In this document: piece after piece, positions 1 to 64,000 of the stretch
Numbering within the stretch: the stretch's first letter is position 1
Layout: the number at the start of each line of letters is the position of its first letter
Origin: Ruania suaedae
GTDB taxonomy: Bacteria > Actinomycetota > Actinomycetes > Actinomycetales > Beutenbergiaceae
Reading direction: 5' to 3'
Assembly (NCBI RefSeq): GCF_021049265.1
Contig: NZ_CP088018.1
Coordinates: 1,736,001 to 1,800,000, forward strand
DNA: 64,000 nucleotides
The notes under the pieces: model-generated
The model's database searches: none
What the model saw: the letters and a program-made list of their open reading frames with translations, nothing else
Told to the model about the DNA's origin: nothing
Position numbers and translations under genes: made by a program

Positions 1-298
1 TCGTGGCCGGGGTCACGGCCCCGGATCCGGCGGTGAAGACGATGCCGCCCGCCGTCGGCCGCACGATCGTCTGCAGCAGATCATTGACGTGATCGACGGC
101 CGGGACCTTGTCGGCCACGATCTCGACCGCGAGCAGCACGCCCAGGATCACCAGCACCCACTCGTTCGTGATCCAGGCCCACTCCCCGGGCAGTTCGAGG
201 ACGGAGGTGAAGCGGCCGAGCAGCCCGATGATGAGCATGGGCACATAGGCATTGAGTCCGGAGGCCAGCGCGAGTCCGCTCCCGGTGAGCAGCTCCAC
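1..298 (-). CDS. DUF4126 family membrane protein (partial)
   Basis: The gene runs off the left edge, so only its first 99 residues are visible. The GTG start at 298 is the earliest possible: the next codons upstream are GCG and an in-frame TGA. The protein begins VELLTGSGLALASGLNAY, with hydrophobic stretches at about residues 7-28 and 46-62, followed by DKVPAVDHVNDLLQ. This pattern fits the N-terminus of DUF4126 integral membrane proteins, a family without a known function. It is divergent from the phosphatidyltransferase gene at 441. The family call is from memory of the pattern, not from a search. Confidence 0.6.
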   Translation of the reverse strand, partial: MELLTGSGLALASGLNAYVPMLIIGLLGRFTSVLELPGEWAWITNEWVLVILGVLLAVEIVADKVPAVDHVNDLLQTIVRPTAGGIVFTAGSGAVTPAT

Positions 299-428
299 CG
301 CTCAGCCCCCGGCCACGGTGGCGGTCCGGGGCACGTCGGCGCCGCGGGACGCCACGAGGAGGGCCGGCAGCATGGGCACCAGTGTGGCAGAACGGTAGGT
401 GCGCGGCGCCGCGTACGCGCGGATCGCA

Positions 429-434
429 TAGCAT
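429..434 (+). promoter_or_regulatory. -10 box of the phosphatidyltransferase gene
   Basis: TAGCAT matches the TANNNT -10 pattern and ends 6 nt before the GTG start at 441, so transcription would begin at or next to the start codon (leaderless mRNA). Confidence 0.45.
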
Positions 435-440
435 CGCCTG

Positions 441-1076
441 GTGAGCACGTCCGAGGGTCCGAGCCGGTCCGTGGGCCCGTCCGAGGGCGGGTCCGGGACC
501 GACGATGCAGCTGCCGACCGGATCGTGACGGTACCGAACGCGATCAGTGCGCTGCGGCTGCTGATGGTGCCGGTGGTCGGTGTGCTCATCTTCGAGGGGC
601 ACATGATCGCCGCCTTCTTCGTGCTCGTCGCGGCCGGTGTCAGCGACTGGCTCGACGGCGTGATCGCACGGCGGTTCGACCAGACCACGCGCCTGGGCAA
701 GTTCCTCGACCCCTCGGCCGACCGGCTCTTCATCCTGGTCACCATCACCGGGCTCGCTTTCCAGGGCACCATCGGTTGGTGGCTGGTCGGAGCGATCCTG
801 GCACGTGAGCTCGCGGTGGGCCTGTGCCTGCCCTCCATGGCGCGGCGCGGCTACGACGGGTTCCCGGTGCACATGGCGGGTAAGGCGGGCACGTTCGCCC
901 TGATGTACGCCTTCCCGCTGCTGCTGCTCACCCACCTGGACAACCCGCTGGGTGAGGTGGCCTGGGTGATCGGGTGGGCTGCCGCGCTCTGGGGCGTGTT
1001 CCTCTACTGGGTCGCCGGTCTGCTCTATCTCAAGCAGTTCCGCGACGTCCTGACCGGCCGGGCGGTCGCCGCGTGA
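441..1076 (+). CDS. CDP-alcohol phosphatidyltransferase
   Basis: This is an integral membrane enzyme that transfers a phosphatidyl group from CDP-diacylglycerol to an alcohol acceptor. The full signature is present: D69, D72-G73, A76-R77, G86, D90 and D94 (DWLDGVIAR, then GKFLDPSAD), and hydrophobic segments follow to the C-terminus. Length (211 aa) is normal. It heads a plus-strand block arranged like Mycobacterium Rv1822 (pgsA2) to Rv1830, so it is probably the pgsA2 counterpart. The acceptor (glycerol 3-phosphate, phosphatidylglycerol or inositol phosphate) cannot be read from sequence. The stop overlaps the next gene's GTG start (GTGA), suggesting translational coupling. Confidence 0.85.
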   Translation: MSTSEGPSRSVGPSEGGSGTDDAAADRIVTVPNAISALRLLMVPVVGVLIFEGHMIAAFFVLVAAGVSDWLDGVIARRFDQTTRLGKFLDPSADRLFILVTITGLAFQGTIGWWLVGAILARELAVGLCLPSMARRGYDGFPVHMAGKAGTFALMYAFPLLLLTHLDNPLGEVAWVIGWAAALWGVFLYWVAGLLYLKQFRDVLTGRAVAA

Positions 1077-1936
1077 GGGGCGGACAGGTCCCGCTGAAAT
1101 CCAGGGCGGGTGATCCTGCCGGCGCACGTCGCCCCGACGCGTCGATGACCCTGCTCAACGAGGTGCTGGAACGCCCACTCGACCTCGGGTATGCCGCGGC
1201 GAGCGAGGCGCGCCGACGCGGAACGGCCCGGCCCGCCACGCCCCTGCGCCGGTCGGTGACGTTCGTCCTCGCCGTGGTGCTCGGCCTGACCGCGGTGTGG
1301 GCCGCCCGCGAGTTGCGCGCTCCTGCTCTGGAGACCGCCTCCGACGTGCTCGTGGAGGAGGTCCGGGACAGGACGGCCGACGGCGAGACACTGGCCGCGC
1401 GCAACGCCGAGTTGCGGGAGGAGATCACCGAGCTGCAGGAGCTGTCCCTGGGCGCGGAGGCCGAGGAGATCCTGGAACTGACCGAGCGGATCGGCACGGC
1501 TGCCGGCACGACGGCGGTGCACGGGCCAGGCGTGGTGGTCACCATCGCCGATGCCCCCTCCGTCGACAGCGGTGAGCGCGATGCCGCCGACGGCCGGGTG
1601 CGTGACGGGGACCTGCAGATCATCGTCAACGGGCTGTGGTCCGCCGGTGCGGAGGCGGTCACGGTCAACGGACACCGGTTGACGTCGCAGACGGCGATCC
1701 GGGCGGCCGGCGATGCGATCCTGGTCGATCTGCAACCGCTCGTCTCGCCGTATGAGATCCAGGCGATCGGGGACCCGGACGGGATGCGCACCGCCTTCGC
1801 CAGGACGCAGGCGGCCGGCTACCTGAATTTCCTGTCGGCACAGCACTCGATCTCGTCCTCGCTCGAGCGGGCGCAGGAGCTGCGCATGGAAGCCGGGACC
1901 CCGTTGACACCGAGGGTCGTGACCGAGTCGTCATGA
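1073..1936 (+). CDS. DUF881 family membrane-anchored protein (first copy)
   Basis: This is a single-pass protein with a short cytoplasmic N-terminus, one membrane helix at about residues 61-78, a Glu/Arg-rich coiled coil (about 95-140) and a C-terminal DUF881 domain ending in the conserved YLNFLSAQHSISS-type segment. The GTG at 1073 overlaps the previous stop and keeps the PDASMTLLNEVLERPLDLGY start typical of actinobacterial members; ATG 1145 is the alternative. It is one of two DUF881 genes flanking sbp. The family has no established biochemical role. It is presumed to act at the membrane near the division or envelope machinery because of its constant neighbours. Confidence 0.8.
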   Translation: MRGGQVPLKSRAGDPAGARRPDASMTLLNEVLERPLDLGYAAASEARRRGTARPATPLRRSVTFVLAVVLGLTAVWAARELRAPALETASDVLVEEVRDRTADGETLAARNAELREEITELQELSLGAEAEEILELTERIGTAAGTTAVHGPGVVVTIADAPSVDSGERDAADGRVRDGDLQIIVNGLWSAGAEAVTVNGHRLTSQTAIRAAGDAILVDLQPLVSPYEIQAIGDPDGMRTAFARTQAAGYLNFLSAQHSISSSLERAQELRMEAGTPLTPRVVTESS

Positions 1937-2000
1937 GGGGCGCAGACGGGGAGCCGGGCGCGCGTGTCAGACTGAACGGCGACGACGAAGGGAGGGCGCG

Positions 2001-2333
2001 ATGATCGCCGTGGCAGGCCTGATCGTCGGGGTCGTGCTCGGTCTCATCCTGCAGCCGCCGGTCCCCGCCGAGTTGCAGCCCTACCTGCCCATCGCCGTGG
2101 TCGCGGCGCTCGACGCGCTCTTCGGAGCGATCCGGGCGCGCCTGGAGGAGGTCTTCGACGAACGCGTCTTCGTCACCTCCTTCCTGTTCAATGTCCTCAT
2201 CGCCGCCTTCCTCGTCTTCCTCGGGGACCAGCTCGGCGTGGGCTCCCAACTGAGCACCGCCGTCGTCGTCGTGCTCGGGATCCGCATCTTCTCCAACGCC
2301 GCCTCGATCCGGCGGCACGTGTTCAAGGCATGA
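2001..2333 (+). CDS. sbp: Small basic protein Sbp (DUF1290)
   Basis: This is a 110-residue membrane protein with three hydrophobic helices (about 3-20, 28-45 and 60-95). The central segment ALDALFGAIRARLEEVFDERVF and the ending GIRIFSNAASIRRHVF are characteristic of the DUF1290/Sbp family. A GGGAGG ribosome site precedes the ATG. Its place between two DUF881 genes is the conserved actinobacterial arrangement (Rv1823-Rv1825). In firmicutes sbp lies next to ftsA-ftsZ, but no molecular function is established. The stop overlaps the next start as ATGA. Confidence 0.85.
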   Translation: MIAVAGLIVGVVLGLILQPPVPAELQPYLPIAVVAALDALFGAIRARLEEVFDERVFVTSFLFNVLIAAFLVFLGDQLGVGSQLSTAVVVVLGIRIFSNAASIRRHVFKA

Positions 2334-3031
2334 GGCACCACGACCGGGCGCACCGTGGCCGAGGGGTCACGCTCCGCTCGCAGATACTGATCGCCCTGAT
2401 GTGCCTCCTCCTCGGGCTCGCGATCGTGACCCAGGTGCGCCAGACCCAGGACGACGAGTTCGCGGCGCTGCGTGAGGACGACCTGGTCCGGCTGCTCGAC
2501 GAGGTCACCCAGCGCAACGAGGAGCTGACGACCCAGGCCGAGCAGCTCGCCCGGCAGCGGGACAGCCTGCTCTCCGGATCCGGCGATCCTGCCGTGCAGG
2601 AGGACTACCTGGACCTGCTGCAGATCCTGGCCGGAACCGTGCCGGTGGAGGGTCCTGGCGTGGTGGTCACCGTGGACGACGCGCAGGACGTGGATGCCCA
2701 GCAGATGGTGCACATGCTCGAGGAGATGCGTAACGCCGGAGCCGAGGCGATCGCCGTCTCGGGTCAGCGACTGACCGCCTCCTCCGCCTTCCTCGACACC
2801 GCCGACGGGGGCCTGAGCGTGAACGGGACGTCGATCGAGCCGCCGTACGAGTGGCGTGTGGTCGGTAACGCCGACACGATCGCCGTGGCCCTGGACATCC
2901 CCGGAGGCGCCTTCGCGATCATGCGCAACCGGGGGGCCACGGTCGAGGTTTCCGAGCGGGAGCTCGTCCAGATCACGTCGGTGCGCGAGACTCCGGATCC
3001 GGAGTTCGCCGAGCCGGTCGAGGACGACTGA
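2330..3031 (+). CDS. DUF881 family membrane-anchored protein (second copy)
   Basis: This is a 233-residue protein with an Arg/His-rich N-terminus, one membrane helix at about residues 17-34 and a coiled coil (about 40-80, rich in Glu, Gln and Arg). A DUF881 domain follows, containing GPGVVVTVDDAQDVD, the same GPGVVVT core as the first copy. Its ATG overlaps the sbp stop, so the two are translated together. The paralogue pair around Sbp suggests a membrane complex, which is inference from gene order only. A non-coding stretch of about 120 bp follows before the FHA gene. Confidence 0.82.
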   Translation: MRHHDRAHRGRGVTLRSQILIALMCLLLGLAIVTQVRQTQDDEFAALREDDLVRLLDEVTQRNEELTTQAEQLARQRDSLLSGSGDPAVQEDYLDLLQILAGTVPVEGPGVVVTVDDAQDVDAQQMVHMLEEMRNAGAEAIAVSGQRLTASSAFLDTADGGLSVNGTSIEPPYEWRVVGNADTIAVALDIPGGAFAIMRNRGATVEVSERELVQITSVRETPDPEFAEPVEDD

Positions 3032-3083
3032 GGGTCGACCGGAGCCCTGGACCGGACGGGCCCGGGACCTACTCTGGTGAGGG

Positions 3084-3089
3084 TAGAGT
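3084..3089 (+). promoter_or_regulatory. -10 box upstream of the FHA gene
   Basis: TAGAGT fits TANNNT and would start transcription near 3096. The next ATG at 3098 opens a 20-codon frame that overlaps the FHA gene's start, so the leader may carry an upstream ORF. The FHA gene itself has a GGGGAGG ribosome site. Confidence 0.4.
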
Positions 3090-3097
3090 CTGCGACC

Positions 3098-3160
3098 ATG
3101 GACACACCTGATCAGGCGGGTCCGACATGCCAGGTACCGGGGAGGCGCGACGATGACTGA
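3098..3160 (+). CDS. Possible 20-codon upstream ORF of the FHA gene
   Basis: The ATG at 3098 lies 8 nt after a -10 box and opens a 20-residue frame (MDTPDQAGPTCQVPG...) whose TGA at 3158 lies inside the FHA gene, overlapping its ATG at 3153 in another frame. Such leaderless small ORFs occur in actinobacteria and can couple translation. Nothing but position supports expression, so the call is tentative. Confidence 0.2.
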   Translation: MDTPDQAGPTCQVPGRRDDD

Positions 3161-3665
3161 GCAGCAGGGCGCACAGGGCGCACAGGGCGCACAGGCCGCG
3201 TCCGGCCAGGGACCGGCGCCACACACCACTGCCGCGCTCGGGCGCATCGTGCCGGAGACCGGGGAGGCGACGCCGGGGGCGATCGATGCCTCGGACCGCT
3301 CGGCCGTGGAGGCACTGCCGCCCTCGTCGGCCCTGCTCATCGTCCAGCACGGGCCCAACGCCGGGGCGCGGTTCCTCCTCGACGACGAGCGCGTCACGGC
3401 CGGGCGCGACACCTCCGCCGACATCTTTCTCGACGATGTGACCGTCTCGCGCAAGCACGCCGAGTTCCTCTCCGATGCGGGCGAGTTCACGGTCCGCGAC
3501 GTGGGCAGCCTGAACGGGACCTACGTCAACCGCAGCCGCATCGACGACGCGGTGCTGCAGGCCGGGGACGAGGTGCAGATCGGCAAGTACCGTCTGACGT
3601 TCCATCCCAGCCCGCGACGTCACGCGGCGGGGCAGGACGACCAGACGGGCGAACCCGGCCAGTGA
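3153..3665 (+). CDS. garA: FHA domain protein, GarA/OdhI type
   Basis: This is a phosphopeptide-binding regulator. In relatives, GarA/OdhI is controlled by Ser/Thr kinases and inhibits 2-oxoglutarate dehydrogenase while modulating glutamate metabolism. The FHA domain covers about residues 60-150 with G84-R85, S99-R100-K101-H102 and GSLNGT (N121), the usual phosphothreonine-binding residues. The N-terminal 50 residues differ: they start with a GAQ repeat and hold TT at 25-26, but no ETTSVF-type phosphorylation motif. Synteny (Sbp/DUF881 upstream, ftsR and DUF151 downstream) supports orthology with Rv1827, although gcvH is missing before it. The stop overlaps the next GTG. Confidence 0.85.
   Translation: MTEQQGAQGAQGAQAASGQGPAPHTTAALGRIVPETGEATPGAIDASDRSAVEALPPSSALLIVQHGPNAGARFLLDDERVTAGRDTSADIFLDDVTVSRKHAEFLSDAGEFTVRDVGSLNGTYVNRSRIDDAVLQAGDEVQIGKYRLTFHPSPRRHAAGQDDQTGEPGQ
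3165..3199 (+). repeat. Short 9-nt tandem repeat in the FHA gene
   Basis: Three exact copies of cagggcgca (3165-3173, 3174-3182, 3183-3191) are followed by one degenerate copy, encoding a Gln-Gly-Ala repeat at residues 5-15 in the flexible N-terminus. Copy number could vary between strains by slippage. Confidence 0.8.
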
Positions 3666-4417
3666 GTTCGTCCGCCGCACGGGAGCAGGCGGACGCGCCG
3701 GCATGGCCCTTCGGCGTCTCCCGGACCCCGACGATGAACATCAGTGGTGCGCTCTCGGTCCTCAAGCGTGAGTTCCCGGCGATCTCGGTCTCCAAGGTGC
3801 GATTCCTGGAGGACCAGGGCCTGGTCTGTCCGCATCGGACGCCGTCCGGGTACCGGCGGTACTCCCTCGCCGACGTCGAGCGGCTCCGCTTCGCGCTCGC
3901 GGCGCAGCGGGACTCGTTCCTGCCCTGGAAGGTGATCCGCGAACGCCTCGCCGAGCTCGATGCCGGGGGAGCGGACCCGCCCGCTCCTGGGGCGCGGGTC
4001 ATCAGTGAGGACGGTGAGATCCTCGCCGATCCCTCGCCGCCGGGGCGGCTGACGGCGGATCAGGTCGCCCGCGCCGCCGGCTGCGATCCGGAGCGGGTGG
4101 CCTCCCTGACCTCGACCGGGCTGCTGGTCGCCGACGCGGCAGGGAAGTTCCCCGCGCGATCGGTCGAGATCGTCCGGTTCGCCGACGAACTGGCCGCGCA
4201 CGGCATCGACGACCGGCACCTGCGAGCACTGCGCAGCGCCGCCGATCGTCAGCTCGACCTCGTCGAGCAGATCGTCGCCCCGGTCCGCTCCCAGCGCACG
4301 GGCCCGTCGGCGAGCGGTTCGCGTGCGAAGGCTCATGCGATGGCCACCGAGCTGACGGCCACGATGACTTCCCTGCACACCGCACTCCTGGGTGCCGGTG
4401 TGGACCGGATGGAGTGA
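3662..4417 (+). CDS. ftsR: MerR family regulator, FtsR-like
   Basis: This is a DNA-binding regulator of 251 residues. The N-terminal winged helix (about 20-90) contains NISGALSVLKREFPAISVSK and RFLEDQGLVCPHRTPSGYRRYS, the pattern of the Rv1828/FtsR group. In Corynebacterium FtsR activates ftsZ. A second predicted helical domain (about 130-200) follows, with no metal-binding cysteines. The GTG start overlaps the FHA stop, so both come from one transcript. The target genes here are inferred from family knowledge only. Confidence 0.8.
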   Translation: MSSSAAREQADAPAWPFGVSRTPTMNISGALSVLKREFPAISVSKVRFLEDQGLVCPHRTPSGYRRYSLADVERLRFALAAQRDSFLPWKVIRERLAELDAGGADPPAPGARVISEDGEILADPSPPGRLTADQVARAAGCDPERVASLTSTGLLVADAAGKFPARSVEIVRFADELAAHGIDDRHLRALRSAADRQLDLVEQIVAPVRSQRTGPSASGSRAKAHAMATELTATMTSLHTALLGAGVDRME

Positions 4418-4457
4418 CCCGCCGCACCGGGCTCTCGCACCCCGCCGCCACGCGGCG

Positions 4458-4463
4458 TAGCGT
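4458..4463 (+). promoter_or_regulatory. -10 box of the DUF151 gene
   Basis: TAGCGT lies 6 nt before the GTG at 4470, predicting a leaderless transcript independent of the upstream MerR gene. Confidence 0.45.
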
Positions 4464-4469
4464 GGAGGT

Positions 4470-5006
4470 GTGCGACAGATGGAGGTACTCGGTGTGCGGG
4501 TGCGACTGAACGCGCCCGAACAGGAAGTGCTGGTGCTGCTCAACGAGCATGACGGGCCGCGATCCCTGCCGATCGTCGTCGGTCCGCATGAGGCGGTCGC
4601 GATCGCCACCGTGCAGGCGGGGATGCCGATGCCGCGACCGGGCACGCACGACCTGTTGCTGGCCTGCCTGGAGGCCACCGACGTGCGGGTGCACCAGGTG
4701 GCGATCACCGAACTTCGCGAGGGCACGTTCATCGCCGAGATCGTGCTCACCAACGGCCGGCGGGTCGACTCACGCGCGTCCGATGCCATCGCCGTCGGAC
4801 TCCGCGCCGGGGTGGCGGTGTGGTGCGAGGACACCGTTCTCGACGAGGCCGCCGTGGTGCTCGATGTCGACGAGGACGACCGTGAGCACGTCCACCTGAC
4901 CGGCACCCTCGGGGCGGACGAGGCGGAGGAGCGCGTGGCGGAGTTCAGGTCGTTTCTCGACTCCGTCGAGCCGGGCGACTTCTCCGACGAGGACGAGCAG
5001 TCCTGA
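4470..5006 (+). CDS. DUF151 bifunctional nuclease family protein
   Basis: This 178-residue protein carries the DUF151 fold (about 1-135): GVRVRLNAPEQEVLVLL, LPIVVGPHEAVAIA, and SRASDAIAVGLRAGVAVW. The Pro-Arg-Pro-Gly-Thr-His-Asp loop (about 56-62) and SRASDAIA are the most conserved parts of the family. Some members have been reported as nucleases acting on DNA and RNA, but physiological roles are poorly known. The acidic C-terminal tail (after about 130) is typical. It lies between two MerR genes exactly as in Rv1828-Rv1830. GTG 4470 is chosen because of the -10 box placed 6 nt upstream. Confidence 0.82.
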   Translation: MRQMEVLGVRVRLNAPEQEVLVLLNEHDGPRSLPIVVGPHEAVAIATVQAGMPMPRPGTHDLLLACLEATDVRVHQVAITELREGTFIAEIVLTNGRRVDSRASDAIAVGLRAGVAVWCEDTVLDEAAVVLDVDEDDREHVHLTGTLGADEAEERVAEFRSFLDSVEPGDFSDEDEQS

Positions 5007-5078
5007 GAAGAATGACCCTGAAGTCGAGGGTGAGACTCGCCGCGGGCGACACGCCGACACGCTTTCGCACCCATGTCG

Positions 5079-5107
5079 TTGACCCGGGGCACCGGCACCA
5101 ATAGCGT
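5079..5107 (+). promoter_or_regulatory. Promoter of the second MerR gene
   Basis: A -35 box TTGACC (5079-5084) and a -10 box TAGCGT (5102-5107) are separated by 17 nt, predicting a start near 5114 and a leader of about 84 nt. A second TANNNT box (TACAGT, 5161-5166) lies inside the inverted repeat ACCAC-N8-GTGGT (5152-5169), a candidate operator for the gene's own product. The rest of the 191-bp gap shows nothing else. Confidence 0.5.
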
Positions 5108-5197
5108 CAGGTACGCAAGGTCGATCAGATCCCGGACCACCGTCGCCGGAAACCACGGAGTACAGTGGTGTAAGTCCGGCATGAGAATGGAGCAGGC

Positions 5198-5779
5198 GTG
5201 AGCGGCAGCGACGCACAGGCGGACGCCACCCCAGGCGTCCCGCAACGGGCCCAGGGGATGCTGTTCGGCGACACCCTGCCGGACCTGGACACCACGACGG
5301 GCTACCGGGGACCGACCGCCTGTCGTGCCGCCGGCATCACCTACCGTCAGCTCGACTACTGGGCCAGGACGGGCCTGGTCGAGCCGAGCATCCGACCGGC
5401 CACGGGTTCGGGCACGCACCGTCTCTACAGCTTCCGCGACATCCTGGTCATCAAGGTGATCAAGCGGCTGCTGGACACCGGCGTCTCGCTGCAGCAGATC
5501 CGTTCGGCGGTCGAGCACCTGCGTGAACGCGGGGTCGATGACCTCGCCCAGATCACGTTGATGAGCGATGGCGCCTCGGTCTACGAGTGCACCTCGGCGG
5601 ACGAGGTCTTCGACCTGGTCCAGGGCGGACAGGGCGTCTTCGGGATCGCGGTCGGGCGCGTCTGGCGCGAGGTCGAGGGCAGTCTCGCCGAGCTTCCGAC
5701 GGAGAAGGCCGAGGACGAGGGCCAGAGCGCGGTCGACGATGAGCTGTCGCGCCGCCGCGCCGCCCGCAAGATCGGCTGA
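5198..5779 (+). CDS. MerR family regulator, Rv1830 (ResR) type
   Basis: This is a 193-residue regulator with a MerR-type winged helix at about residues 35-105 (GYRGPTACRAAGITYRQLDY, WARTGLVEPSIRPATGSGTHRLY) and a helical C-terminal region ending in a charged tail. It matches the regulator that follows DUF151 in actinobacteria (Rv1830, named resR in M. tuberculosis). The GTG at 5198 follows a GGAGCAGG ribosome site. It ends 3 bp before the convergent methyltransferase gene. Target genes are not known from this sequence. Confidence 0.8.
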   Translation: MSGSDAQADATPGVPQRAQGMLFGDTLPDLDTTTGYRGPTACRAAGITYRQLDYWARTGLVEPSIRPATGSGTHRLYSFRDILVIKVIKRLLDTGVSLQQIRSAVEHLRERGVDDLAQITLMSDGASVYECTSADEVFDLVQGGQGVFGIAVGRVWREVEGSLAELPTEKAEDEGQSAVDDELSRRRAARKIG

Positions 5780-5782
5780 GTC

Positions 5783-6544
5783 CTACGTCCGGCCCGGGAG
5801 CACCGCTTCGATGAGGAAGCGGCTCGCGTGCGACAGGAACACGCCCTCGCGGCGAATCGTCTCGTGGACGGCTCGTAGCTGGGGCAGGTACCTCTCGGAG
5901 GAGAAGTCCGGGACGGTCCAGATCACCTTGCGCAGGAAGTGCACCACGGCCGCGATGTCGTAGAACTCGACCCGGCAGCTGGCCTCCCGCAGGTCGACCA
6001 CCTCCAGTCCGGCGGCCTCAGCCTTCGCTGCCTCGCCGTGCGGTTGCCGCCCGCTCGGCTGGATGTGCTGACCGAGCATGGCGCGCGTGAGCTCGATGTT
6101 GGTCGCGTGCCCGACCTGCTGGGAGAGGAAGGTGCCCCCGGGCGCCAGGACGCGTGCGATCTCCGGCCAGGGGGTGAGGACGGGCAGCCTGGCGGTGACC
6201 AGATCGAAGGACGCTGCCGGAAACGGCAGGGGGCCGTCGTCGGGGGCACGGACCACCTCGGCTCCCAGCGGCGCCAGCCGCGCGCGGGCCACCTCGAGGT
6301 TCGGCTCCCAGGACTCGGTGGCGGCCAGCCGCGGTGGGGGAGAGGCGATCTCGGCGAGCACCTCCCCACCGCCGGTCTGCAGATCCAGGGCGGCATGCGC
6401 CCGCGCCATCCGCTCGCTGAGCAGGGACGAATAGCGCCAGGGTGGTCGCTGTTCGCTGGCCCGCCCCTCGAACCAGGAGAAGTCCCACCCGGCGAGGTCC
6501 ACCGCGTCGCCCTCGGCGACCAGGGTGTCGAAGTCGTCCGTCAT
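5783..6544 (-). CDS. Class I SAM-dependent methyltransferase
   Basis: This 253-residue protein has a methyltransferase fold: motif I LDLQTGGGEVLAEIA (about 60-74), an acidic/loop motif GPLPFPAASFDLVTARL (about 110-126), and LAPGGTFLSQQVG (about 140-152). The start chosen is ATG 6544 (MTDDFDTL); a longer reading only adds low-complexity residues. CACAGT, 6 nt upstream, is a weak -10 box. The substrate is not recognisable. It resembles the small-molecule or RNA methyltransferases annotated only by fold. It is convergent with the MerR gene and divergent from the threonylcarbamoyl-AMP synthase-like gene. Confidence 0.75.
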   Translation of the reverse strand: MTDDFDTLVAEGDAVDLAGWDFSWFEGRASEQRPPWRYSSLLSERMARAHAALDLQTGGGEVLAEIASPPPRLAATESWEPNLEVARARLAPLGAEVVRAPDDGPLPFPAASFDLVTARLPVLTPWPEIARVLAPGGTFLSQQVGHATNIELTRAMLGQHIQPSGRQPHGEAAKAEAAGLEVVDLREASCRVEFYDIAAVVHFLRKVIWTVPDFSSERYLPQLRAVHETIRREGVFLSHASRFLIEAVLPGRT

Positions 6545-6601
6545 GGGACCACTGTGCGGGTCACGGCCGTGTGCGGTCGAGCAGATCACGGCCTCCGTGC
6601 C

Positions 6602-6607
6602 TATGGT
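6602..6607 (+). promoter_or_regulatory. -10 box of the YciO-like gene
   Basis: TATGGT ends 5 nt before the ATG at 6613, consistent with a leaderless transcript. Confidence 0.4.
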
Positions 6608-6612
6608 GGACC

Positions 6613-7233
6613 ATGGCGCGCTACTTCGACGTTCACCCGGTCAACCCGCAACCCCGTGCGATCCGCCAGGTGGCGGACATCATCCGCGACGGCGGCCTGG
6701 TCGCCTATCCGACGGACTCCTGCTACGCCGTCGGCGCTCAGCTCGGCAACCCCCAGGCCAAGCAGCGCATCCTCGACCTGCGCCGCCTGGACGAGCGCCA
6801 CCACTTCACGCTGGTGTGCGCCGACTTCGCCCAGCTGGGCCGGTTCGTGCACGTGGACAACGCCGTCTTCCGGGCGGTGAAGGCGGCCACGCCGGGCAGC
6901 TACACGTTCATCCTGCCCGCGACCAAGGAGGTGCCCAGGCGGCTGCTGCACCCGAAGAAGAAGACGGTCGGTGTCCGCATCCCGGATCACCCGGTGGTGC
7001 ACGCGCTGCTGGCCGAGATCGGTGAGCCGCTGCTCTCGAGCACGTTGCTGCTTCCGGATCAGGAAGACCCACTGACCGATGGGTGGCAGATCAAGGAGGA
7101 GCTCGACCACAGCCTCGATGCGATCATCGACGCGGGGGAGTGCGGTGACGAACCCACGACCGTCATCGACCTCTCGGAGGGGGTGGCCGACGTCGTACGG
7201 CGCGGTGCGGGAGACCCCTCACCGTTCGAGTAG
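6613..7233 (+). CDS. L-threonylcarbamoyladenylate synthase family (YciO/Sua5)
   Basis: This 206-residue protein has the YrdC-like fold that binds ATP, threonine and bicarbonate to make threonylcarbamoyl-AMP for tRNA t6A in true TsaC/Sua5 enzymes. Visible motifs are GLVAYPTDSCYAVG (about 30-43), an RRLDERHHFTLVC segment, PGSYTFILPATKEVP (about 97-111) and VGVRIPDHPVV. The pattern is closest to the YciO subgroup, whose exact role is debated, so it may not be the main t6A enzyme. The ATG at 6613 is chosen from the conserved N-terminus and the -10 box just upstream. Confidence 0.8.
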   Translation: MARYFDVHPVNPQPRAIRQVADIIRDGGLVAYPTDSCYAVGAQLGNPQAKQRILDLRRLDERHHFTLVCADFAQLGRFVHVDNAVFRAVKAATPGSYTFILPATKEVPRRLLHPKKKTVGVRIPDHPVVHALLAEIGEPLLSSTLLLPDQEDPLTDGWQIKEELDHSLDAIIDAGECGDEPTTVIDLSEGVADVVRRGAGDPSPFE

Positions 7234-7236
7234 CCG

Positions 7237-7821
7237 TCAGCGGCTGGGGTGCCCCGCCTCCTCGGCCACCGTGCGGAGCCGCTCGCGATAGTCGTTCCAC
7301 CACGCGGCATCCGAGGCGGGCAGGTTGAGCGCCTGGGGGAGAAGGCCGGCGGTGCCGTCGATCAGTTCGCGGATGATGTCGGCGTGTCCGGTGTGCCGCG
7401 CCAGGTCGCTGGTCACGTGAATGAGCATGCGGCCGAGCGTCACCTCGCCGTGCGTACCCCACCACGGCACCCGGCCCGGCGCATCGAGATCGAGCATCGT
7501 GATGGTCTCGTCGGCGAACTGCCACACCGCGCGATACATCGCCACGATCTCCTCGCTGGTCTCCTCGGCGGTGGCCCACATGTCCGCGTTCGGCTCGGCG
7601 TCGTCCTCGGCCCAGGGCATCGCGATGGGGTGATCACGCCCGAAGACCAGCCCGAAGTAGCCCTGCTCCACGCCGGCCATGTGCTTGACCAGGCCGAGCA
7701 GGTTGGTGCCCGTCGGGGTCATCGGCGTGCGCATCTGCCGCTCGTCGAGGCCGTCGAGCTTCCACAGCAGCGCCTCGCGGTGCTCCTGGAGGTACTGGTG
7801 CAGGATCGACTTCGTCGTCAT
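7237..7821 (-). CDS. DinB family protein (DUF664)
   Basis: This 194-residue four-helix-bundle protein keeps the likely metal-binding histidines H47 (LVKHMAGVE), H143 and H146 (DLARHTGHADIIRE). DUF664/DinB proteins are often thiol-dependent transferases or detoxification enzymes in actinobacteria, but the substrate here is unknown. It is convergent with the YciO-like gene (3-bp gap) and divergent from the VOC gene at 7877. It is one of two DinB-type genes within 7 kb. The ATG at 7821 is preceded 6 nt upstream by a TACGCT -10 box. Confidence 0.82.
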   Translation of the reverse strand: MTTKSILHQYLQEHREALLWKLDGLDERQMRTPMTPTGTNLLGLVKHMAGVEQGYFGLVFGRDHPIAMPWAEDDAEPNADMWATAEETSEEIVAMYRAVWQFADETITMLDLDAPGRVPWWGTHGEVTLGRMLIHVTSDLARHTGHADIIRELIDGTAGLLPQALNLPASDAAWWNDYRERLRTVAEEAGHPSR

Positions 7822-7827
7822 GCGCCG

Positions 7828-7833
7828 AGCGTA
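7828..7833 (-). promoter_or_regulatory. -10 box of the DinB gene
   Basis: TACGCT on the minus strand lies 6 nt before ATG 7821, predicting a leaderless mRNA. It shares the 55-bp gap with a diverging promoter. Confidence 0.4.
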
Positions 7834-7864
7834 GCGTCAACCCCACCATGGAGACGGATGAGGC

Positions 7865-7870
7865 TAGAGT
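7865..7870 (+). promoter_or_regulatory. -10 box of the PCD-VOC gene
   Basis: TAGAGT lies 6 nt before ATG 7877, predicting a leaderless mRNA. Confidence 0.45.
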
Positions 7871-7876
7871 CGGCCC

Positions 7877-8584
7877 ATGGACATGCTGAGTGGCTCACAG
7901 ATCGCCGAAGCAGGTCTGGCCGACTGGCGCAAGCTGGCCCAAGGGCTTCACGCGCGATATCTGGTCGAGGACTTCGGCGCCGCCGCGCGCTTCGTCGCCG
8001 CGCTCGCCGAGGCAGGACATTCGCTCGGGCATCATCCCCGTGTCTCGATCAGCACGGGGCACGTGGACCTGGAGCTGGTCTCCGATGACGCCGTCTACCG
8101 CGACGGCGAGGGGACCGAGCACCGAGTCGAATGGGTGAGCCAGCAGGACCTCGATCTCGCACGGCTGATCACGGTGATCGCCGCCGATCTCGGCCTGGCC
8201 GCCGACCCGGCATCGGTGAGCGAGATCGAGCTCGGTCTCGACACGACAAGTTCGGCGACCATTGCGCCGGTGTGGGCTGCGCTTCTGACCGGCAGCGCGT
8301 CGTCCCAGGGGCGTGGATCGCCGAGCGACGAGATCCGGGACGCTACCGGGCGGGTGCCGAACCTGTGGTTCGGTGAGCTCGATCCGAAGGATGCATCCTG
8401 CGAGCGATTCCATCTTGAGGTCTATGTCGCACCGGAGGCTCTCGCAGCACGGATCGACGCCGTTCTCGCCGCGGGCGGCAGCATCGTCGACGACAGTCAG
8501 GCACCGTCGCTCACGGTGATCGCCGACCAGGACGGTAACCGGGGAGTGGTGTGCGTGGACATGTCGGCCACGCATCGCGCCTGA
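7877..8584 (+). CDS. Pterin dehydratase-like / VOC fusion protein
   Basis: This 235-residue protein has two parts. Residues about 10-110 resemble 4a-hydroxytetrahydrobiopterin dehydratase (PCD/DCoH): DFGAAARFVAALAEAGHSLGHHPRVS, then a GHVDLEL strand. Residues about 120-235 resemble a VOC/glyoxalase-like domain (WFGELDP, FHLEVYVAPEAL, and an ending like a metal-site strand). Such fusions occur in actinobacteria without a defined function. The usual catalytic His pair of PCD appears as GHH (about 51-53). It ends 8 bp before the dif-like site. Its substrate is unknown. Confidence 0.7.
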   Translation: MDMLSGSQIAEAGLADWRKLAQGLHARYLVEDFGAAARFVAALAEAGHSLGHHPRVSISTGHVDLELVSDDAVYRDGEGTEHRVEWVSQQDLDLARLITVIAADLGLAADPASVSEIELGLDTTSSATIAPVWAALLTGSASSQGRGSPSDEIRDATGRVPNLWFGELDPKDASCERFHLEVYVAPEALAARIDAVLAAGGSIVDDSQAPSLTVIADQDGNRGVVCVDMSATHRA

Positions 8585-8592
8585 GAAGCCTG

Positions 8593-8620
8593 GAATGACA
8601 TAATGTACATTATCGGCGAC
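8593..8620 (-). other. dif: dif-like XerC/XerD recombination site
   Basis: Read on the minus strand the 28 bp divide as in a dif site: an 11-bp arm ending CGCCGATAA, a 6-bp centre TGTACA, and an 11-bp arm starting TTATGTCA. E. coli dif has the same layout (arm ending CATAA, centre TGTATA, arm starting TTATGTTA), and actinobacterial dif sites as I remember them share CGCCGATAAT and ACATTATGTCA. The inner 14 bp form a perfect palindrome, strikingly AT-rich for this sequence. Gene orientation switches around it. Right-arm bases 9-11 (TTC) deviate from the usual ending. Confidence 0.8.
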
Positions 8621-8942
8621 TTTCAGGAGTGGCTGGATTGAGCCCTCCGGATTGATTCGACTTGGTGCGCAGGTGCCGTCGACGTAGCGTCGTGGCGAGG
8701 CTGGTGCACGCCGCCCCGATCGCGATCAGCGCCGCCGCCGGCGGCCACGGGACCGCGACGATCGTTCCGTCCACCGCGCGGATCGCGACGCCGCCGACCA
8801 CGCCGGCGGCAACGATGCCTGCGACCCCGAGCATGCCGAGGATCCAGTCACGTACGCGAGGCTGACTCGCTCTGACGACGTCCGCTGCCAGAGCCGCGAG
8901 AGCGACGACGGACAGGATCAGGATGTGCTGGGATGACCGCAT
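8610..8942 (-). CDS. Small hypothetical membrane protein
   Basis: I do not recognise this 110-residue protein. It has three hydrophobic stretches (about 7-24, 35-58 and 66-92) with an Arg-rich loop and tail, so it is probably a three-helix membrane protein. The ATG at 8942 overlaps, on the opposite strand, the start of the phosphotransferase gene at 8941. Its TAA stop lies inside the dif-like site, whose sequence constraints it therefore shares. No ribosome site is obvious. A real gene is plausible because of the coherent hydrophobic pattern, but it could be a chance frame. Confidence 0.45.
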   Translation of the reverse strand: MRSSQHILILSVVALAALAADVVRASQPRVRDWILGMLGVAGIVAAGVVGGVAIRAVDGTIVAVPWPPAAALIAIGAACTSLATTLRRRHLRTKSNQSGGLNPATPESRR

Positions 8943-9906
8943 GAACCACCCGCCGGTCACGATGCTGTGGGAACAGGTGGATCCTGCGCGCACCTTGACC
9001 GAGCGGGCCGGATTCACCGACGCAGCGGCCGCGGTGCACTGGCTCACGTCCACCGTCTCGGCCCACTGGGATCTCCCGGTCGACTCCTGCGACCGTCTCG
9101 TCCTCAGCGATCGCAACGTGCTGGCGTGGCTCTCGACCACGAGGGGCCGGATGCTCGCGAAATGGTCGGTGGCGCCGGAGCGGTTCGCTCGCCTGTCGGC
9201 GCTGGCGGACTTGGTCCGATGGCTGCATCAGTCCGGCTTGCCGGTCTCGGCGCCGCTCCCGGCACGTTCGGGGGCGCTGCAGATCGAGGTCGACGGCGTC
9301 TCGATCGCCCTGCAGCGGGTGATCGAGAGCCCGATGCTCGATGCCGGCGACCCGCGCCAGGTTCACGCCGCCGGAGCCGTGCTGGCCAGGCTCCACCTCG
9401 CCCTGGCCGAGCACCCCGGCCGTGAGCGCGTGATCGGGCCCTCACAGCCCCATGACGCTGCCGGGATGACAGCGTGGCTCGGAGCGGCGGGTGCGCACCT
9501 GCCCTCGGCTGCCGTCCGGAACCTTCGGGATCGTCTCGCCGACGCCCCCGGCCTCGACGCGCCGGTGCAGCTGCTGCACGGCGACTACCGCTCGGCGAAC
9601 ATCCTGTGCTCGGGCGCAGAGGTGGCGGCGGTACTCGACTTCGAGGAACTGCGCCGCGATCGCTGCGTCGACGAGCTCGCCCGGTCGGCGGTCCTGCTCG
9701 GCACCCGCTTCCATGACTGGGGCCCCGTCCCCACCGGGACGCACGCACACCTGCTCGCCGGATACGAGACCGTCCGGCGCCTCACCGCCTCCGAACGCGT
9801 CTGGTGGGACCTGCTCCGCCTTCACTACACCCTCGTGTTCGTGCCCCACGGTGACGATCCCGCCGGATGGGCCGGCTCGGCGCTCGACCTGAGCCGCCAC
9901 AGCTGA
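8941..9906 (+). CDS. Phosphotransferase, APH/choline kinase fold
   Basis: This 321-residue kinase-fold enzyme carries the catalytic loop LLHGDYRSANIL (H213-G214-D215, N220) and the metal-binding VLDFEE (D233). A lysine at 74 (MLAKWSV) fits the ATP-binding site. The family phosphorylates aminoglycosides, macrolides, choline, homoserine and other small molecules, so no substrate can be assigned and a resistance role should not be assumed. ATG 8941 is favoured over the in-frame ATG at 8923 because both are possible but the shorter one starts the conserved region. A hairpin follows the stop directly. Confidence 0.75.
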   Translation: MNHPPVTMLWEQVDPARTLTERAGFTDAAAAVHWLTSTVSAHWDLPVDSCDRLVLSDRNVLAWLSTTRGRMLAKWSVAPERFARLSALADLVRWLHQSGLPVSAPLPARSGALQIEVDGVSIALQRVIESPMLDAGDPRQVHAAGAVLARLHLALAEHPGRERVIGPSQPHDAAGMTAWLGAAGAHLPSAAVRNLRDRLADAPGLDAPVQLLHGDYRSANILCSGAEVAAVLDFEELRRDRCVDELARSAVLLGTRFHDWGPVPTGTHAHLLAGYETVRRLTASERVWWDLLRLHYTLVFVPHGDDPAGWAGSALDLSRHS

Positions 9907-9907
9907 C

Positions 9908-9926
9908 GCCGGACCTGCGGTCCGGC
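9908..9926 (+). terminator. Hairpin after the phosphotransferase gene
   Basis: GCCGGACC-TGC-GGTCCGGC is a perfect 8-bp stem with a 3-nt loop starting 2 nt after the stop codon. No T-tract follows, as is common in high-GC actinobacteria. Confidence 0.55.
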
Positions 9927-9950
9927 CGGCGCGCCCACGTGCGGCGGGGA

Positions 9951-9967
9951 TGAACGCCCCGTAACGT
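9951..9967 (+). promoter_or_regulatory. Shared promoter element, upstream copy
   Basis: TGAACGCC-N2-GTAACGT, in which TAACGT is a good -10 box, lies 30 nt before the ATG at 9998. The same element with the same internal spacing precedes the paralogue at 10597. The stretch GGCG-N8-CGCC around its left half could be an operator. Confidence 0.55.
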
Positions 9968-9997
9968 ATCAACCCCATCTCGACACTGGAGTCAATC

Positions 9998-10501
9998 ATG
10001 GTGGTTCACGCACGGGCATTGTCGCCCGTCGCCCCGGAACGTCTCGCCGTCGAGAAGATCGGTGTGGTCCGTCATAGCCTGCGACGCGCGGGCGCCGCGG
10101 CACTCACCTGTATCGGTGCCGTCGCCGCCGATGCCGCGACCAGACCCGACGCCGCCCTCACTCCCGCCGCGCTCGTCGGGTACTCGGTGACCATCTGGGT
10201 GCTGTTCCCCGTGGCCATGGCCCTGGCCGTGGTGGCCGGCGTCGCGGCGAGCAGAAGGGCGGTCCTGTCGTTCTGGAGCTCCTCACTGCTGGTCGCCGCA
10301 GCCACCGGAGGATGGATCGCCTGGGGTGTCGGCAACCTGGAGGGTTCCCTGTACGGCGCTCTGCTCGCGACGGGCGCACTGCTCGCCGGACTGGCCTCGG
10401 GCCGGCCCTGGCCCCGGCAGGTGCGTGCGGTCGCCGTCGCGTTGATCGCCCTGACCACGGCGGTGGTCCTGGCTGGCGCCGTGCCCGTGTTCGCGGCGTG
10501 A
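9998..10501 (+). CDS. Hypothetical membrane protein, tandem paralogue 1
   Basis: I do not recognise a family. The 167-residue protein has an N-terminal cytoplasmic-type segment and about four hydrophobic helices from residue 30 onwards. Residues about 60-130 align with the next gene without gaps: GYSVTIWVLFPVAMAL against GHSVALWVVAPALVSA, and GNLEGSLYGALLATGA against SNVEGTLYGLVLGAGA. The best conserved spot is N(L/V)EG(S/T)LYG, probably a loop between helices. The two genes form a tandem duplication that kept its promoter element. Confidence 0.65.
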   Translation: MVVHARALSPVAPERLAVEKIGVVRHSLRRAGAAALTCIGAVAADAATRPDAALTPAALVGYSVTIWVLFPVAMALAVVAGVAASRRAVLSFWSSSLLVAAATGGWIAWGVGNLEGSLYGALLATGALLAGLASGRPWPRQVRAVAVALIALTTAVVLAGAVPVFAA

Positions 10502-10546
10502 GGGGTCGGCTCGCTCACATCTACGCCCGGGCGAGTGGCCGGCGGG

Positions 10547-10563
10547 TGAACGCCGGGTAACGT
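10547..10563 (+). promoter_or_regulatory. Shared promoter element, downstream copy
   Basis: TGAACGCC-N2-GTAACGT again, 33 nt before the ATG at 10597; the fifteen defined positions are identical to those of the copy at 9951. GGCG-N6-CGCC flanks the left half. Confidence 0.55.
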
Positions 10564-10596
10564 GGCGCTCCCCTGGCCACGAGACGGGAGCTGGCG

Positions 10597-11133
10597 ATGA
10601 CGGTCCTCGAACAGGCATCGGTCCCGGCGCCGATCGCCTCCGGTGGCGCGCCTGCCATGGCCGCGAGCGTCCGCGGCCTGGCGCGCACCGTGACTGCCGG
10701 CGCGTTGATCATCGCGCTGGATTCTCTGTTCAGCCCGGCGGCCGCCATGCACCAGTGGGCGCTCGCCGGCCACTCCGTCGCGCTCTGGGTGGTCGCCCCC
10801 GCGCTGGTGAGCGCCGCCGTCGTGGCAGGCGTGAGCGCACATCGCGGCTCCGCCGTGACTCCCCTGCACTCCTCGCTCCTGTTCGGCGCGGCCACGACGG
10901 CCTGGATGATGCTCGGCGTGAGCAACGTCGAGGGCACGCTGTACGGCCTGGTGCTGGGGGCCGGAGCGGTCGCGGCCGGTCACCGGTTCGGCAACGAGGG
11001 CGCCTCGCGGCGAGCGCTGACCAGCGCGGCGATCGTGGTGGCGGCGACGGCGTGCCTGCTGAACGTCGCCGTACCCGCCCTCTCGCCGGCCATCGGCTCC
11101 GCCCTGTCAGGGGCCGGCCTGCCGCTCCCCTAG
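10597..11133 (+). CDS. Hypothetical membrane protein, tandem paralogue 2
   Basis: This 178-residue membrane protein is the paralogue of the gene at 9998, with about four hydrophobic segments and the conserved SNVEGTLYG loop at about residue 108. The N-terminus (first 25 residues) and C-terminus differ from the other copy, so the duplication is not recent. The stop shares the palindrome CTAG with the stop of the convergent VOC gene. Function is unknown. Neighbouring genes are detoxification-type proteins, but no link is shown. Confidence 0.65.
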   Translation: MTVLEQASVPAPIASGGAPAMAASVRGLARTVTAGALIIALDSLFSPAAAMHQWALAGHSVALWVVAPALVSAAVVAGVSAHRGSAVTPLHSSLLFGAATTAWMMLGVSNVEGTLYGLVLGAGAVAAGHRFGNEGASRRALTSAAIVVAATACLLNVAVPALSPAIGSALSGAGLPLP

Positions 11134-11522
11134 CTCTGGACGGGCGCGACCAGCTGGATGAGGTTGCCGCAGGTGTCGTCGCAGACGGCGATCACGGCCG
11201 TCCCGATGTCGGTGGGCCCCTGCGTGAACTGCACGCCCAGCCCGGTCAGCCGGGCATGCTCGGACGCCACGTCGGTCACCTGGAACTGGGCCAGCGGGAT
11301 ACCGTCCTCCATCAACGCGTCGCGGTAGGGCTTCACCGCGGGGTGTCCCGCCGGTTCGAGCAACAGCTCGGTGCCGTCGGGGTCTTCCGGCGAGACGACG
11401 GTGAGCCAGGAGTCCTCACCGAACGGGATGTCGTGCTTGATCCGGAAACCGAGGACCTCGGTGTAGAACTGCCGGGCGTGCTGCTGGTCGTCGACGAAGA
11501 CGCTGGTCAGTCCGATCTTCAT
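11130..11522 (-). CDS. VOC (glyoxalase-fold) protein of an ArsR operon
   Basis: This 130-residue protein has the paired beta-alpha-beta-beta-beta modules of the VOC family: KIGLTSVFVDDQQHARQFYTEVLGF at the start, DGTELLLEP at mid-length, and GTAVIAVCDDTCGNLIQLV at the end. E in TELLLEP is a likely metal ligand. The last metal position reads N-L-I-Q-L-V. Members cleave or isomerise small molecules or bind antibiotics. It overlaps the ArsR gene by ATGA, so regulator and enzyme are one operon, and the VOC protein is probably what the repressor controls. Confidence 0.8.
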   Translation of the reverse strand: MKIGLTSVFVDDQQHARQFYTEVLGFRIKHDIPFGEDSWLTVVSPEDPDGTELLLEPAGHPAVKPYRDALMEDGIPLAQFQVTDVASEHARLTGLGVQFTQGPTDIGTAVIAVCDDTCGNLIQLVAPVQS

Positions 11523-11800
11523 GAGGGGGTCCTCTCGTTGGGCCACCGCTGCTGGATCTCGGCCAGTGGCGCTGGGGTGAAGTAGTGGAACTTGGAGCGG
11601 CCGCGCCGCTGGGTGGTGATGAGCCCGGCGTCCTCGAGCACGGTGAGATGCTGCGATATCGCCTGCCGGCTCATGGTCAGCCCGTGGCCCATGGTGAGCG
11701 CACCGCAGAGTTCGAACAGGGTCTTGCCCTCCCCCGCCGCGAGCTCATCCATGAGCAGCCGGCGGGTCTCGTCGGCGAGTGCTCGGTAGATATCGGCCAC
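11519..11800 (-). CDS. ArsR family repressor
   Basis: This 93-residue winged-helix protein contains VADIYRALADETRRLLMDEL at the start and the recognition helix region TMSRQAISQHLTVLEDAGLI (about 42-61), followed by the wing RRGRSKFHYF. There is no CxC metal site, so it is probably a non-metal-sensing member, like the ArsR proteins next to small ligand-binding genes. The GTG at 11800 lies 6 nt after the -10 box, so the mRNA is predicted to be leaderless. The promoter carries a perfect palindrome suited to autoregulation. Confidence 0.8.
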   Translation of the reverse strand: MADIYRALADETRRLLMDELAAGEGKTLFELCGALTMGHGLTMSRQAISQHLTVLEDAGLITTQRRGRSKFHYFTPAPLAEIQQRWPNERTPS

Positions 11801-11806
11801 ACAGAC

Positions 11807-11836
11807 ACGATAGGCAAGTACTGACTTGCATGTCAA
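11807..11836 (-). promoter_or_regulatory. ArsR-VOC promoter with operator
   Basis: On the minus strand a consensus -35 TTGACA (11831-11836) and a -10 TATCGT (11807-11812) are separated by 18 nt. Between them lies the perfect inverted repeat GCAAGT-CAGT-ACTTGC (11814-11829), placed so that a bound dimer would block RNA polymerase. This is the clearest promoter in the window. Confidence 0.8.
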
Positions 11837-13863
11837 TGGTCTGCGAGACCCGTGCGCCCCACCAGTGCCAGGCGCCGTGCCGGGTCCAGCAGCACGGCGA
11901 CGTTGTCGCTGATCTGCTCCGCGCTCCCCCGACCAGGCGGTAGTGCCCGCACCGCCGGGTCGGAGACCCCGGCCAGCAGTGCAGCGCTGATCTCCTCCCG
12001 TGCCACCCGGTACGGCCGGTCCCAGAAGCCGGTGGTGGCCGGCCGCGGAGCGGGGAGCCCGGCCTCCTGCTGACGCTCGAGCAGCAGGTCCAGTGCGCCG
12101 GCCAGGCACTCCTGCCGCTCACGCCACCCGGCGGCCCCCAGCACCGCCCGCAGATGCTGATGGACGCCGTCCATCCCCGGCAGCCGGCCCAGCATCGTGC
12201 CGCGCCACTTCGCATACGGCATCCACTGCCGGGACAGGGTGAAGGACAGGTGCATCGCGACGTCCACGAGGCGCGCGGCGATCACGCGCGAGCCGAGGTC
12301 ATCGCCCGCGTCGCCCGCGCGGCTCATCAGCGGCATCTCCTCGGCGAGCCGGGCCCAGTCGGCCGCGACCACATGGCGCCAGAGGTCATCGGGATACCAC
12401 CTCAGGGCGCTGCGTAGAGCGGTGATCTCGCCGGTCCCGTCGTGGAACACCGGTCCCGCGACGATCTCCAGCACCGCCTGTCCGGTCAGCGACAGCCAGT
12501 CCTCGGCGCTCACCTCGCCCCGGGGATCGAACCCCAGCCCGTGGATCACGAACCGGGACGGACTGGCCACCTCGATGTGATGCGCGGGCTCGGTGTGCCC
12601 GGAGAAGGCGAACCGCGTCGGCAGGCCCAGGAAAGCGTCCGGCAGCGTCTCGCCCAGATACGCCTCCACCTCCGGCGCCATCGCATCCTCGACCAGCAGC
12701 GTCAGCCGCAGGCCCCAGTCGTGATCGCGCGACATCGCATCGTCCAACCCGAGCACATCGGACCCGCTGCCCAGCCGGGCGGCCGCGTGCGGGAGTCCGG
12801 GCCAGCGCTGCATCAGCAGCGGGGCCACGATCTCCTCGTAGTAGCGCCGCGCCAGGGCGAGACCGTCCGGCCCAGCGGGCGTCGCCGGCGCCGGACGCCG
12901 GGGGCGATCGCCGGCTCGTCCCAGGCGCCGGGCCACCTCCCCAGCCCTCTCGGCCAGGTCCGCCGGCTCCAGCACCTCGAACTCGTGGCCGAGCATGGCC
13001 ACGTGCAGGAGCACGTAGTCGAGGTCGTCCGCTCCGGCCCGCACCTCGCTGCGCGGGCCACGAGCGAGCACGACGGCGGCCCTGGCCGGGATCTGCCGGC
13101 GCACCTGCTCTGCCGGCGCGTCCACGAGGAAGCGCGCCTGACGGCGGTACGCACGCCCCGTCACGCCCTCCTGCACGAAGCGGGCGGCGTCGGGCGCCTG
13201 CCGGGGCGCGAACCGCCAGGTCCGAGCGGCCACCTCCGACATCCGGTCCACCCGGAAGGTGCGCCAGTCGTCCCGGTCGAGGTCGTAGGCGAGCAGGTAC
13301 CATCGGCGCTCCGAGGTGACCAGCCGGTACGGCTCCACCCGGCGCTCCTGGGGAGCCTCGTGATCGCTACGGGAGTAGCCGAAGCCCACCTGATGACGGT
13401 CGCGGCACGCCCCGGCCAGCACCATCAGGGCCCCGGCGTCCACGGGATCACCCGCACCGTCGAAGAAGTCCACCGCCCGGTGCAGGGCCGCCACCTGGTC
13501 GCGCAGCCTCGCCGGCAGGACCCGATGCAACTTCGTCAAGGCACCCAGCGCGGCATCGGCCGCCCCCCGCTCCCCCGCCTGGGCCCGGCTGAGGAGAGCG
13601 ACCGCGATCGCGGTCGCCTCGCCGTCGTCGAGCATCAGCGGCGGCAGCTCGCGGCCGGCGTGCAGCCGGTAGCCGCCACCCAACCCCTGGCTCGCCTCCA
13701 CCAGATAGCCCAGCGACCGCAACCGCTCCACGTCGCGCCGCACGGTCCGCACCGTCACCCCCAGCGCCTCCGCGAGCTCGGGCCCGGTCCAGATCTGGCG
13801 CCGTTGCAGCATGCCGAGGAGTGCGAGCACCCGCTCGGTCGTCCCGCGTTCGGTCTCGGCCAC
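11833..13863 (-). CDS. WYL-type regulator fused to a DUF4037 domain
   Basis: This 676-residue protein joins two modules. Residues about 1-320 are a DeoR-like winged helix (ERVLALLGMLQRRQIWTGPEL, TVRTVRRDVERL) plus WYL and WCX domains (RRVEPYRLVTSERRWYLLAYD, EFEVLEPADLAERAGE). After a Pro/Ala linker (about 325-345) comes a DUF4037 domain with a nucleotidyltransferase-like signature, GSGSDVLGLDDAMSRDHDWG, and the PYAKW motif. WYL domains bind nucleic acid or nucleotides; DUF4037 is uncharacterised. GTG 13863 is chosen because ERGTTERVLALL follows it; a longer start at 13926 would overlap the divergent gene's ATG. Confidence 0.75.
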   Translation of the reverse strand: MAETERGTTERVLALLGMLQRRQIWTGPELAEALGVTVRTVRRDVERLRSLGYLVEASQGLGGGYRLHAGRELPPLMLDDGEATAIAVALLSRAQAGERGAADAALGALTKLHRVLPARLRDQVAALHRAVDFFDGAGDPVDAGALMVLAGACRDRHQVGFGYSRSDHEAPQERRVEPYRLVTSERRWYLLAYDLDRDDWRTFRVDRMSEVAARTWRFAPRQAPDAARFVQEGVTGRAYRRQARFLVDAPAEQVRRQIPARAAVVLARGPRSEVRAGADDLDYVLLHVAMLGHEFEVLEPADLAERAGEVARRLGRAGDRPRRPAPATPAGPDGLALARRYYEEIVAPLLMQRWPGLPHAAARLGSGSDVLGLDDAMSRDHDWGLRLTLLVEDAMAPEVEAYLGETLPDAFLGLPTRFAFSGHTEPAHHIEVASPSRFVIHGLGFDPRGEVSAEDWLSLTGQAVLEIVAGPVFHDGTGEITALRSALRWYPDDLWRHVVAADWARLAEEMPLMSRAGDAGDDLGSRVIAARLVDVAMHLSFTLSRQWMPYAKWRGTMLGRLPGMDGVHQHLRAVLGAAGWRERQECLAGALDLLLERQQEAGLPAPRPATTGFWDRPYRVAREEISAALLAGVSDPAVRALPPGRGSAEQISDNVAVLLDPARRLALVGRTGLADH

Positions 13864-13924
13864 GGCGTCAGCCTGCCACAGCAAGCGGACCGATCCTGTC
13901 CTCTTCTGGATCGATGATCGAGCC

Positions 13925-14503
13925 ATGACCACCACACCGGAGGCGCCATGGAGCGCCATCCTCGCCGAACAGCTCGAGTTCCACTGGACTCACCACTGCC
14001 TGCCACGCTTCGCCGGGCTGACCGACGAGGAGTACTTCTGGTCCCCCGTGCCGGACGCCTGGAACGTCCGGCCCCGTGGCGAGTCGACCGCCCCGGTTCA
14101 GGGTGGCTCCGGCGACTTCACCATCGACTTCGCCTTCGCCGACCTCGATCCCGCACCGTTCACGACCATCGCGTGGCGGCTCGGGCACGTGATCGTCGGC
14201 GTCCTGGCGATGCGTAGTGCGGCCCACTTCGGCGCGCCGGCAGCCACCTACCAGGATTGGGAGTACGCAGGTTCGGCGGAGGAGGCGATGACCCAGCTGC
14301 GCACGCAGATCGACCGCTGGCTCGCCGGCGTGCACAGCCTCGACGAGGATGCGCTGCGCACCGCCGTCGGGGACAAGGAGCCCTACCCCGAGGCGCCGAT
14401 GGCCGACCTCGTGCTGCACATCCACCGTGAACTGATCCACCATCTGTCCGAGGTCTGCCTGCTGCGCGACCTGTACCTGCACACCGAAGGAGCACCCCGA
14501 TGA
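13925..14503 (+). CDS. DinB superfamily protein
   Basis: This 192-residue helical-bundle protein starts with the DinB_2-like pattern LAEQLEFHWTHHCLPRFAGLTDEEYFWSP and has a second histidine region, WRLGHVIVGVLAMR, and a third, VLHIHRELIHHLSEVCLLRDLY. These three His sites fit the metal centre of the superfamily. The role is probably thiol-dependent detoxification or unknown. ATG 13925 lies 6 nt after GATGAT, a possible -10 box. Its stop overlaps the next VOC gene (ATGA), forming a two-gene operon. Confidence 0.75.
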   Translation: MTTTPEAPWSAILAEQLEFHWTHHCLPRFAGLTDEEYFWSPVPDAWNVRPRGESTAPVQGGSGDFTIDFAFADLDPAPFTTIAWRLGHVIVGVLAMRSAAHFGAPAATYQDWEYAGSAEEAMTQLRTQIDRWLAGVHSLDEDALRTAVGDKEPYPEAPMADLVLHIHRELIHHLSEVCLLRDLYLHTEGAPR

Positions 14504-14964
14504 GCCGCGAGTTCCAAGTCACCGTCGACGCCCACGACCCGGTCGCCCTCTCCTACTTCTGGCGCGAGGCGCTCCCCGGCTACGTCCACCCCGCTCCCCC
14601 GGGCCGCGAGATCCCCGAGGGCGTGGATCCGTTCTCGGTCTGGGATGACTTCCTCGCCGAGATGGGCGTGCCCGAGGATCAACGCCGAGGCAGCTCCGCC
14701 CTCGAGGACGCCGAGGGCCGTGGGCCACGGATCTTCTTCCAGCAGGTCCCCGAGGCCAAGTCGGCCAAGAACCGGCTCCACCTCGACCTGCGGGCCGCGC
14801 CCGGTCTGGAAGGACCCGAACGCATGACCGCGCTGGAGGTCGAGTGCGAGCGGCTCGTCGCGGCCGGCGCCACGCGGGTGCAGCGCTTCGAACCGGACCC
14901 GCCGATGAGCGGCGGGTTCATCGTGATGACCGACCCGGAGGGCAACGAGTTCTGCCTGGACTGA
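14500..14964 (+). CDS. VOC family protein (glyoxalase-like)
   Basis: This 154-residue protein is a VOC-fold member: FQVTVDAHDPVALSYFWREALPGY at the start, KNRLHLDLRA in the middle and GGFIVMTDPEGNEFCLD at the end. This is the pattern of the actinobacterial glyoxalase-like group annotated only by fold. H in RLHLDL and E in NEFCLD occupy metal-ligand positions. It is translationally coupled to the DinB gene before it and ends 1 bp before the convergent UvrA-like gene. Substrate unknown. Confidence 0.8.
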   Translation: MSREFQVTVDAHDPVALSYFWREALPGYVHPAPPGREIPEGVDPFSVWDDFLAEMGVPEDQRRGSSALEDAEGRGPRIFFQQVPEAKSAKNRLHLDLRAAPGLEGPERMTALEVECERLVAAGATRVQRFEPDPPMSGGFIVMTDPEGNEFCLD

Positions 14965-14965
14965 G

Positions 14966-17347
14966 TCAGCGCCTTCCCACGTACTCCGCCAGGTGCTCCC
15001 CCGTCAGCGTCGCCTTCCCGGCCACCAGGTCGGCCGGCGTGCCCTCGAAGACCACGCGGCCGCCGTCGTGGCCTGCTCCCGGGCCGAGGTCGATGATCCA
15101 GTCGGCGTGGGCCATCACGGCCTGGTGGTGTTCGATCACGATCACCGACTTGCCCGAGTCCACCAGCCCGTCGAGCAGCCCCAGGAGTTGCTGGACGTCC
15201 GCCAGGTGCAGGCCGGTGGTGGGCTCGTCCAGGATGTAGGTCCCGCCCCGGGCGCCCATGTGGGTGGCGAGCTTGAGGCGTTGCCGCTCTCCCCCGCTCA
15301 GCGTGGTCAGCGGCTGCCCCACCTTGAGGTACCCCAGCCCGACGTCGTCCATGCGCTCCAGGATCGTGTGCGCCGCCGCCACCTTCGCGGCTCCGGCGGC
15401 GAAGAAGTCTCTCGCCTCGGCCACCGACATCTCCAGCACCTCGCTGATGTCCCGGCCGCCGGCGCTGCGCTCACCTCCGAGGGTGTACTCGAGCACCGCG
15501 GCCTGGAACCGCTTGCCCTCGCACTCCTCGCACGGGGACTCCACCGTGTCCATGAAGCCCAGCTCGGTATAGATCACGCCGGCCCCCTTGCAGGCCGGGC
15601 AGGCCCCCTCGGAGTTGGCGCTGAACAACGCCGGCTTGACGCCGTTCGCCTTCGCGAAGGCCTTCCGAATCGGATCCAGCAGGCCGGTGTACGTGGCCGG
15701 GTTGGACCGGCGCGACCCCTTGATGGCGCCCTGGTCGATGGCCACCACACCCTCGCGTGGTGCGACCGAGCCGTGGATGAGGGAGCTCTTGCCGGAGCCG
15801 GCCACCCCCGTCACCACCACCAGCACACCGGCCGGGATGTCGACGTCCACGTGCTGCAGGTTGTGCGAGCTCGCGCCCCGCACCTCGATCACTCCCGACG
15901 GCGACCTCACCTGCTCCTTCAGCCGCACCCTGTCGTCGAGGTGGGTGCCGGTGAGGGTGCCGCTCGAACGCAAACCGGTCAACGACCCCTCGAACACGAT
16001 CTGCCCACCGGCCGAGCCCGCGCGGGGGCCGAGGTCGACGACGTGGTCGGCGATGGCGATCGCCTCCGGCTTGTGCTCGACCACCAGCACCGTATTGCCC
16101 TTGTCGCGCAGCTGCAGCAGCAGGGCGTTCATCCGGTCGATGTCATGCGGGTGCAGACCGATCGTGGGCTCGTCGAAGACGTAGGTCACATCAGTGAGCG
16201 AGGAGCCCAGGTGCCGGATCATCTTGGTTCGCTGCGCCTCACCGCCCGAGAGGGTGCCGGCCGGGCGGTCCAGCGAGAGGTAGCCCAGTCCGATCTGGAC
16301 GAAGGAGTCCAGCAGGTGCCGCAGGCCCGTCAGCAAGGGCGCGGCTGCCGGCTTGTCCAGGCCGCGGATCCACTCCGCCAGGTCGGTGATCTGCATGGCG
16401 CACGCCTCGGCGATGTTCACACCGTCGATACGCGAGGAGCGTGCCGACTCGTTCAACCGCGTCCCCTCGCAGTCGGGGCACGTCTGGAACACGATGGTGC
16501 GCTCCACGAACGCCCGGATGTGGGGCTGCATCGCCTCCACGTCCTTGCTGAGCATCGACTTCTGGATCTTCGGGATCAACCCCTCATAGGTGACATTGAT
16601 CCCGTCCACCTTGATCTTCGTCGGTGGCTTGTGCAGGAGGGCGTCCCGTTCCCTCTTCGTGAAGTCCTTGATCGGCTTGTCCGCGTCGAAGAATCCGCAG
16701 CCGCGGAAGATCCGCCCGTACCAGCCGTCCATCGTGTAGCCCGGGATGGTCAGGGCTCCCTCGTTGAGCGACTTGGTCTCGTCGTAGAGCTGGGTCAGGT
16801 CGAAGTCGCTGACCGAGCCCCGCCCCTCGCAACGCGCGCACATCCCGCCCTGGATGGCGAAGTCGCGGCGTTCCTTGATCGTCTCGCCGCCCCGCTCGAT
16901 CTCGACCGCTCCGGCGCCTCTGAGGGAGGCGACGTTGAAACTGAACGCCTGCGGAGAGCCGATGTGCGGCTCCCCCAACCGGGAGAACAGGATCCGCAGC
17001 ATCGCATTCGCGTCCGTGGCCGTTCCCACGGTCGAGCGCGGGTTGGCACCCATCCGCTCCTGGTCGACGATGATCGCGGTCGTCAACCCCTCGAGCACAT
17101 CCACCTCGGGGCGGTTGAGCGTGGGCATGAAGCCCTGTACGAAGGCGCTGTAGGTCTCGTTGATCATCCGCTGCGATTCCGCGGCGATCGTGCCGAAGAC
17201 CAGCGAGCTTTTCCCGGAACCGGACACCCCGGTGAAGACCGTCAGGCGCCGCTTCGGCAGCTCGACACTGACATCCTGCAGGTTGTTGACGCGTGCGCCC
17301 TGGACCCGGATGAAGTCATGGGCGTCGGCCGCGTGCCTGGGGGCCAT
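14966..17347 (-). CDS. UvrA-like ABC ATPase (UvrA2 class)
   Basis: This 793-residue protein has two ABC ATPase units with Walker A at 40-48 (GVSGSGKSS) and near residue 510 (GVAGSGKSS). It has ABC signatures LSGGEAQR and LSGGERQR, and cysteine pairs CARC/CEGRG and CPAC...CEEC for zinc. At about 800 residues it is shorter than true UvrA (about 950) and lacks the usual UvrB-binding insertion, which marks UvrA2/DrrC-type proteins linked to DNA-damaging drug tolerance. ATG 17347 is chosen for its AAGGAG ribosome site. It is not the repair UvrA; a role in drug tolerance is inferred from the family. Confidence 0.85.
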   Translation of the reverse strand: MAPRHAADAHDFIRVQGARVNNLQDVSVELPKRRLTVFTGVSGSGKSSLVFGTIAAESQRMINETYSAFVQGFMPTLNRPEVDVLEGLTTAIIVDQERMGANPRSTVGTATDANAMLRILFSRLGEPHIGSPQAFSFNVASLRGAGAVEIERGGETIKERRDFAIQGGMCARCEGRGSVSDFDLTQLYDETKSLNEGALTIPGYTMDGWYGRIFRGCGFFDADKPIKDFTKRERDALLHKPPTKIKVDGINVTYEGLIPKIQKSMLSKDVEAMQPHIRAFVERTIVFQTCPDCEGTRLNESARSSRIDGVNIAEACAMQITDLAEWIRGLDKPAAAPLLTGLRHLLDSFVQIGLGYLSLDRPAGTLSGGEAQRTKMIRHLGSSLTDVTYVFDEPTIGLHPHDIDRMNALLLQLRDKGNTVLVVEHKPEAIAIADHVVDLGPRAGSAGGQIVFEGSLTGLRSSGTLTGTHLDDRVRLKEQVRSPSGVIEVRGASSHNLQHVDVDIPAGVLVVVTGVAGSGKSSLIHGSVAPREGVVAIDQGAIKGSRRSNPATYTGLLDPIRKAFAKANGVKPALFSANSEGACPACKGAGVIYTELGFMDTVESPCEECEGKRFQAAVLEYTLGGERSAGGRDISEVLEMSVAEARDFFAAGAAKVAAAHTILERMDDVGLGYLKVGQPLTTLSGGERQRLKLATHMGARGGTYILDEPTTGLHLADVQQLLGLLDGLVDSGKSVIVIEHHQAVMAHADWIIDLGPGAGHDGGRVVFEGTPADLVAGKATLTGEHLAEYVGRR

Positions 17348-17395
17348 GCAGTGCTCCTTCGCTCGGTCGGTGCTCATGGTGGCACAGGGACCCGG

Positions 17396-17803
17396 TCACG
17401 ACTGCTGCATGCGGACCATGTTGCCGGCCGGGTCGCGGAAGGCGCAGTCGCGCTTGCCCCAGGGCTGCTCGGTGGGTTCCTGCACGATCTCCACGTCACC
17501 ACTCTGGATGCGGGCGAAGGCCGCATCGACGTCCGGCGTGGCGAGCATGATCGAGGCGTAGGTGCCCTTGGCGATCATCTCGGTGATCACGCGTCCCTCC
17601 TCCTCGGTGATCCCCGGGTCGGCCGTGGGCGGGTAGAGCACGAGGTTGACATCGGGCTGGCTCGGCGGGCCGACGGTGATCCAGCGCATGTCCTGGTAGC
17701 CGACGTCCTGGCGTACCTCGAAGCCGACCACGTCCCGGTAGAAGGCGAGACTGGCCTCGGCGTCGGTGTGCGGAAGGAAGCTGGTGTGAATGGCGATATC
17801 CAT
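17396..17803 (-). CDS. VOC (glyoxalase-fold) protein
   Basis: This 135-residue VOC protein shows HTSFLPHTDAEASLAFYRDVVGFEV at the start, a WITVGPP strand, and CAFRDPAGNMVRMQQS at the end. It belongs to the group often labelled extradiol dioxygenase/bleomycin resistance-like, with no assured activity. A leaderless transcript is predicted from TAGAGT 6 nt upstream. It follows the AraC-methyltransferase-AKR operon and precedes the UvrA-like gene, all on the same strand, but has its own promoter. Confidence 0.8.
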   Translation of the reverse strand: MDIAIHTSFLPHTDAEASLAFYRDVVGFEVRQDVGYQDMRWITVGPPSQPDVNLVLYPPTADPGITEEEGRVITEMIAKGTYASIMLATPDVDAAFARIQSGDVEIVQEPTEQPWGKRDCAFRDPAGNMVRMQQS

Positions 17804-17809
17804 GCTGCG

Positions 17810-17815
17810 ACTCTA
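17810..17815 (-). promoter_or_regulatory. -10 box of the VOC gene
   Basis: TAGAGT on the minus strand, 6 nt before ATG 17803, predicts a leaderless mRNA. Confidence 0.45.
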
Positions 17816-17831
17816 GGGACACCGGGAAGGG

Positions 17832-18257
17832 CTACGCTTCTCGATTCCTGACCGGCTGCCGCAGGGGTCTGGCGACCTGCTTCACGATGCAGGTCGGCAG
17901 GTCCAGCTCGCGCTCGCCGGCGCGGCGCCGGTACTCGCTCGGGGGCATGCCGACCAGCTGGGTGAACCGGCTGCTGAACGTCCCCAACGACGAGCTGCCG
18001 ACGGCGAAGCACGCCTCGGTCACGGACATCCCCATCCGCAACAGGGCCATCGCCCGTTCCACCCGGCGCGTCATCAGGTACGAGTACACCGATTCCCCGT
18101 AGGCCCGCTTGAACTCCCGGCTCAGGTGACCGGCGGACAGGTGCACCCCGGCGGCCAGGGCGGGCACGTCCAGGGGCTGGGCGTAGTCCCGGTCGATCCG
18201 GTCCCGCACGCGGCGCAGCAGGCGCAGGTCCTGGAGGTGCTGCTCGTGGGTGGCCAT
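17832..18257 (-). CDS. AraC family regulator
   Basis: This 141-residue protein is essentially a stand-alone AraC DNA-binding domain: first helix-turn-helix VPALAAGVHLSAGHLSREFK (about 35-54), second SVTEACFAVGSSSLGTFSSRFTQLVGMPPSEYR (about 82-114). No ligand-binding domain is present, so it resembles MarA/SoxS-like short regulators. The start ATG 18257 overlaps the methyltransferase stop by one base (TGATG). It is the last gene of an operon with the aldo/keto reductase and methyltransferase. Confidence 0.82.
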   Translation of the reverse strand: MATHEQHLQDLRLLRRVRDRIDRDYAQPLDVPALAAGVHLSAGHLSREFKRAYGESVYSYLMTRRVERAMALLRMGMSVTEACFAVGSSSLGTFSSRFTQLVGMPPSEYRRRAGERELDLPTCIVKQVARPLRQPVRNREA

Positions 18258-19018
18258 CAGCCGACCGTGGCGATCATCGCAGCGCTCCCCCACCGCCGGG
18301 AGGTCTCGGCGGTGGCCTCCAGCCCGAGCTCGGCGAGCATGGCGGTCGCGGCGTCGACCTGGGAGCCGGCCACCTCGGTGACCAGCACGGTCCCGGGCGC
18401 GAGCCGGTCACGGACCTGCTGAGCGAGACGCCGCTGCACGGCCAGCCCGTCGGCACCACCGTCGAGGGCATGGGCGGGTTCGTGCAGCCGGGCCTCGGGG
18501 GGCAGGTGCCGCACCTGCCCGGTGGGCACGTAGGGCGTATTCGCCACCACCATCCCCAGGCCGGCGACCGTCTCAGCCGGCAGGGCCTCGAGCAGGTCGC
18601 CGGTGTGGATCTCCACCCCGGGCAGGTTGGACTGCGCGGCCGCGACCGCCCGCGGGTCGAGGTCGCACGCCACGAGCCGCAGATCGGGGCGCCGGTGCTG
18701 CAGGGCCGCGGCGACTGCGCCGATCCCGCAGCACACATCGGCCACGACCGCTCCGGGCTGGGCCAGGCGGGCGACCACGCGCACGAGGTGAGCGGTCCGC
18801 ACCCGCGGCACGAACACGCCAGGGGCGGTGCGCAGGCGCAGGCCGTCGAACTCGACCGAGGCGAGGATCAGCTCCAGCGGCTCGCCCGCGACCCGCCGGG
18901 CGATGCGGCTCTCCAGCTCATCCGCGCCCACCGCCGAGGCCAGCAGCAGGTCCGCCTCCTCCTCGGCGAACACGCTCCCGGCGGCCCGGAGCCGACCGGC
19001 GAGAGCGTCACGATTCAC
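18257..19018 (-). CDS. PrmC-related putative protein glutamine methyltransferase
   Basis: This 253-residue SAM-dependent methyltransferase resembles the PrmC-related family of unknown target. It has motif I VVADVCCGIGAVAAAL (about 110-125), VACDLDPRAVAAA, and VVANTPYVPTGQVRHLPPEARLHEP. The catalytic NPPY of true PrmC/HemK reads NTPY, as in this related group. The release-factor enzyme itself should be elsewhere. The GTG start at 19018 overlaps the aldo/keto reductase stop (GTGA). Confidence 0.78.
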   Translation of the reverse strand: MNRDALAGRLRAAGSVFAEEEADLLLASAVGADELESRIARRVAGEPLELILASVEFDGLRLRTAPGVFVPRVRTAHLVRVVARLAQPGAVVADVCCGIGAVAAALQHRRPDLRLVACDLDPRAVAAAQSNLPGVEIHTGDLLEALPAETVAGLGMVVANTPYVPTGQVRHLPPEARLHEPAHALDGGADGLAVQRRLAQQVRDRLAPGTVLVTEVAGSQVDAATAMLAELGLEATAETSRRWGSAAMIATVG

Positions 19019-19965
19019 GCGGGCGCGATCTCGTCCAGTTCCACCAGGTCGGCGGCCGAGGGCTCCCATGCGCCGGCGGCCACATTGGTCTGCACCTGGT
19101 CGGGCCGCGAGGCACCGGCGATGACCGAGGCCACCGCGGGCTGGGCGGCCAGCCAGCCGATCGCCACCGTCAGCAGGGAGAGGCCGCGCGCCTGGGCGAA
19201 CGCCTCCAGGGCCTCGATCCGGTCGAAGTCGGCGGCCTCGATACGGTCCGGGCGCCGCTGCAGCCGGCTTCCCTCGGGGGCATCCTGGCCGCGGCGGTAC
19301 TTGCCGGTGAGCAGTCCGGAGGCGATCGGGTAGTACGGCAGGATCCCGGCACCGACGTGCTCAGCGGCCGGGACGAGTTCGGCCTCGATGCTCCGGTCGA
19401 GCAGGTTGTACGGGTTCTGTGCCGAGATCATCGGGGCGTACCCCGCGCCGCGGGCGATCCAGTCCGCGTCGACCACCTGCCACGCGGCGAAGTTCGAGGA
19501 GCCGACGTAGCGGACCTTGCCCTCGGTCACGAGCTCGTTCAACGCGGCGAGCGTCTCCTCGACGGGGGTGTGCGGGTCCGGGGCGTGCATCTGGTACAGA
19601 TCGATGTGGTCGGTGCCGAGGCGGCGTAGCGAGCCCTCGACGGCCCGGCGGATGTAGCGCCGGGAGCCTCGCACGCCCCAGTCCGGGCCGTGCAGCCCAC
19701 CCGTGTCCATCCCGAACTTGGTCGCGATCACGACGTCCTCGCGCACCCCGTGCAGAGCCGCGCCGAGCAGCTCCTCGCTGCGGCCGCGGGTATAGACATC
19801 GGCGGTGTCGAAGAGCGTGATCCCGGCATCCAGGGCCGCGCCGACGACGGCGGGGACGTCCTCCTCGGCGACGGTGGCACCGAGCGTGTTGCAGCCCAGG
19901 CCCACTGACGAGACAGTTAAGCCTGAGGTTCCCAGCTGGCGGAAGGTCATCGCAGGTGTGCTCAC
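19015..19965 (-). CDS. Aldo/keto reductase
   Basis: This 316-residue TIM-barrel NADPH-dependent oxidoreductase has the catalytic aspartate-tyrosine region ITLFDTADVYTRG (about 50-62), lysine in VIATKFGMDTGG, and the histidine region LYQMHAPDPHTPVEE. C-terminal motifs for coenzyme binding (ASVIAGASRPDQVQTNV) are complete. Typical substrates are aldehydes and ketones, and nothing narrows it here. It is first in an operon with a methyltransferase and an AraC regulator. The start is GTG 19965; ATG 19950 is possible. Confidence 0.85.
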   Translation of the reverse strand: MSTPAMTFRQLGTSGLTVSSVGLGCNTLGATVAEEDVPAVVGAALDAGITLFDTADVYTRGRSEELLGAALHGVREDVVIATKFGMDTGGLHGPDWGVRGSRRYIRRAVEGSLRRLGTDHIDLYQMHAPDPHTPVEETLAALNELVTEGKVRYVGSSNFAAWQVVDADWIARGAGYAPMISAQNPYNLLDRSIEAELVPAAEHVGAGILPYYPIASGLLTGKYRRGQDAPEGSRLQRRPDRIEAADFDRIEALEAFAQARGLSLLTVAIGWLAAQPAVASVIAGASRPDQVQTNVAAGAWEPSAADLVELDEIAPA

Positions 19966-20023
19966 GCGTCCTACTCAACCACGAGCGAGGCCGAGGAGAT
20001 TCACATCACCTTCACACCAGCGT

Positions 20024-20049
20024 GGAACACCAGCCGTATCTCACCCGTT
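20024..20049 (+). promoter_or_regulatory. Redox-type ECF promoter of rbpA (SigH/SigR-like)
   Basis: GGAACA (20024-20029), 17 nt, then GTT (20047-20049) matches the GGAA(T/C)-N16-19-GTT pattern of thiol-stress sigma factors. In Streptomyces rbpA belongs to the SigR regulon. The 8-bp inverted repeat CACCCGTT-GG-AACGGGTG (20042-20059) overlaps the -10 element. Confidence 0.6.
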
Positions 20050-20094
20050 GGAACGGGTGGAGACGACCACAAGTCATGGACAGGAGGAGTCGCG

Positions 20095-20442
20095 ATGGCT
20101 GATCGAGCACTGCGCGGCACCAGGATCGGTGCCAACAGCATGGAGACCGAAGAGGGCGTCGAGTTCGCCCCCCGGGTGGAGGCGGTCTACGACTGCCCCG
20201 ACGGTAGGGTCATCGTGATCCCGTTCTCGGCCGAGGCCGAGATCCCACCGGTGTGGGAGGCCCCCGGCGGCGGCGAGGCGCTGTTGCGCGACGCCACCCG
20301 CCCCGAGCCGAAGGCCGGCAAGCCGGTACGGACCCACTGGGACATGCTCCTGGAGCGTCGGACCGTCGCCGAGCTCGAGGATCTGCTGAGTGAGCGGCTG
20401 GAGCTGCTGCGCAGCGGTCAGCTGCGGCGCCGTAGCGCCTGA
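20095..20442 (+). CDS. rbpA: RNA polymerase-binding protein RbpA
   Basis: RbpA is an actinobacteria-specific protein that binds sigma A/B and RNA polymerase and stabilises the open promoter complex. The 115-residue sequence has the N-terminal tail, the RCD-type core (YDCPDGRVIVIPFSAEAEIP, about 44-63), the basic linker around KAGKPVRTHWDML, and the sigma-interaction helix RRTVAELEDLLSERLELLR (about 90-108). Core cysteines are reduced to one, which occurs in many members. A GGAGGAG ribosome site precedes the ATG. Its 3' end overlaps the convergent ppm1 gene by 25 bp. Confidence 0.92.
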   Translation: MADRALRGTRIGANSMETEEGVEFAPRVEAVYDCPDGRVIVIPFSAEAEIPPVWEAPGGGEALLRDATRPEPKAGKPVRTHWDMLLERRTVAELEDLLSERLELLRSGQLRRRSA

Positions 20443-21200
20443 GTTCGGCCCCGGCTCCCTCGCCGGACCCACCCCCACCACTGCCTGGTGCGCCGCTCGG
20501 CGCCCCAGGCAGTGGTACGCCACAGGGCCTCCACCACGATGGCGCGGCTCATCTTCGAGACGCCCTCGACCCGCTCGGTGAACGTGATCGGGATCTCCAC
20601 GATCTCCCCGGCGCCGCGTCGCACCCGCCGCGTCATGTCGACCTGGAAGCAGTATCCCTGCGAGGTCACCTCCGCCAGGTCCAGCCCGCGCAGCGCGTCG
20701 GCCCGGAACGCCCGAAAGCCCGCCGTCGCATCCCGCACCCCCAGCCCGATGGCCACGTTCGCGTACGCGTTCGCCGAACGGCTCAGCAGCGCCCGGTACC
20801 AGGGCCAGTTCTCCGTGCGCCCCCCGGGCACCCAGCGGGACCCGATCGCCAGCTCGACCCCGTCGGCCTCGAGGGCATCGAGCAACCGAGGCAGGTCCTC
20901 CGGATGGTGGGACCCGTCGGCATCCATCTCGACGACCCGCTCGTAGCCGCGTTCGAGTGCCCAGCCGAATCCCGCGACGTAGGCGCGTCCCAGGCCCGCC
21001 TTACCGGGGCGGTGCAGCACGTGGACCCCAGGGTCGGCCAGTGCCTGCTCGGCCGCCCACCGGCCGGTCCCGTCCGGGCTCGCGTCGTCGACGATCAGCA
21101 CGTCCACGTGTGGTGCTGCGCCCCGGGCGCGCGCCAGCGTGCCCGGCAGTGCCGCCCGCTCGTTGTAGGTCGGGATGATGACCAGGGCGCGGGCGCTCAC
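20418..21200 (-). CDS. ppm1: Polyprenol monophosphomannose synthase
   Basis: This GT2 glycosyltransferase makes polyprenyl-phosphomannose from GDP-mannose for lipoglycan and protein mannosylation at the membrane. Motifs are VIIPTYNERAALPGTL (about 7-22), VDDASPDGTG, VVEMDADGSHHPEDLP (the catalytic DxD-like region, about 89-104) and CFQVDMTRRVRR. No membrane helices follow, so this is the single-domain type. The GTG start overlaps the lnt stop (ATGA-type), reproducing the Lnt-Ppm1 association that is a fusion in M. tuberculosis. The Arg-rich C-terminal tail overlaps a strong hairpin and the rbpA 3' end. Confidence 0.88.
   Translation of the reverse strand: MSARALVIIPTYNERAALPGTLARARGAAPHVDVLIVDDASPDGTGRWAAEQALADPGVHVLHRPGKAGLGRAYVAGFGWALERGYERVVEMDADGSHHPEDLPRLLDALEADGVELAIGSRWVPGGRTENWPWYRALLSRSANAYANVAIGLGVRDATAGFRAFRADALRGLDLAEVTSQGYCFQVDMTRRVRRGAGEIVEIPITFTERVEGVSKMSRAIVVEALWRTTAWGAERRTRQWWGWVRRGSRGRTQALRRRS
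20477..20516. terminator. Long hairpin between rbpA and ppm1
   Basis: The perfect 12-bp stem ACCACTGCCTGG / CCAGGCAGTGGT encloses an inner stem GCGCCG-CT-CGGCGC. It begins 35 bp after the rbpA stop and sits inside the last part of ppm1, so it could terminate rbpA transcription and, in the other direction, slow RNA polymerase near the end of ppm1. No T-tract is present. Confidence 0.55.
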
Positions 21201-22819
21201 ACCGCCTCCCGCCGCGACCTGCCGGTGACCACACCGGCCCCGAACGCCAGCGCCACGAGACCGGTGGCCAGGGCGATGGGCCAGTCCCCCAGCCGGTCGG
21301 CCACCGTGAGTGAGGTGCGCAACGGCAGCTCCGCCGTCATCGTGGCCGGTGTGAACAGGCCGGTGCGCTCGAGCACGCTCCCGTCAGCAGCGATGACGCC
21401 GCTGACACCCACCGTGGAGATCTGCACCGTGGCGCGCCCGTGCTCGACGGCCCGCAGCCGGGACATCGCCAGCTGCTGCTCACTCTCGGCCGTGTAGCCG
21501 AAGGAGGCATTGTTGGTGGGCACCACGAGCAGCTCGGCGCCGCCGAGCGTCGCCTCCCGGATGAGCGCGTCGTAGGCGACCTCGAAGCAGATGACCGTGC
21601 CCACCTGGACGACCCGTCCCAGCCTCTCCACCGGTACGGGCACCACGGCGATCTCCTGACCCGGGGCGATGTCGGTACGGACCAGATCCACCGCCGGGGA
21701 GAACATCCTGGCGATGTCGCGGATCGGGATGTACTCGGCGAACGCGGCCGGGATCTGCTTGGAGTAGGAGAAGCTCGCGCCCTCGCCCTGCTGCCAGAGC
21801 ACCATGTCGTTGAACCGCGCCTCCTCCCCGTCGGTGTCCAGGCCGTAGGAGTCGGTACCGAACAGGATCGGTGCGCCGGCCGAGGCGGTCGCGAGGTCGA
21901 GCAGTGCGGCGGCGTCGGCATCGGCTCGCGGGTTGATGTCGGAGGAGTTCTCCGGCCACAGAACCAGGTCGAGGCCGGCCCCCGCTGCCTCCTCCGCCAG
22001 GCCCAGGGTGCCTGCGACGTGGTTGTCGAGGACCTCGCGTGCGTTGGCGAAAGCACCCAGGCCCGGCTCGGAGACATTGCCCTGCACCGCGGCCACATGC
22101 AGCGAGCCGGACTCCGCCTGCGTCGGGGTGGGCACCAGCGTGGCGCCGGCGCCCACGAGGGCGACCACGAGGGCGACGGGAGCGACGGCGCGCGCCCGGG
22201 CGCGCGCCGTCGTCGAGGCGGCCGAGACGACGACGAGGTGGGCCAGCAGGAAGCCGCACAGCGCCGTGGCGAAGGAGACGGCGGGTGCGCCGGCGAGTGC
22301 CGCCAGCGGCAGCAGCGGACCGTCGGCCTGGGAGAACGCCAGCCGCCCCCACGGGAACCCGCCGAACGGCCACACCTGGCGCACCTGCTCGGTCACCACC
22401 CAGATCAGCCCGAAGACCACACCGGCCAGCAGCGTGCGCCGGCGCCACCACCGCGCCCGCCGCGCCCAGGTCCACACCGCCGCACCGCCGGCCAGGATGC
22501 CCGCCTCGGCCACGCTCAGCGCGAGCCACGGGATCACCCCCACGGCCGCGTTGGCCCACCACAGGTGCGGCAGGAAGAACGCCACGCCCCACAGCCACGC
22601 CACCGCGGCGTTCCAGCGCGCCGAGTCCCGGCGCATCGCCACCACCAGCAGGGCCACGCCGACGAAGGCCAGCGGCCACCACGAGCGCTGCGGGAAGGCC
22701 GTGTCCGTGATCAGTCCTCCGGCTGCCGCGAGGACGAGCGTGAGTTGCCGGGAGGGCATGAACACGCGCGCGCTCGGCTCGGGAGTCGCGGAGGTACGGG
22801 CGGTGAGTGCAGCGGACAC
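21197..22819 (-). CDS. lnt: Apolipoprotein N-acyltransferase
   Basis: This membrane enzyme adds a fatty acid to the N-terminal cysteine of lipoproteins. In the 540-residue protein about six to seven hydrophobic helices occupy residues 25-230, followed by a carbon-nitrogen hydrolase domain with the triad E290 (LVLWPENSS), K354 (SYSKQIPAAFAEYIP) and C411 (GTVICFEVAY). A last helix lies near 515. The GTG at 22819 is chosen because TATTCT lies 6 nt upstream; the longer reading only adds low-complexity sequence. It is coupled to ppm1 downstream. Confidence 0.88.
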   Translation of the reverse strand: MSAALTARTSATPEPSARVFMPSRQLTLVLAAAGGLITDTAFPQRSWWPLAFVGVALLVVAMRRDSARWNAAVAWLWGVAFFLPHLWWANAAVGVIPWLALSVAEAGILAGGAAVWTWARRARWWRRRTLLAGVVFGLIWVVTEQVRQVWPFGGFPWGRLAFSQADGPLLPLAALAGAPAVSFATALCGFLLAHLVVVSAASTTARARARAVAPVALVVALVGAGATLVPTPTQAESGSLHVAAVQGNVSEPGLGAFANAREVLDNHVAGTLGLAEEAAGAGLDLVLWPENSSDINPRADADAAALLDLATASAGAPILFGTDSYGLDTDGEEARFNDMVLWQQGEGASFSYSKQIPAAFAEYIPIRDIARMFSPAVDLVRTDIAPGQEIAVVPVPVERLGRVVQVGTVICFEVAYDALIREATLGGAELLVVPTNNASFGYTAESEQQLAMSRLRAVEHGRATVQISTVGVSGVIAADGSVLERTGLFTPATMTAELPLRTSLTVADRLGDWPIALATGLVALAFGAGVVTGRSRREAV

Positions 22820-23157
22820 CACTGCAGAATACGGCCCGTACCCCCGGCGCCCGGCACTGCGGCCCATCGACCGGCTCGCGCGTCCTTCGGTCCGGAACCC
22901 CTGCGCGGTCAGCCCCGTTTTCTATGGAACGCGCGAGCCTGGTCGATGACTGCTCGAGGAGCAGTACGAGAAGCGAACATACCGGCCAATGCCTCGTCCG
23001 CCAAGGGAGCATCACTGCAGGTCACAGGCGTCACCGCAGGTCAGACGGACCATGATCGGTGGCAAGATCGCGAGTGCTGTCGGCGTGTCGGTGAGACGCC
23101 GGGCGATGAGATGTGCAGGCCGTAGTCACGCGTGTCACAGCAACCCCACCTGACACC
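22820..23157. other. Intergenic region between lnt and the DeoR gene
   Basis: The gene-free stretch between lnt and the DeoR start (22820-23212) holds the lnt -10 box at its left end and the DeoR promoter at its right end. Between them are an inverted repeat ACTGCTC-GAG-GAGCAGT (22949-22965) and two 13-nt direct repeats TCAC(T/C)GCAGGTCA starting 19 bp apart (23012 and 23031). No convincing coding frame is present on either strand. Confidence 0.6.
22826..22831 (-). promoter_or_regulatory. -10 box of lnt
   Basis: TATTCT on the minus strand ends 6 nt before GTG 22819, predicting a leaderless lnt-ppm1 mRNA and supporting that start. Confidence 0.45.
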
Positions 23158-23163
23158 TATGAT
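23158..23163 (+). promoter_or_regulatory. -10 box of the DeoR-family gene
   Basis: TATGAT is a near-perfect -10 box. It would start transcription near 23170, giving a leader of about 43 nt before GTG 23213. No good -35 is visible. Confidence 0.5.
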
Positions 23164-23212
23164 CGGCCACAGGGCGCAGGTGGGGCCCCCCGACGCAGAG
23201 ACGGAGACGGCA

Positions 23213-23995
23213 GTGCTGGTAGCCGAACGGCGGGCGCGGGTGCTCAGTGCCGTGCACGCCCAGGGGGCGGTGAGCGTGACCACCCTGGCCGTGGATCTGC
23301 AGGTCAGTGCCATGACCATCCGGCGTGACCTGGAGGCCCTGGCCCGGGACGGTCTGCTGGACAAGGTGCACGGCGGCGCGACCGCACGCCGGAGCCCCAG
23401 CGCCGAGGAGGTCGGCTTCGAGGCCAAGGCCGGGCGAGAGCGCGCCGAGAAGGACGCGATCGCCTCCCTCGCCGCCTCGTTGGTCGAACCGGGGATGTCC
23501 GTGGGCCTCTCGGCCGGTACCACCACTTGGGCCCTGGCCCGGCGGCTCCGGACGGTGCCACGGCTGACGATCGTCACCAACTCGCTCCCCATCGCGGACC
23601 TGCTGCACACCGCACCCCTGCCCGGGGAGTACGAACCCGCCGGAGTGGTGCTCACCGGCGGGGTGCGCACCGCCTCGGACGCCCTCGTCGGCCCGGTCGC
23701 GGTGGCGGCGCTCGCCCAGCTGCACTGCGACATCGTCTTCCTCGGGGTGCACGGGATGGATCCCGACGCCGGCCTGACCACGCCGAACCTGCTCGAGGCC
23801 GAGACCGACCGGGCGCTGATCGCCGCGGGAGGCTCCGCCGTCGTGGTGGCCGACCACACGAAGTGGGGGACGATCGGGCTCACCACGATCGTGGCACTGG
23901 ACCGGATCGACCACGTCGTCACCGACGGCGGGATGGACGCCGACGCGCTGCAGCGCCTGCGGCGGCACGTCGGTGGAGTGCACGTGGCCGAGTGA
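23213..23995 (+). CDS. DeoR/GlpR family regulator
   Basis: This 260-residue sugar-metabolism-type repressor has an N-terminal helix-turn-helix (VSVTTLAVDLQVSAMTIRRD, LEALARDGLLDKVHGGA) and a C-terminal isomerase-like sensor with GLSAGTTTWALA, VTNSLPIADLL and TGGVRTASDALVGP. It would bind a phosphorylated sugar. GTG 23213 is chosen from its GGAG ribosome site and the family start ERRARVLSAV; longer starts at 23132 or 23159 would overlap the -10 box. No sugar genes lie beside it, so the regulated pathway is elsewhere. Confidence 0.8.
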   Translation: MLVAERRARVLSAVHAQGAVSVTTLAVDLQVSAMTIRRDLEALARDGLLDKVHGGATARRSPSAEEVGFEAKAGRERAEKDAIASLAASLVEPGMSVGLSAGTTTWALARRLRTVPRLTIVTNSLPIADLLHTAPLPGEYEPAGVVLTGGVRTASDALVGPVAVAALAQLHCDIVFLGVHGMDPDAGLTTPNLLEAETDRALIAAGGSAVVVADHTKWGTIGLTTIVALDRIDHVVTDGGMDADALQRLRRHVGGVHVAE

Positions 23996-24011
23996 CACCC
24001 ACCGTCTCCCG

Positions 24012-26801
24012 CTACCAGGTCCCGTGGGCCACGATCCCGCGACGCACGGCCGCGATCGCCTCGCGCGCGGTCTCGCGCAGCCCCGGCGTGGGAGCGGCCA
24101 CCGCCACCTGATCGAGCAGGTCGAGCACCTGCCGGCTCCACCGCACGAAGTCACCCGCAGCGATCGGGGCGGTGTCGAGCACGGCCGAGAGGGATCCCCC
24201 GCGGGCCCACGTGTACATCGGCCGCACCAGGCCCAGGTCCACCGGTGCGGACGGGCTGAGACGATGCTCGCGCTCGAGGTTCTCCAGCCGGCGGGAGGTC
24301 CGGACCGTTTCCCGGACGGCGAGGGCCAGGGGCCCCTCCGGCGGGCCCGGCGGGGTGGGTGGGACGGCAGGTTCCTCGCCACGGGACTGGTAGAGCACGA
24401 TCGAGGCCACGGCCGCCAACCCGGCGGCATCCACATCCGCCCAGGCTCCCGAGCGCAGGCATTCGGCCAGCACCAGGTCCCGCTCGCAGTAGAGCCGGCG
24501 CAGCCATCGGCCCTGGTCGGTGACGACGGTCCGGTCCTGCGCCCCCTCCAGGTATCCCAGACTGCCCAGCACCTGGCAGACCTTGTCGAAATCGCGGGCG
24601 ATCGAGGCGGTCCGGCCCTCGATCCGTCGCAGCAACGCCTGGTGCTCACCCTCGAGGGTGGAGCGGCGCCTGGCCCAGCGTGCGTGGTCCTCCCGCTCGG
24701 CACACCCGTGGCAGGGGTGATGGCGCAAGCGGTCCTGCAACTCGTTGAGCGTGCTGTCCGTCGCCGCGACCGACGGCGGCCTGGCGCGCGAGGGGGTCTC
24801 GTTCGCGAGGGCGCCGAGCGCGTTGCGCATGCTCGCGGCCAGATCGCGGCGCTCGGCCGGGCGCCGGGAGTTGAAGTGTTTCGGGATGCGGATCCGGGTG
24901 ACGGCCTCGGTGCCGTAGGGGACCTCGGCCACCGGCATGCGCACCAGCCGTGGCTCGCTGGTGAGCAGTGTCAGCGGCGGCGCCTCCAGGCCGCCCGGCG
25001 CAGGCTGTTCCAGCACCACCGCGAAACCGGCGCGACGTCCGGCCGGGATCTGCAGGACGTCGCCGCGGCGCAGGCTGTGCACCAGGCCCTGCGTCGCCTC
25101 GCGGGCGCCCCGGGACCGGCTCCGGGAGAGCTCGCTCTCGCGTTCGCTGATCGCGCGTCGCAGCCCGAGGTACTCCTGGATGTCACCGAGATGGCACGAC
25201 ATCGCCTCGGAGTAGCCTTCCAGGGCCTCGCTCATCGACCGGGCCTGCCGCGCCAGGCCCACCACGCTGCGATCGGCCTGGAACTGCGCGAAGGAGGTCT
25301 CCAGCGTCTCCCGTGCCCGGGTCCAGCCGGTGGTGGAGATCAGGTTGACGGCCATGTTGTAGGTCGGGCGGAAGCTCGAGCGCAGCGGGTAGGTGCGCCG
25401 TCCGGCGAGGCCGGCCACGCCGACCGGGTCCACGCCCGTGGCGTAGAGCACGACGGCGTGCCCTTCCACATCGATGCCGCGCCGGCCGGCACGACCGGTG
25501 AGCTGGGTGTACTCCCCCGGTGTGATGTCGGCGTGGCCCGTGCCGTCCCACTTGACGAGCTTCTCCAGCACCACCGAGCGGGCGGGCATGTTGATGCCCA
25601 GCGCCAGCGTCTCGGTGGCGAACACCACCTTGACCAGGCCGGCGGCGAAGAGCGCCTCGACCGTCTCCTTGAACACCGGCAGCAGGCCCGCGTGATGGGC
25701 CGCCACGCCGGCCAGCAGCGCCTGCCGCCAGGCCCAGTAGTCGAGCACCTGCAGGTCATCCGGCGGGAGGTTGCCGCAGTGCCGTTCGATCTCCGCGTCG
25801 ATGAGCTCACGCTCGGCCGGTGAGGTCAGGGCGATACCCGAGGCGGCCACCTGCTGCACCGCCGCCTCGCAGCCCACGCGGGAGAAGATGAAGACGATGG
25901 CCGGGAGCAGCCCGGCGCGGTCGAGCTGGTCGACCACGAGAAATCTCGGTGGCACCCGCACCGGGCGTGAACGTTCGCGCACGGCCCGGCCGCCCCGGCC
26001 CGGCCCGCGCCCCTTCCGGCGGCCGCTGCCCCGGGAGGGGCCCGAGCGCTCCACCTCGCGGATGGACTCGGTCAGGTCCGGGTTGATCGGCGGGTCCACA
26101 CCCGGGTTGGTGGGATCGACGTGCGAGCCGTAGAGGTCGTGGATGTCCCGGCCGACCATGACGTGCTGCCACAGCGGCACCGGGCGGACCTCGGAGACCA
26201 CGACGTCGGTGCTGCCGCGCACCTCGGTGAGCCACTCGCCGAACTCCTCGGCGTTGGAGACCGTCGCCGAGAGCGAGGCGATCTGCACGCTCGAGGGCAG
26301 GTGCAGGATCACCTCCTCCCAGACGGGCCCGCGGAACCTGTCGGCGAGGTAATGCACCTCGTCCATGACCACGTAGCCGAGCCCGGCGAGGGTCGCGGAG
26401 TCGTTGTAGAGCATGTTGCGCAGCACTTCGGTGGTCATGACGACCACGGGAGCCTCGGAGTTGACAGAGGTGTCACCGGTCAGCAGACCGACGGCGTCGG
26501 CTCCGTGCCGCGCACGCAGGTCGAGGAACTTCTGGTTGCTCAGGGCCTTGATCGGGGTGGTGTAGAAGGTCTTGCGGCCCTGCTGCAGGCCCAGCGCGAC
26601 GGCGAACTCCCCCACCACCGTCTTGCCCGCGCCCGTGGGCGCGGCGACGAGGACGCCCCTGCCCTCCTGCAGCGCCTGGCACCCCTGGATCTGGAAGTCG
26701 TCGAGCGCGAAGTCCAGCGTGCGGCGGAACACCGCGAGCGGGGTCTCCTGCTCGACCTGTCGCTGCTTGAACGCTGCGTACCGCTCGGCCGGGCTGGTCA
26801 T
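24012..26801 (-). CDS. helY: Ski2/Mtr4-like RNA helicase HelY
   Basis: This 929-residue superfamily 2 helicase has Walker A APTGAGKT (54-61), DEVH (147-150), SLSATVSNAEEFGEWL, and helicase C motifs including FATETLALGINMPARSVV and QLTGRAGRRGID, followed by a DSHCT-type C-terminal domain. Actinobacterial HelY resembles the exosome-linked helicases of eukaryotes and presumably unwinds RNA. Its substrate is unknown. Its own -10 box lies 6 nt before ATG 26801, overlapping the end region of the lipid kinase gene. The order tatA-tatC-helY after pafBC is conserved in actinobacteria. Confidence 0.9.
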   Translation of the reverse strand: MTSPAERYAAFKQRQVEQETPLAVFRRTLDFALDDFQIQGCQALQEGRGVLVAAPTGAGKTVVGEFAVALGLQQGRKTFYTTPIKALSNQKFLDLRARHGADAVGLLTGDTSVNSEAPVVVMTTEVLRNMLYNDSATLAGLGYVVMDEVHYLADRFRGPVWEEVILHLPSSVQIASLSATVSNAEEFGEWLTEVRGSTDVVVSEVRPVPLWQHVMVGRDIHDLYGSHVDPTNPGVDPPINPDLTESIREVERSGPSRGSGRRKGRGPGRGGRAVRERSRPVRVPPRFLVVDQLDRAGLLPAIVFIFSRVGCEAAVQQVAASGIALTSPAERELIDAEIERHCGNLPPDDLQVLDYWAWRQALLAGVAAHHAGLLPVFKETVEALFAAGLVKVVFATETLALGINMPARSVVLEKLVKWDGTGHADITPGEYTQLTGRAGRRGIDVEGHAVVLYATGVDPVGVAGLAGRRTYPLRSSFRPTYNMAVNLISTTGWTRARETLETSFAQFQADRSVVGLARQARSMSEALEGYSEAMSCHLGDIQEYLGLRRAISERESELSRSRSRGAREATQGLVHSLRRGDVLQIPAGRRAGFAVVLEQPAPGGLEAPPLTLLTSEPRLVRMPVAEVPYGTEAVTRIRIPKHFNSRRPAERRDLAASMRNALGALANETPSRARPPSVAATDSTLNELQDRLRHHPCHGCAEREDHARWARRRSTLEGEHQALLRRIEGRTASIARDFDKVCQVLGSLGYLEGAQDRTVVTDQGRWLRRLYCERDLVLAECLRSGAWADVDAAGLAAVASIVLYQSRGEEPAVPPTPPGPPEGPLALAVRETVRTSRRLENLEREHRLSPSAPVDLGLVRPMYTWARGGSLSAVLDTAPIAAGDFVRWSRQVLDLLDQVAVAAPTPGLRETAREAIAAVRRGIVAHGTW

Positions 26802-26807
26802 GCAGCC

Positions 26808-26813
26808 AGGCTA
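26808..26813 (-). promoter_or_regulatory. -10 box of helY
   Basis: TAGCCT, 6 nt before ATG 26801, predicts a leaderless helY mRNA starting immediately after the lipid kinase gene. Confidence 0.45.
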
Positions 26814-26814
26814 C

Positions 26815-27759
26815 CTACGGTTGCGCCGGGGCGAGCAGTCGGAGGCCCCCGGGGCGGACCCGGGCCCGGAGCGGCAGGCGGCCGAGGAGCTCGCCGTCGG
26901 CGTAGACCGGTGGCGGGGTGGCCGCTCCGGACCACGCCTCGAGGACCACCTCGCGGGCGCGGACGATCTCCACCCGGTCCGATTCCACGTGCCGGCCCGA
27001 GTACACCTTCGGAAAGAGACGCAGGAGTGCACCTCGCCCCATCGCATGGCCGATCACCACGTCCATCAGGCCGTCGTCCGGGCGCGCGCCGGGAGCGATC
27101 CGCATCCCCCCGCCGAAGGAGGTGGCGTTGGCGAGGGCGACGAGGGTGGCCGGCAGCTCCCGGGGCGTGCCGTCGATGGTGATCCGGTAGCCGTAGGGCC
27201 GGAAGGTGGCGAGCTCGCCGAGGACGCCACGCACGTACCGCCCGCCGCCGCGCGGCCACCGGAAGGAGTTGGCGCGGTGGTTGACCGCGGCGTCGAAGCC
27301 CGCGGACAGGACGCAAGCGGTCCATTCGATACCGGTCTGGGCGGCCTGACTCTCGCCGTCCGGAAGATGTACCTGCGTGCCGATCACGTCCAGCAGGCGA
27401 GGCGGCCGCCCCAGGCCGTCCAGCACATCCGCCACGGCCCGGCTCACGTCGTGCACCGACAACCCCAGGTTGCGCGCGAGGTCGTTGCCGCTGCCCACCG
27501 GCACGATCCCGAGCGGCGTGGTCGTCCCCGCGACGGCGTTCACCCCGAGGTGGGCCATCCCGTCCCCACCGACCGCGACGACGGCGTCCAGCTCCCACAG
27601 CGAGCGGCGCACGCGCGCCAGTGCGTCGACCGCATCACGGCCGGACAGATCCAGGATCTCGTGACCACTGCGGCCCAGCAGCCCGAGCACCTCCCGGCCG
27701 CCGGCCTCACCCCGGCCGTGCCCCGCCGTCGGGTTGACGAGCACGCCCACTCTGCTCAC
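26815..27759 (-). CDS. Diacylglycerol kinase family lipid kinase
   Basis: This 314-residue soluble lipid kinase of the DagK/YegS type phosphorylates diacylglycerol or a related lipid at the inner membrane face. Motifs are VLVNPTAGHGRG (about 6-17), the ATP loop VVAVGGDGMAHLGVNA (about 60-75) and VGSGNDLARNLGL. The C-terminal region ends PPVYADGELLGRLPLRARVRPGGLRLL, the beta-rich domain of the family. Start GTG 27759. It lies between helY and tatC, an insertion relative to the mycobacterial order. The exact lipid cannot be told. Confidence 0.85.
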   Translation of the reverse strand: MSRVGVLVNPTAGHGRGEAGGREVLGLLGRSGHEILDLSGRDAVDALARVRRSLWELDAVVAVGGDGMAHLGVNAVAGTTTPLGIVPVGSGNDLARNLGLSVHDVSRAVADVLDGLGRPPRLLDVIGTQVHLPDGESQAAQTGIEWTACVLSAGFDAAVNHRANSFRWPRGGGRYVRGVLGELATFRPYGYRITIDGTPRELPATLVALANATSFGGGMRIAPGARPDDGLMDVVIGHAMGRGALLRLFPKVYSGRHVESDRVEIVRAREVVLEAWSGAATPPPVYADGELLGRLPLRARVRPGGLRLLAPAQP

Positions 27760-27777
27760 GGTCGGTGCCCCGCCTGC

Positions 27778-28605
27778 TCAGCGCTCGGCGTCGGCCGAGG
27801 ACGAGGCACCGTCCGCGAGCGCGTCGTCGAGCTCGGCCTCCTCCTTGGCGGACTTCCGCGCCCGCCGCCGGTCGTTCAGCAGGCAGATCCCGACCGCGGC
27901 GAAGTAGAGCACCACGATCGGCAGCGCCATCAGGATAAAGGTCACGACGTCCGCGGTGGGCGTGGCCAGGGCGGACAGCACGAAGATCACGATGACCGCC
28001 CAGCGCCAGCCCTTCAGCCAGGTGATCCCCTTGACCACCCCGAGGAAGTTCAGCACCACCAGGATCAACGGCAGCAGGAAGGCGAACCCGAAGATCAGCA
28101 GGAACTGCATGACGAACTTCAGGTAGTCCGTGACGCCGATGAACAGCGAGGAGGTCTCGCCCTCGGGCACGAACTGGGTCAGCAGGATGTAGGTGTTCGG
28201 CAGCGCGAGCCAGGCCATGTAGACGCCGCCGGCGAACAGCGGCACGCCCGCGCCGATGACGGCGAGGGTCCAGCGCCGCTCGTTGTGCTTGAGCCCCGGC
28301 GCGAGGAACGCCCACAGGTGGTAGATCCACCACGGGCAGCTGACGATGAGGCCGAGGAAGCCGGCGACGCGCAGCTTGATGTCGAAGCTGGAGGCCACGC
28401 TGTCGAAGTTGAGGGTGGCCTCGACGCCACGCGCACGCAACTCCTCGACGGGTTGCTGGAGCAGCCCGTAGATGACGTCGTAGAGGAACCAGCCGCCGAT
28501 GGCACCCAGCAGGATGCCGATGAACGCCAGAACGAGCCGCTTGCGCAGTTCACGCAGATGATCCCCGAGGGGCATCCGCCCCTCGGGGTTGTCCCGACCG
28601 GCCAC
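27778..28605 (-). CDS. tatC: Sec-independent translocase TatC
   Basis: TatC is the receptor of the twin-arginine pathway that exports folded proteins. The 275-residue sequence has six hydrophobic helices and the conserved cytoplasmic N-terminus MPLGDHLRELRKRL. It also has FLAPGLKHNERRW with the conserved glutamate, and FGFAFLLPLILVVLNFLGVV. The C-terminal tail is Glu/Asp/Ser-rich. It begins with GTG 28605, two bases after tatA, so both are one transcript. Confidence 0.93.
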   Translation of the reverse strand: MAGRDNPEGRMPLGDHLRELRKRLVLAFIGILLGAIGGWFLYDVIYGLLQQPVEELRARGVEATLNFDSVASSFDIKLRVAGFLGLIVSCPWWIYHLWAFLAPGLKHNERRWTLAVIGAGVPLFAGGVYMAWLALPNTYILLTQFVPEGETSSLFIGVTDYLKFVMQFLLIFGFAFLLPLILVVLNFLGVVKGITWLKGWRWAVIVIFVLSALATPTADVVTFILMALPIVVLYFAAVGICLLNDRRRARKSAKEEAELDDALADGASSSADAER

Positions 28606-28607
28606 TG

Positions 28608-28877
28608 TCAGGTGGTGGTGTTCTCGTCGGTGCGCCGCTGCTCGGTGCTCTGCGAGGTGGTGGTCGAGGCCTGCTCGGTCCGGTCCCTGCGCTCGCCGGG
28701 CTCGGCGTTCTTGTCATCGATGGAGACGTCGGTGTCGTCCTGCAGCTCCTTGATCTCCTTCTTGAAGACCTTGAGCGACTTGCCGACGTTGCCGGCGATG
28801 TCCGGCAGGCGGCTGGCGCCGAAGAGCAGCAGTACCAGGCCGATGATCGCGATCCAGAAGACGGGGTTCTTCAGCAT
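28608..28877 (-). CDS. tatA: Sec-independent translocase TatA
   Basis: This 89-residue pore component of the Tat system has one membrane helix (about 5-20), the hinge FGASRLPDIAGNVGKSLK (about 19-36) and a charged amphipathic helix VFKKEIKELQDD. The tail rich in Glu, Thr and Arg is disordered. ATG 28877 follows GAAGGAA. It is cotranscribed with tatC. A tatB gene is not in the window; some actinobacteria keep it elsewhere. Confidence 0.9.
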   Translation of the reverse strand: MLKNPVFWIAIIGLVLLLFGASRLPDIAGNVGKSLKVFKKEIKELQDDTDVSIDDKNAEPGERRDRTEQASTTTSQSTEQRRTDENTTT

Positions 28878-28923
28878 GTGCGGTTCCTTCGTCGGAATAT
28901 TCGTGGCGGTCGGCGGCCGGTGG

Positions 28924-29253
28924 TCACAGGGGCATCCCGATCGCCCGCCATCTGTCCAGGGTACGCCTTCGGCGCGCCCGCAGCCGTGCAGCACGTGCGG
29001 CGAGGTTCGTGGCGCGGGTGCTGCGCCACTGATCCCGCTGCTCCTCGGTGGCCGCCAGGTGCGGGCCGAACCTGGGGTCCTCGCGCAGCCGCGCCAGCTC
29101 GGCGAGACGTTCGTCGAGCCGTTGCATCACCTCGGCGCTGCGCCCGGCCTCCGCGTTGAGGGCCTTGAACGAACGCCAGAGACGACGAGCGATCACGAAC
29201 AGCACGAGGAACGCCCCGAGTACGAGCGCTGTCCATACGGCTGACCAGATCAC
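28924..29253 (-). CDS. Hypothetical single-pass membrane protein
   Basis: This is a 109-residue protein of no recognised family, with an N-terminal membrane helix (about 3-21) and a highly charged helical region, probably a coiled coil (about 30-100, rich in Arg, Glu and Ala). Its position between pafC and tatA suggests it may be conserved with them in related genera, but that is not tested. GTG 29253 lies 6 nt after TAGGCT, implying its own leaderless transcript. Confidence 0.6.
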   Translation of the reverse strand: MIWSAVWTALVLGAFLVLFVIARRLWRSFKALNAEAGRSAEVMQRLDERLAELARLREDPRFGPHLAATEEQRDQWRSTRATNLAARAARLRARRRRTLDRWRAIGMPL

Positions 29254-29259
29254 TCCCCC

Positions 29260-29265
29260 AGCCTA
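29260..29265 (-). promoter_or_regulatory. -10 box of the small membrane protein gene
   Basis: TAGGCT on the minus strand, 6 nt before GTG 29253, lies at the end of pafC. Confidence 0.4.
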
Positions 29266-30276
29266 GGCCACGGAGCCGGGTGAGGTGGAGGTGTGCCCGC
29301 CGAGTCCTGCCTGCTGGTAGGCGGCCAGGGCGCCGCGGGCCCGCGCGGCCAGGCCGTCGGCCACGTCCGCGGGCTCGACCGCGCGGACATCGGCTCCGAG
29401 CCCGAGCAGCAGGTTGTGCAGCCAGGCCAGGTCCACCACGTCCAGCTCGACGGCGAAGTCCCCCTCTCCCAGCTCCTCCACCGTGCTCACGGGGTACTGC
29501 TCCGCCACCCAGCGCGCGCGCGGTGCAAGCACCAGGCGCACGTGCCAGGGGGCCCGGGCGAGGGTCGGCTGCGCCGATCCCGGCAGCGCGACGTCATGGT
29601 CGGGAGCGGGCGAGTCCAGCACGGTGGCCTCGAGCATGCGATCGAGCCGGAACTGGCGCAGTCCGCCGGCGCGGTGACACCACGCGAGCAGGAACCAGCG
29701 GTGGGAGTCGGTGAGCAGCTGGAGCGGGTCGACCACCCGCTCGCTGACGGTGTCCGAGGCGGAGACGTAGCGCAGCGCGAGCTGCCGGCGCTTCTTCACG
29801 GCGCGGCGCACGGTCGGCAGGTGGTCGGCGGAGTCGGCCCCCGAGCCACTGGCGGAGTGCACCTCCACCGCCCCGACGGACTCCGCGGCCTGGCCGGCCG
29901 CCGCGGAGAGCTTGGCGGTGGTGGAGGCCAGCACCGCGTCGTCGGTCAGACCCGGGGTGGCCTGCAGCGTGCGCAGCGCCGTGAGCAATGCGAGGGCCTC
30001 GTGCGGCCCCAGTCGCAACGGACGATGCATCCCCCGGGCGTCGGTGAGGGTGAGGCGGTTCTGTTCGTGGTCGTCGGCGGCGAAGTCGATGAGGTCACCG
30101 TGCAGGTAGCCGGGCGTGCCCGAGACCCAGAGGGTGTCCACGTCCTGGAGCACCTGCCCGGCGCTGACACCGAAGTGCTCGGCCACCTGCTCGACGGGCA
30201 CGCCGGGGTGGTTCTCCAGGTAGGCGATCAGTGCGAGCATCCGCACCATCCGGTCCCCGGCGGTCTCGGCTGCCAT
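29263..30276 (-). CDS. pafC: WYL regulator PafC
   Basis: PafB and PafC form a heterodimeric activator of a RecA-independent DNA-damage response in actinobacteria. This 337-residue subunit has an N-terminal winged helix (ALIAYLENHPGVPVEQVAEHF), a WYL domain (VVDPLQLLTDSHRWFLLAWC) and a WCX domain (DFAVELDVVDLAWLHNLLLGL). ATG 30276 overlaps the pafB stop by one base; an in-frame TTG lies 3 nt earlier. No proteasome or Pup-ligase genes adjoin it here, unlike in mycobacteria. Confidence 0.88.
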   Translation of the reverse strand: MAAETAGDRMVRMLALIAYLENHPGVPVEQVAEHFGVSAGQVLQDVDTLWVSGTPGYLHGDLIDFAADDHEQNRLTLTDARGMHRPLRLGPHEALALLTALRTLQATPGLTDDAVLASTTAKLSAAAGQAAESVGAVEVHSASGSGADSADHLPTVRRAVKKRRQLALRYVSASDTVSERVVDPLQLLTDSHRWFLLAWCHRAGGLRQFRLDRMLEATVLDSPAPDHDVALPGSAQPTLARAPWHVRLVLAPRARWVAEQYPVSTVEELGEGDFAVELDVVDLAWLHNLLLGLGADVRAVEPADVADGLAARARGALAAYQQAGLGGHTSTSPGSVA

Positions 30277-31226
30277 CAACGCCCTCCCCAGGTGGTGGCC
30301 GCATGCAGCCGCTCGAGGACCGCCGAGCGGAGTTCCTCGGGCTCGAGCACCAGCACGCTGTCGCCGTAGCCGGCGACCTGCTCGGCGAATCGGTCGACGT
30401 CGGTGATCCGCAGGCGCACGACGTCCCGATCGGCGGGCGCCAGCGGGTGCGTCGCCGGCTCGGCCCGCGTGCGCAGTGCGGAGGCACGTTCCGGGGCCAG
30501 GGCGAGGACCACCTCGGTGGTGGTGACGGCGGGGACCTCGATCTGCTCGGGGATCTGGACCGTTGCCCGGTCACCGATCCGCTGGACCGTGGAGGTGATG
30601 CGTGAGAGCCGGAACGAACGCTGCGCCTGACGGTCGCGGTCGAAGCCGATCAGGTACCACCCGCGGTCCTTGGCGACCAGACGCCAGGGTTCGACGGTGC
30701 GCTGGGCCGTCGTGCCCGTGCGGGCGGTGCGATAGGTGAACCGGACGGCGATCCGGTCGGTGATGGCTTCCAGCAGCTCGGCGAACGCCGCATCCGGCCC
30801 GCGCACGCGCAGCGCCAGGCCGGCGTGCTCGCCCGGGTCGCTGAGGTCGCTGACGGCGCGCAGCTTGGTCAGACCCCGCCGGGACTCGGCGGCGAAGGAG
30901 GAGTCCTGCCAGACCTGGGCGGCCAGGGACAGCACCCCGACCTCGGCCGGGGTGAAGTCCACCGGCGGCAACGTGTACTCGCCTGTGTCGATGCGGTAGC
31001 CGACATCGTCCTCGTGGGCGGAGTCGGTGAGGGTCAGCAGCGGGATGCCGAGGGCCCGCAGCTGGTCCTTGTCACGCTCGAACATCCGGTCGAAGGACTC
31101 GTCCGAGGCGGCGTCGGCGTACCCGTTGACCTGACGGCGGATCTCTGCCTTGGTCATCCGGTGGCGAGTATGGCTCAGCGCGATCACCAGATCGAGGAGG
31201 CGCTCAGCGGCCGGGACGCGGTCCAT
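30276..31226 (-). CDS. pafB: WYL regulator PafB
   Basis: This 316-residue partner of PafC has the winged helix AERLLDLVIALSHTRHRMTKAEI (about 6-28), a WYL domain (TVEPWRLVAKDRGWYLIGFD, about 180-199) and a WCX domain ending VLVLEPEELRSAVLERL. ATG 31226 is chosen because MDRVPAAERLLDL starts the conserved region and a -10 box lies 7 nt upstream. It is divergent from DUF3866. In relatives a WYL ligand (single-stranded DNA) activates the pair. Confidence 0.88.
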   Translation of the reverse strand: MDRVPAAERLLDLVIALSHTRHRMTKAEIRRQVNGYADAASDESFDRMFERDKDQLRALGIPLLTLTDSAHEDDVGYRIDTGEYTLPPVDFTPAEVGVLSLAAQVWQDSSFAAESRRGLTKLRAVSDLSDPGEHAGLALRVRGPDAAFAELLEAITDRIAVRFTYRTARTGTTAQRTVEPWRLVAKDRGWYLIGFDRDRQAQRSFRLSRITSTVQRIGDRATVQIPEQIEVPAVTTTEVVLALAPERASALRTRAEPATHPLAPADRDVVRLRITDVDRFAEQVAGYGDSVLVLEPEELRSAVLERLHAATTWGGR

Positions 31227-31233
31227 GCGACCC

Positions 31234-31239
31234 AGGCTA
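31234..31239 (-). promoter_or_regulatory. -10 box of pafBC
   Basis: TAGCCT on the minus strand lies 7 nt before ATG 31226, predicting leaderless pafB mRNA. A diverging -10 box lies 7 bp away. Confidence 0.45.
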
Positions 31240-31246
31240 GCCGCGA

Positions 31247-31252
31247 TACCTT
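31247..31252 (+). promoter_or_regulatory. -10 box of the DUF3866 gene
   Basis: TACCTT lies 6 nt before GTG 31259. With the opposite box at 31234 it forms a compact divergent promoter. Confidence 0.4.
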
Positions 31253-31258
31253 GCTGGT

Positions 31259-32395
31259 GTGATGACATGGCGGGACGGCGTGGTGCGCAGCACGGGCCGG
31301 CGGTGGCCGGGTGCGGTCGAGCTCGAGGTCGAGGTGAGCGAGCCGGTCGGTGAGGCCGGCAGGCTCGTGCGCGCCCTTGCCTATCCGGAGCTGGTCGGCG
31401 ACCCGGGCGTGGGGACGAGGGTGCTGCTCGCGACCGGTGCCCTGGCCAGGGGGCTGGGCACCGGGGGCTATGCCTTCGTCGTGGCGTGCCCCGACGACCT
31501 GCCCTCCGATCCCCCGATCCGGCCCGGGCATCTGGTCAAGGCCCGTTACACCCCGATGCAGGCGCTGGTGCTGGGAGCGGACGAGCAGGAGGCCCGCAGC
31601 CACGCGCTGCTGGCCGACGCCGATGACCTGGGCGCGCTGCCCGTCGTCGTGGCCGACCTGCACTCGGCGCTGCCGGCGATCGTGGCGGGCGCACGCCACG
31701 AGGCCCTCCGCGCGGGCCTGCGCCCGCCGCGGGTGGCCTATGTCATGACCGACGGCGGTGCGCTGCCGGCCTGGTTCTCGCGCACCGTGGCGTCGTTGCG
31801 CGAGCAGGAGTGGCTGGCCGCCACCATCACCGTCGGGCAGGCGTTCGGCGGTGATCTGGAGGCGGTGACCGTGCACTCGGGGCTACTGGCGGCGCGACTG
31901 GTTGTCGGGGCCGATCTGGTCGTCGTGGCGCAGGGCCCCGGGAACCTCGGGACGGGCACCCGCTGGGGGTTCTCCGGTGTCAGCGCCGGTGAGGCGATCA
32001 ACGCCGCCGGAGTGCTCGGCGGGCGTCCGGTCGCGAGCCTGCGGGTCTCCGGCACCGACCCGCGGGAGCGGCACCGGGGGGTGTCCCACCACAGCCTCAC
32101 CGCCTACGGTCGCGTCGCGATGCACCCCTGCGACGTGGCCGTGCCCGAGCTGGTGGGCCCGCTCGCGGCCCTCGGAGACCTCGTGCAGCAGCACGCGAGC
32201 GAGCTGGCCGCGCGGCACCGGCTGGTGCCGGTCGGAACGGACGGGCTGCACGAGGCGCTGGCCGGCGCACCGGTGCGCCTGTCCACCATGGGGCGCGGAC
32301 TCGAGGAGGATCCGGGTGCGTTCCTAGCGGCTGCCGTCGCGGGCGTCCATGCCACCAGGCTCATGGCGGGCGACCAGCGCGGCGAGCCGGCGTGA
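31259..32395 (+). CDS. DUF3866 family protein
   Basis: This 378-residue protein belongs to the uncharacterised DUF3866 family. Landmarks are RALAYPELVGDPGVGTRV, RYTPMQALVLGADEQE, VVVAQGPGNLGTGTRWGFSG and the ending RLSTMGRGLEEDPGAFLAAA. It has a Rossmann-like alternation of strands and helices and no membrane segment, and the function is unknown. It lies divergently next to pafBC, where related actinobacteria often keep it. Start GTG 31259 or ATG 31262. The last 72 bp overlap the convergent gene. Confidence 0.8.
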   Translation: MMTWRDGVVRSTGRRWPGAVELEVEVSEPVGEAGRLVRALAYPELVGDPGVGTRVLLATGALARGLGTGGYAFVVACPDDLPSDPPIRPGHLVKARYTPMQALVLGADEQEARSHALLADADDLGALPVVVADLHSALPAIVAGARHEALRAGLRPPRVAYVMTDGGALPAWFSRTVASLREQEWLAATITVGQAFGGDLEAVTVHSGLLAARLVVGADLVVVAQGPGNLGTGTRWGFSGVSAGEAINAAGVLGGRPVASLRVSGTDPRERHRGVSHHSLTAYGRVAMHPCDVAVPELVGPLAALGDLVQQHASELAARHRLVPVGTDGLHEALAGAPVRLSTMGRGLEEDPGAFLAAAVAGVHATRLMAGDQRGEPA

Positions 32396-32797
32396 GGCCA
32401 CGCGCGCATGCTCGCCGTCGACGCGCTGGATCGCCATCACCGCGAGCACGGTGCCGTCGGTGAGATCGAGCTGTACCCAGTCACGCTCACCGAAACGGAC
32501 CGAGACGATCTGCTCCCAGGCGAGGCGCTGACGCCGCAGGACGTTGCGCACGAGCAGGCCCTGCTGGTCGGGGATGGCAGCCACGCTGGCGTGTAGCCAC
32601 AGGAACAGGGCCACCGCGGCGGCCAGCACGCCCGCCGTCAGGTGGAGCAGGAGCTGGGAGCCGGGCAGGCGAACGGTCAGCACCACGAAGACGAGGTATC
32701 CGCCGAGCACCCAGACGATGATGCCGAGGCTCACCCACCGGGTGGCACGAGGGCGGAAGGGCGCGTACAGGTCCTCCGCTCCTTCGCGCTCGCTCAT
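32324..32797 (-). CDS. PH-like domain membrane protein
   Basis: This 157-residue protein has two hydrophobic helices (about 22-40 and 48-68), followed by a bacterial PH-type segment IPDQQGLLVRNVLRRQRLAWEQIVSV and a beta-strand DWVQLDLTDGTVLAVMAIQRVDG. Such proteins are common in actinobacteria next to hisG and have no known role. It begins at ATG 32797, 5 bp after hisG, so it is probably cotranscribed with hisE-hisG. The overlap of 72 bp with DUF3866 at the 3' end is unusual. Confidence 0.75.
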   Translation of the reverse strand: MSEREGAEDLYAPFRPRATRWVSLGIIVWVLGGYLVFVVLTVRLPGSQLLLHLTAGVLAAAVALFLWLHASVAAIPDQQGLLVRNVLRRQRLAWEQIVSVRFGERDWVQLDLTDGTVLAVMAIQRVDGEHARVASRRLAALVARHEPGGMDARDGSR

Positions 32798-32802
32798 GCT
32801 CG

Positions 32803-33651
32803 CTACAGCCGGCTGGCGTGGATGCCGGTGACGATGATGGCGCGTGCCCCCAGCTCGTACAGCTCGTCCATGATCGGGTTCGTCTGGTTGCGCGGGACCA
32901 TCGCACGCACCGCCTTCCACTTGTCGTCGTGCAGCGGCGAGACCGTGGGTGACTCCAGTCCCGGGGTGATGGCCACGCAGGCCTCCACCCGGTCGACCGG
33001 GCAGTCGTAGTCCATCAGGACGTACTGACGGGCGACCAGCACCCCGTGCAGCCGGCGGTCCAGTGTGGCCAGCCCCGGCTTCGGCTCTTCGCCGTCATCG
33101 GGGCGGATGAGCACGGCCTCCGAACGCAGGATCGGCTCGCCGAAGACGTGCAGACCCGCCGCACGCAGGGTGCCGCCGGTCTCCACCACGTCGGCCACCA
33201 CGTCGGCGACCCCCAGGCGCACGGTCGACTCGATCGCGCCGTCGAGGCGGACGACATGGGCGGTGATACCGCGCTCGCGCAGGTAGGTGCCGACCAGGTG
33301 CGCATAGCTGGTGGCCACCCGCTTGCCGTCGATGTCGGCGAGGGTCTGCACCTGCTCGGGCGGCCCTGCGAAGCGGAAGGTGGAGCCGGCGAAGTTCAGA
33401 GCTCGGTGTTCGATGGCCCGGACGCCGGAGTCGAGCAGCAGGTCGCGGCCGGTGATGCCGGCGTCGACGACGCCCTCGCCGACGTAGACGGCGATGTCGC
33501 GGGGGCGCAGGAAGAAGAACTCGACGTCGTTCTCCTCGTCGGGCAGCACCAGCTCGCGGCCGTCCCGGCGCTGACGGTATCCGGCCTCGCGCAGCATCTG
33601 GCTGGCGGGCTCGGACAGGGAGCCCTTGTTGGGCACGGCGATTCTGAGCAC
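32803..33651 (-). CDS. hisG: ATP phosphoribosyltransferase HisG
   Basis: HisG catalyses the first step of histidine synthesis, joining ATP and PRPP. The 282-residue long-form protein has [16 protein letters not shown] at the start, [25 protein letters not shown], the DADVGITG-like [16 protein letters not shown], and [13 protein letters not shown]. The C-terminal regulatory domain (about 210-282) includes [21 protein letters not shown], the histidine-feedback region. GTG 33651 follows AAGGA. It is cotranscribed with hisE. Confidence 0.93.
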
Positions 33652-33703
33652 GGGGGTCCTTCTTCTCACGTGGTGGCGGGGGTCTGGCGCGTGGTTCCGG
33701 TGC

Positions 33704-33967
33704 TCACAGGTGCTCGTAGACGTCCTCGGGCGTCAGGCCCCGGGCGAGCATCATCACCTGCAGGTGGTAGAGGAGCTGGGAGATCTCCTCGGCCGTCTCC
33801 GCCTCGCTCTGGTACTCGGCCGCCATCCACACCTCGGCGGCCTCCTCGACGATCTTCTTGCCGATGGCATGGACGCCGGCGTCCAGCTCTGCGACGGTGC
33901 CCGAACCCTCCGGGCGGGTCCGGGCCTTGTGCTGGAGCTCGGCGAAGAGGTCGTCGAAGGTTTTCAC
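33704..33967 (-). CDS. hisE: Phosphoribosyl-ATP diphosphatase HisE
   Basis: HisE catalyses the second step of histidine synthesis, hydrolysing phosphoribosyl-ATP. The 87-residue all-helical protein has the MazG-like motif [16 protein letters not shown] (about 37-52) and [15 protein letters not shown] (about 60-74), whose Glu/Asp side chains bind Mg2+. GTG 33967 is preceded 7 nt upstream by TAGGCT, so hisE-hisG may be transcribed separately from the upstream transporter genes. Only these two his genes are in the window. Confidence 0.92.
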
Positions 33968-33974
33968 GCCGCAG

Positions 33975-33980
33975 AGCCTA
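33975..33980 (-). promoter_or_regulatory. -10 box of hisE
   Basis: TAGGCT on the minus strand overlaps the stop codon of the transporter gene and lies 7 nt before GTG 33967, giving leaderless hisE transcription independent of the FMN riboswitch. Confidence 0.45.
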
Positions 33981-34979
33981 CTGGTCTTCGGCGAAGGCGT
34001 CGGTATAGGCCTCCCCGGGCGGCACCGGGGCGGAGGTCAGCTCGACCCCGGCCAGGAACTCCGACATCTCCGCCCAGGGCCCGCGATGGACCCCCCACCC
34101 GGGTCCGGTGCTGCCGTAGAGCGGCACCGTGGCCGCCATGGTGGCGGACATGATGGCCTCCTGCTCCGCGTCGACGGTGCCGGGGATCTCCTCGATGGCG
34201 GCGTCCACGCCGGCCTGCGGGTCGGCGGCGATGTCCTCGAGGGCGCGCCCGACCGCCTCGACGGCCGCGCGTAGCGCCTCGGGCTGCTCCTGGGTGAGGG
34301 CGTCGGTGGTTCCCATGCCGATGCCGACCAGCGGCACCTCCCCCAGCTCCACGGCGCGCACGTCCAGGCCGGTGGCGGCGAACTGCGGGACGTCGTTGTT
34401 CCGGTAGCCCATCACGGCGTCGACGTGCCCTTCGGAGAGAGCACTCTGCTGGGTGAAGCCGATGTACTCGATCTGCACGTCCTCCTGGCTCAGGCCGGCC
34501 TGGTCGAGCATCGCGAGCAGCCCGAACCAGGTCTCACCGAAGGGTCCGGGCACCCCGACGGTGCGCCCGTCCAGGTCGGCCGGTGCGGTGAGGTCGGAGT
34601 CGTCCGGCACGATCAGCGCGACGGGGTAGGTCTCGTACAGCGTTGCGATGCTCACCACCGGGATGCCGGAGTCGCGCGCCTGCATCATCTCGTCCCCGCC
34701 GGCCACCACGACGTCCTCGGTGCCGTCGGAGAGCGCGCCGAACAGGTCCTCGGACTCCCCGTGGTGGCGCAGCGTGACGTCGACGCCGGCCTCGTCGAAG
34801 TAGCCCCGCTGCGCGGCGAGGTAGAAGGGGGCGAACTGCACATTGGGCACGTAGGTGAGCCCGATCGTCAGCTCCGCGTCGGCCGGGGCGTCCCCCGCCT
34901 CCTCGGGCGGCGCACAGGCCGCCAGCGCGGCGGCGACGAGGGCGAGGGCAGCCGGCAGGCTGCGGTGGATCTTCACCAT
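33978..34979 (-). CDS. ribY: ABC transporter substrate-binding lipoprotein, RibY-like
   Basis: This 333-residue lipoprotein has a signal with lipobox LAAC (about 18-21). The mature part has the NMT1/THI5-like fold used for pyrimidine and flavin precursors: [56 protein letters not shown] and [15 protein letters not shown]. Its gene lies directly downstream of an FMN riboswitch and permease, and such pairs are known as RibXY, predicted riboflavin importers. Substrate specificity is inferred from the riboswitch, not from binding residues. It overlaps the permease gene by 7 nt. Confidence 0.8.
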
Positions 34980-35752
34980 CTGACCTTTCTCTCCCAGGCT
35001 CGGACGAGCACGTAGAAACCGACCGCACCGGCGGCCAGGACGAGCAGGGTCGTGAACATGCCGACGGTGTCGGAGCGGTCACGGTAGATCGAGAGCAGCA
35101 GGCCCAGTCCCTGGCCGCCCATGACGAACTCGCCCACCACGGCGCCCGTGATCGACAGGACGAACCCGTTGCGGACGCCGGCGAGCACTGCCGGCAGCGC
35201 GAGCGGTGCCTCGATGTGGGCGAGCAGGCGCCATCGTCCGGCACCGTCGAGACGGGCCGCACCGAGGATCTCCTCGTCCAGCGTGGTCAGGCCGAGGGTG
35301 GTGTTGACCACGATCGGGAAGAAGACGAGGAGCGCGCACAGCAGCGCCACCGGCAGCAGGCCGTAGCCGAACCACAGCACGATCAACGGGGCGAGCGCGA
35401 CGGCGGGGATCGCCTGCGTGGCGGCCAGATAGGGGCCGAGCGCGGCGGAGGCCAGTCGCGACCGGGCCAGCAGGTAACCCAGCGGCAGGGCGACGGCGAG
35501 GCCGATCAGCCCGCCGAGCAGGCTCTCGGTGGCGGTGGTCGCGGCGTAGCCGATGATGTCGCCGTCTGCGATCTCGGCGACCAGGCGTACCGCCAGGGCG
35601 CTCGGTGCGGGTAGCACGCGGGTGGGCGTCAGCACGGCGAGGAGCTGCCACAGCAGCAGGCCGGCCGCCCCGAGGACCAACGGGGCGAAGACGGAGGATC
35701 CGACCAGGTCGGCGGCGTCAGCCGGTCGCGACTGCGTCATCCTGCGTGCCAC
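34973..35752 (-). CDS. ribX: ABC transporter permease, RibX-like
   Basis: This 259-residue inner-membrane permease has five to six hydrophobic helices and the EAA loop ILGAARLDGAGRWRLLAHIEAPLALPAVLAGVRN, the docking site for an ATPase. It resembles the SsuC/ThiX/RibX permease group. GTG 35752 is chosen because GAGAGGA lies 9 nt upstream; an ATG lies 12 nt further in. It is the first gene after the FMN riboswitch. No ATPase gene is adjacent, as in described RibXY systems, so a shared ATPase would be needed. Confidence 0.8.
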   Translation of the reverse strand: MARRMTQSRPADAADLVGSSVFAPLVLGAAGLLLWQLLAVLTPTRVLPAPSALAVRLVAEIADGDIIGYAATTATESLLGGLIGLAVALPLGYLLARSRLASAALGPYLAATQAIPAVALAPLIVLWFGYGLLPVALLCALLVFFPIVVNTTLGLTTLDEEILGAARLDGAGRWRLLAHIEAPLALPAVLAGVRNGFVLSITGAVVGEFVMGGQGLGLLLSIYRDRSDTVGMFTTLLVLAAGAVGFYVLVRAWERKVRW

Positions 35753-35824
35753 GGCGACTCGTCCTCTCCCCAGCCATACCCGGGGTGGACGACGTGCGCG
35801 GCGCGCGTCGACCGACGGCGTCAT

Positions 35825-35836
35825 GTGTCATGACAC
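35825..35836. repeat. 12-bp palindrome after the riboswitch
   Basis: GTGTCATGACAC is a perfect palindrome placed directly after the FMN aptamer in transcript order. It could be part of the expression platform (35753-35838), which otherwise shows no clear terminator. Confidence 0.4.
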
Positions 35837-35838
35837 CG

Positions 35839-35958
35839 CGTGCTTCCTCCCATCCGGACTTTCACCGTCGGTCCCGGAGTTCCACCAGGTCAACCGATCT
35901 TGCGATCGGGTCGCGGACTGTCACCGCCGGCTCGGACTTTCACCGACCCCGGAGCACG
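35839..35958 (-). promoter_or_regulatory. FMN riboswitch (RFN element)
   Basis: Read on the minus strand, the 120 nt hold all conserved RFN blocks in order: GGTGAAAGTCC, CCGGCGGTGACAGTCCGCGA, GGTGGAACTCCGGGACC, then CGACGGTGAAAGTCCGG and GATGGGAGGA. The closing stem pairs CGTGCT with AGCACG. It senses FMN and turns down the downstream transporter genes. The expression platform is uncertain; sequestering the GAGAGGA ribosome site at 35762-35768 is one possibility. Confidence 0.93.
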
Positions 35959-36001
35959 TTGGTCTCTGGTCCTATTCTGGCACAGGCGACCGGGTGGACG
36001 T

Positions 36002-36673
36002 TCAGGGGCGGAACGCTGCCGTGGCGGCCTCGCGCAGCGCCGCGATCTCCTCGACGGGGTCCTCGGCGGAGTAGACGGCCGAGCCGGCCACGAAGATGTT
36101 CGCCCCGGCCTCGGCGGCCGCACCGATGGTCTCGCGCGAGACTCCGCCGTCGACCTGGATCCATACGTCGGCTCCTGAGCGGGTGATCGCGTCACGGGTG
36201 CGGCGGATCTTCGGCAGCGTGCCGGTGATGAAGGACTGCCCGCCGAATCCGGGCTCGACGGTCATCACCAGCACCATGTCGAACTCGGGCAGCAGGTCGA
36301 GATAGCTCTCGATGCCGGTGGCCGGCCGTAGCGCCAGACCCGCCCGGGCGCCCTGGGCACGCAGCTCGCGAGCGAGGCGTACCGGCGCGGTCGCGGCCTC
36401 GGCGTGGAAGGTCACCGACGCCGCGCCCGCCTCGGCGAAGGCGGGGGCCCAGGTGTCGGGGGCGTCGATCATCAGGTGCACGTCTGCGGGAACATCGGTG
36501 GTGGCCAGCACACGCTCCACCACCGGTAGCCCGAAGGTCATGTTCGGTACGAAATGGTTGTCCATCACGTCCAGGTGCACGTAGTCGGCGCTGGAGATGC
36601 GGCCGATCTCGCGGGTGAGGTCGGCCAGGTCCGCGTTGAGCACGCTGGGTGAGATCAGGATGGGAACGTCCAT
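36002..36673 (-). CDS. rpe: Ribulose-phosphate 3-epimerase
   Basis: This pentose-phosphate pathway enzyme interconverts ribulose and xylulose 5-phosphate. The 223-residue TIM barrel has [34 protein letters not shown] (catalytic D and metal H), [24 protein letters not shown] and [16 protein letters not shown] 36673 fits the family start and has TACGCT 7 nt upstream. An ATG at 36700 overlapping the rsmB stop (ATGA) is an alternative with 9 extra residues. Confidence 0.93.
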
Positions 36674-36680
36674 GTCCGCC

Positions 36681-36686
36681 AGCGTA
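36681..36686 (-). promoter_or_regulatory. -10 box of rpe
   Basis: TACGCT on the minus strand lies 7 nt before ATG 36673, consistent with leaderless rpe mRNA. Confidence 0.35.
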
Positions 36687-36696
36687 TCGCCGGGCG

Positions 36697-38157
36697 TCAT
36701 CGGCGGATGAGCGCGAGGAACATCGCATCGGTGCCGTGGCGGTGGGGCCACAGCTGTAGATAGTGGCCCTGCTGGCCGGGAACGGGGGCGCCGACGAGTT
36801 GCTCGGTGATCGCGACCGCGTCGAGGACCTCGGCGTGCTCGGCGCGCTTGAGCACGTCCGTCACCACCGTCTGGGTCTCGGCCAGGTGCGGTGAGCACGT
36901 GACATAGGCCACCACTCCCCCGGGCCGGGTCGCGGCGAGCGCGGAGGTCAGCAGTTCGCGCTGCAGGGGGCCCAGCGTGGCCAGGTCGGAGAGGCTCCGG
37001 CGCCACCGTGACTCCGGTCGGCGCCGCAGCGCGCCTAGCCCGGTGCAGGGGGCATCCACGAGGACCCGGTCGAAGCCGCCGGGGTGCTCCTCGCCCAGCT
37101 CGCGCCCGTCCCCGGTACGCACGCTCAGTCCGGGAAGGACCCGGCGGACCGCCGTCATGGACTGTTCGACCAGGCGGGCCCGGTGGGCCGAGATCTCGTT
37201 GGCGAGCAGCTCGCCGTCGGGGGCGCGTTCGGCGAGCAGGGCGCCCAGCAGGGCGGCCTTGCCACCGGGGCCGGCGCACAGGTCGAGCCAGCGGGAGTCC
37301 TCTCCTTCGACGGGCGCGGCGGCGGCCACGAGGGTCACCAGCTGGCTGCCCTCGTCCTGGACCCCGATCCGGGACTCACGCACCGCCGTCAGTGCGCCCG
37401 GGTCCCCGTGCTCGAGGGAGCGCGCGGTCGGCGCCCAGCGGGTCGGCCGGGTCTCGGGGGCGTCGGCATCGGTGGCCAGCCCGGGCCGCAGCACCAGGGT
37501 GACGGCCGGTGCGGTGTTGTCGGCCTCGAGCAACGCGGGTAGGTCCGTGGCGCCGTCGGGGGTGGCGGACAGACTCTGCCGCAACGACCGGACGATCCAG
37601 GCGGGGTGGGAGGTCGTGAGGGCCAGGCGGGCCGTCTCGTCGGGCTGCTCGGCGGCGATGATGTCCAGCCACTGCGCGAGCGGACGTTCGGCGATCCGCC
37701 GCAGGATCGCGTTGACGAACTGTGCTGATCCGGCGCCGACGGTCGCGCGGGCCAGGCCGACGGTGGCCGAGACGGCCGCGTGGTCGGGCACCCGCATGGC
37801 GAGCAGCTGGTGGGCGCCGAGCCGGAGGACGTCGAGCACGGGCGGGTCGAGCCGGTCGAGCGGGCGGTCGACGACCGTGTCGATGATCGCGTCGTAGCGG
37901 CCGCGGTAGCGCAGCGTGCCGTAGGTCAGCTCGGTGGCGAAACCGGCGTCGCGGCCGGTGATGTGACGCTCGCGCAGCATCGGGGGCAGCGTGAGGTTGG
38001 CGTAGGCGTCGGAGTCCTCGACGATGCGCAGCGTGTCGTAGGAGGCCCGGCGGGCCGGATCGGCGGTCTTGGCGCGATCCTGGGGCCTGCGCTCGGTCCG
38101 CGCCCGGGAGCCGTTCGGCCGGCCGGTGCTGGGTCGGCCGCGGCGGTCCTCGCTCAT
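36697..38157 (-). CDS. rsmB: 16S rRNA m5C967 methyltransferase RsmB
   Basis: This 486-residue protein has an N-terminal NusB-like RNA-binding region (about 40-160) and a C-terminal methyltransferase. The latter shows [40 protein letters not shown] (first catalytic Cys) and [17 protein letters not shown] (second Cys). An Arg-rich leader precedes the first domain. It overlaps fmt by ATGA, so fmt-rsmB-(rpe) form an operon. This is the usual actinobacterial order. Confidence 0.92.
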
Positions 38158-39101
38158 CGCGCCTCCTCCGACTCGAACGCGTCGTCCTCGCCGAGTCTGG
38201 CACCGCGCGCCCAGTCGGCGGCTGACATCCAGGACTTGCCGGGCGGGGCGATCCGGTCGAGCCGCACGGGAGAGGTCCCGGTCCCGACGAGGAGGCCGTC
38301 GGAGGTGACGGACAGCTGCCCCGGCGCCAGCCCGGGGGTGCCGGTGTCATCGATGGGCCGGACAGGCCCGAGCTTGACCCGCTGGCCGGCTCGGGTGGTC
38401 CAGGCACCGGGGGCGGGCGTGCAGCCGCGGATCTGGCGGTCAATGGCGATCGCGGGGCGGCGCCAGTCGACCCGGGCGTGGTCCGCGGTCAGGCGTGGGG
38501 CGAGGCTGACGCCCTCGTCGGGCTGGGGCTGCGGGGAGGCCGTGCCGTCGGCGAGGGCGTCGAGGGAGGAGACCAGCAAGGCCGGTCCGGCCTCGGCGAG
38601 CCGGTCGAGCAGGTCGCCGCTGGTGTCCCAGGGCCGGACCGTCTCGGTCATCGTGCCGATCACCGGGCCCGTGTCCAGCCCGGCCTCGATCCGGAACGTG
38701 GAGGCACCGGTCACGTCGTCACCGGCCATGATCGAGTGCTGGACGGGTGCGGCGCCGCGCCAGGCCGGCAACAGCGAGAAGTGGAGGTTGATCCAGCCGT
38801 GCGGGGGCAGGGAGAGTGCCGGTTCGCGCAGGAGCGCCCCGTAGGCCACGACGGCGCAGACCTCCGGTGCGAGTGCGCGGAGCTGCTCGACGGTCTCCGG
38901 TTCATGCGGCCGGTCGGAGGTGATGACGGGCAGGCCGGCCTCCTCTGCCGCCTCGTGTACCGGGCTCGGCGTCAGGACGCGCTTGCGGCCCGCGGGGGCG
39001 GGCGGCCGGGTCAGGACGGCGACGACCTCGTGGCTCGAGGCCAGGATCGCGTGCAGGGAGGGCACGGCGACGGCGGGCGTGCCCGCGAACACAACACGCA
39101 T
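38154..39101 (-). CDS. fmt: Methionyl-tRNA formyltransferase
   Basis: This 315-residue enzyme formylates initiator Met-tRNA with 10-formyltetrahydrofolate. Motifs are [40 protein letters not shown] (catalytic N and H) and the [17 protein letters not shown] stretch. The C-terminal tRNA-binding domain starts near 205. TAGACT 7 nt before ATG 39101 is a likely -10 box. In relatives fmt follows priA directly; here two extra genes lie between. Confidence 0.93.
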
Positions 39102-39108
39102 GCCTCGC

Positions 39109-39114
39109 AGTCTA
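39109..39114 (-). promoter_or_regulatory. -10 box of fmt
   Basis: TAGACT on the minus strand lies 7 nt before ATG 39101 and predicts a leaderless fmt-rsmB transcript. Confidence 0.4.
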
Positions 39115-40686
39115 GGTCCGCGGCGTGCCCTGCACGTGCCGGTGTCCCCGTCGGCGGTGGTGGTCGGCGGGGTCCGGGGCGGGGTGATCAGAAGGGTGGC
39201 GGGTCGGTGCTACCGGTGCTGCCGGGACCGCGTGCTGCTGGTGGCTGCCCGCGGGGAGGACGGACGGCATCGCCTTGGCGGCGGTGCGCATCGAGTCCAA
39301 GGCTCGTTGGCGCACCCGTGCGGTCGAAGTCGCTGCGGTCCCCGGTGAGCCGGGCAGGTCGAAGGTGCCGGCGGGGGTGACCAGATAGGCCGCGCCGTCG
39401 GGACTGGCCCAGTGGTAAGTGCCGGGGGTGATCACCTGGTAGGTCCAGCCCGCGTGCGTCTTCGCGCGATGGTGGCGCCGGCACAGGGCTGCCAGGTTGG
39501 TCGAGGTGGTGGGCCCGCCGTCCTCGTGGGGGTCGATGTGGTCCAGGTCGCCGGCCCGAGCGCTGCGGTGGCAGAACGGGAACCGGCACGTGCCATCGCG
39601 CAGGATGACCTGCTCACGCAGCCTGGGGCTGGCTTCATAGGTGGTGGCCGCGTAGTCGGTGTTGAGGTCGATCACCGGCCGCACCAGGACCCGACCGGCG
39701 GTGGCGCACCAGGTGCGGACCTGCTCAGCGGTGATCGGGGAGCGGGTGTTCTCACACCGCCCCACCCCAGACCCGTCGTGGGTGAGGTCGCCGGCGGCCA
39801 GGTGCAGATACAGCAACACCGTGCGCCCGTTGGGGTCGCCGGAGTCACTGGCACGGTCATCGTCGCCGGTGGCCCGGGCCAGGGAGGTGTGGCCGCGGGC
39901 GAGGTCGCCGAGGGCGACCGAGCGGCGCACGTCCTCACTGGCACCGGGCATGAGGGCCGTCAACGCGGCCGCGCGGGCGGAGATGGCTGCTTCCAGGTCC
40001 AGTGCGTCGGCGAGGTCGAGGCCGCCGCCGAAGGTGATGACCGCACCCGCGCTGGGATCGGTCGCGGTCGCCACCTGATCGAGGTCGATGTCGACGCGTC
40101 GCCCCTCCAACGCCGCCTCGCGGTCCTTCTCGGCCTGGTCGGGGTCGAACCTCGCCACCGCCGCAGCCACGGTGCGTTCGATCTGAGCCACCGAGCACGT
40201 CCCGATCGTCCAGGCGACCTGGGCATCGACCCAGGCGGCACCAGCGGCGGGGAGCTTCTTGCTCAACCGGGCCACCGTCCTGGCCCGATGGACACTGACC
40301 TGCCCGGCCCTGACCCGGGACCACAGCACCGGCAGGCGGTAGGCCAGCTCGACCACCGCACCGACGTAGTTCATGGCGGCTTCGTTGGACTGTCCCAGTG
40401 CTGCGGCCAGGCGGGTGAAACCGAGATCGGCCACCCACGGGGCACCCTCCCCAGCCAGCCGCATCGGCTGCTCGGTCCCCGGCACCCCGACATGAACGTC
40501 GGGGTCGAAGACCGCGTCCTGGGTCGTCTCCTCCGGGTCCACGACCGACTCACGCACCCACGCCAGCACCAACTCCGCGCGCTCGACCTCCACCGCCCGA
40601 GCCGCCACCCCATTGGCCCTCACGGCAGCCAGCACCTCTCGCTCGGCCGGAGCCGAGAAGGAGGAAGCGGTGGCTGTCGAGGTCAT
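39112..40686 (-). CDS. DUF222/HNH endonuclease family protein
   Basis: This 524-residue protein has an N-terminal DUF222 region (about 60-330; [19 protein letters not shown]) and a C-terminal HNH nuclease motif, [20 protein letters not shown]...[15 protein letters not shown], at about 385-425, with zinc-binding C/H residues. Actinobacteria carry many copies of this 13E12-like family with no defined role; they behave like selfish or mobile genes. It sits between two housekeeping genes, in an insertion point. GGGAGG precedes ATG 40686. Confidence 0.85.
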
Positions 40687-40772
40687 GAAAGAAGCCTCCC
40701 ACCGACCACCGACACTGACCCATCACCCCAGGTCAGAGCAGGTTCGAGCATCAGAGCAGGATCAGTCCATGC

Positions 40773-41381
40773 TCAGAGCGCACCCCACTCGCGCAGCGTC
40801 CGGCGCCAGGCATCGGCACCGGCGAACACCTCGGCGTGGATTCCCGCCTCGCGCGCCGCTTCGACGTTCGGTGGTGAGTCGTCCACGAACGCCGTCTCGG
40901 AGGCCTCCAGATCGAACCGGTCCAGCAACAGCCGGTAGATCGCCGGGTCCGGCTTGGCCACCCCGACCTCACCCGAGACCACCACGCCTTCCATGAGCGC
41001 GATCGCCGGTGCCGCCGCAGGCGCGTGCTGGATGGTCTCCGCGGACCAGTTCGTCAAGCCGAGGGTGCGCACGTCCGCCCGCTGCAGGTCCAGCACCAGC
41101 TCCTCCATGCCGTCCACGGGCGCGACGAGCGACCGGGGAAAGTCCCGCAGGTACCGATCGACGAGCTCGACCCGCTCCCCCAGCGCCGCCTCGTGTTCGC
41201 CGCGCACGTCCGCCCACCGGGCTCCCGCGTCCAGGCGGCGGTTGATCGCGAAGAAGTCGGCCTCGTGCAACATCGCACGAGCGTCCTCGGAGGACATCTC
41301 CTCCTCCCAAACCCGGGTCGGGTCCCAGTGCACCAGCACCTGCCCGAAGTCGAAGACCACCGTGCGGATCATGCGCGTCAT
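40773..41381 (-). CDS. HAD family hydrolase
   Basis: This 202-residue haloacid dehalogenase-type phosphatase has VVFDFGQVLVHWDP (about 8-21), LGLTNWSAE, and KPDPAIYRLLLDRF, then AFVDDSPPNVEAA. The first motif reads DFG, not DxD; the second Asp is replaced by Gly, a variation found in the YihX-like subgroup, which still functions with the first Asp. GGAG precedes ATG 41381. Substrate unknown. It is part of the insertion between priA and fmt. Confidence 0.85.
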   Translation of the reverse strand: MTRMIRTVVFDFGQVLVHWDPTRVWEEEMSSEDARAMLHEADFFAINRRLDAGARWADVRGEHEAALGERVELVDRYLRDFPRSLVAPVDGMEELVLDLQRADVRTLGLTNWSAETIQHAPAAAPAIALMEGVVVSGEVGVAKPDPAIYRLLLDRFDLEASETAFVDDSPPNVEAAREAGIHAEVFAGADAWRRTLREWGAL

Positions 41382-41390
41382 CCCTTCTCC

Positions 41391-43532
41391 TCACACCACG
41401 CGGTCGGGATCGACCCGCACGCGCAGCGTTCCCGGTTCCTTCTTGGCGCTGCGGATCGCGACCGCCTCGGCCAGCGCCCGGCCCAGCTCGTCACGCTGCT
41501 CCCGCGGGCACCGCACCAGCAGCCGGACCCACGGTTCGCCGTCGGGCCCGGTCTCCTCCACCGGCACCGGCCCCAGCGTGACAGCGCCCTCCGGCAACCG
41601 CACCCGCGAGCCGAAGAGCCGGATCGCCGTCGCATCGCCGGTCACTGCGGCCCACTGCGTGATCGGCGGGAACTCGAGCTCGCCGCGCTCGTCCAGCTCG
41701 CGTTGCGCGTGGCCGACCGGGTCCCAGCGCACGAGCGCCTGCACGGGCACCGGTGCCCCCTGTCCGAGCAGCATCACCTCCGCGTCCGGGCGGACCAACG
41801 CCGCCGCACGCAGCCATCGCCGCAGCGCCTCCACGGCCGCGCCCAGCTCCGGGCGTCCGGTCAGCACCGCGGCATCGAGCAGGAGCCCGGCGCGGTACCC
41901 ACCCTCCGCCTCCGGCTCGGCGCCCGGCGTCGCCACCACCAGCCGCGCGCGTGCGTCCACCTGCGCGGTCACCCCGGAGTCCCGGTCGGAGACGAGCACA
42001 GGAGTGCCGGGAAAGGCCCGGCCGAGCTCCTCCGCGGTCCGGTCCGAGCCCACGCGCGCGGCTCGCACCCGCGTGCCCTCGCACACCTCACACTGCCAGC
42101 GCGTCTGCCACCGGCCACACCACCGGCACCGGGGGGTGGCATCGGGCCGGTCCAGCGCGAGCGGGCCGTGACACTCGCCACAGCGTGCCGGGGTGCGGCA
42201 CGTCTGGCACGCGACCACCGGCAGGTATCCCGACCGCGGCACCTGGACCAGCACAGGCCCCTCCGCCAGTCCGCGGCGGACCAGCCGCACCGCCGCACCG
42301 GGGACCCGGGCGCGCCCCGCCGCGCCCTCGCGCGCCAGGTCGACGTCACTCGGTGCACTCACTCTCGGCGTCCCGGCGCGCACCGTCGCCCGGCTCGCCT
42401 GCACCGATCGCGCCCACCCCTCGGTCACCAGCATCTCGGCGTGCGGTGTCCGCCCGAACCCGCCGATCAGCGCCGCCGCGGACTCCTGCTCGGCCCGCAG
42501 GCAGAGGACATCACGCAGATGCGGATACGGCGCGCGCTGCTCGGCGTGGAGATCGTCACCGTCGTCCCAGCACACCACCAACCCGAGGTCCTGCACCGGC
42601 GCGAAGGCGGCCGACCGGGTACCGATCACCACCGCCGCCTGCCCGGTCAGAGCGAGGAGGAAGCGCCGGTAGCGCGCGGAGGCACCCTGATCGGCCGTCA
42701 GCACCACGTGCTCGACACCCGCCGTGGTCAGGGCTTGTCCGAGGCTCGCCACATCCCGCTGATCGGGTAGGCACACCAGCGCTCCCCGGCCGCCGGCACG
42801 TGCGGCCTGGACCGCCCCGGTCACCGCCTGCGCCCAGTGCGGTGCCGCCTCCGTCGCCTCGGACGCCTCCTCCACGCCTGCCGCCCACGGCAGGGCGCAC
42901 CAGACCGCCCGCGGCGACTGCCCCGCGGCTACCCGACGCAGGAACGCCTCTCCCCCGCTGTAGGGCTGCCACGACCGCACGGCCGAGCCGGGCAACGGTT
43001 CCGCCAGCGATTGCGGGTCCGGGAGCACGCCGGCAGTCTCCGCCGCCGGACCGCCGGCATCCGCGGCCCACGGGATCCGCGTGTCGGTGGCCTCGGGCAG
43101 GGCCTCCAGCACCGATCGTTCGGCCGTGGCGTGGCGGGGCGGCAGCGCCAGGCGCAGCACGTCCGTCGTCGTGCCGGCGTACCGGCGTGCCACCGACCGC
43201 GCCAGCCGGAGGATCTGCGGGGTCAGCACCGCCACGGCTGAGGGCACCTTGCGCAGCGGTGACAGCGATCCGGCATGCTCGGAGCCGCGCGTCCGCCCGA
43301 CGACATAGCCGTCCCGTTCCTGTCCGGCGAAACGCACCTTCACCCGCACGCCCGGGTGGACCTCGCCGTCCAGCTCGGGTGGGACGGCGTAGTCGAAGGT
43401 GCGGTCCAGGTGCGGAAGTGGGACGTCCACGAGTACCTGCGCCACGCCGGCGTGGGTCACAGGGCGCGCGGGCGTGACCGAGGCCGGATCGAGGAGACTG
43501 GGCTGGCGGGAGTCCACGGCATCAGATCCCAT
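41391..43532 (-). CDS. priA: Primosomal protein N' (PriA), helicase-degenerate
   Basis: This 713-residue protein keeps the PriA N-terminal DNA-binding domain ([38 protein letters not shown]) and the zinc region ([17 protein letters not shown]...CRWCGRW...CEVCEG). It lacks Walker A (no GxGKT). The helicase DEEH-like box is replaced by WDDGDD. Actinobacterial PriA is usually degenerate in this way, so it probably helps replication restart without ATP-driven unwinding. Start ATG 43532 or GTG 43535. Confidence 0.85.
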
Positions 43533-43571
43533 CACGGGCCGGTGACATCTCGCACCAGCGCGCCCCCGGCC

Positions 43572-44792
43572 TCAGGAGACCGCGGCGCGGAGGGCGTCGA
43601 CGCGGTCGGTGCGCTCCCAGGTGAACTCCGGCAGCTCGCGTCCGAAGTGACCGTAGGTCGAGGTCAGGGCGTAGATCGGGCGCAGCAGGTCGAGGGCGTC
43701 GATGATCGCCGCCGGCCGCAGGTCGAACACCTGCGAGATCGCGGCGGTGATCTGCTCGACCGGCACGGTCTCGGTGCCGAAGGTCTCCACGTAGACCGCG
43801 ATCGGGTGCGCCCGGCCGATGGCGTAGGAGACCTGGACCTCGCAGCGCCGCGCCAGCCCGGCGGCCACCACGTTCTTGGCCACCCACCTCATGGCATAGC
43901 TCGCCGAACGATCGACCTTCGAGGGGTCCTTGCCGCTGAAGGCGCCGCCGCCGTGGCGCGACATCCCGCCGTAGGTATCGACGATGATCTTGCGTCCGGT
44001 GAGGCCGGCGTCCCCCATCGGCCCGCCGACCACGAAGGTCCCGGTCGGGTTGACGAGCAGGTCGTAGCTGCTGACGTCGATGTCGAGGTCCGCGGCGATG
44101 CGCGCCAGCTCGTGCTCGACCACGTGCTCGCGGACCGCCGGCTCGAGGTCCTCGTCCAGACGCACCTGGGCCTCGTGCTGGGTGGAGACCACGACGGTAC
44201 GCACGGCCACCGGGCGGTCACCGTCGTAGGCGATGGTGACCTGGGTCTTGCCGTCGGGCCGCAGGCCCGGCACGATGCCGCTCTTGCGTACGTGCGTCAG
44301 CCTCGCGCTCAGCCGGTGCGCCAGCAGGATCGGCAGGGGCATCAGCTCGGGTGTCTCGTCGGTGGCATAGCCGAACATGAGCCCCTGGTCACCGGCGCCC
44401 TGCTCGTCGAACCGGGAATCGAAGCCGGACTCCGCCGAGGCGGCTGAGGTGCGCAGCTCCAGCGACTTGTCCACACCGGCGGCGATGTCCGGGGACTGCT
44501 GCCCGATCGAGAGGGAGATCCCGCAGGAGTGACCGTCGAAGCCGATGTCGGAGGAGGTGTAGCCGATCGCGTTGACCACGCTACGCACCAGCCGCGGGAT
44601 CTCCACATAGCTCTCGGTGGTGACCTCACCGGCCACGTGCACCAGGCCGGTGGTCACCAGCGTCTCGACGGCCACCCGGGACGCCGGGTCGGCCTCGAGC
44701 ATCGCGTCGAGGATCGAGTCGGAGATGCGGTCCGCGACCTTGTCGGGGTGTCCTTCGGTCACGGACTCGGAGGTGAAGAGGCGGAGGGTCAC
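43572..44792 (-). CDS. metK: S-adenosylmethionine synthetase MetK
   Basis: This 406-residue enzyme makes SAM from methionine and ATP. Motifs are [20 protein letters not shown], the [16 protein letters not shown] loop (about 119-131), DGKTQVTI and [16 protein letters not shown]. All catalytic residues seen in the family are present. GTG 44792 has TAGGCT 6 nt upstream, so metK has its own leaderless transcript besides any read-through from coaBC. Confidence 0.95.
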
Positions 44793-44798
44793 CCCGAG

Positions 44799-44804
44799 AG
44801 CCTA
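44799..44804 (-). promoter_or_regulatory. -10 box of metK
   Basis: TAGGCT on the minus strand lies 6 nt before GTG 44792, predicting leaderless metK mRNA. Confidence 0.45.
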
Positions 44805-44816
44805 CCGGCGCGTGCG

Positions 44817-44844
44817 GGGGCCGGCCGTCGCCGTCACCGGCCCC
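44817..44844 (-). terminator. Hairpin between coaBC and metK
   Basis: GGGGCCGG / CCGGCCCC form a perfect 8-bp stem around a 12-nt loop, starting 2 nt after the coaBC stop. No T-tract follows. It would end the coaBC transcript just before the metK -10 box. Confidence 0.55.
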
Positions 44845-44846
44845 GA

Positions 44847-46058
44847 TCAGTGGGTGAGAAGCCTCACGACGGCGTCCCACACCACGCGGGCGACGTCGTC
44901 CTTGCTTCCGGCCCCCTCGCCCAGGTCCTCACCCGCGGCGTCCAGCAGGTGCACGGCGTTCGGCACATCGCCGAAACCGAGCGCGGTGCCCACGGCGTTG
45001 ACGGCCAGCAGATCCGCCCCCTTGCGGCGCGCCTTGGCGCGACCGTGGTCGAGCACCGAACCGTCCGCATCGCCGGTCTCCGCCGCGAACCCGGCGACGA
45101 CCTGCCCCGGGCGCCGCTCGGCGACGAGACCCGCGAGGATGTCGGGGTTCTGGACGAGCTCGAGCGGTTCGACGCTGCCGTCCGGGTTCTTCTTCGTCTT
45201 GTCCGCGCGGGCGCCGGCCGGGCGGAAGTCGGCCACGGCGGCGGCCATGATGAGCACGTCGGCATCATCGGCGGCCGCCTGCATGGCCGCCTGCAGGTCC
45301 GCCGTGGTCTCCACCGGGGTGACGGCCACGGAGCCCGGCAGGCCCGACAGCACCGCAGCCTCCACGTTGGCGGCGACCAGCTCGACCTCGGCACCACGCT
45401 CGGCCGCGTTCCGCGCCAGCGCCACGCCCTGGCGGCCGCTGGAGCGGTTGCCGAGGAAGCGCACAGGGTCGAGCGGCTCGCGCGTGCCGCCGGCGCTGAT
45501 GACGACGCGACGGCCGGCCAGATCCTCAGGCGTGCCCGCGAGCAGCCGGTGCGCGGCGGCCACGATGTCCTCCGGCTCGGGCATCCGCCCGGGGCCTGAG
45601 TCCGCGCCGGTGAGGCGGCCCACGGCCGGGTCGAGCACGTGGACACCGCGTTCGCGCAGCGTCGCCACGTTGGCGCGGGTGGCCGGATGCTGCCACATCT
45701 CGGTGTGCATGGCCGGCGCGAGCAGCACCGGGCACGTGACGGTGAGCAGGGTGGCCGTGAGCAGGTCGTCGGCGATCCCGGCCGCGGCGCGCGCCAGCAG
45801 GTCCGCCGTGGCCGGTGCGACGACGACGAGCTCGGCCTCGCGACCGAGGCGCACGTGGTCCACCGACTCCGCGCCGTCGAAGACCGAGGTGGTCACCGGC
45901 TGCCCGCTCAGCGCTTCCCAGGTGGCCGTGCCCACGAAGTCGAGCGCCGCCCGGGTCGGAATGACCCGGACGGCGTGACCGTCCTCCCGCAACGAGCGCA
46001 GGACGGAGGGCACCTTGTAGGCGGCGATCCCCCCGCTCACGCCGAGCAGGATGCGCAT
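44847..46058 (-). CDS. coaBC: Bifunctional CoaBC protein
   Basis: This 403-residue protein makes 4'-phosphopantetheine for coenzyme A: the N-terminal part is phosphopantothenoylcysteine decarboxylase (ILLGVSGGIAAYKVPSVLR, PAMHTEMWQHPAT), and the C-terminal part is phosphopantothenate-cysteine ligase (VVISAGGTREPLDPVRFLGN, MAAAVADFRP). ATG 46058 is chosen to begin with MRILLGVSGG. It follows rpoZ by 8 bp, in the classical actinobacterial order gmk-rpoZ-coaBC-metK. Confidence 0.93.
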   Translation of the reverse strand: MRILLGVSGGIAAYKVPSVLRSLREDGHAVRVIPTRAALDFVGTATWEALSGQPVTTSVFDGAESVDHVRLGREAELVVVAPATADLLARAAAGIADDLLTATLLTVTCPVLLAPAMHTEMWQHPATRANVATLRERGVHVLDPAVGRLTGADSGPGRMPEPEDIVAAAHRLLAGTPEDLAGRRVVISAGGTREPLDPVRFLGNRSSGRQGVALARNAAERGAEVELVAANVEAAVLSGLPGSVAVTPVETTADLQAAMQAAADDADVLIMAAAVADFRPAGARADKTKKNPDGSVEPLELVQNPDILAGLVAERRPGQVVAGFAAETGDADGSVLDHGRAKARRKGADLLAVNAVGTALGFGDVPNAVHLLDAAGEDLGEGAGSKDDVARVVWDAVVRLLTH

Positions 46059-46066
46059 GGTGAGAC

Positions 46067-46330
46067 TCAGCCCTCGGTCTTCTCGGCCGTGAGCAGGCCC
46101 TCGTTGATCTCGCGCATCGCGATCGAGAGCGGCTTCTCCTGCGGCTTGGTCTCGACCAGGGGCCCGACGTACTCGAGCAGGCCCTCGTTGAGCTGGGCGT
46201 AGTAGGCGTTGATCTGCCGGGCGCGCTTCGCCGAGTAGATCACCAGCGCGTACTTGGAGTCCGCGGCCTCGAGCAGGTCGTCGATGGGCGGGTCGGTGAT
46301 GCCTTCGGGAGCAGCAACAATTCCAGTCAT
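46067..46330 (-). CDS. rpoZ: RNA polymerase omega subunit
   Basis: This 87-residue omega subunit has [40 protein letters not shown] and the conserved end [15 protein letters not shown]. It helps assemble RNA polymerase and anchors the beta' subunit. GAGGGA precedes ATG 46330. It lies between gmk and coaBC. A TAGCAT box near the end of gmk (around 46404) may drive it. Confidence 0.93.
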
Positions 46331-46406
46331 GGTGGATCCCTCGCATTAGTCGGTGCGTGGCAGCGGGAGCGTCCAAGCATGCCTGGCCCGCCACCAGCGG
46401 TCCATG

Positions 46407-47000
46407 CTACCTGCTCGGCGTGCCGAGCTGGTCGACGCCCATCAGCGAGACGAGCTCGTCGGTCGCGCGGGTGACGTCGTCGTTGATGATCGTGCGGTCG
46501 AACTCCGCTGCCGCGGCCATCTCCACCTGGGCCGTCGCCAGGCGCCGCTCCCGCTCCTCGGCGTCCTCGGTCCCGCGGCCCTCCAGCCGCCGCACCAGCT
46601 CCTCCCAGCTCGGCGGGGCGAGGAAGACGAACTGTGCCTCGGGCATCGTCTGGCGGACCTGGCGTGCGCCTTGCAGATCGATCTCGAGCAGGGCCGGGCG
46701 GCCGGCGGCGAGGCGTTCCTCGACGGGCCCGCGCGGCGTGCCGTAGGAGTTGCGCCCGTGCACGACCGCCCACTCCAGGAACTCGCCGGAGGCGACCATG
46801 CCGGCGAAGTCGTCGGGGTCGAGGAAGTGGTAGTGGACGCCGTCGACCTCACCGGGCCGGGGGCGGCGGGTGGTCGCGGAGACCGACAGCCACACGTGCG
46901 GGTAGCGGGCGCGCACGTCAGCCGAGACGGTCCCCTTCCCCACGGCCGTGGGGCCGGCCAGGACGGTCAGACGGGCGCGATCGATCGGCCGCTCAGCCAA
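46407..47000 (-). CDS. gmk: Guanylate kinase
   Basis: This 197-residue nucleotide kinase converts GMP to GDP. Motifs are [19 protein letters not shown] (P-loop, about 11-29), [22 protein letters not shown] and [17 protein letters not shown]. No ATG or GTG lies in frame close to the conserved start, so TTG 47000, which overlaps the mihF stop by 8 nt, is the most likely initiator. The P-loop reads [10 protein letters not shown], a normal variant in actinobacteria. Confidence 0.9.
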
Positions 47001-47304
47001 ACCGCTCGACCAGCTTGGCGATCTGCTGCGGACCCAGCCCGCGCACACGGCGCGACTCCGAGATCCCCACCTCGGTCATCACGGTGCGCGCGGTCACCTT
47101 CCCGACCCCGGGCAGCGACTCGAGCAACGCGAGCACCTTCAGCTTGCCGACGGCGTCGTTGCGCTGGCCCTCGGCGATCACCTCGGAGAGCTTGCCACCG
47201 GAGTACTTGAGGCGATTCTTGACCTCGGCGCGCGTCACACGCGCCTGGGCTGCCTTCTCGAGCGCCTTCGCGCGCTGCTCGGGCGTGAGTGGGGGAAGAG
47301 CCAC
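46993..47304 (-). CDS. mihF: Integration host factor, actinobacterial type
   Basis: This 103-residue nucleoid protein binds DNA through a helix-two-turn-helix. It has [20 protein letters not shown] and [37 protein letters not shown]. It is needed for phage integration and chromosome organisation in mycobacteria and Streptomyces. GTG 47304 follows GAGGTGA. It lies between pyrF and gmk, the usual place, with its own promoter. Confidence 0.93.
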
Positions 47305-47347
47305 GGGTCACCTCGCCGGTCGTGGACGGAAAAGACGTATGCCTGGC

Positions 47348-47376
47348 AACGTAGCGAGCCGGTCGGTGCAAATCAA
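47348..47376 (-). promoter_or_regulatory. Promoter of mihF
   Basis: On the minus strand -35 TTGATT (47371-47376) and -10 TACGTT (47348-47353) are separated by exactly 17 nt. The predicted start is near 47341, 37 nt before the GTG. The -35 box overlaps the pyrF stop. Confidence 0.6.
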
Positions 47377-48253
47377 TCGGGGGCACCTGCCGAGGGGGTG
47401 CGCAGCGAGCGCAGGTCCTCCTGTGCTGCGGCGGCCGCGGCGGCGAGGGCAGCCGGATCGGGCCCGGCCCGCAGGACGTCCCGGGAGCTGGAGGGCAGCA
47501 CCGCCCGCTCGGCGCCGGCGAAGACCTCGCGCACCTGGTGCACCCCGGCACCCTGGGCGCCCAGGCCCGGTGCCAGCAGCGGGCCGCCCACGGCGGCCAG
47601 GTCCAGGCCGAGGCGGCGAGGGGCCGCACCCACCGTGGCGCCGACCACCAGGCCCACACTGCCCAGCGGCTCCCCCGCCGCCAGTTCCGCGGCATTGCGT
47701 CGCTGGGCCTCCACGGCGATCCGCGCGGCCACGCTGAGGCCGTCCTCCGCGCGCGCGTGCTGGACCTGCGCGCCCTCGGGGTTGGAGGTCAGCGCGAGCA
47801 CGAACACACCGCGCCCGGTGCCGTGCGCCTGCTCCAGGACCGGCTCGAGCGAGCCGAACCCGAGGTAGGCCGAGACGGTGACGGCGTCCCCTGCCAGTGC
47901 CGAACCCTCCCCTACGTAGGCGCTCGCGTAGCCGGCCATGGTGCTGCCGATGTCGCCGCGCTTGGCGTCGACGATGCACAGCAGCCCCGCGTCCCGGCAG
48001 GCGGCCACCGTCTCCTCCAGCGCCGCGATCCCGGCGCTGCCGAACCGTTCGTAGAAGGCCACCTGCGGCTTGACGACGCCCACCACGCCGCGCAAGGCCG
48101 CCACCGCGCCGAGCGCGAACTCCCGTACGCCCCCGGCGCTGACGGGCAGGCCCCACGCCCGCAGCAGCGCCTCGTGCGGGTCGATGCCCACGCACAGCGG
48201 TCCGTAGCGGTCCATCGCCGCGGTCAGACGGCGGCCGAACGGCGCCGGCGTGC

Positions 48254-48257
<4 letters not shown>
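47373..48257 (-). CDS. pyrF: Orotidine 5'-phosphate decarboxylase, type 2
   Basis: This 294-residue enzyme makes UMP. The active-site segment is [20 protein letters not shown] (about 93-112), with Lys and Asp in the DAKRGD order of type 2 enzymes. Other landmarks are [14 protein letters not shown] and [14 protein letters not shown] 48257 overlaps the carB stop (GTGA), so it is the last gene of the pyrimidine operon. pyrD is absent from the window. Confidence 0.93.
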
Positions 48258-51594
<3,337 letters not shown>

Positions 51595-51595
<1 letters not shown>

Positions 51596-52815
51596 CAGGC
51601 GTGGTCCTTCGCGGTGGTGGTGAGCAGGTCGACGAAGCGGTCGAACAGGTAGGCGGCATCGTGCGGGCCGGCGGCCGCCTCGGGGTGGTACTGCACGGAG
51701 AAGGCGGGCAGGTCCAGGCACTGCAGGCCCTCCACGACGTTGTCGTTGAGGCCCACGTGGGAGACGAGCACCCGGCCGTACCGGCCCCCGTCGTAGGGGG
51801 CGGTGGTCGCCTCACCGATCGGGGCGTCGACGGCAAAGCCGTGGTTGTGCGCGGTGACCTCCACCTTGCCGGTGGTCACGTCCTGTACCGGCTGGTTGAT
51901 ACCGCGGTGGCCGTAGGCGAGCTTGTAGGTGCCGAAGCCGAGGGCGCGCCCGAGCAGCTGGTTGCCGAAGCAGATGCCGAAGAACGGGACCTTCGCGTCG
52001 AGCACCTGACGCAGCAGCGCCACGGCGTGCTCGGCCGCCTCCGGGTCCCCGGGGCCGTTGGAGAAGAACACGCCGTCCGGCTCCAGGGCCAGCACCTCGC
52101 GTGCGGAGGTGCTGGCGGGCAGCACATGCACCCGCAACCCGCGCTCGGCCATGCGCTGCGGCGTCATCGACTTGATGCCGAGGTCGAGGGCCGCGACGGT
52201 GCCGATGGGCTCCTGGCCGGCGAAGGCCCCCGTCGGCTCGACCACGTACGCCTCGGCGGTGGTGACGGCGTCGAAGAGGCTGGCGCCGGCCATCTCGGGC
52301 GAGGCGAGCACCTGCTCGCGCAGCTCGGACTCGGCCCGGGCGTCGACGACGTCGGGCAGGGCGTCACCGGAGAAGATCCCGGCCCGCAGCACTCCGCCCT
52401 CGCGCAGCCGGCGGGTCAGGGCCCGGGTGTCGACGTCGCTGATGGAGACCACGCCCTGGGCAGCGAGCTCGTCGGCGAGGGTGCGGCGCGAACGCCAGTT
52501 GGAGGGCCGGCGGGCGGGGTCGCGCAGCACGTAGCCGGAGACCCAGATCCGGCGCGACTCCGTGTCCTCGTCGTTGATGCCGGTGTTGCCCACGTGCGGG
52601 GCCGTCATCACCACGATCTGCTGGTGGTAGGAGGGGTCGGTGAGGGTCTCCTGGTAGCCGGTCATCCCGGTGGAGAAGACGATCTCGCCGAAGGTGGCGC
52701 CGCGCGCGCCGTAGGCGCGACCGCGGACGACGGTCCCGTCCTCGAGCACGAGCAGGGCGAGATCTGAGGGTGCGGGCACGGCGTGCTCCTCCGGCGTCGG
52801 GGTGGTCGTGGTCAT
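51595..52815 (-). CDS. carA: Carbamoyl phosphate synthase small subunit
   Basis: This 406-residue glutamine amidotransferase subunit supplies ammonia to CarB. The nucleophile region is [17 protein letters not shown] (Cys at about 287), and the catalytic His-Glu is in [15 protein letters not shown]. The substrate pair in the N-terminal part is [14 protein letters not shown]. It overlaps pyrC by ATGA. Confidence 0.95.
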
Positions 52816-54124
52816 CGGGTGCTCCCGTCCTGGGGCTCGCCGTCCAGCACGGTCGCCACCCCGCGGTAGAAGGTGGCCAGCACGCGCGCGGGGAGCTCGC
52901 GGGCGGCGAAGGGAGTGTTCTCGCTCGCGGTGCGCAGCGCAGCGGGGTCGACCCGCCAGCGGGCGGCAGGGTCGACGAGGGTCAGGTGGGCGGGCTCGCC
53001 GGCGGCGATCGGCCGGCCCTGATCGCTCACGCGTCCGATCCGGGCGGGGGTGGCCGACATCGTCCGGGCCACGTCGGCCCAGCCGAAGTCGCGGGCGACG
53101 TCGTTCACCATCACCTCGGTGACCACCGAGAGCGCGGTCTCCAGGCCGGTCATCCCCATCGCGGCGGCGGCGAACTCACAGTCCTTGGCCTCGCTCGGGT
53201 GCGGGGCGTGATCGGTGGCGACGATGTCGATCGTGCCGTCCTCGAGGCCCGCGCGCACGGCCTGGACGTCCTCGGCCGTGCGCAACGGCGGGTTGACCTT
53301 GAACTGCGGGTCGTAGCCGCGGATCGCCTCGTCGGTCAGCACCAGGTGGTGCGGGGTGACCTCGGCGGTGACCTGGATGCCGCGGGCCTTGGCCCAGCGC
53401 ACGATGTCGACCGATCCGGCCGTGGATAGGTGGCAGATGTGGATCCGCGAGCCCACGTGCTCGGCGAGCAGCACGTCCCGGGCGATGATCGCCTCCTCGG
53501 CCACGGCGGGCCAGCCGGTCAGGCCGAGCTCGGCCGAGACCACGCCCTCGTGCATCAGGGCGCCCTCGGTCAGGCGCGGCTCCTGCGCGTGCTGGGCGAC
53601 GACGCCGTCGAAGGCCTTGACGTACTCCAGCGCACGGCGCATGAGGACCGGATCGTGCACGCACATGCCGTCGTCGGAGAACATGCGCACCCGCGCCGCG
53701 GAGTCGGCCATCGCCCCCAGCTCGGCCAGCTGGGTACCGGCGAGGCCGACGGTGACGGCGCCGACGGGGCGCACCTGCGCCCAGCCGGCGTCCTGGCCGA
53801 GGCGCCAGACCTGCTCCACCACGCCCGCGGTGTCCGACACCGGGGTGGTGTTCGCCATGGCGTGCACGCAGGTGAAGCCCCCGACGGCGGCCGCCCGGGT
53901 CCCGGAGGCCACCGTCTCGGCGTCCTCGCGGCCGGGTTCGCGCAGGTGGGTGTGCAGGTCGACCAGACCGGGCAGGGCGAGGAGACCGTCGGCGTCGACG
54001 CGGCGCGTGCCGGCGTCGGCGCCGGCCGCGGCGTCGGCTCCGGTGGCGGCGATGCGTCCGCCGGCCAGCAGCAGGTCGGTGACCGACCCGTCGGGCAGGC
54101 GGGCACCGGTGATCAGGTAGTCGG

Positions 54125-54128
<4 letters not shown>
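52812..54128 (-). CDS. pyrC: Dihydroorotase
   Basis: This 438-residue zinc amidohydrolase closes the ring to dihydroorotate. Metal motif [18 protein letters not shown] (about 55-72), the lysine-type region with H178-like [13 protein letters not shown], and [11 protein letters not shown]. Type I dihydroorotase pattern. ATG 54128 overlaps the pyrB stop. Confidence 0.94.
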
Positions 54129-55674
<1,546 letters not shown>

Positions 55675-55699
55675 TTAAAGGTTTGCGTGCCGAGGCGTT

Positions 55700-55705
55700 A
55701 CTCTA
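55700..55705 (-). promoter_or_regulatory. -10 box of the pyr operon
   Basis: TAGAGT on the minus strand predicts a start near 55693 and a leader of about 55 nt holding the hairpin at 55655-55674. No -35 box is visible. Confidence 0.4.
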
Positions 55706-55729
55706 CCCGGTCGGCGCGGCCCGCCCCGC

Positions 55730-57181
55730 TCAGTCGCCGCCGTCTGTGTCCTCCGCCACGTCGGGGTCGATCACGGAGGCCAGCAGCGCGGTCAGGACAG
55801 TCCGCGCCTGCTCGCCGTCCATCGCCTCCAGCGTGGACAGCACCGGTGCCATCTCCGCCGGCAGCCCGCGGGTGAGAACCTCGGCGACGAGATCCGGCTG
55901 CGGGCCCGTGGCCGGGCGCCCGCGTACCTCGTCGGCCCCCTCGCGCAGAGCGGCGACCAGCTCGCGGGTGACCGACTCCGTGGCCGGGGTGATCGTCAGG
56001 TGCGCGGTGCGTGGCAGGGTGGTGCCGTCCGGCTGGGTGAACGCGGGCTGGGCCTGCAGCAGGAACCCGCGGCGGCGCACGGCATCGACCCAGGCGAACG
56101 GATCGACCTGATGCGCGGGCGCGCGATCCGGATCTGCCTGGACGGCCAGCAGCGCGGCGGCCGGTGCGCCCACCACGGTGAGTCCGCTGATGCCGTCGAG
56201 GGCCCGGCGCACCGCCCCGGTCGCGGCGGCGGTGCGCGCCACCAGCTCGGCGTAGCCCGCGGTGCCCAGGGCCCGCACGATCGCCCACGCGGCCGCATTC
56301 GCGGTCGCCGACCGGGAGCCGAGCACCGTCGGGTTGACCACCGGGTAGCCCGGCCACCCGGTGGTCGCGTAGTACTGCGCCCGGTGGCGCTCCCGGCCGC
56401 GGTAGAGCACCACGGAGGCACCCTTGGGCGCGTAGCCGTACTTGTGCAGGTCGGTCGAGATCGACGTGACGCCCTCGACGGCGAAGTCCCAGCGCTCGTG
56501 GTCGTCCGTGTTGTCCCCCGTGTCCCTCTCGGGCCACCACGGCAGCAGCCAGCCGCCGATGCAGGCGTCGACGTGGACCGGCACGCCGCGTTGCTGTGCC
56601 CCGGCCGCCACCCGGGCGACCGGGTCGATCGTGCCGAACGGGTAGTTGGGCGCGCTCACGACTACCAGGGCAGTGCGGGGCGTGATCGCGGCGAGCACGT
56701 CATCGGCGGCCACGATCCCGGTGCGGGGATCGACCGGGACCTCCGCCAGGGTGAGCCCCAGATACTGCGCCGCCTTGCGGAAGGCGGGGTGCGCCGTCGT
56801 GGGCAGCACCAGCTCGGGGCGCTCGCCACTCGCGTCCGTCTCGCCGCGGGCGGCGAGCCAGCAGTCGCGGGCTGACTTGACGGCGAGCAGGCAGGACTCG
56901 GTGCCCCCGGAGGTGACGGAGCCGGCCACCTCGCCGTCGCCGTGCAGCACCGACCGGGTGAAGCGCACGAGATCGCGCTCCAAGCGCGCCACGGAGGCGA
57001 ACGTGGTCGGGTCCAGGCCGTTCACCGGCAGGAACATCGCAGCCGCCTCGGCGGCCAGCGCATCGAGCTCCGGCCGGCCGTGGTCGTAGACGTAGGACAG
57101 CACCCGGCCGCCGTGGGTGGGTGGATCGGCGTGCCGGATCCGGCTGAGCTCGGCCAGGATGTCGGCGGGGTCGTCGGTCAT
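55730..57181 (-). CDS. PLP-dependent lyase/decarboxylase, sphingosine-1-phosphate lyase-like
   Basis: This 483-residue fold-type I enzyme has the PLP lysine K247 in GVTSISTDLHKYGYAPKGAS, as well as SVTSGGTESCLLAV (about 88-101), APNYPFGTIDPV and VHVDACIGGWLLPWW. The lysine segment closely follows that of sphingosine-1-phosphate lyases and group II decarboxylases. The substrate could be a sphingoid-like phosphate or an amino acid. It overlaps the MFS gene by ATGA. GGAGG precedes ATG 57181. It lies between nusB and pyrR, not a usual place. Confidence 0.75.
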   Translation of the reverse strand: MTDDPADILAELSRIRHADPPTHGGRVLSYVYDHGRPELDALAAEAAAMFLPVNGLDPTTFASVARLERDLVRFTRSVLHGDGEVAGSVTSGGTESCLLAVKSARDCWLAARGETDASGERPELVLPTTAHPAFRKAAQYLGLTLAEVPVDPRTGIVAADDVLAAITPRTALVVVSAPNYPFGTIDPVARVAAGAQQRGVPVHVDACIGGWLLPWWPERDTGDNTDDHERWDFAVEGVTSISTDLHKYGYAPKGASVVLYRGRERHRAQYYATTGWPGYPVVNPTVLGSRSATANAAAWAIVRALGTAGYAELVARTAAATGAVRRALDGISGLTVVGAPAAALLAVQADPDRAPAHQVDPFAWVDAVRRRGFLLQAQPAFTQPDGTTLPRTAHLTITPATESVTRELVAALREGADEVRGRPATGPQPDLVAEVLTRGLPAEMAPVLSTLEAMDGEQARTVLTALLASVIDPDVAEDTDGGD

Positions 57182-58545
57182 CGTGCCTCCAGGAGGTGCG
57201 GGGACGGGCGATGGCGCGCCAGCGGGACCAGGGAGATCAGCACGAGTGCGGCGGGCAGGGCACTGAAGATGACCACCACGGCCGTCAGCGCCGACTCGGG
57301 TTGGACGGCCGGGGCTCCGCCGGTGCGGGAGACGAATCCGCTCAGGGCCAGCACGGCCAGCGCGAGCGTCGGTCCCAGTGCCATGCCCGCGGTCTCCCCC
57401 GCCGTCCACACCCCGGCGATCACCCCGGCCCGGTCGGCCCGGTCCTCCTCGCCGGGACGGGTGCGGGCGTCGTCGGCGATCACGTCCGGCAGCATCGCCA
57501 GCGGGTAGAGCTGCATCCCGGCGTAGGCCACCCCGGCCACGGCGACGGCGGCGTACAGCCACCAGCCGGTCCCGGCGCTCATGAGCACGAGGGAGCCGGA
57601 GGCGATCGCGAAGACCACGCTGCTGAGCACGTACGCCCGCTTCTTGCCCACCCGGTCGGCGAGCCGGCGTGCGGGCACCATCACCAGCAGTGCCGGCGCG
57701 ACGAGCGCCACGAAGAGGCCGGTGACGGCGGACTCCCGCCCGAGCACGTAGGTCGCCACGTACTGTGCGGCGGCCAGCATCGCCCCGGCAGCCAGGGCCT
57801 GCAGGACGAAGGTCGTCAGCAGCGTGCGCAGCGGCCCGCACTCGCGCAGCGCGGCCGCGCCGCTGCGGTAGGCCGCCGGCGACGGCGATCGCCGGGGCGG
57901 GTCGGCTGCCTGCGGCGGGCGGCGGGTCGCGCGTCCGGCCCCGGTGGCGGCCAGCACCATGCCGATCGCCATCACGGCGCCGGTGACGATCGCCATCACC
58001 AGGTAGCCGGTCCGGCCCGACCCGGCCGCGTCGCGTACCAGCGGCCCGCCTCCCCCGAACGCCAGGATGACCACCGCGAGGACGGCGATGCGGGGGGCGA
58101 GCAGGCGGGTGCGCGCGGTGGGCGTCGTCGCCAGCTCGGCCGGCAGGGCGATGTAGGGGACCTGGAAGAGGGAGAAGGCCGTCGTGGCCAGCAGGTAGGC
58201 ACCGACGACCCACATCGCCGCTGCGCCGCCCGAGCCGGGGGCGGCGAAGAGGAGGGTGAAGGCGACCGGGAGGGTGAGCGCGCCGAGCAGCATCAGCCGT
58301 GACCGTGATCCGCGCCGGCGGGCGTCTGCGTCACTGGCGGCGCCGATGATCGGGTCGACGACGACGTCCCAGATCTTCGGGACGGTCACCACCAGCGAGG
58401 CGAGACCGGCGGCGACGCCGACGACGTCGGTCAGGTAGTAGCTGAGGACGAGGCCCGGCAGCGTACCGAACCCGCCGGTGCCCACCGACCCCGCGGCGTA
58501 GCTCGCGCGCAGCCGGCGCGGCAGCGGTGGGTCGGCGGGCGGCAC
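57178..58545 (-). CDS. MFS transporter, glycoside-pentoside-hexuronide type
   Basis: This 455-residue permease has about 11-12 hydrophobic helices. Its first helix pattern GGFGTLPGLVLSYYLTDVVG, followed by KIWDVVVDPIIGAASDA, and the repeated DRVGKKRAYVLSSVVFAI fit the GPH/MelB group, which imports sugars or other small solutes with a cation. It has a coupled stop-start overlap with the PLP-dependent enzyme, suggesting that it brings in that enzyme's substrate. GTG 58545 lies 4 bp after nusB. Confidence 0.8.
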   Translation of the reverse strand: MPPADPPLPRRLRASYAAGSVGTGGFGTLPGLVLSYYLTDVVGVAAGLASLVVTVPKIWDVVVDPIIGAASDADARRRGSRSRLMLLGALTLPVAFTLLFAAPGSGGAAAMWVVGAYLLATTAFSLFQVPYIALPAELATTPTARTRLLAPRIAVLAVVILAFGGGGPLVRDAAGSGRTGYLVMAIVTGAVMAIGMVLAATGAGRATRRPPQAADPPRRSPSPAAYRSGAAALRECGPLRTLLTTFVLQALAAGAMLAAAQYVATYVLGRESAVTGLFVALVAPALLVMVPARRLADRVGKKRAYVLSSVVFAIASGSLVLMSAGTGWWLYAAVAVAGVAYAGMQLYPLAMLPDVIADDARTRPGEEDRADRAGVIAGVWTAGETAGMALGPTLALAVLALSGFVSRTGGAPAVQPESALTAVVVIFSALPAALVLISLVPLARHRPSPHLLEAR

Positions 58546-58549
58546 GGCG

Positions 58550-59008
58550 TCAGTCCACCAGGTTGGGTCCCAGCTCGGCGATCCGGCCGAGCAGGCCGTT
58601 GACGAATCTGGGCGAATCGTCCGTGCTCAGCTCGCGGGCGAGCCCGACCGCCTCATCGATCGCAACGGCGGCATCGACCTCGTCGTTGTAGAGCACCTCC
58701 CACGTGCCCATCCGCAGGATGGCGCGGTCCACACTCGGCATCCGCTCGAGCGTCCACCCCTGGGAGAAGGTGGCGAGGACCTCGTCGATGCGTTCGGCGT
58801 GGGCGGCGAATCCCTCGACGATCTCGACCGAGTACTGGGGCAGCGCCGTCTGCGTGCCCGGTTCGACCAGCCGCTCGGCGAGGACCGAGACCGGGGTCGG
58901 CCGGCCGGGATCGGAGTGCTCGGCCCCGGCCTGGGAGGCGACGGCGCGCTGGTCAGCCTCGTAGAGGACGTCCACGGCCCGCTTGCGCGCCTTCGTGCGT
59001 GCGGCCAT
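58550..59008 (-). CDS. nusB: Transcription antitermination protein NusB
   Basis: This 152-residue all-helical protein joins NusE in rRNA antitermination complexes. Landmarks are ARKRAVDVLYEADQR, TLERMPSVDRAILRMGTWEVLY and AVAIDEAVGLARELSTDDSPRFVNGLLG. It lies 3 bp after efp. Next in relatives is usually bldD then pyrR; here an MFS-lyase pair replaces bldD. Confidence 0.94.
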   Translation of the reverse strand: MAARTKARKRAVDVLYEADQRAVASQAGAEHSDPGRPTPVSVLAERLVEPGTQTALPQYSVEIVEGFAAHAERIDEVLATFSQGWTLERMPSVDRAILRMGTWEVLYNDEVDAAVAIDEAVGLARELSTDDSPRFVNGLLGRIAELGPNLVD

Positions 59009-59011
59009 CCG

Positions 59012-59575
59012 TCAGTCGTTCACGCGGCCCAGGTAGTCACCCGAGCGGGTGTCCACCTTGACCTTGGTGCCGGCCTCGAGGAACAGCGGCACCTGGATCT
59101 GGTAGCCGGTCTCGATGGTGGCCGGCTTGGTGCCACCGGTGGACCGGTCACCCTGCAGACCGGGCTCGGTGTAGGTGATCTCCACCACGACCGAGGCGGG
59201 CAGGTCGATGTAGAGCGGGAGACCGTCGTGCAGGGCGACGATGACCTCGGATCCCTCGAGAAGGAAGTTCTTCGACTCCCCGACGATGTCCTCGGGCACG
59301 GTGATTTGCTCGTAGTCGCTGGTGTCCATGAAGACGTAGCCGGTGCCGTCCATGAACAGGTACTGCATGTCGCGGCGGTCGACGTTCGCCGTCTCCACCT
59401 TCACGCCGGCGTTGAAGGTCTTGGCCACGACCTTGCCGTTGGTCACGCCCTTGAGCTTGGTGCGGACGAACGCCGGCCCCTTGCCCGGCTTGACGTGCTG
59501 GAACTCCACGACGGACCAGAGCTGTCCGTCGATGTTGAGCACGGTGCCGTTCTTCAGGTCGTTGGTCGTTGCCAC
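59012..59575 (-). CDS. efp: Elongation factor P
   Basis: EF-P helps the ribosome through proline stretches. The 187-residue protein has a KOW-like N-terminus ([21 protein letters not shown]) in which the tip loop PGKGP holds a lysine, and two OB domains ending [14 protein letters not shown]. The PGKGP loop is that of actinobacterial EF-P, thought to be unmodified. GTG 59575 follows GAGGA. Confidence 0.95.
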
Positions 59576-59684
59576 GCGATCGTCCTCACTACAGGTTGGT
59601 CAGGCGGGCCGGGGCAGGATGCCCGGGCCCGGTGCGGCACTCAGGGTAACGTGCCGGGCCCTCACGCCGCGCCCCGGCCCGGGC

Positions 59685-60092
59685 TCACCCGAGCAGCGCG
59701 AACAGAGCCAGCCCGCCGAGGCCGGCCAGGGCCGCCCACACGTAGGAGGTCAGCGTCCCGACGAGGAAACGCTCGGAGATCCCCGCGTGCCCCTCGAGCG
59801 CGCGGAACCGCCCCAGCCCCTTGACGGCGACGACGACGGCGATGCCGGCCGGGTAGCCCACCAGGATGCAGCCGGTGATGGCGAACCGCTCGAGCACACC
59901 GATCCACCAGCCACCGCGCAGCACCTCTTCGGCGGGCTGCTCCGGGGACGACGCAGCGGTCTCCTCGGGCGCCGGCGTCCGGCGGGCGAAGCGCGCGAGC
60001 AACCAGCCGGTGAGCGGTGCGCCGGCGCCGGCCGAGACGCCGAGGGCGAGGCAGGAGATCGCCGCGGTGATCAGGATGTCGCCGACAGTCAT
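59685..60092 (-). CDS. Membrane protein, DUF3307-like partner of the SatD-like gene
   Basis: This 135-residue protein has about four hydrophobic helices. The segment WWIGVLERFAITGCILVGYPAGIAVVVAVKGLGRFR, followed by GISERFLVGTLTSYVWAALAG, resembles the C-terminal half of DUF3307 membrane proteins, which often lie beside SatD genes in other phyla. ATG 60092 overlaps the SatD-like stop (ATGA). Function unknown. The family call needs a profile search. Confidence 0.55.
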   Translation of the reverse strand: MTVGDILITAAISCLALGVSAGAGAPLTGWLLARFARRTPAPEETAASSPEQPAEEVLRGGWWIGVLERFAITGCILVGYPAGIAVVVAVKGLGRFRALEGHAGISERFLVGTLTSYVWAALAGLGGLALFALLG

Positions 60093-60712
60093 GAGTCCAT
60101 CCTGCCCGTCTCGTCCAGGGACGCCAGCAGGCGCTCCGCGAGCGGGTGCACGCCGCGCTCCTCGTCCCACATCGCGGCGCGTAGCCGCGCGCTGACCGCC
60201 TGGGGGGACACGCCCAGGGCGGTGGCCGCCTCGCGTGCGGTGCAGCCGGTGGTCTCGATCAGGTCGATCGCCTCCCAGCCCGCGTCGGTGCGCCGGCGTA
60301 CGACGCCGGCCACCAGCTGCAGCAGCGCCTCGGCCTCGGCAGCCCCGGCGGCCTGACCGGCGGTGACGGCCATGGGAACGGGTACCGTGCGTCCGCGGGC
60401 CCGCTCGACCGCCTCGCGGGCATGCAGGAACGCCGCTCCGGACGAGGCGCGGGCGCTCTCGGCCAGGGGCAGGTCGACAGCGCCCACGCCGACACCGACG
60501 CTCCACTCGTGGCGGCGGTGCAGCGCGAGCACCGCGCGCAGCGTGCCGGCTGCGGTGGTGAGGACACCCTGGATCTCATCGCCCACCGTCCGCTCGAAGG
60601 CGAGCGCGACGGCGGGATCCCGGCCGTGCAGCCGGTGCAGGTGGTCGAGGGTCTCGGGCACCAGGTCCCGGTGCCGGCGGGAGGCGTTCTGGTCGGCGGT
60701 CACGACGAACAT
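60089..60712 (-). CDS. SatD-like protein with helix-turn-helix
   Basis: This 207-residue protein starts MFVVTADQNASRRHRDLVPE, in keeping with SatD-type proteins. A conserved central region VGDEIQGVL and SVGVGVGAVDLPLAESARASSGAAFLHAREAVERA (about 70-105) follows. It ends with a predicted helix-turn-helix TGCTAREAATALGVSPQAVSARLRAA (about 155-180). It is probably an autoregulator with a small-molecule or nucleotide sensor. The ATG is leaderless and its promoter is covered by palindromes. Confidence 0.65.
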   Translation of the reverse strand: MFVVTADQNASRRHRDLVPETLDHLHRLHGRDPAVALAFERTVGDEIQGVLTTAAGTLRAVLALHRRHEWSVGVGVGAVDLPLAESARASSGAAFLHAREAVERARGRTVPVPMAVTAGQAAGAAEAEALLQLVAGVVRRRTDAGWEAIDLIETTGCTAREAATALGVSPQAVSARLRAAMWDEERGVHPLAERLLASLDETGRMDS

Positions 60713-60714
60713 AG

Positions 60715-60788
60715 ATCAAGGGTAGAGCCTTGATGTCGCACTATCAAGCCCCTAGGCTTGATACGTGAGGAGCAAGCCCTCAGGCTTG
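60715..60788. repeat. Three palindromes spaced 28 bp apart
   Basis: ATCAAGG-N6-CCTTGAT (60715-60734), TATCAAGC-N6-GCTTGATA (60742-60763) and CAAGC-N6-GCTTG (60773-60788) have centres at 60724.5, 60752.5 and 60780.5, exactly 28 bp apart. All share a 6-nt spacer. The first two cover the -10 and -35 boxes of the SatD-like gene; the third overlaps the end of aroQ. They look like operators for the SatD-like regulator. Confidence 0.8.
60719..60747 (-). promoter_or_regulatory. Promoter of the SatD-like gene
   Basis: On the minus strand -35 TTGATA (60742-60747) and -10 TACCCT (60719-60724) are 17 nt apart; the -10 box ends 6 nt before ATG 60712, so the mRNA is predicted to be leaderless. Both boxes lie within palindromes. 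Confidence 0.65.
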
Positions 60789-61220
60789 ATGAAGCAACCC
60801 CTGCAGCGCGAGCCGGTAGGACTCGACGCCGAATCCTGCGACGGTTCCCGTGGCCACCCCGGCGATCACGCTGGTGTGGCGGAACCGCTCCCGTGCGGCC
60901 GGGTTGCTCAGATGCACCTCGATCAGGCGCAGGCCCCCGGTGGTCACCTGCGCGGCGGCATCGCGCAGTGCATAGGAGTAATGCGTGAAGGCGGCGGGGT
61001 TGAGCACCACGTCCCGGCCGGTGTCGACCGCCTCGTGCAGCCAGGCCATCAGCTCGGCCTCGTCGTCGGTCTGGCGCACCTCGGCCTCGAACCCGAGCTC
61101 GGCGGCCCACCCGAGCACCCGCTCGGCCAGGCCGGGATGGTCCAGGTGGCCGTACACGTCCGGTTCCCGGCTGCCCAGGCGGCCGAGGTTGGGTCCGTTG
61201 AGCACCAGGACTGCAGACAT
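60780..61220 (-). CDS. aroQ: 3-dehydroquinate dehydratase, type II
   Basis: This 146-residue dodecamer-type enzyme is the third step of the shikimate pathway. Motifs are LVLNGPNLGRLGSREPDVYG (catalytic Tyr), NPAAFTHYSYALRDA and IEVHLSNPAARERFRHTSVIAGVATGTVAGFG (His and Arg). ATG 61220 is the normal start. It is the last gene of the aro operon, 5 bp after aroB. Its stop codon lies within a palindrome of the following regulatory region. Confidence 0.94.
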   Translation of the reverse strand: MSAVLVLNGPNLGRLGSREPDVYGHLDHPGLAERVLGWAAELGFEAEVRQTDDEAELMAWLHEAVDTGRDVVLNPAAFTHYSYALRDAAAQVTTGGLRLIEVHLSNPAARERFRHTSVIAGVATGTVAGFGVESYRLALQGLLHQA

Positions 61221-61225
61221 GTCGT

Positions 61226-62308
61226 TCACTCCCCCGTGACGGCGGTGTAGGCGGCGGCGAGCAGCGCGGGATCGGGCCCCGCCAGCCGGGTCGGTCGGGC
61301 CAGGCCCTCCAGCACGACGAAGCGTAGCGTCGCCCCGCGGGTCTTCTTGTCCCGGCCCATCGCCTCCCGCAGCTCGTCCCACACCCCCGGCCGGTACCGG
61401 GTCGGCAGCTCCAGGGCGGCCAGCACGTCGCGGTGGCGGCGCAGCAGGGCGGCGTCGATCAGTCCGGCCGCGTGGGCCAGCTCGGCCACGAACACCATCC
61501 CGACGGCGACCGCCTCGCCGTGGCGCCAGCGGTACTGCTCGTGGTGCTCGATCGCGTGGGCGAAGGTGTGACCGTAGTTGAGGATCTCCCGGAGGGAGGA
61601 CTCCTTCAGGTCGGCGGAGACGACGTCGGCCTTGACCTGCACGGCGCGGCGGATCAGCTCGGCCAGCACCGGGCCCTGCGGCGCCATGGCCGCGGCCGGG
61701 TCGGACTCGACCAGCTCGAGGATCCGGGGGTCGGCGATGAAGCCACACTTGACCACCTCGGCCATCCCCGCCCGCAGGTCCGCCGGCGGGAGCGTGACCA
61801 GCCAGTCCAGATCACACACCACGGCGCTCGGTGAGTGGAAGGCCCCGACGAGGTTCTTGCCCTCGGCGGTGTTGACGCCCGTCTTCCCGCCCACCGCCGC
61901 ATCGACCATGGCGAGCACCGTCGTCGGGAGCTGGATCACCCGCACCCCGCGTAGCCAGGCGGCGGCGACGAAACCGGCCAGGTCGGTGGTGGCACCGCCA
62001 CCGAGCCCGATCACCACATCGGTGCGGGTGAAGGCGGCCTGGCCGAGTGCGGCCCAGCAGCCCGCGGCGGTCTCGATCGTCTTGGCCTGCTCGGCGTCGG
62101 GAAGCTCGTGGGGGTGCACCTGGTAGCCGGCGGCGCGGAGCCGCCCGGCCACCGCAGCGGCCTGCTCCCGCAACGCGGGGGCGTGCATGAGGAAGACGCG
62201 GGCGACGCCCTCACCCACCAGGGCGGGCAGCCGGTCGAGCAGGTCCGAGCCGATCAGCACGTCGTAGTCGTGCTCGGCCCGCACCGGCACGGTCACCGGC
62301 TCCCTCAT
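61226..62308 (-). CDS. aroB: 3-dehydroquinate synthase
   Basis: This 360-residue NAD-dependent, metal-requiring enzyme makes 3-dehydroquinate. Motifs are VVIGLGGGATTDLAGFVAAAW (about 98-118), LPTTVLAMVDAAVGGKTGVN, and REILNYGHTFAHAIEHHEQ with the metal His. ATG 62308 overlaps the aroK stop. Complete. Confidence 0.95.
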   Translation of the reverse strand: MREPVTVPVRAEHDYDVLIGSDLLDRLPALVGEGVARVFLMHAPALREQAAAVAGRLRAAGYQVHPHELPDAEQAKTIETAAGCWAALGQAAFTRTDVVIGLGGGATTDLAGFVAAAWLRGVRVIQLPTTVLAMVDAAVGGKTGVNTAEGKNLVGAFHSPSAVVCDLDWLVTLPPADLRAGMAEVVKCGFIADPRILELVESDPAAAMAPQGPVLAELIRRAVQVKADVVSADLKESSLREILNYGHTFAHAIEHHEQYRWRHGEAVAVGMVFVAELAHAAGLIDAALLRRHRDVLAALELPTRYRPGVWDELREAMGRDKKTRGATLRFVVLEGLARPTRLAGPDPALLAAAYTAVTGE

Positions 62309-62817
62309 GCGGGCACCTGCGCGAGCACGGTGTCGCGCACCTGCTCCGGCGTGAGTCCGTCGGTGCGCACGACGACGGTCGCGAGCCCTTCGTAGATCCC
62401 GCGCCGTGCGTCCATCAGCGCCTGCCACTGGCGTCGCGGGCTGCCCAGCAGCAACGGGCGGCTCGTCGTCAGCCCGACCCGGCCGGCGGCGTCGGCCAGT
62501 CCGACGGAGAGGAAGACCACGGTGTGCCCGGCCAGGTCGGCCTGGGTGTCGGGGTCGAGGATCGCTCCCCCACCCAGGGCGAGGACGCCGTCGTGCTCGG
62601 CCAGTGCGCGCTGCACGGCGGTGCGCTCGGCCTGCCGGAAGTAGGGTTCGCCATCGTCGACGAAGATGTCGGAGATCGCCCGGCCCTCGGCGGTCTCGAC
62701 GTCGGAGTCGGTGTCGCGGAAGGTGACACCCAGCGCCTCGGCGAGGAGATGGCCGGCGGTGGACTTGCCGGCCCCGGGCGGCCCGATGAGGACGAGGCGA
62801 GGATGGGCCGCGGTCAT
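62305..62817 (-). CDS. aroK: Shikimate kinase
   Basis: This 170-residue P-loop kinase phosphorylates shikimate. Motifs are [18 protein letters not shown] (about 8-25), [20 protein letters not shown] with the shikimate-binding Asp, and [11 protein letters not shown]. The Arg-rich lid [18 protein letters not shown] follows. ATG 62817 overlaps the aroC stop. Confidence 0.94.
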
Positions 62818-64000
62818 CGCATGTGCTCCGGGATCGAGTCCAGGTACGTGCGCACGTTGCGCGCGGTCTCCGAGATCGAGTCCCCGCCGAACTTCTCCAG
62901 CAGCGTCTCGGCCACCACCAGGGCCACCATCGCCTCGGCCACCACGGCAGCCGGCGCGATGGCGCAGACGTCGGAGCGCTGATGCAGGGCGGTGGCCGCC
63001 TCCCCGGTGGTGACGTCGATCGTGGCCAGGGCCCGCGGCACCGTGGAGATGGGCTTGAGGGCGGCCCGTACCCGCAGCACCTGCCCGTTGCTCATCCCGC
63101 CCTCGACGCCACCGGCCCGGTTCGTCGCCCGGGTGAGGTGACCGCCGGGGTCGCGGACGATCTCGTCGTGGGCGACCGAGCCGCGCCGGGCGGCGGTGCG
63201 GAAGCCGTCGCCGACCTCGACGCCCTTGATCGCCTGGATGCTCATCAGGGCGCCGGCGAGGCGGGCGTCGAGGCGCCGGTCGGAGTGGACATAGCTGCCG
63301 ACCCCCGCCGGCACGCCGTAGGCGAGCACCTCGACCACCCCGCCGAGGGTGTCCCCGGACTTCTTGGCGTCATCGATCTCGGCAACCATGCGGGCGGAGC
63401 TGTCGGGGTCGAAGCAGCGCACCGGGTCCTCGTCGAGGGCGGCGACGTCGCCGGGTCCGGGGAGCGGCGCGTCCTCGGGCACGCCCACCGGGCCGGTCTG
63501 GACCACGTGCGAGACGAGCCGGATGCCGGCGGCCTGCTCCAGCAGGGCGGCGGCGACGCGACCGAGGGCGACACGGGTGGCGGTCTCGCGCGCGGATGCC
63601 CGCTCGAGCACCGGGCGGGCGTCGTCGAGGTGGTACTTGGCCATCCCGGTCAGGTCGGCGTGACCGGGCCGCGGGCGGGTGAGCGGCTTGTTGCGCGCCT
63701 GCTCGCGGGCGTCCCCGGTGCCGGCGTCGACGTCGAGCACGGAGGAGTCCACCGGGTCGGCGGACATGACCTGTTCCCACTTCGGCCACTCGGAGTTGCC
63801 GATCTCGATCGCGACCGGGCCTCCCATGGTGCGCCCGTGCCGTACCCCGCCGAGGATCCGGACGGCGTCCTGCTCGAACTTCATCCGGGCGCCGCGCCCG
63901 TAGCCCAGGCGGCGGCGCGTCAGGGCTGCGGCCACGTCGTCGGTGGTGATCTCGACACCGGCGGGGACCCCTTCCAGGATCCCCAGCACTGCGGGGCCGT
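62814..64000 (-). CDS. aroC: Chorismate synthase (5' end outside window)
   Basis: This FMN-dependent last enzyme of the shikimate pathway is nearly complete: about 395 residues are visible and the first dozen or so are beyond the right edge. Motifs are [54 protein letters not shown]-like [22 protein letters not shown], and [25 protein letters not shown]. It heads the operon aroC-aroK-aroB-aroQ, all genes overlapping or nearly so. Confidence 0.94.

Follow-up and report, generated by a model that had tools for sequence, protein, structure and literature searches.

An FMN riboswitch-headed RibXY-type importer in Ruania suaedae and a candidate sugar ATPase partner

In the genome of the actinobacterium Ruania suaedae, an FMN riboswitch stands before genes for a permease and a binding lipoprotein that have no ATPase gene beside them, raising the questions of what this importer carries, what powers it, and whether its host can make riboflavin for itself. 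The RibXY system was named in Chloroflexi, where it is described without an ATPase (PMC3766115), and RibXY of C. aurantiacus (Caur_0816-0817) complements an Escherichia coli riboflavin auxotroph (PMC4418817). From the available portions of the literature, RibXY is also associated with FMN riboswitches in Actinobacteria, with transporters often co-occurring with synthesis genes (PMC4418817), and it is present in prototrophs and auxotrophs alike (PMC6593275). The best overall explanation of the R. suaedae locus, held with a little more than even confidence, is an actinobacterial subtype of the RibXY riboflavin importer that is governed by a translational FMN switch and energized by a shared sugar ATPase. 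RibXY and its missing ATPase are already published, as far as the consulted portions of these sources extend; what is new is a lead on the ATPase partner. No proposal of a sugar ATPase for RibXY was found in the open literature, which was surveyed mostly by listing and with subscription journals outside its scope.

Organization of the locus

The window, i.e., the whole stretch of DNA analysed here, comprises 64,000 nucleotides (C1:1736001-1800000) of the one-contig R. suaedae genome (3,557,440 bases, 99.98% complete). The locus has the order rpe, FMN aptamer, ribX, ribY, hisE, hisG (Table 1). Pfam searches matched BPD_transp_1 in the ribX reading frame as first drawn (34973-35824; 3.8e-30), NMT1 in ribY, and PRA-PH/HisE, HisG and ribulose-phosphate epimerase in the flanking genes. 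These matches agree with the original prediction, which had read a permease and an NMT1/THI5-like lipoprotein followed by hisE-hisG, with rpe upstream, and its assignment of the pair to a RibXY-type importer with an FMN riboswitch and no neighbouring ATPase gene is borne out by the gene content: one BPD permease and then one NMT1/THI5 binding lipoprotein, a pair that recurs in relatives.

Table 1. Features of the ribXY locus and the orphan ATPase of the same genome (window positions unless marked C1 or L105)
Feature	Position	Strand	Evidence or remark
FMN riboswitch aptamer (RF00050)	35837..35960	-	cmscan 90.4 bits, full model
ribX, RibXY permease, start corrected to GTG	34973..35752	-	PF00528; coupling loop GAARLDGAGRWRLLAHIEAPLALP
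ribY, RibXY substrate-binding lipoprotein, 7 nt overlap with ribX	33978..34979	-	PF09084 7.3e-43
hisE, begins 10 nt past ribY	33704..33967	-	PF01503
hisG	32803..33669	-	PF01634, PF08029
rpe, stops 41 nt before aptamer	36002..36676	-	PF00834
First expression-platform hairpin (predicted)	35813..35838	-	RNAalifold columns 13-45
Predicted hairpin burying the ribX ribosome-binding site, CCCC..GGGG stem	35759..35792	-	fold z -3.70
Putative ribX ribosome-binding site GGGGAGAGGA	35762..35771	-	similar sequence in near relatives
Orphan UgpC/MsmX/MsiK-type ATPase	C1:583220-584419 (L105:2718-3923)		401 aa, NF008653 UgpC 465.6 bits, cut-off 432

The RibY sequence carries the lipobox LAAC and is the sole PF09084 match in the genome; its best matches among named genomes are from Ruania species, and its best solved relatives by sequence are the pyrimidine-binding proteins 3ix1 and THI5. 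RibX finds its best NCBIfam matches in SaoP and SsuC, both below cut-off, and its solved relatives include a nitrate permease. A MalF/MalG-type permease pair with a sugar-binding protein is absent, RibX being a single permease accompanied by an NMT1-type binding protein. The start of ribX was revised from 35824 to the more probable GTG at 35750-35752, giving a protein of 259 aa, on the basis that near relatives share a similar ribosome-binding site and start codon there; in R. rhizosphaerae (L006), an in-frame stop codon lies between the position of the old start and that species' own ATG.

The hisE-hisG genes are probably carried on the FMN-controlled transcript, because hisE starts so closely after the ribY stop (33967-33978). 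Also near the his genes, a DUF3866 protein is encoded on the plus strand (31259-32395; 6e-121), and a 524-aa HNH-domain protein (39112-40686) is located upstream of the fmt-rsmB-rpe run.

The FMN riboswitch and its expression platform

The aptamer matches RF00050 end to end (Rfam, minus strand; E 2.3e-19, gathering score 66.2) and no other Rfam match in the window reaches the gathering threshold; the element originally drawn at 35839-35958 is real, its limits differing by at most 2 bases at each end. Searching the whole genome with RF00050 detected two riboswitches, this one and another at C1:763183-763313. Among relatives, a regular expression for the FMN aptamer motif placed it at a distance of 9-388 nt upstream of the ribX match in all but one of 39 actinobacterial/Sphaerobacter loci, the exception (L020) lying at a contig edge, and Infernal detected FMN riboswitches in each of the 32 actinobacterial/Sphaerobacter RibXY genomes searched. 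Surplus matches to the regular expression, such as that at 2472 in L015, gained no support from the covariance-model search.

With ribX starting at the GTG, a leader of ∼85 nt follows the aptamer, and among the 14 leaders read, those of the near relatives have a ribosome-binding site and start codon ∼80-95 nt past it. The segment 35740-35840 folds with a z-score of -3.70, and RNAalifold applied to 11 leaders predicts two hairpins, one that follows the aptamer and another (columns 73-100, equivalent to 35764-35789) over the ribosome-binding site, the covariation in this platform being weak (two-sided change in 4 of 19 pairs, covariation term -0.05). No terminator-like or sigma-70 promoter-like sites were found in 33500-36900. 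The folding predictions make it likely that FMN control of ribX is translational and acts through the predicted ribosome-binding-site hairpin. When FMN is plentiful, this hairpin would form and translation of ribX would fall, with that of ribY dropping along with it through translational coupling. Given the proximity of the end of rpe to the aptamer and of hisE to ribY, control at the level of translation would spare transcription of rpe and the his genes.

Riboflavin synthesis genes and the rpe-hisE interval

The second FMN riboswitch heads a ribD-ribE-ribBA-ribH operon (L002), so that all four synthesis genes sought in the genome are present and lie together; the only RibB in the genome, by PF00926 search, is the one at C1:765221. 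NCBIfam scores exceed the cut-offs for RibD (TIGR00326, 287.2 bits; cut-off 156.35), riboflavin synthase (NF006767, 195.7; 155), RibB (TIGR00506, 222.8; 177.45), RibA (NF001591, 193.7; 148) and RibH (TIGR00114, 128.6; 84.6), and fall below them for a further RibA model (TIGR00505, 192.7; 205.85) and for full-length RibBA (NF006803, 548.8; 569). Since the operon is complete and under its own FMN riboswitch, R. suaedae is, as judged from its genes, very probably a riboflavin prototroph alongside its importer.

The genomic position of ribXY was compared across relatives. The order rpe-ribX-ribY-hisE-hisG was found in 10 loci among the best 80 of 187 confirmed loci of RibY relatives, which were fetched; these belong to Ruania, Occultella, Pseudactinotalea and 'Actinotalea caeni' (L006-L013, L015) and to Mobiluncus curtisii (L043). 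In an order-wide sample of 79 genomes, in which the best-scoring loci were read, ribH is followed by hisE in 12 of 30 RibH loci. Of a further 29 FMN loci retrieved, nine have rpe ahead of a synthesis gene headed by the FMN element and four have it ahead of FMN-ribX (L148, L150, L151, L158). Reading of longer stretches showed rpe, rib synthesis genes and hisE side by side in 11 loci, each from a different genome of the order (L180-L185, L193, L200, L207, L208, L214). These loci resemble the window in their flanks and in the FMN riboswitch after rpe, and differ in having synthesis genes where the window has ribXY. In the members read of the family to which R. suaedae belongs (by kinship labels, its own genome with G061, G045, G076, G091 and G105, of which G045 and G105 coincide in coordinates with Occultella glacieicola, G003, and Pseudactinotalea suaedae, G006), ribXY is located between rpe and hisE and the rib operons are found elsewhere; in none of the loci read from close relatives does a rib operon adjoin rpe together with ribXY. 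Thus ribXY stands where other genomes of the order, members of several related families, keep their synthesis genes, as the original prediction had proposed from position, and synthesis and uptake of one vitamin swap places between the same two neighbour genes. The earlier interpretation holds for the type of importer, the lack of an adjacent ATPase gene, the riboswitch and the occupation of the rib operon's usual position; the riboflavin dependence that it had suggested does not stand, given the organism's own rib operon.

In Pseudactinotalea suaedae (L011:2900-7000) and 'Actinotalea caeni' (L012:3750-6850), ∼3-4 kb separate rpe from the riboswitch, and most of the reading frames there code for proteins rich in repeats, of GDP (collagen-like) or PV type. 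These gaps gave no match to the four rib proteins, which discounts a concealed rib operon.

Dependence on imported riboflavin may be real in some relatives, judging by searches for RibH, the lumazine synthase (PF00885), which matched in 15 of the 32 RibXY genomes and not in the remaining 17, several of them draft or metagenome assemblies. Two FMN riboswitches were detected in 14 of the 32, all with RibH; in the fifteenth genome with RibH (G009), the rib contig is cut inside ribD (L220). A member of the same family, G091 (1 contig, 100% complete), has one FMN riboswitch, with ribXY between rpe and hisE (L211), and gave no match to RibH, the one enzyme searched for. By its RibXY, the L012 genome, which bears the name Actinotalea caeni JCM 30447, falls with Pseudactinotalea; the name is perhaps misplaced. 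It is a possible riboflavin auxotroph, with a single FMN riboswitch and without a RibH match.

Ancestry of the rib operons

A four-gene tree of 49 rib operons was built by a quick method, the Sphaerobacter rib locus (L217) being left out; it supersedes a RibBA-only tree in which the R. suaedae sequence lay on a long branch. The four Ruania operons, including that of R. suaedae, form a long branch of their own. The Occultella operons pair, with support 100, with the operon of one genome from a different family (L189), and both Pseudactinotalea operons stand apart. Constraining the ten operons of the family to a single clade lowers the likelihood by 266.9 log units (LG+G4; p-AU 4.7e-35), and the AU test also rejects the groupings Occultella plus Pseudactinotalea (2.6e-06) and Ruania plus Pseudactinotalea (0.0048). 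The RibXY sequences of Ruania, Occultella, Pseudactinotalea and 'A. caeni' fall together (11 rows, support 99), with the G091 row on a long branch outside this group. The grouping of the Occultella operons (L174-L176, L179) with that of G075 (L189) is suggestive of horizontal transfer.

Two other histories have to be weighed. Loss of the synthesis genes, leaving the organism dependent on imported riboflavin, would fit the occupation of the usual rib position by ribXY and the relatives without a RibH match, but is very improbable for a genome with ribD-ribE-ribBA-ribH under its own FMN riboswitch. It is also conceivable that the rib operon moved in the family ancestor and was inherited vertically, without loss or re-acquisition; the single rib gene order kept by the family operons read (L173 without a ribE match) is consistent with such a move, and the long branch of the Ruania operons weighs against the reading preferred here. 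This history is rather unlikely, however, as one family clade is rejected by the AU tests and the Occultella operons group with an operon from outside the family. That the family operons do not constitute one clade suggests instead that the old operon was displaced or lost and that synthesis was later acquired separately, a sequence of loss or displacement and re-acquisition that the trees make fairly probable.

Search for a RibZ-like ATPase

In Chloroflexi-type loci, an ABC ATPase (RibZ, recognized by motif) follows ribY in 35 of the 39 rows with a readable loop. No ABC ATPase reading frame was found within 1.5 kb downstream of ribY in any of the 39 actinobacterial/Sphaerobacter loci, nor in L211. 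A RibZ profile (A1) was built from 12 RibZ sequences and calibrated on 25 ribY-linked ATPases outside the profile, which scored 315.7-429.0 bits; the best match in the R. suaedae genome reached 182 bits, so that the search for a partner returned no RibZ-like ATPase and, by other profiles, one orphan UgpC/MsmX-type ATPase, discussed below. There are 97 ABC ATPase matches in this genome; eight for which NCBIfam best names were obtained are of glutamine, ectoine, phosphonate, FtsE, LolD, MacB, haem and F420-0 type, with no NitT-type name among them. A second orphan importer ATPase (C1:1138764) was rejected as a candidate, as it adjoins a reading frame that reads as an FtsX/MacB-type exporter permease.

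Across the 32 RibXY genomes, 24 have a NitT-type match at E<=1e-58, the highest scoring 315 bits, nearly as much as the weakest RibZ. In R. rhizosphaerae (G001), a near relative, there are five NitT-type matches, with at least one permease encoded next to the two whose loci were retrieved (L244, L262). Eight genomes (G016, G019, G022, G024, G028, G029, G030, G031) have no match at this threshold among the matches listed (at most 78 candidates per genome). Seven of these eight are also without a RibH match and would thus rely on RibXY without a recognizable NitT-type ATPase.

The RibX coupling loop

By sequence search, the loop of RibX aligns with the same region of a nitrate permease and of 7ahc, which we take to be OpuA. 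This EAA loop is the docking site of the permease on the ATPase (PMC7658222, PMC8603345). In actinobacterial/Sphaerobacter RibX the loop has the form xAAxxDGA (GAARLDGAGRWRLLAHIEAPLALP in the window), whereas in Chloroflexi RibX it is mostly (E/D)LMRSLxA. The count was made over 85 loci, two of which (L073, L081) gave no match over the loop. The xAAxxDGA-type loop is present in 44 of 44 actinobacterial/Sphaerobacter rows, counting the variants DTA (L150) and AAGRMDGA (L023) and with L158 and L008 probably representing one genome; 40 of these rows, L211 included, were checked for an ATPase beside ribY and none has one. A DGA-type loop occurs in none of the 39 Chloroflexi-type rows (an ATPase adjoins in 35 and is missing in 3, and the remaining locus is too short), nor in any of 25 control permease matches beside NitT-type ATPases of RibXY genomes (from 18 of 20 loci; L251 and L260 gave none). 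Chloroflexi RibXY are homologous, RibY being 29-38% identical to that of the window, and their set is mixed, with the FMN motif detected in just 21 of 41 loci; the loop is never DGA among those 21. Three Chloroflexi loci (L037, L053, L058) have no neighbouring RibZ, yet no DGA loop either. The loop switch probably represents one evolutionary event inherited by the 44 rows, which are therefore not independent.

The same motif was counted within the R. suaedae genome, using all 128 PF00528 domains and the pattern D[GT][AL]. Of the 99 permease domains that have no ATPase encoded within 3 kb on their own strand, 87 carry it, RibX included; of the 29 that do have one within this distance, none does. 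The contrast is confounded with family, since the motif carriers apart from RibX resemble CUT1 sugar permeases. The 12 ATPase-less misses include DGC, DGG, DGT and DGS variants and unrecognized loops. Among the 29, the domain at C1:3502860, whose partner (3503798) has the motif, probably belongs to a sugar permease that happens to lie near another ATPase.

The orphan ATPase (Table 1) contains an OB_MalK domain and is the single UgpC/MsmX-type ATPase of the genome at E<=1e-75. There are no PF00528 domains within 40 kb of it, and the genes around it look like those for trehalose-phosphate synthase and phosphatase. It scores only 159 with the RibZ profile. Homologues were detected in all 36 genomes searched (partial in G018), both Chloroflexi controls included, so that the presence of this ATPase does not discriminate. 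Because the RibX loop is of the CUT1 xAAxxDGA form, this ATPase is the one most likely to drive RibX, and we consider it moderately probable, from the loop and the gene inventory, that RibX depends on this shared sugar ATPase. It is slightly favoured that the actinobacterial RibXY branch gave up its own ATPase and had its docking loop re-tooled for the shared one.

Substrate and energization of the importer

Riboflavin is very likely the substrate of RibXY. RibY would capture riboflavin at the outer surface of the membrane, and RibX, probably as a homodimer, would carry it in. Another cargo, such as a thiamine precursor or a flavin analogue, with FMN control being incidental, is improbable. 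It could be entertained in that the best solved relatives of RibY bind pyrimidines and homologues are reported under thiamine riboswitches and a methionine T-box (PMC4418817), but the FMN aptamer motif is found upstream in 38 of 39 loci, the 17 RibXY genomes without a RibH match would need an importer, and flavin binding by Chloroflexus RibY has been reported (PMC4418817, citing Rodionova et al.). A greater, though still minor, probability attaches to a RibXY riboflavin importer that uses another ATPase of the genome (MetN-like, exporter-like or of amino acid type) or none at all. The many ABC ATPases of the genome would offer such partners, and in the E. coli complementation Chloroflexus RibXY alone was active, so that a foreign ATPase or none sufficed (PMC4418817). 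The retention of the EAA loop in all rows nevertheless argues for docking, and none of the organism's 29 permease domains with a nearby ATPase has a DGA loop. The riboflavin importer docked on the sugar ATPase is the reading retained below.

Comparison with known systems

As far as the available text of the cited sources extends, the window shares with RibXY of Chloroflexi and Actinobacteria (PMC3766115, PMC4418817) the FMN riboswitch, a permease with an NMT1/THI5-type binding protein, the lack of an ATPase gene in the operon and the possible co-occurrence with synthesis genes; it differs in its rpe-hisE location, DGA-type loop and proposed sugar ATPase partner. RibXYZ of Chloroflexi (ribZ encoding the ATPase; PMC4418817) have homologous RibX and RibY and differ in the ATPase gene beside ribY and in their NitT-type loop. 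CUT1 importers with a multitask ATPase (MsmX, MsmK; PMC7658222, PMC8603345) resemble RibX in the xAAxxDGA-type loop, as read in the sugar-type permeases of R. suaedae itself, and likewise lack an ATPase gene nearby, an orphan UgpC/MalK-type ATPase being encoded elsewhere; in contrast to them, the RibXY importer has one NitT-like permease, paired with a binding protein of NMT1 type, and a vitamin as its proposed substrate.

The RibX loop motif thus provides a concrete, testable ATPase partner for RibXY. According to PMC7658222, in its available portion, reports of a shared ATPase are confined to CUT1 sugar importers, a rule that is not absolute, since FhuC is described as a shared ATPase for iron compounds (PMC10147376). 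If the proposed partnership is true, a vitamin importer running on a sugar ATPase would break the CUT1-only statement of PMC7658222, and coupling loops may predict the partners of orphan permeases. Vitamin and sugar uptake would then share one motor, tying vitamin supply to sugar transport, and the sugar ATPase would be indispensable for vitamin supply in species without synthesis genes. In R. suaedae, the orphan ATPase would presumably power sugar importers as well as RibX; set against the 99 permease domains without a nearby ATPase, this single UgpC/MsmX-type ATPase may serve many importers.
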